Source: a virus. From it: a stretch of 20,426 bases of DNA. The position numbers and the translations under genes are program-made. The stretch covers positions 1-20,426 of IMG/VR virus record IMGVR_UViG_3300030090_005340; one strand, written 5' to 3'. The number at the start of each line of letters is the position of its first letter. Position 1 is the stretch's first letter. Below the pieces are notes generated by a model. It was not told the DNA's origin. It did no database searches and saw only the letters and a program-made list of their open reading frames with translations. Shown here one piece after another: positions 1 to 20,426 of the stretch.

Positions 1-284
1 GAAATAACAATTGTTGACTTGCCTGACTGACGGGGCAGTTTTGCAATTACGAAGCGGTCGTTGTGCATGCTGTGAATCATTTTCTTTTGATATTCATACG
101 GCTCAAACTGCACAAGCCCCTCGTCAAGAGAAACGATCTTGACAAAGTTTTCAATAAAATACATGGGGTCTGCCACGCACTTTGCATATTCTTCGATTTG
201 TTCTTTTGTAAATTCAGTCTGTACGCCAGCGGCTTTCAGATTGATATTGCCAAGATAGGACTCGGCATCATGCTTCTCGGTCAT
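1..284 (-). CDS. 17: Terminase large subunit, gp17-like (N-terminal 94 codons, 3' part outside window)
   Basis: Packaging motor ATPase/nuclease that pumps DNA into the prohead; only the start of the ATPase domain is visible. Reading the minus strand from ATG at 284 gives an open frame to the window edge. Residues 59-66 (QFEPYEYQ) look like the adenine-binding Q motif that precedes the P-loop in T4-type large terminases. Residues 84-91 (PRQSGKST) are a Walker A motif with lysine at 89. The gene begins inside the 3' end of gp16, overlapping it by 17 bp, as expected for a gp16-gp17 pair. AGGA directly abuts the ATG and is too close to serve alone; a purine run GAAGAAG 7 nt upstream is the more plausible ribosome site. 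The P-loop is nearer the N-terminus than in T4 gp17 (about residue 160), as in marine T4-like phages. The nuclease domain cannot be assessed. The assignment is firm. Confidence 0.95.
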   Translation of the reverse strand, partial: MTEKHDAESYLGNINLKAAGVQTEFTKEQIEEYAKCVADPMYFIENFVKIVSLDEGLVQFEPYEYQKKMIHSMHNDRFVIAKLPRQSGKSTIVI

Positions 285-750
285 TCCTAATCTTCTTCAC
301 TTTCTTCGCAGGAAGTTGTTTTGCAATCATATCCTGTAGTTCTTTTGTAGATCCAACAAAGAAGGCGTTGTTCGTGACCTGTTTCTTTGTTTCATCTTTT
401 TCAAGGTCTTTCATTTGTTTATGAACATCCAGTAATTCTTTGTTGGCTTCTGTCGCGGTTTTGAGAAGTTGCGATACCACCTCATAGGCTCTTGGGCTGT
501 CGCTCTCGGATGCGACTTTCAAGATTCCGTCAATAGCAACTTTACTATTATCAATTACATCTTTTAGATTTTCACGCACCTCGCTGTAGTCTTTTCGTTG
601 ATCCATCTTTTTGCGGTCGGGAAACTTGGAGAGATCAACTTTGACAGGTTCACGGCGAGCGATGTCGGCATCCACCACATCAGGTGTCGTTTTCCGCACA
701 TCGTTAGGCTCTATATTCAAAGCGTTTTCTAAAGGGTTTTCATCTTTCAT
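268..750 (-). CDS. 16: Terminase small subunit, gp16-like
   Basis: Small terminase, which recognises phage DNA and regulates the gp17 motor. The 160-residue length is close to T4 gp16 (164). The protein is highly charged: an N-terminal arm rich in Asp, Arg and Lys (to about 55), then a helix-favouring central region (about 58-125, including SDSPRAYEVVSQLLKTATEA) that could form the coiled-coil oligomerisation core, and a C-terminal segment with TKELQDMIAKQL and a basic end. TAATG joins its ATG to the gp15 stop. A strong GGAGGA ribosome site lies 8 nt upstream inside the last gp15 codons, which suggests translational coupling. Its own 3' end overlaps gp17. Primary sequence alone is weakly diagnostic for this family; the call rests mainly on size, helical character and position between gp15 and gp17. 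Confidence 0.88.
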   Translation of the reverse strand: MKDENPLENALNIEPNDVRKTTPDVVDADIARREPVKVDLSKFPDRKKMDQRKDYSEVRENLKDVIDNSKVAIDGILKVASESDSPRAYEVVSQLLKTATEANKELLDVHKQMKDLEKDETKKQVTNNAFFVGSTKELQDMIAKQLPAKKVKKIRNDREA

Positions 751-1571
751 TATAATGTTCCTCCAGTTACACTAAGTGTATTTGGGTAAGAGAAAATTTC
801 TTGTGTTACACCAGCGACAGGGGGCAACGAGTCTGCGCCGGACGGTCCCGTGATGCTTGAAATAATTCTGGATGCCGCACCAGTTGGACCTGTGATTGAT
901 CCATCATTTTCAAAAAATGCAAAAAAGTTTGTGATATCTGTTGTTGTAATGTGCTTTTGTGTTTTGATAGGTGAAAAAATGTAAGACAGTGCTGCAAAGT
1001 CTATATTGAAAACAATTGTCCGTTGTGTGGTTGTGTCACCATCATACTGCACCTCTGGAGTGACAGACTGAATCGTGATTGGCAAATCAACCTTTGCGTT
1101 CAAACTCGTATAATTTAAGGTGATTGTAAACTCAGGAGTAAAATATGCTAAAATTTGTTCAACAATCTGTAAAGCATCATCCATAGTTCTAGTCACAATC
1201 GCTAACGAAAAGTTGACTGTGTATGGCACTTCCGCAAATTGTCTTTCAAAAACTCCAGTGGTGTCAGTCGCACCGTATCTTTTGCTAATCGTATTTCGTT
1301 TGCGAGTGGGGTCATAATTTATGGACGTAATATTGAAACCCATGCGGGGTAAAACTTGACCGATGTGAACATTAGAGTCCTCACCCTTTAGAAGCGGATA
1401 CTCATCAAGCATTCTCATAAATTTTTCTTTGGGTGAGTAAGTAATTGGCACTAAGATTTTCTTAGTGGTGTTACCATCGGAGTCTCTACGCTGAACGTAA
1501 ATTTCATCAAAAAGACTACCGAATGCAACCACAGTTTTTCTAAGAGATTCGTTATAAAATGTATCAAACAT
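750..1571 (-). CDS. 15: Tail completion and sheath stabiliser, gp15-like
   Basis: In T4, gp15 forms the hexameric ring capping the tail tube and sheath and is the surface that docks to the gp13/gp14 neck. This protein has 273 residues against 272 in T4. The N-terminus (FYNESLRKTVVAFGSLFDEIYVQR, in part) and the VLPRMGF segment near residue 73-79 are typical of the marine T4-like gp15 family, as is the run of beta-rich sequence ending with PIKTQKHITTTDI (about 201-213). Residues 225-234 (SITGPTGAAS) and 239-248 (SITGPSGADS) form an imperfect tandem duplication of a Gly-Pro-X type motif, resembling the collagen-like fibre encoded nearby. Start chosen at ATG 1571, which overlaps the gp14 stop as TAATG and has GGAGGG 9 nt upstream within gp14. 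Gene order 13-14-15-16 supports the call. Confidence 0.9.
   Translation of the reverse strand: MFDTFYNESLRKTVVAFGSLFDEIYVQRRDSDGNTTKKILVPITYSPKEKFMRMLDEYPLLKGEDSNVHIGQVLPRMGFNITSINYDPTRKRNTISKRYGATDTTGVFERQFAEVPYTVNFSLAIVTRTMDDALQIVEQILAYFTPEFTITLNYTSLNAKVDLPITIQSVTPEVQYDGDTTTQRTIVFNIDFAALSYIFSPIKTQKHITTTDITNFFAFFENDGSITGPTGAASRIISSITGPSGADSLPPVAGVTQEIFSYPNTLSVTGGTL
759..764 (-). promoter_or_regulatory. Ribosome-binding site of gp16, inside gp15
   Basis: GGAGGA on the minus strand, 8 nt before the gp16 ATG (750) and within the last codons of gp15. With the TAATG junction it argues for coupled but independently strong initiation of the small terminase. Confidence 0.75.
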
Positions 1572-2443
1572 TAGAGATCACCCTCCGAGAATGGATCAGT
1601 GTCAGTAAAGTCCATGAAGGTTGAGGACTCTAAACCAAATGTATTGTTGTCGTTGAAAACGTCTTTCACAAAGAAGTCACTCGTAAGACCAATTGAATTG
1701 ATATGATATGTTGCACCAGAAGAATTACCCAAAAGATTTCTAAAGTTGTCAACAACACCGGAAACAAGTTGAAGTTCTGCGACCTTCGTAGTGGAATCCC
1801 AGTTGATAACATTCATTGTCGCACCTGTCACACCGCTTGTATCATACAAGTATGCGATTTCACCCTCGGTGAAGTTGCCAGATCCAGTGCTACCCAACTG
1901 TGCTGCAAAAAGTTGATCAACAGTCTCAGATGTAACACCATCGATTTGATCAAAACCTGTATCAAACTCGCTACCAGAGTATCTAAACAGACTACATTTC
2001 AACTGAAAAGAAAATATTTTACCAAAATTGAAAAAGTTTTGCTCACGTTCAATGAAGTTGATTTCAAATAAACCCTCAGAAAGCGGGAAGAAAACTAAGT
2101 CACCCTCTCTAGGGTACGGGTAATTTTTATCAGCGAATGTTTCTAAAAATCTTTTACGAGAGACAGTCAGTGTGATTTCATCCCGAACCTCTAGACCAAA
2201 CTGAGTCATCAACTCGCCTTCGCCTTCATAGCCCTCGTACGAATCAACATACATTTCTAACTCTCTGCCGTTTTCAAATTTTGGCAGGCGGTCTTCACCA
2301 AATACTTCGTCTTTGTTTACAAGAGTTCTAGGGATGTAAACCATATTGACACCGTGGATCTTGATTGCTTCATCAACCAAGTCCTGAACAAGCCTTTGCT
2401 CTGCGGTGTTCTTGAATTTATTGAAGTATTGATTCGTTGCCAT
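1571..2443 (-). CDS. 14: Neck protein, gp14-like (head completion)
   Basis: gp14 builds the upper collar together with gp13, seals the filled head and provides the tail-docking site. The N-terminal half is characteristic: YFNKFKNTAEQRLVQDLVDE near the start, then MVYIPRT (34-40), FGEDRLPKFENG (48-59) and YEGYEGEGELMTQFGLEVRDE (69-89, in part), followed by a beta-rich region with PREGDLVFFPLS (111-122). Residues roughly 190-245 hold a small insertion-like module (GEIAY, GVTGAT, INWDSTTKVAEL, SSGATYHI) of a kind often seen in marine phage virion proteins. The product is 290 residues, somewhat longer than T4 gp14 (256), and that module could account for the difference. It starts 2 bp after the gp13 stop and has no clear GGAG sequence, only ACGGG, so it is probably translated by coupling to gp13. 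Its stop overlaps the gp15 start. Confidence 0.92.
   Translation of the reverse strand: MATNQYFNKFKNTAEQRLVQDLVDEAIKIHGVNMVYIPRTLVNKDEVFGEDRLPKFENGRELEMYVDSYEGYEGEGELMTQFGLEVRDEITLTVSRKRFLETFADKNYPYPREGDLVFFPLSEGLFEINFIEREQNFFNFGKIFSFQLKCSLFRYSGSEFDTGFDQIDGVTSETVDQLFAAQLGSTGSGNFTEGEIAYLYDTSGVTGATMNVINWDSTTKVAELQLVSGVVDNFRNLLGNSSGATYHINSIGLTSDFFVKDVFNDNNTFGLESSTFMDFTDTDPFSEGDL
1581..1586 (-). promoter_or_regulatory. Ribosome-binding site of gp15, inside gp14
   Basis: GGAGGG on the minus strand, 9 nt before ATG 1571, lying in the Glu-Gly-Asp-Leu coding end of gp14. It supports the 1571 start over any internal Met. Confidence 0.72.
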
Positions 2444-2445
2444 GA

Positions 2446-3240
2446 TTAGCCCGTAAAGAAGTCAGGTGGTAGTTCGTACTTGTCTTGCAATGTTTCTTCG
2501 ATTTGATTCATCTCTTCGTTCGCACTTGACATAAGTTGATCGGCATTGAATTGCACGCCTCCGGGTAGACTAATGTTTTGATATTTGCTAAGATTCATCC
2601 CCCATTGTTTTTTGAATGATGCCGTGACATATCTTTTCAACAAAATGTCGTTATAGATTTCAGTATAATTGTCTGGATCAAGTGAGACATAGCAATCCAA
2701 AACAATAAAATCACCCACGCTTACAGTTTCAGACCAATTCATGTCAAGATAAACTCTGTTGGTTACACGACTAAATCTAATTTGTTTTTCTGGGTCAAGA
2801 AAGTCAGCGAGTAATTTTATGTAAGTCTGTGTGATATAATAATTTGACATATCACCACCATATCTCAGACCATATGAGTCATTGAGTGCCATTTGATATC
2901 GAATGCTGAACATGTTTGATCCAGCACCACCTTCATCAAACTGAAAGGCTTTGGTCACTGATACGATTCTCGCAGCACTTTCTACCTGTGGATAATCGTT
3001 GGGTCCAGTCAGTCCAAGTGTGTCCGTATCAATAAATCCATTATCGATATCTGTTTGAGTAATTTCGTGTTTGTATAAGGCACGCTCTACACCGTCAAAG
3101 TGATACTCATTGAACATCTGAATCGCATCATCGAGTGAATCCTCAAGTTGAGCATCGTCAACATTAATCTCGATTACGGGTGCGCCGAGTTTTCTTAGAG
3201 CATACTGTTTTAGTTCTTCGCGTGTCGTTGGTGTTGCCAT
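2446..3240 (-). CDS. 13: Neck protein, gp13-like (head completion)
   Basis: gp13 binds the portal vertex after packaging and, with gp14, forms the neck that accepts the tail. The N-terminus is the clearest signature in the window: TREELKQYALRKLGAPVIEI (6-25) and DDAQLEDSLDDAIQMFNEYH (28-47), a helical pattern shared by marine T4-like gp13 proteins. Later signatures are MALNDSYGLRYGGDMSNYY (about 112-130), a QIRFSRVTNRVYLDM strand region and a helical segment LLKRYVTASFKKQWGMNLSK. The length of 264 residues compares with 309 for T4 gp13. It is the only gene here preceded by a sizeable non-coding gap. AAGGAG lies 8 nt before the ATG and could be occluded by a hairpin. It is the first gene of the tightly coupled 13-14-15-16-17 block. 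Confidence 0.94.
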   Translation of the reverse strand: MATPTTREELKQYALRKLGAPVIEINVDDAQLEDSLDDAIQMFNEYHFDGVERALYKHEITQTDIDNGFIDTDTLGLTGPNDYPQVESAARIVSVTKAFQFDEGGAGSNMFSIRYQMALNDSYGLRYGGDMSNYYITQTYIKLLADFLDPEKQIRFSRVTNRVYLDMNWSETVSVGDFIVLDCYVSLDPDNYTEIYNDILLKRYVTASFKKQWGMNLSKYQNISLPGGVQFNADQLMSSANEEMNQIEETLQDKYELPPDFFTG

Positions 3241-3248
3241 CTAAATCG

Positions 3249-3254
3249 CTCCTT
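3249..3254 (-). promoter_or_regulatory. Ribosome-binding site of gp13
   Basis: AAGGAG on the minus strand, 8 nt before the ATG at 3240. It fixes that ATG as the gp13 start and overlaps the 3' arm of the inverted repeat. Confidence 0.75.
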
Positions 3255-3258
3255 GTCC

Positions 3259-3265
3259 TTTTATA
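3259..3265 (-). promoter_or_regulatory. TATAAAA element, possible weak late-promoter -10
   Basis: TATAAAA on the minus strand sits in the hairpin loop, 18 bp before the gp13 ATG. It matches the first six bases of the T4 late promoter consensus TATAAATA but not the last two. If used, transcription would begin near 3252, so the RNA would lack the 5' hairpin arm. The leader would then be only about 12 nt, which is short, so the promoter call is tentative. Confidence 0.3.
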
Positions 3266-3333
3266 TGTATTGGAGCGAGGCTTCCTACGTCTTTTGATAC
3301 TGTCTTTTGGATGCTTATCGTTATCTTTTGACA

Positions 3334-4479
3334 TTACAGACTAAGGAAATCGATTTGCTCAAGTTCTCTAACTGTGGTGAAAGCACTAATTTTATCAAAC
3401 TTTGAAGGAATTGTTGTATTCAACGCTCTTGTGAAGGCATCATTCAAGATCATGTCAAATTCAGACGCACCAGTAAAGCCCGTGAAAGGATGAGCATCAG
3501 CCGTAGCAGATCCACCGCTGGTGACTGAAAGTGGGAAAGTGCCGCCGCTGATACCGGGAACAACGATTTCAGAGATGAAGGCTGCGTCCGCCGTGGCGTA
3601 GACTTTATGATTTGCCTCAATCAATGTTTGGAATCTTTGTAATGTGTTTAGTAAACTTGCATTTACTTGGTATGTGACAGTGCCACCACTGACATTGAAT
3701 GTAGATGTTACGTCAGACGAAACTGTGGCTGGCATTTGTTGAAGAACATCGGTTCTAAAATCATTGAATTGAACGATGGTTCTTGCAATGTTTGGCACTA
3801 ATGGGTCTGGACCAAGGAAAGGATTCGCAACCAAAGTGGTAGTGATACCATTATTCATATTTTCAAGAGAGTTTCCTGCTGTGATGTCAAGGAACCCTGT
3901 AGCACCAGTCACACCAAATGTTCTACCGACTCCAAGCAGATAAAACCCAAATGTAAATCCACCACTTACTCCGCCTGTACCCACATTGTCAAGGCTACCA
4001 CCAAAGTAACCTTGAAGAGTCAGCCCAGTGGTGGTTTTGATTTGAATTTCATCCATGTGTTCTGCTGTGAAGTAACCTGCCGTGGCTGCAATATACAAAA
4101 AGTGCGTGCTTCTTGGATCAATTTGAGAAATGGTTCTGTTCTCTGGAGCGAGCGTAGCACCGAGGTTTGATTTAGCGACAGTGGTTGCGAACTTAGTCGA
4201 ATTTTTTATACTAGGAGACTTTTCACCAGTCTGAATGAAATTTCTTCTACTATTAGTATCTGCAAAAAATCGACTCGAAATAAACTCACGAAGTTCCCTG
4301 TTTGTGCCTACAGTGATGCCTCCATTTTGTGCATAGTCTGTAGTCAAACCAGAAGCAGCCAAAAATACTGAGTCTGCCGTGAAGGAGAGAAGGTTTTTAT
4401 TTAGATAATTACCATCACTGTCGAACACAAGCACGGTTCGATTGCCGAAATACGGTCCACTATATGTTTCTCCGGGCAT
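3334..4479 (-). CDS. Virion structural protein of unknown function in the wac (fibritin) position
   Basis: I do not recognise this 381-residue protein. It lies between the collagen-like fibre gene and gp13, the position T4 gives to wac, whose product forms the neck whiskers. Nothing in it resembles a long fibritin coiled coil: the sequence is rich in Gly, Thr, Ser and Phe and looks mainly beta-structured, with glycine clusters at about 160-200 (for example GTGGVSGGFTFGFYLLGVG) and a GVTGATG motif near 188. The N-terminus (MPGETYSGPYFGNRTVLVFD) shows no signal peptide, and no transmembrane helix is evident. The C-terminal third is more helical (SLLNTLQRFQTLIEANHKVY; FDMILNDAFTRALNT). The start is supported by AGGAGA 7 nt upstream. 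It begins 14 bp after the fibre gene, so it is probably co-expressed with it. A neck, collar or fibre-associated structural role is inferred only from context. Confidence 0.72.
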   Translation of the reverse strand: MPGETYSGPYFGNRTVLVFDSDGNYLNKNLLSFTADSVFLAASGLTTDYAQNGGITVGTNRELREFISSRFFADTNSRRNFIQTGEKSPSIKNSTKFATTVAKSNLGATLAPENRTISQIDPRSTHFLYIAATAGYFTAEHMDEIQIKTTTGLTLQGYFGGSLDNVGTGGVSGGFTFGFYLLGVGRTFGVTGATGFLDITAGNSLENMNNGITTTLVANPFLGPDPLVPNIARTIVQFNDFRTDVLQQMPATVSSDVTSTFNVSGGTVTYQVNASLLNTLQRFQTLIEANHKVYATADAAFISEIVVPGISGGTFPLSVTSGGSATADAHPFTGFTGASEFDMILNDAFTRALNTTIPSKFDKISAFTTVRELEQIDFLSL

Positions 4480-4493
4480 TTATATCTCTCCTG

Positions 4494-7400
4494 TTATACC
4501 GTAAAGAAGTTCGCTTTGATTGTATAGAATCCGTCAGTGGAAGTTCTATTTAGATAGTTTCTTGTTTGTGAGTTTCCAAAGTCACATCCTGTGATCACAA
4601 ATCTGTCATGGCTCGCTGTTTGGAAATCAACACCACCAGTTTTGACGTTTCCTCTACCATTATTCATAATAGTTTCAAGTCCTCCATTTCCAGAGTCAGA
4701 TCCTATAGTACCTAAGAATTCCTTTGGCACAAGAGTAGCGAAAGGACAAATTCTCAAACTGTTATTTACAGATCCACTCGCTCTAAACGTGATTGGAATT
4801 GTGATATTTTCACCATCCTCTGGGTATTGAACTTTATCAGATCCGATTGGGTAGTTATCAAATCCCATCTTATCTGCGAATGTCAGATCACGCAGGTCGA
4901 GGAAAGACATCTCTCTGGAGTTCACTGGTTTTCCGCTTGCACCACTTGTAGTTAGTCTTTCGATTTGTTGATTAGGAATCATATACAAAGCACTTGGCTC
5001 AGGTGGATTATTTTGTGGGAATGAACCGGGACCGACATTATTCAAGTCACACTCTGCGATTGTCTTATCCTCAAAGACTGCAACGCCGATGACTGGAATC
5101 AATGTCGTGTCAATCACTTGAGCGTTATTAGGCTGAATTCTAGCGTACGCCGCATCTGTTGAAGAAACATTATTTTGACTACCATTCAAAGTTGTTTCTG
5201 CACCCAAAGCGATTCTGTCCAAACCAAGGACAGAGCCATAGTAGTAGAATTTAGGATACAGGGTTACCTCAATATCATAGTTACCCACGCAATTGTTACC
5301 GTCACCATCTACGATTGTTTTGAGCGGTCCAGTACCCTCTTGTTCTGGGTTGGAAGATGTGTCATTACCACCTGCGGGAAGTGCAAGTTGATTGTATTCA
5401 TCATGGCGTGCAGGTGTGCTTTGTGAATAATTAGTGTCAGGACTCACAGAACCATTCGCACCTAGGAACGCCACCTCAATAGGGATAGAATCACCACCGG
5501 GGAAGGCAGATCCTCTTTCATTCAGTTGGAACAGTCCGTTAGATTGACAGTTTACAAAACACACTCTTTCTTTGTGATTGAATGTATCTGCATACAAGAA
5601 GCAGTGTGCGATCACTGACTCTTGATCATTGTTAGGAATAGTAACCTGTTCAGTAATACTTCTATTGAGAACACCCTGCGAAGGTCCGCCCGGAACCTCG
5701 CCGGGAACAATGATATCGTAACCGGCAGATACACCATCAGAGTTTAGAACCTGAACACCCGAAAGGGTTTCCATGTTTACACCAAGGTCACCCTGTAATT
5801 TGAGTTTACCAGTTATAACATCAACCGATTGGTCACTCGGACTGTATTCAAGGCTTGAACCCACCGCAGTAAAATCACTGTGATACAAGAAGTTGTAGTT
5901 TTCACCACCAGCAGGTCCGGGGTTGGCTGCATAGAATTGAACCGGAACCCCAGTGGCAGGCATTGATCCGATCTTATTTTTGAGTTGGAAGAACGTAACT
6001 CTGTCAATCGTGGTCGGGAACGCATTGTTGACAGTTGCAGCAAAGAATTCACCGGAGCCATCGGTCGCAGAGACAAACACTTGCGCACTTTTCGTAATAC
6101 CAGCCAAATATTGCTCAATACTGATACCGTGATTATTTTGGTGTCCGACGAAAAGAACGTCAGTGCCAGACAGGTGGAGTTCACCGGGAAATTTACCAAT
6201 ACCCACAGCGGTGCTTGTAATACCGTATGCAAAGAAAGCGGGTGCGCCTGTTGCTCCTGTCGCCCCTGTTGCACCAGTGGCTCCAGTGGCTCCGGTGCTT
6301 CCTGTTATACCAGTGGCTCCTGTTGGACCAGCGGTGGTAGCACCTGTCGCACCCGTAGCACCTGTCGCACCAGTGTTACCAAGACCAGCGACAGTGGCGT
6401 AGAAATGACCTGTCGCACCGACAGGCAACGCAGATCCAACGACACTAGTAGAATCAAGACTGATCGTGTATCTACCACCGGCGAGTTGAACATTATTAAT
6501 TCTCGCACTAAGAATACCACCTGTTGATCCTGTAATAAAGACGCGATCTCTGGCAACTTGATCAAGACCATTCAAAAGATTTGAAATGTCAAAAGATGCA
6601 CCAGAACCGTCACCATCTGTGATCGCTGTGTGCTTATTGATAATAATTTGAGATGCAGAGTTTTTGAGTTGTCCCTCACTCGGTGTGGCAGAATTCACCA
6701 CCGTATAAATGAATCCGGGGAATCCTGCCGATCCGGTAGCACCAGTGTTACCAGTTGCACCTGTCGCTCCGGTCGCTCCTGTAGCACCAGTGGCTCCGGT
6801 CGCACCTGTCGCACCAGTAGCACCTGTGTTGCCGGTTGCACCTGTCGCACCAGTAGCACCTGTGTTACCAGAAATGCCGTGTGCCGTGAAAGTAAATTCT
6901 GCTGTTGCACCGAATTGTTCTGTTGTGGTGTAAGAACTTTCAATTGTGATACCATTGCTACCAACAAGTGAAATTCTATTAATACTGTTTCCAAGAAGTT
7001 GAAGATCATCACCAACACTCTTCTTCACAGATGCCGCTTCAAAACCAGATCCAGTAGCACCAAAGTTATTATCAAAGAAGAGTAAAACCTTATCACCGTT
7101 ATCACTATTACCGTTGTTAGTCGCCCAGCCCGGATCTTGAATCGGGAAACCATCGAAAAGATAGATGGTTTGCCCATCTGATCCGGTGGATGTTAGGACA
7201 CTTGTAACATTTACTTCATAAACATAATTGTCAGTCGAGGGTTGAGCAGTTTGGCTTGGCTCCCAGACAACAAAAACTTTTGTGCCGCCGCCATTTTGGG
7301 CATCGATTTGTTTCAAGAAGTTTTCGACATCAGTGCCACTTGAGTTGATTGAATCAACAGTGAGTCGTTTCTTATCACCAGAGACAGTTGAAATCCTCAG

Positions 7401-8972
7401 TCTTCCTGTGCCTTGGGTTGACAAGCCCAATCTATACTCAATTGGTAAGACTCCACCACCAGCACCACCGCCGCGTGGGAACGAATACTCCCTAATTCTT
7501 TCTCCATCTTTTTCAAAGGTATTGACTGAAATTGTATCTCCAGATTCCTTGAGAGAGAATGAAATAGTATCTGTGGTGGTTCCGCTTGCTTCTGAACCTT
7601 CCTTTGAATTCATGTAAGCACTAAACGTGATACCAACTGTGTTACCATCAATTAGATCAGCGGTAATACCAAAGTTTTTATTATTGCTAAATCTAAGACC
7701 ACTAATTGTGCCAGTGCTTGGGGACAAAGTATTATTGTCATCCAAACCAATAATCGAAACTTGAGTGAGTCCACCAACGACCTCACCCCAGTCAACCGTG
7801 ATACCATTTGAAATGATTGTTTTACCCGCTGCTCCAGTTCGACCACCAAGATACAAAGCACCACTAGCAAGATTCAAAACACCGTAAGTAGTGCCTGTTG
7901 AGGTTTTTGCATCCCCACCAATAATAATGTCTCCGCTTTCACCAGCGAATAATGCACTTACTCTGTTGCCTTCGTGTGAACCTTCAACGACAAACGCTGC
8001 ATCACCGGCGGGTCGATCCAAAAGGACTCTGACTCTTCTGTTTGAAAGTGCATGAAGATCAAGACTCGATTCTCCATCAGCGGCAGTTTCAATTGAGATG
8101 GCTGCGGTCTTACCTGTGGTGGATTCAAGAATGAAATCACCACTTACACCTGTTCTAGAAAGATAATGAATAGGTGCGGCAGGATTTGTAATTCCCAAAA
8201 TACCAATCTCACGATCACTGCCCTCGATGGTGACATATGGTGAGTTTGTGTTTTGATCCAAGTTACCGCTAGTGTCGCCACCCTGAATTCTAAAGAATAC
8301 ATTATCACCCTCGACATTATGAGTGATGATCGTACCAATTCTTCTGATCACTGTTCCAGTGTAATCTGTGTCACGGAACAGAATTGATGATGTGCCTCCA
8401 GCGTGAAGTTGAATTGAACCGGGACGGAAATTGCCAGCGTCTTGAGTGGCAGCACCTAAAATCATACCACCCGTATTTGCAAAGTTTATAAAATTATCTT
8501 CAAAAGTTCCGCCTGTGAAAAGACTAAATCTTTCAAGCGTTTCACCAGCAGCGTTATAAACTAAAATATCACCTGTGGTCAAGCCACTTGGAAGATTCAG
8601 ACCCGCTCCAGAGATAACCACATCGCCGGTCTTTCCGTTTACTGTTCTAACAACATTTCCTGTAAGTGTTGCACCACCAAAGTCAACAGTGTTACCAGTA
8701 AATGTAATCAATCCGCCTTCAAACGTAATCCCACCACCAAAGGTAAAGTCACCAGTAATAAAACCGGGCAACGAAAGACCAAGATTTGCGATACCATTAC
8801 TACTATCGATTGTGAACGTAATCCCCGGAAGAACCAGATCATTAGTTACGCCATAAATTTCAAGAGGGTTGATGGTATTGATAAGACTGTTGGTTCTATC
8901 AAACCAAGTTCTAAAAGTATCTCCTGTGAGGAGAATGTCAATAGTATTTCCGGGTGTTGGAGGTGATGCCAT
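4494..8972 (-). CDS. Collagen-like tail fibre / structural protein
   Basis: Very large (1492 aa) modular fibre candidate, probably virion-surface and possibly host-binding. In order: an N-terminal region with [20 protein letters not shown] (19-38), the kind of segment that anchors many marine T4-like structural fibres; a long Gly/Thr/Ser-rich beta region including [14 protein letters not shown] (about 108-121); a Gly-rich linker near 498-505; module A (520-640); collagen-like tract 1 (702-753); module B (754-864); tract 2 (865-911); module C (912-1020); and a unique C-terminal region of about 470 residues. The last part has several cysteines and aromatic clusters and is the likeliest receptor-binding part. 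I see no recognisable intramolecular chaperone or peptidase at the C-terminus. AGGA lies 7 nt before the ATG, and the gene follows the previous one by 12 bp. It holds the position of T4 gene 12 but is unrelated in visible sequence. Confidence 0.85.
5913..6239 (-). repeat. Fibre module C (third copy of a ~110-residue domain)
   Basis: Residues about 912-1020 of the fibre follow collagen-like tract 2. They share a pattern with modules A and B: a leading aromatic strand, a short Leu-rich helix-like segment (SIEQYLAGI), an alternating hydrophobic strand (AQVFVSATD), a second strand (IDRVTFFQL) and a closing [13 protein letters not shown]. The protein-level similarity is weak and was judged by eye. 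Confidence 0.5.
6240..6380 (-). repeat. Collagen-like tract 2 (Gly-Ala-Thr type)
   Basis: Residues 865-911 of the fibre. Gly-X-Thr triplets, mostly GAT, run with one break of two extra residues (TA at 880-881) before GPT, then GAT, GIT, GST and five GAT, ending in GAPA. Such tracts form trimeric collagen-like stalks in phage and bacterial surface fibres. The opposite strand shows Pro-Val-Ala reading frames purely as a by-product. Confidence 0.9.
6381..6713 (-). repeat. Fibre module B (second copy of a ~110-residue domain)
   Basis: Residues 754-864, enclosed by the two collagen-like tracts. Segments matching modules A and C are [42 protein letters not shown] and [14 protein letters not shown]. 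Small beta modules of this pattern beside Gly-X-Y tracts are familiar in marine phage fibres; the function is not known to me. Confidence 0.55.
6714..6869 (-). repeat. Collagen-like tract 1 (Gly-X-Thr type)
   Basis: Residues 702-753: seventeen Gly-X-Y triplets plus a closing Gly, without interruption. The order is GNT, three GAT, GNT, eight [15 protein letters not shown]. In the DNA a 29-bp stretch is exactly repeated at 6802-6830 and 6838-6866 with a 36-bp period (four triplets), suggesting growth by slippage or unequal recombination. Confidence 0.93.
7053..7415 (-). repeat. Fibre module A (first copy of a ~110-residue domain)
   Basis: Residues about 520-640 of the fibre. Key segments are [49 protein letters not shown] and [12 protein letters not shown], which line up in order with modules B and C. 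Copy boundaries are approximate. Confidence 0.5.
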
Positions 8973-8984
8973 TCGCTTTTCCTA

Positions 8985-11900
8985 TTAGGTCTTGATTATG
9001 TAGTTCACCACATATGAGGGTTGAAGATTAGTATTGTCTGTATTTGATGTGCTTGATGCAGTTACATCGGTAATGACTTTATCTGAACCAACAATATTTC
9101 CATTTTCAGATGCAGAGTCGTTTCTTACCATGAATGAAAGAGGATTAGAGGAATCACCCTGTGGCGTTATCTCTCCGTTCACAGTGTTCGCAGTGATCGT
9201 GAAGTTCTGACCACCGGGAGCAGCCTCAGAGCCAATACTATCACCAAGGGTTCTGCTTGTAAGATTTGTTCCCTCACCAGCAGTCACAAGAGTTCTACCT
9301 CTCATGTCAGGCAAGGTGAATGTGGTTGAGTCCTGAGCGGGTACGATGTCTGAAATTCTTGAGAACAATGCAGAGTAAGTGTTTTTGCTGTGCCTTCTCG
9401 ACTCATCATTACCAACCATCGACAGGTACTCAGATACACCATTGACAGGCTGCGTATATTCACTCACATCACCCAAAACAGCAAAGACTGTTCCTGTTGG
9501 CACTGATCCGCCATCAACCGCTCCCGAACCGGGAGTGCCTTGACTGGCAATGATTGAGGTTGCAGTTCTGACAGGGGCAACACCAATGTAATCGATGATT
9601 GGAATCTGGGCTTCAATATCAACATCTCCCTCATCTCTGATTCCAACGACTTTGACTTGATAACTTGTAAACAAATCTGATCCGCGTGCATCAAAACGTC
9701 TAAAGTAAGTCAAAGAGGAAGCCCCTGATACCTCATCAAAAATTTGTGCAGCACCATCACCCTCCTCATCTGGACCGCCTAAGAAAACTTCCCTAAACGG
9801 TTGAGCAAAAATATCTTGATCATCTGTTGCGGTTCTTGCAAAAACTCTCAAGTCATCTAGTCCGGCAAAAGATCCATCGATTGAGGCAACAAGTCCACCT
9901 AAGAAAATATTTGACTGAATTACCTTGGAGTAATATCTGAAATGGTTATCTGATCCTTCATCATTGATCAGTTCGGATGACATATCACTATTATCATTGA
10001 TATCAATTGACGGTAAGAAAACAGCAACCGATTCGGTGTCAATAACAGATGACACAATTCCTTCAGGTGATCTCATACTAAAGTTTACATTTGGACCATT
10101 ACCTTGATCTCCGATTACTTGTCTACCGCCCAGTCCTCTAGCACTAATTGTGGTCGTTGGCTGTAGAGTTAACAAACTGCCGCCGTTGCCAAAGTTGAAT
10201 GTGCATGTGACTGGATCGGAAGAGTTTGTGGGCGGGTTAGCATTGATAAACACCGAATCAACAGGTGTGCCAGCCGCGACATCAGTAATCTGCATATCAA
10301 AGTTATTATTCACAGCCGTATTGAAAGAGCAGTGTGTAGTTTTCATCGCAAAATATTGATCTTCATATCCAACAACTGAGCCATCGTTTTGCGGAAGATA
10401 AACTTTCAACATACTCGCAGGTTTGATTGGGGTAGCACCAGAGTTTTCATCATACGTTACGATTCTAGTGTCTGTGTCATTTGTTGAGACAGAAATTGAA
10501 TACTCGCCTGCCGGGAGGAAGACTGGTGTGCTAAATGTAAACACTGTAGCGGATTCGTCTGTATATTGTCGAAGAAGACCAGATGATTCAAACTCAGCAG
10601 CCTTTGTGATTTCAATAACCTCAGAGAAAGGCATAACAATGCTTGTGAGTGGGTTGCCTGCTCTTGTGGGATGAATTCTAAGGGTGACATCTTTATCTTT
10701 ATCTAAGAACCACAAACGAACTTCATTCATAAACAAACCGTTTGGATACAACTCAGCGTCAATATTGATGGTCTGGGACACAGGATTGAGGGCGTTTACA
10801 AGTTGAGCGTTTGACTGTTCAAAAATATCACTAAAATATTCATCTGATGTTTCATTCACTCTTGCTGCTTTTCTTCTAATCACGGGAGGTCTTACCAAGG
10901 TATCGCCAAAGAGTGTGGTGTCAGGTCTACCCTCGCCGTAGAAAATAGCATCCGCAGATGAATCACAGTTTACAACATTATCATCGTCGGCTCCACTAAT
11001 TACGCGAACCAACTTTTTGCCAGTTGTGTAGGTGTCCGCAGGAATAACCGTGGTAAACTCAAACGTGCCACCACCAGATGTAATTCCTGTGGACGCTTGG
11101 TACGGCTGATTCGATGAGTTTTGTTGAACGCCATCAAAGAAAAGATTGTACGTTGCTCCGGGCAAAACACCTTCAACAACACCAGACAAGGTAAACGTAT
11201 CAAGATACGGTCTGATTGAAAGGTCAATCACTCTACCAGAGACAGTTTTCTTTGTTTTCTCTGACAAAATTCGTTTGATTGTTGCACTGCGTTTCGGTGC
11301 TTTGTAAATTCTATTTGCAGAAAGGTTTTGGTTAGTGTTTCTATCTCGTTCCTCAACACCGCACCAAAAAATTTCCCAGTCTCTCCAAATTGTTCCAAAG
11401 CCTCTACGTCTTCCTTCACCATCATAAGACACATCATCAGTTTCGTATGTGTTTAGTTCGCCTCGGACATTAGTAACAATTCTCGCCTTTCGTGACTCAC
11501 TCCAATACTTCGCTCTGTGTGGTGTGAGTTTGATCGTCCCCAGATAATCATTAATACCAAATGGGTTGATATCCACTGATGCTGTTGGCGAGTTTGAGAA
11601 TGGCTGAGAGATATGTGGTGCAGCAGGCACATCAAAATTCACTAATGCGATTCCATCATTTGAAATGGTAACACCAGACAATCCGATTTCCGAGCCAAAA
11701 CTAAACTCTTTAGCGACTGCCGTTTTGAATGCTGGTCGCAGTGAGTTTGAGGTAGGATCAAAAGACACGTTACACTTCGGATCTACTGAGTCAACATTTT
11801 CATGTCCAAAAAGATCATCAATATAGACATCATCCTCATTCACAGTGGCATCTAAGAAAGCAGCATTGCCTCGACCCACCATATTATTTCTCAAATCTTT

Positions 11901-14582
11901 TCTATAATTTTCAATGAAATCTTCGGTTGTTCTTTCTTCAAGAGTATTGATTTCAGACATTGTAAATCTTTGATTATCAACATACTGAACCTGTAAAGTT
12001 TGAGCCTCTGATGAAGCACCATTGACTCTAATTCTATACAGTTCAAGATCACCAGAAGAAATTCTTGGGGGAGTTGGCTCCTCGTCGGGTGTTCCCTCGA
12101 CAACAATAATCTTTCTGTCACTAGTCAAAACAACTGAGTCGATCCGTGGTAAGAATGTAGACACAGTGACAAAAGATGGAACCGCACTACTATCGAAGGG
12201 AACAATGGATGGTTCACCAGTGCCTTGATTATAATTACCCTCAGAATCAACAATTGATCTAAAATCTAAAAGATCAACAGCACTCAAGCCCTTGTTGCTG
12301 ACAGGGAGTTCATCTACGGGAACATTCAAGTAACTATCTTTTGTGAAGGGACCATCGCCACTATGAATGTATCTGGTAAATGTAACAGAAATTTCACTCT
12401 CACGAGTAATGTCAGGATCACTAGGATCAATCAATACGATTGACGAATTTTCGTAAGTAGAGTCTGTAATACCTTTGTCAAGTTTGAATTTTGATGTGAT
12501 GTCTGTATTGGTATCATTTTCCGTGATCGAAATAATTTCTTTTACGTCAGGTACACCCAATGAGAGTTTATTACTTCCCGATTGCAACGGAGTTTCAGTG
12601 CCAGTGTTTTTATTTACAGTTGCCGTTTGATTACCAGAGGTGGTTTTTTTACGAATATTGTTTTTTGATTCAAAAGTCATTGGCAAGAAACAAGTGACTT
12701 GTCTGTTCGCAAGGTTCGTGCCAAAATCAAGTTGAACGGATGAAACGCTGTTGTCAATACTGGGAATCAGCGTGGGTTCAACAAGAACACACTCGGTGTT
12801 ATCGGTGGATGGCGATGTGGTGTTTGGAAAGTTGACAATTGCAACGGGTTGAATACCTGCTTTTTCTGTATCTTCACCCACCGTAGCCAAGAAATCTTTA
12901 CTTCCGATTCCACTAGTAAAACCAACAACTCCGCTTGCGTCTGTTGTGCCTCTAAACGGTTTCATAAGTGTCAGTCGCACTGGGTTGCGAATCTCATTCA
13001 CTGATCCAGATGAGGAAATATCAGCCAATCGAGTGGATGTTGAAGCAATGACTGAATCCAAACCATCCGATGTAAAGTTGACGTTTAGGCTGAAAACTTC
13101 TGAGTTGTCTGATGCGTTTCTACGAACGATCTTTTTGATATCAGTATCAGTAAAACCAGTGGTCAGTGTTTTTGAGTGGAAATACAATCTAACAGGAGCA
13201 GAAGTGCTTTGATTACCAAACAAAAAGTGTGTGGGGACACAAGATCCGATTACTGTTCCATCGTCTTTTTCAAGATCACACGGGCTACCATTGATAAACA
13301 AAGAGGTGGAGTTGTCAATAAACCCATCGAGTGTAGCACCATCAATTTGCGGGGAGGTTGTATCGCCATCGAAATCGGTTGGCTTCTTTTCTGCAAAGAG
13401 TTGAAAGTAGGAGCCTTGATTCAAGGAGTAGTTTCTAGTTCCGGTAAGGGCATCGCTACCTTTATTAATTGTCAAAAGCGTAGGAGCAATCGTTTCAAAT
13501 TCAAATCCACTCACATACGCTTTGCCCGGACTAAGTTTCACACCAAATTTGCTAGTATCAACTGTTCCAAAAATTTCATCGTGTGATCCAACTTCAATTT
13601 CAAAAGGCTGAACAGTATAGTTGCCAGATTCATCAAAGGTTCTTCTTGCCAAAGTTTTTTCCAACTGAGCCAAATCAGGATATTTGATTTTTTTAGTAAC
13701 TTTACCGTCAATCACACGAACAAGTTCAAAGAAGTTAGTGGGATCATCAATGACATAAGAGTTTGAATCGTTTGCCACTCCTGTCAACGATCTAGATTCA
13801 AGAACAGGATCAATTTTGTATCTGTCAGCACCCGGAGCATTGAAGTTATTGAATCCAAAAGATGGATCTCTCAAAGTAGTGTCAAGGTCAGATGAAACGA
13901 CACTTTTTACGGCGTTGAAACCAAGGGAACTGTTTGTGCTTGTGAATGTTCTATACCCTAAATTACTATCATTTTTGGTAGCAGCAACAGACTGAGCGTC
14001 GGCAAGACAAAAGTAACCATCAATATAAAAAATACCTTGCTCAACAGTTGCGAATGTTTGAACAAATCCAGAGCCGGGAGTTGATTCTGTGTTCAGGACG
14101 GTGTTCTCTACACCGATGTTTCCTACACCAATTGTAAAAAATACGTCACCATCTGAAAACTCACCCACGGTGATGTATTTCAAAAACAAGATTTGGTAAG
14201 CGTCGTTTACCAGCGTTGACTTATCAGCGTATCCTGCAACAATCGCATCGACTAGCGATCCATCACTTTTTTCAACCCTAATTTTTTGGTTGATCATTCT
14301 TTTTAGAGTTTCAAGGGGAAGATCAGTTTGAAGTCTAATAAAATTTGCCGAGGATGTAGATACACCACCGCCAAGAACGACTGACCCATTTTTGAAAATA
14401 TGCGAGCCAAGTCGCTCAATTTGATTTTGAAGAAAGGTTTGTGCTTGGGACAACTCTCTCGCCTGCACAGGGAGTCCCGGCTTGAAAAGCATTTTCAAAA
14501 ATTTCTTCGACTGATTGAAATCGTCGTAGTATGGAAGTCCACCCATGATGGTGGAGTCATATGCTTTTTGCTCGATTGGCAT
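8985..14582 (-). CDS. DUF4815-type virion structural/fibre protein with tail-collar-like C-terminus
   Basis: Giant virion protein (1865 aa), the longest gene here. The N-terminus matches the DUF4815 pattern: YYDDFNQSKKFLKMLFKPG (18-36), PVQARELSQAQTFLQNQIER (38-57) and HIFKNGSVVLGG (61-72), followed by ARRTFDESGNYTVQPF (about 312-327) and SPGKAYVSGFEFE (about 350). The middle has FGTIWRDWEIFWCG (about 1060-1080), a region beginning SGRVIDLSIRPYLDTF (about 1112) with YNLFFDGV, and a region near 1275-1370 (NEVRLWFLDKDKDVTLRI; VFLPAGEYSISVS) typical of T4-like structural fibres. The last 184 residues resemble a phage tail-collar domain: TYSALFSRI (1735-1743), LPDMRGR (1757-1763) and LQPSYVVNYIIKT (1853-1865). 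AAGGGG precedes the ATG, 10 bp after gp8. It occupies the T4 gene 9-11 region and probably links baseplate to fibres; that role is inferred. Confidence 0.85.
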   Translation of the reverse strand: MPIEQKAYDSTIMGGLPYYDDFNQSKKFLKMLFKPGLPVQARELSQAQTFLQNQIERLGSHIFKNGSVVLGGGVSTSSANFIRLQTDLPLETLKRMINQKIRVEKSDGSLVDAIVAGYADKSTLVNDAYQILFLKYITVGEFSDGDVFFTIGVGNIGVENTVLNTESTPGSGFVQTFATVEQGIFYIDGYFCLADAQSVAATKNDSNLGYRTFTSTNSSLGFNAVKSVVSSDLDTTLRDPSFGFNNFNAPGADRYKIDPVLESRSLTGVANDSNSYVIDDPTNFFELVRVIDGKVTKKIKYPDLAQLEKTLARRTFDESGNYTVQPFEIEVGSHDEIFGTVDTSKFGVKLSPGKAYVSGFEFETIAPTLLTINKGSDALTGTRNYSLNQGSYFQLFAEKKPTDFDGDTTSPQIDGATLDGFIDNSTSLFINGSPCDLEKDDGTVIGSCVPTHFLFGNQSTSAPVRLYFHSKTLTTGFTDTDIKKIVRRNASDNSEVFSLNVNFTSDGLDSVIASTSTRLADISSSGSVNEIRNPVRLTLMKPFRGTTDASGVVGFTSGIGSKDFLATVGEDTEKAGIQPVAIVNFPNTTSPSTDNTECVLVEPTLIPSIDNSVSSVQLDFGTNLANRQVTCFLPMTFESKNNIRKKTTSGNQTATVNKNTGTETPLQSGSNKLSLGVPDVKEIISITENDTNTDITSKFKLDKGITDSTYENSSIVLIDPSDPDITRESEISVTFTRYIHSGDGPFTKDSYLNVPVDELPVSNKGLSAVDLLDFRSIVDSEGNYNQGTGEPSIVPFDSSAVPSFVTVSTFLPRIDSVVLTSDRKIIVVEGTPDEEPTPPRISSGDLELYRIRVNGASSEAQTLQVQYVDNQRFTMSEINTLEERTTEDFIENYRKDLRNNMVGRGNAAFLDATVNEDDVYIDDLFGHENVDSVDPKCNVSFDPTSNSLRPAFKTAVAKEFSFGSEIGLSGVTISNDGIALVNFDVPAAPHISQPFSNSPTASVDINPFGINDYLGTIKLTPHRAKYWSESRKARIVTNVRGELNTYETDDVSYDGEGRRRGFGTIWRDWEIFWCGVEERDRNTNQNLSANRIYKAPKRSATIKRILSEKTKKTVSGRVIDLSIRPYLDTFTLSGVVEGVLPGATYNLFFDGVQQNSSNQPYQASTGITSGGGTFEFTTVIPADTYTTGKKLVRVISGADDDNVVNCDSSADAIFYGEGRPDTTLFGDTLVRPPVIRRKAARVNETSDEYFSDIFEQSNAQLVNALNPVSQTINIDAELYPNGLFMNEVRLWFLDKDKDVTLRIHPTRAGNPLTSIVMPFSEVIEITKAAEFESSGLLRQYTDESATVFTFSTPVFLPAGEYSISVSTNDTDTRIVTYDENSGATPIKPASMLKVYLPQNDGSVVGYEDQYFAMKTTHCSFNTAVNNNFDMQITDVAAGTPVDSVFINANPPTNSSDPVTCTFNFGNGGSLLTLQPTTTISARGLGGRQVIGDQGNGPNVNFSMRSPEGIVSSVIDTESVAVFLPSIDINDNSDMSSELINDEGSDNHFRYYSKVIQSNIFLGGLVASIDGSFAGLDDLRVFARTATDDQDIFAQPFREVFLGGPDEEGDGAAQIFDEVSGASSLTYFRRFDARGSDLFTSYQVKVVGIRDEGDVDIEAQIPIIDYIGVAPVRTATSIIASQGTPGSGAVDGGSVPTGTVFAVLGDVSEYTQPVNGVSEYLSMVGNDESRRHSKNTYSALFSRISDIVPAQDSTTFTLPDMRGRTLVTAGEGTNLTSRTLGDSIGSEAAPGGQNFTITANTVNGEITPQGDSSNPLSFMVRNDSASENGNIVGSDKVITDVTASSTSNTDNTNLQPSYVVNYIIKT
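9031..9539 (-). other. Tail-collar-like domain region within the 1865-residue protein
   Basis: Residues about 1682-1850. The collar hallmarks are TYSALFSRI, a TTFTLPDMRGR turn, then a Gly-rich stretch SRTLGDSIGSEAAPGG, with LQPSYVVNYIIKT just beyond closing the protein. The usual Pro-x-Gly-Trp-Leu-x-Cys-Asp-Gly sequence near the start of such domains is absent: PTGTVFAVLG is there but no Trp-Leu-Cys follows. It is therefore a divergent collar domain or one whose first part was remodelled. Confidence 0.7.
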
Positions 14583-14592
14583 CTAATACCCC

Positions 14593-16653
14593 TTAAAATT
14601 CAAAAGTAAATCTAAACAAATCAGTTTGCTCTGTCACTCGTCTGATCTCTTGTGTCAGCCCTTTTATGTATAATAGTTCTCCAGAAAATAAGTCTAACTC
14701 TGGTCCTTCAACACTTTCAATGACCCCAGTTACCGGATTGTCATTCACAATGTAGGTCAAGTTTTCATTTGGAACAAATGATAATGTTGAACCGGAAACA
14801 TTTGACACATCTGTGAGAAGAATTATCCTTTTGTCAAAAACGTCTGCATCTGGATCATCTGGACTGGAGTACGGAAGAACAGCCGTGATATTTCCATGAC
14901 TACCAGAACTACCTGTTGCACCTTGGTCCTCATTCGGAACGTACATGCCGTCAAAACCAAAATCAACAAGGAGTTTATGCGTGCATCTCCAATCAGTTTT
15001 TGCAATTTCAATAACCGTGTCATCATAAAAAGTGTTTGAGACTTCTACATCTCCGGTTGAACTGGTTCCTGTAAACTGACCATCAGCATCAGTTTGCAGA
15101 AGGGTCACTTTTTCGCCGCGAACAAATGGCTTGCTCATGTCAAATGCCGTTACGGTGGCAGATAATCTTGATGTTTGAGATGTGTCTTTGATTTCAACAA
15201 ATTCTTTTGTTGTGTCACCATACAAATATTTTGTTCCTGCCACCCTCTCAGTGGATTCAGTAAGTGATTGAATTGATCCCGTAGTGCCGGAAACATCGAT
15301 TCTTGTGGAGGTTCTGTCAAGATATCCTGCTTTGTTTCCAGCACCACTTTGCTCTGCTCCTACACTTGGATTAGCCCATAGGACAATATCTCTGTAATCA
15401 TTACCCAAAAGTTGCTCAACATTATTTTCGTCATCACCTGCAATAGAAACTTGAATTCTTGCAATATTAGAAAACAACTCAAAAACAGGATCTCTACCAA
15501 CGCTTTGTGAAATCAGTGGGGTCAAAGTAGGAAACTCTGTGGGGAAAGCATCTGTGTCCGACCCCTCGCCTGTGAAAACTGTCGCAGAGGCAGAGGAATA
15601 CCCAGTGCCTTTATCGTAGAGAATGACAGATTGTATTTTTTTATTTTGGTCTAAAGAACCAAAACCAGCGGCGTTTCTACCGTTTCCAGAGATTGAGATA
15701 CCAACCCCAATCTCGAATCGATCTTTGTTTCGGGGACTTCTGTTTGTCTCAAAGCCTGATTCAAGTGTGAGGATATCTTGAGCGTCACCGTTTGCCGTCG
15801 AGGATTCGATTCTCTTCACGACACCTGCGGCATCCCCAGTCAAAAAACGGATATAGTAGTTTTTATAATAATTTGTAAACGCATCATTGTCGGAGGGTAC
15901 GATGTTTGGCTGGGTGATCATCACCCGATTTCCGTCAGAAAACTCAACCTCATTATTTTTATTTGTGGGGACACCTCTTTGAAAAACGATCCCAGTTGGA
16001 TCAGAAACCACGACTTGATCTACGATTCCACTAGAGGCATCAAGATTTGCTTCATACTGAACTGCGTATTGATTTTGTCTTTCGTCTTGATACACATTGT
16101 AAATACCTTTATAATAAGGTAAGGACAGGGCGGGAATATAATCACTATCAATGAATTTCAAATGACTACCCGGAATGGTATACATAAATTTCCATTTGTA
16201 GCCATTCGGCAAGGTGATTGGGCTAGTATCAGTGCCAATTGGTTGATGTAATGAACCCACCTCACCCCCGCCATTGGACAAACAAACGTAAACATTGTTT
16301 TCATTTGTCACCACATAAAAAGGTGGAGGTGTGCCAGTGTTTGATTCGTCATGCACCTCTGACATATCATCCGCAGTGTCAAGAGGGGACATCGTGATAC
16401 CTGATGTCCAGTCTACCCTTGGGATCATAAGTGTCACATCAGATGGTGATATTCTTTTTGCATAAGAAATGTTTCTTCTTGTAATTACATCACGCTCTCC
16501 ACTTCTGTGTTCAAGTGGAGGGTTTTGGGTTGGAACATCATTAATTTGACCAATACCCAAAAACACCTTATTTTTACCAAAGGGTTGAAAGTCAGACACA
16601 AAGTTTTTTGCAATTTGTGTTTTTAGTTGTGCGTCAAAAGTATACTGTGCCAT
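14593..16653 (-). CDS. 8: Baseplate wedge protein, gp8-like (enlarged)
   Basis: gp8 is a core component of the baseplate wedge, binding gp7, gp10 and gp53 in T4. The N-terminal third carries family signatures: SDVTLMIPRVDWTSG (71-85), FYVVTNENNVYVCLSNGG (112-129) and LPNGYKWKFMYTIPGS (148-163). The C-terminus ends with SGELLYIKGLTQEIRRVTEQ and TDLFRFTFEF, matching the conserved closing segment of gp8 (a SGE-x-x-Y-I pattern near the end). Its 686 residues are about twice T4 gp8 (334). The extra length lies in the middle, where a module with VILYDKGTGYSSASATVF appears; a similar pattern occurs in the preceding gene. AGGGAG before the ATG supports the start. It follows the gene 7 position protein by 11 bp and precedes the DUF4815 protein by 10 bp. 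Confidence 0.86.
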   Translation of the reverse strand: MAQYTFDAQLKTQIAKNFVSDFQPFGKNKVFLGIGQINDVPTQNPPLEHRSGERDVITRRNISYAKRISPSDVTLMIPRVDWTSGITMSPLDTADDMSEVHDESNTGTPPPFYVVTNENNVYVCLSNGGGEVGSLHQPIGTDTSPITLPNGYKWKFMYTIPGSHLKFIDSDYIPALSLPYYKGIYNVYQDERQNQYAVQYEANLDASSGIVDQVVVSDPTGIVFQRGVPTNKNNEVEFSDGNRVMITQPNIVPSDNDAFTNYYKNYYIRFLTGDAAGVVKRIESSTANGDAQDILTLESGFETNRSPRNKDRFEIGVGISISGNGRNAAGFGSLDQNKKIQSVILYDKGTGYSSASATVFTGEGSDTDAFPTEFPTLTPLISQSVGRDPVFELFSNIARIQVSIAGDDENNVEQLLGNDYRDIVLWANPSVGAEQSGAGNKAGYLDRTSTRIDVSGTTGSIQSLTESTERVAGTKYLYGDTTKEFVEIKDTSQTSRLSATVTAFDMSKPFVRGEKVTLLQTDADGQFTGTSSTGDVEVSNTFYDDTVIEIAKTDWRCTHKLLVDFGFDGMYVPNEDQGATGSSGSHGNITAVLPYSSPDDPDADVFDKRIILLTDVSNVSGSTLSFVPNENLTYIVNDNPVTGVIESVEGPELDLFSGELLYIKGLTQEIRRVTEQTDLFRFTFEF

Positions 16654-16664
16654 GATGCTCCCTA

Positions 16665-19154
16665 TTAGTCTGGTGATTCAAGAAAGTTCAAGAAATCCCC
16701 AATAACAATCTCTTCAAATGGGACTCCTGTTCCTCTTTCTACAGTTCGTGATTCTTGGTTTACCGTGCCTCTTGTTGACTTATCAGTATTTAGTGCGGTT
16801 GCAAGTAAGGCTTGACCACCAGCGTCAGATTTGATGAGAAATCTATTACCAAAACGATCAGACTCATTTGAAAAACTACCACTAATCATTTGAATTGTAA
16901 TTGTTTGTGGCTTTAGTGTTTTAGCATCAAGAACCTCTGATGTAGAAATTGAAGTTTGATAACTACCTCTAGGGTCATCTTTGATGATATCCTCTGGTGT
17001 TTCGTCAGTGGTCACGGTGACTAACTCTTTTTTACCACTTCTCAAGGTCACTTCTTTTACATCAACAGTGGTTGACTCAGCGGCGTAAGATGCAACTGAA
17101 GCAAATGAGTATCTTGTTAAAGCCGCCGACTCAGACACACCAGATGAACCACTTTTAGATACGGTGGTTTCAGAAACAATTTCATCCACCGGCTCGGCAT
17201 CAGCACCAACATCAAGTTGAGTTCTTTTATCATTATATTCTTTGATAACTTGTGCGACTGTTTTTTGTCTGTAGAAAGAGGAAACCTCACCGTCTACGGA
17301 TTCAACTGAGGTGATGCGACCTATCGCCTCCGGTGAGTTTGGAACTTTTTGTCTAACAATATCATCGACCGCAAAGCCCGGAGTGATACCAGCATTTGCG
17401 TCAAGGGCTAACGTGATTGTTCTCCTAATAATTTCAGGGCTACCTTCACTTCGTTTGATAAGATTCTTGTTGAAAGATGTTGTGTTTTGCTCTTGAACCG
17501 CAGTCGAAGACGCAGCGGGAAGAGAATTTGTCAATAATGTTTTTGGATGACTAGCGATTATGTAAAAAGGAGAATTGGAATTGTCTGTTGAAGCATAGGT
17601 GACTTGTGGGTTTTCGGCTTGTTGATATCCCTGTTTCACCGACCCATCAATGGGGTAGTCTGGATTGAAGCCGTTCATAGTAATACCTCCGATGGGACCA
17701 AGAACGAACGTATTATTATTGAATGGGTCATGCACAACAGGATTTCCCAAACCATCTATTTGGCTGATCGTAGCAGCAGTGATGCCGTTGAAACCTTCGG
17801 GGTAATAGTCAAAAAAGTCATTGATGGGTGATCCAAATGTTTGACCTCTAAAATCAGCGGTCGCTGCAAAGGTGTATGGTAAAAAGTTGCCAATAACAGG
17901 GTCAACAAAACTTGAATCTTGATAATTTTTGTGAGTAAATTTTACACCTCTAAAATCATTTTTATTGAGGAAGTCTGCAAGCATGACAGAGCCAGCAGGG
18001 TGAAAAATTTTACGAACGATTGCGGCGTAGTCTTTGATTTGTTTTTCAGCACGGATGATATATGAAAAGTTTTGAAACTTGAAATTGTCTTGAACAAACG
18101 AATCTGAGGAGAGCAAAGACCTTTGTGATGAAAAAAAGTTTTTATTCGTAACTGCTGCAATATTACCATCAATTGTAAAAACAGCACCGGAACCAGATGC
18201 AGTGCTTACTTCAATTCTATACGATTCGCCGGGGAAAAAGATTTTGTTTTGCACACCGAAGGACGTAATCGACTCAATTGCACCAAGACTATTAATAACC
18301 TGAACTTCCGCACTAAGAACTAATTTGTTCTTAGAGTCGTAGACAAGGATATCATCTCCCACTGCATAATTAGTGCCAGCCGTGGTTACATTGAGGTTAC
18401 TAACAATCGGGAAGGTTCTTTCGATTGACAGTCTTGTTCTGTTTGCTCTGTAAAGTTCAACATAATTGTTTGGTTTGAAAGTGCCTCGCACATCTTTCAA
18501 AAATAGTTTTGCGTATTCAACACCCTCGTCTAAATGAAATGTAATATCATCAATCAAAGCGGTTGCAACAACCTCGCTTGTAAAATCATCGAGACTTCTT
18601 TGTTGAATTTGAGAGCCTTTGTATAATGAAATATCCTCTTGACCGTTATAGTGAGAGGCATACAAGATTACACTAGGAGAGTAATCTGAATCAGAAATTT
18701 TGAATAGTTTGTCTTTAGGCGTATCAATCTCTGCACTGATACCAAACAAAATTCTAAAAAGGTAATCAATTGATCGTGAGTTACCCTTTTCTCCATAGTA
18801 GTCGCTTGAGTTTCTAACGATGAGTTCTTCAATAGCACCAGAGTCAAATTGTTCTGGAAACTCATTTAGATAAGCACTTCTAAAAAACTTTATAAAGTCA
18901 TCTAGGGTTCTGTCAACGTCAGTGTAAGATCCCATACGGACTGCTTCCGCTCTAGGATTTCCATGAATCTCAAGATACTCAAAAAAAGCGTTTAGAAAGG
19001 CAATAAACTTTTGGTGGTCACTTTGAACAAATTCTGGAGCAAGCGTTGATAAAAGTGTTGAAAATCTTTCATCAACAGAAATTGGTCCAAGATCCTCTAA
19101 CGGATCTGGAGTAAAAATTTGTAAAGGTAGAAGTATTGAACCACCAACAGGCAT
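16665..19154 (-). CDS. Baseplate-associated virion structural protein in the gene 7 position
   Basis: An 829-residue protein between gp6 and gp8, where T4 has gp7 (1032 aa). The N-terminal region is a conserved family of marine T4-like phages: APEFVQSDHQKFIAFLNAFF (39-58) with FEYLE, then DVDRTLDDFIKFFRSAYLNE (79-98), and SDYYGEKGNSRSIDYLFRIL (117-136). This last segment is the usual Y-x-x-K-G-x-x-x-S-x-x-x-LFRILF signature. Later come AGTNYAVGDDILVYDS (about 255-270), repeated-module-like beta sequence, and IVRKIFHPAGSVMLADF (about 388-404). The C-terminal half is lower in complexity and Ser/Thr rich. I cannot show homology to T4 gp7, so no symbol is given. Its ATG overlaps the gp6 stop as TAATG, with GGAGG 6 nt upstream inside the last gp6 codons. 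A structural role in the wedge is likely from context. Confidence 0.8.
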   Translation of the reverse strand: MPVGGSILLPLQIFTPDPLEDLGPISVDERFSTLLSTLAPEFVQSDHQKFIAFLNAFFEYLEIHGNPRAEAVRMGSYTDVDRTLDDFIKFFRSAYLNEFPEQFDSGAIEELIVRNSSDYYGEKGNSRSIDYLFRILFGISAEIDTPKDKLFKISDSDYSPSVILYASHYNGQEDISLYKGSQIQQRSLDDFTSEVVATALIDDITFHLDEGVEYAKLFLKDVRGTFKPNNYVELYRANRTRLSIERTFPIVSNLNVTTAGTNYAVGDDILVYDSKNKLVLSAEVQVINSLGAIESITSFGVQNKIFFPGESYRIEVSTASGSGAVFTIDGNIAAVTNKNFFSSQRSLLSSDSFVQDNFKFQNFSYIIRAEKQIKDYAAIVRKIFHPAGSVMLADFLNKNDFRGVKFTHKNYQDSSFVDPVIGNFLPYTFAATADFRGQTFGSPINDFFDYYPEGFNGITAATISQIDGLGNPVVHDPFNNNTFVLGPIGGITMNGFNPDYPIDGSVKQGYQQAENPQVTYASTDNSNSPFYIIASHPKTLLTNSLPAASSTAVQEQNTTSFNKNLIKRSEGSPEIIRRTITLALDANAGITPGFAVDDIVRQKVPNSPEAIGRITSVESVDGEVSSFYRQKTVAQVIKEYNDKRTQLDVGADAEPVDEIVSETTVSKSGSSGVSESAALTRYSFASVASYAAESTTVDVKEVTLRSGKKELVTVTTDETPEDIIKDDPRGSYQTSISTSEVLDAKTLKPQTITIQMISGSFSNESDRFGNRFLIKSDAGGQALLATALNTDKSTRGTVNQESRTVERGTGVPFEEIVIGDFLNFLESPD

Positions 19155-20426
19155 TAGTAACCTCCGCCACTAGATGAAGATCCACCACCGCTAGATGAAG
19201 ATCCACCAGATGAGTAACCACCTCCACCACCTCCAGTTGATGTTCCGCTGGACGATGTGGTGGTTGATGAACTTGTATCAGTCGCGGATGCCGACACAGA
19301 CAGACTACTTGTGCCAATGTAACTCTCACCAGAGGCATTTGTTCGTTGATCTGGTCTATTATCAGCAACTAATGTAACAGTAGCCCTACTTTGATCAGTC
19401 TTGTCTTGAACCAAAATAAATGTCTCTGATGAAATCAATCTACCACCACCAATCTCAGCAAAAAAGTTGATGGGGATCGTTGCATTTGTGGTGGAAAGAG
19501 AGAATGAGTTGATGGACAAAACACCAGTCCTATAATTTACGCTACCAAAGTCAACATCATCTAAGTAGATTTTTGATCCGTTGACGAGTTGGAAAAGTCT
19601 AAGTTTACCATTACCATCATCATCCATATAAACGCTTTTGATAATACCGTCAGCGTCAGAGAATCTAAACTCTGATGATGAGATCACCGGAACATATCCA
19701 TCGTGCGGGTGTAAAATCGGATTTTTGAATTGAATCTCATAATTAGTGGAGGTGTTTAGGATTGGAAAAAATCTAAACTCTAATGATGGCTTCACCTCAA
19801 TCGTTTCTAGACCTGTGACGCTCTCTAAAAGTTTCTTTTCAAGTTTTGCAAATGATACGGATGAATTAAAACCATAGGTGTTATCGTCAATAAAAGTTGA
19901 TACGACATCTTTGATTGTCGTTTCCAAAAACGACTCGCTCAGTTTTGTAATTGATGGATTATAAACTGTGTTTAGATTATATCTAACAAACAAAGATGTT
20001 GGGTCTTTGACTTCGGGTGAAATACTAACACTACATCTGGCTTTCAAGAAATCAGCAATAGAGTTTTTCACACTGGTCGGAACTAATGTGGCATCATTTG
20101 GTTTCAATACAATAAAAACTTTGCCAAACTCAGGCGGTGTCGCAAACTCTCCGCCGTATACTAAGACAGATTGAAAACCAGAAAAGTTATTGTTTACTAG
20201 AGCCTCAAAGTCAGTCGTTGTCACTGCACGATTTTGTGCCGCATAAGCCTTTGGAGCGTTGAATCGTATGCTGGAAATTTTTTCTTTTTCTGAGCCACCG
20301 GCAGCAGCACTTGTAACAATTACGTTTTCATTACCATACGAAAATGATCTGGCTGATTCTGAGTCGGTTTCTCCAGCACCATTAGCCTCAGCACCTTTTG
20401 TTTGAAGATATGTAACAGTAACAACA
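19154..20426 (-). CDS. 6: Baseplate wedge protein, gp6-like (C-terminal 423 residues, 5' end outside window)
   Basis: gp6 forms the continuous ring at the heart of the T4 baseplate. The frame is open to the right edge, so the true start lies outside; the GTG at 20224 is internal. Visible residues about 51-75 (SIRFNAPKAYAAQNRAVTTT, then DFEAL) are the hallmark of gp6 and related baseplate J proteins, followed by FGKVFIVLKP and a helix-strand region with SESFLETTIKDVVSTFID. FFPILNTSTNYEIQFKNPIL and YRTGVLSI continue the family pattern. The last 50 or so residues are odd: a Ser/Thr then Gly/Ser tail with a run of six Gly and two near-identical GGSSSSG units, probably disordered. The stop codon overlaps the next ATG. 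T4 gp6 has 660 residues, so roughly one third may be missing here. Confidence 0.9.
   Translation of the reverse strand, partial: VVTVTYLQTKGAEANGAGETDSESARSFSYGNENVIVTSAAAGGSEKEKISSIRFNAPKAYAAQNRAVTTTDFEALVNNNFSGFQSVLVYGGEFATPPEFGKVFIVLKPNDATLVPTSVKNSIADFLKARCSVSISPEVKDPTSLFVRYNLNTVYNPSITKLSESFLETTIKDVVSTFIDDNTYGFNSSVSFAKLEKKLLESVTGLETIEVKPSLEFRFFPILNTSTNYEIQFKNPILHPHDGYVPVISSSEFRFSDADGIIKSVYMDDDGNGKLRLFQLVNGSKIYLDDVDFGSVNYRTGVLSINSFSLSTTNATIPINFFAEIGGGRLISSETFILVQDKTDQSRATVTLVADNRPDQRTNASGESYIGTSSLSVSASATDTSSSTTTSSSGTSTGGGGGGYSSGGSSSSGGGSSSSGGGY
19161..19165 (-). promoter_or_regulatory. Ribosome-binding site for the gene 7 position protein, inside the gp6 tail
   Basis: GGAGG on the minus strand, 6 nt before ATG 19154, formed by the Gly-Gly codons near the end of gp6 (GGC GGA GGT TAC TAA). 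It fixes the start and ties the gp6 C-terminal Gly codons to initiation of the next gene. Confidence 0.75.
19166..19208 (-). repeat. 21-bp tandem repeat coding the gp6 Gly/Ser tail
   Basis: A 17-bp core (TAGATGAAGATCCACCA on the plus strand) occurs at 19171-19187 and again at 19192-19208, a 21-bp period. On the coding strand it specifies the heptad GGSSSSG twice. Wobble differences flank the cores. The repeat lies just before the ribosome site of the next gene. Confidence 0.85.

Follow-up and report, generated by a model that had tools for sequence, protein, structure and literature searches.

Introduction

In phage T4, the leader hairpins of genes e, soc, 49 and I-TevI are alike in that the Shine-Dalgarno (SD) sequence is paired in the longer transcripts, and at e and I-TevI the late promoter is placed so that the 5' strand of the helix is missing from the late RNA (available sections of PMC3014915 and PMC2988022). 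The hairpins of segB, mobE (Aeh1), I-TevII and I-TevIII follow the same plan, with a sequestered ribosome site and a promoter nearby (PMC2988022, same sections). A promoter within a hairpin had previously been reported in a few T4 genes and in mobile endonucleases, on longer early or middle transcripts. Gene 13 is absent from the lists of regulated genes in the available sections of these two papers, and we found no description of such a hairpin at gene 13 in the open-access papers searched. As for late promoters outside T4, NATAAATA serves as one in cyanophages and cyanomyoviruses (PMC2984593, where the available text mentions no hairpin), and the inverted repeat in the psbA 5'-UTR is a different case (PMC5931967, in part). 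Late promoters were retained in one study only if they were intergenic or lay within 10 bp of the upstream gene (PMC3037559, in part), and their prediction was unsuccessful in pelagimyophages (PMC7029224, in part).

Here we analyse the leader of a gp13-like gene in an IMG/VR virus record of 20,426 bases (IMGVR_UViG_3300030090_005340), the whole of which we call the window. An earlier note had proposed that a hairpin and a promoter in its loop form a translation switch at this gene.

Results

The gp13 leader and its neighbourhood

The window carries T4-type structural genes on the minus strand, in the order baseplate wedge genes, fibre genes, gp13, gp14, gp15, gp16 and the start of the terminase large subunit. 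The features of the leader are:

3334..4479, minus strand: 381-aa ORF upstream of the small ORF, its stop overlapping the small-ORF start (TAATG); no family match
3164..3334, minus strand: very basic 56-aa ORF (MSKDNDKHPKDSIKRRRKPRSNTYKRTRSDL...) with a TAATG start, containing the 5' arm, the promoter and the SD
3272..3278, minus strand: hairpin 5' arm, TCGCTCC, which encodes Arg-Ser in the small ORF
3264..3271, minus strand: AATACATA in the loop, T4-like late promoter -10 element (NATA[ACG]ATA type), enriched at relatives' gene starts and invariant in the clade
3259..3265, minus strand: TATAAAA in the loop, the earlier promoter candidate, overlapping the end of AATACATA
3256..3259, minus strand: predicted transcription start region, about G3258, 5-7 nt past the promoter element
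3249..3254, minus strand: gp13 SD, AAGGAG, read from the sequence
3246..3252, minus strand: 3' arm of the hairpin, GGAGCGA, covering the GGAG of the SD and invariant in 12 aligned clade members
2446..3240, minus strand: gp13-like neck/head-tail adaptor gene, 264 aa (phrog_211, head-tail adaptor Ad2, E 2.4e-43), ATG at 3240-3238

Close relatives in IMG/VR, by gp13 identity, are L001 (98%) and L002-L012 (69-88%). A gp13 protein search among named phages returned 2049 records, every one below 60% identity, with the best matches in Synechococcus, Stenotrophomonas, Pelagibacter and similar phages; neither a megablast of the window nor a distant blastn of one relative's hairpin matched any phage. 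The gene preceding gp13 differs among clade members, with the stretch from the arm to gp13 kept; a recombination boundary at the gp13 leader is likely in this clade.

A late promoter-like element in the loop

The earlier note had placed the promoter at TATAAAA, with a match at six of eight positions, a count that the sequence bears out (TATAAAAG against TATAAATA). A late promoter-like site does lie in the loop, but its likelier position is AATACATA (3271-3264), 6 bases upstream of TATAAAA. We prefer this register because TACATA persists in clades whose following bases change and because genes in the window's clade have an excess of NATA[ACG]ATA sites upstream of them; TATAAAA is a possible but less favoured candidate. 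In T4, transcription from late promoters starts 5-7 nt after the promoter element, which would put the 5' end here at about 3258 and give a leader of about 18 nt, the 5' end still falling inside the 3245-3260 interval named in the earlier note.

In the window and five contigs of its clade, all of them related, NATACATA occurs 13 times within 60 bases upstream of gene starts where an even spread predicts 0.54, NATAAATA 7 times (0.35 expected) and NATAGATA 8 times (0.22 expected); a T at the fifth promoter position was never seen upstream of gene starts in this clade. Six of the 13 NATACATA gene-start sites belong to gp13 itself. G006, a 118-kb relative, has 13 of its 29 NATACATA sites upstream of genes, as called by a rough purpose-made ORF caller. 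A sigma-70 scan found sites no more often than in shuffles, and none on the minus strand at the hairpin. Elsewhere in the window, a 1865-aa ORF has TATACATA about 83 bases ahead of it, at 14665-14672 (minus strand) and within the last part of the gene before it, possibly as a late promoter.

A small reading frame across the leader

The break before gp13 had been taken for the only sizeable gap in the window, which it is not: the 93 bases from 3333 to 3241 hold most of the 5' half of the 56-aa ORF (3334-3164), which an ORF list with a 60-aa limit had missed and which overlaps gp13 by 77 nt in a different frame. This frame is open in all 12 relatives L001-L012, from about -85/-106 to +71/+83, with L006 needing TTG as its start and L008 GTG or TTG. 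In its non-overlapping part, 227 of the one-base codon differences are synonymous and 190 non-synonymous, against 31:296 and 44:378 for the other two frames. The ORF gave no Pfam match, a best E of 5.4 against PHROGs and two weak matches among phage genomes (best E about 2). Similar basic peptides with RSYTYK[RK] occur in L013, L017, L048 and L065, where the Arg and Ser codons differ, and the same stretch lies in an open frame in L040, L043 and L080, of which L040 and L080 have no recognised start. Several viral clades have peptides of the form RS[YN]TYK[RK] encoded before gp13, none of them in a database family.

Codons 18-29, which span the promoter and the SD, are near-invariant even at third positions, while the third positions of codons 1-15 all vary; there is therefore a constraint on the DNA or RNA atop the coding constraint.

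The hairpin in the window and its clade

The perfect 7-bp inverted repeat described in the earlier note (3246-3252 and 3272-3278) is present, with a loop of 19 nt, and its 3' arm covers the gp13 SD. Such a repeat is by itself ordinary in the window and means little, since perfect 7-bp repeats with loops of 3-25 number 46 in the whole window and 41.9 in 20 shuffles. Conditioned on flanking the promoter-like site and covering the SD, the stem is modestly unusual (p=0.020 and p=0.010 in two tests of 300 shuffles each). A 54-nt core folds at -13.4 kcal/mol (z -2.92), equalled by 2 of 200 shuffles; the 121-nt range from 3340 to 3220, which the earlier note had wanted folded, includes the stem, but its overall fold is not unusual (-18.3 kcal/mol, z -1.34). 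The comparison with a transcript started at the promoter, also suggested there, went in the anticipated direction: the predicted mean unpaired probability of the SD is 0.33 in read-through RNA and 0.81 in promoter-started RNA with its 18-nt leader. The corresponding predictions for the relative L062 are 0.00 and 0.56, and the modelled effect in the window is graded and weaker than in L062. By prediction only, the SD is thus paired in the longer transcript, as at e and soc; motif and position likewise place the promoter so that its RNA would lack the 5' arm.

For the window's clade, we regard it as possible, though clearly short of probable, that the 7-bp complementarity is incidental and that a real late promoter and SD lie inside a conserved small gene, the arm being conserved because it codes for Pro-Arg-Ser. 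The abundance of 7-bp repeats in the window and the coding constraint on the small-ORF frame fit such a coincidence, and so do the arm changes, which fall at third codon positions of CGN and TCN. None of the 7 pairs shows a compensatory change among the 12 window-clade sequences, and L002 breaks one pair with an A.G mismatch. Covariation of the arms in related phages was the yardstick set by the earlier note, and the clade alone therefore does not prove the structure; arm conservation within it is confounded by the small ORF. Coincidence accounts less well for the rest of the variation, which is C/U opposite G, both common arm variants retaining G.U pairing, or for the 98.7% of cells in which the stem is kept across the 12 aligned sequences, against at most 50.6% for slid versions of the stem, a control biased towards any structure that was read off the sequence in the first place. 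L002 itself is predicted to refold into an alternative stem (CCUC/GAGG plus UCC/GGA, z -2.31) in which the SD would still be hidden (0.18 unpaired in read-through RNA, 0.97 in promoter RNA). The same arrangement, with covariation, at gp13 of relatives also argues against an incidental stem.

The hairpin at gp13 of relatives

In many loci, TATAAATA (or CATAAATA or TATACATA) lies upstream of gp13 in the loop of a stem that pairs perfectly or nearly so, and the 3' arm of this stem is the SD; examples of arm pairs are CTCCTTGGTT/AACCAAGGAG, CTCCTTGATT/AATCAAGGAG and GATCTCC/GGAGATC. Among 96 deduplicated gp13 upstream clusters (243 loci), 48 carry NATA[AC]ATA and 48 do not. With significance taken from shuffles of the upstream side only, a flanking stem that covers the SD was found in 18 of the 48 motif-bearing clusters at p<=0.05 (13 at p<=0.01), the other 30 lying above 0.05. 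The set left out L081 (the window again), L090 (short leader) and L128, L129, L155, L159 and L200 (partial or too short). Three additional scans, with queries picked for having hairpins, supplied another 194 loci (of 197, without L493, L427 and L402); of the 62 clusters with the motif in this set, 19 had the stem at p<=0.05 and 15 at p<=0.01. Several loci are one contig fetched twice, and the 80% clustering removes near-duplicates, not ancestry, so that relatedness among clusters remains in the permutation tests.

The stem is concentrated at gp13. In 14 contigs, 10 of 14 gp13 leaders had it at p<=0.05 and 8 at p<=0.01, compared with 7 and 2 of 74 other motif-bearing gene starts in the same contigs. 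The strict pattern CTCC-TATAAATA-GGAG occurs three times in 14 long records, once each in contigs of 108, 118 and 78 kb and always at gp13; its reversed control occurs nowhere. Several relatives, L016, L040 and the sister group L013 among them, keep the promoter and show no significant SD hairpin.

Covariation was measured in 35 clusters whose sole selection criterion was [CT]TCC..promoter..GGAG, with the arms anchored by CTCC/GGAG since a MAFFT alignment of the hairpin misaligned them. Inner pairs form in 95 of 140 cases, as against 64.9 with partners swapped (maximum 83), and outer pairs in 74 of 105, as against 48.2 (maximum 64); for neither did any of 5000 permutations reach so high a value. 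The covariation that was looked for is therefore strong across relatives and missing from the clade. The switch logic of the earlier note fares likewise: position, gene-start controls and covariation speak for it in relatives, and the case is weaker for the window itself.

Some further arrangements were seen. L256 (G012 near 49374, minus strand) is a second case of a promoter within a stem, its arms GCCTTCTAT/GTAGGAGGC covering the ribosome site ahead of a 478-aa gene (p=0.007), and the L055 and L057 leaders have the reverse geometry, with CATAC/GTATG arms and the SD in the loop. Among L062, L076, L053 and L044, L045, one group has phrog_1401 (unknown) upstream of the hairpin and another has a gene for a PAAR-like protein (phrog_281); in L002, L006, L008 and L009 the preceding gene varies and the leader block and gp13 are constant.

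Besides T4, our survey covered eighteen phage records, from named phages or single cells. The arrangement is absent from most of them (P-SSM2, S-T4, S-SRM01, Melnitz-2, S-SZBM1, P-TIM40, S-WAM1 and others). Pelagibacter phage Mosig is the only surveyed record with a similar stem and TATAAATA in its loop, at a borderline p=0.096, and in HTVC008M pairing over the AUG was noted by eye. The T4 wac-13 gap (L289 7594-7624) holds a strong GC hairpin, GGGGCC GCAA GGCCCC, just before the gene 13 SD, with no late promoter in its loop.

This short T4 gap with its GC hairpin would also suit a hairpin that ends upstream transcripts before gp13 while the loop promoter starts a new one, and T-runs follow the stem in some relatives (L076 and L102, ATTTTTTT; L208, AGTTTTTT), with at least 5 T in 8 bases in 5 of 20 tallied. 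We nonetheless hold termination to be unlikely: the other 15 fall below 5 T in 8, and the window, with 3 in its tail CGATTTAG, lacks the GC-rich stem plus T-run of an intrinsic terminator and yields nothing at the hairpin on the minus strand in a terminator scan. What the hairpins have as their common denominator is SD pairing. In the L076, L102, L118, L208 and L224 leaders the stem is terminator-like, having a T-run after it, and its loop holds a late promoter. More improbable still is a DNA or processing element, in which the palindrome round the late promoter would be a protein operator or an RNase site separating transcripts: I-TevI operators overlap late promoters in T4 (PMC2988022, available sections), but the arms differ widely between clusters while complementarity is kept, unlike a single DNA-binding site.

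Discussion

The anatomy of the leader, the promoter-like motif at gene starts, the covarying arms of relatives and the concentration at gp13 can be read directly from the sequences and their statistics. On balance they lead us to favour, with some reserve, a cis-acting, promoter-specific translation switch at gp13. RNA reading through from the upstream (fibre) genes would contain both arms and fold the hairpin over the gp13 SD, whereas RNA started at the loop promoter AATACATA (about 3258) would come without the 5' arm and leave the ribosome site free. We infer that the promoter is active, that RNA 5' ends lie there and that translation responds in this way. gp13 would then be expressed mainly from its own late promoter, whatever fibre cassette lies upstream, and genes 14-17 would follow its expression as far as they are coupled to it. 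Judging from sequence, the window probably belongs, as a weak case, to a widespread gp13 counterpart of the T4 gene e/soc switch that operates between one late transcript and another. In many uncultured T4-like viruses, probably only messages started at the loop promoter would be translated. The weaker hairpin of the window's clade may work like the strong ones.

The genes upstream of gp13 are structural and therefore presumably late, so that the switch would distinguish one late transcript from another. It may insulate the neck-terminase block from exchangeable fibre genes, a reading that fits because the upstream genes differ while the arm-to-gp13 block is kept. Ribosomes translating the small ORF would cross the hairpin and might open it. 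The composite idea of a widespread, gp13-centred, late-to-late insulating switch in which, in the window's clade, opening of the hairpin in read-through RNA depends on whether the 56-aa ORF is translated is offered as a tentative and rather doubtful one. If true, promoter, RNA hairpin and overlapping ORF would make a three-layer device in about 95 bases. Recurrence with covarying arms at one virion gene suggests that environmental T4-like phages sort late transcripts mutually, and late-to-late sorting gives a prediction that can be checked from RNA-seq 5' ends. Late promoters may also sit in unannotated small genes and so be hidden from intergenic-only searches.

The likeness to T4 e and soc drawn in the earlier note would hold for the mechanism and not for the transcripts that are sorted. 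e and soc sort early from late, with early or middle read-through silenced and the late product delayed, whereas gp13 here follows other structural genes and the sorting would be of late from late. The T4 leader hairpins also differ in that the window has its 5' arm and promoter inside an overlapping small ORF. The homing-endonuclease hairpins belong to mobile genes inserted among others, while gp13 is a virion structural gene. The cyanomyovirus NATAAATA, in the available text on it, is of the same promoter class as the element found here, the window's clade having mostly C or G at the fifth position.
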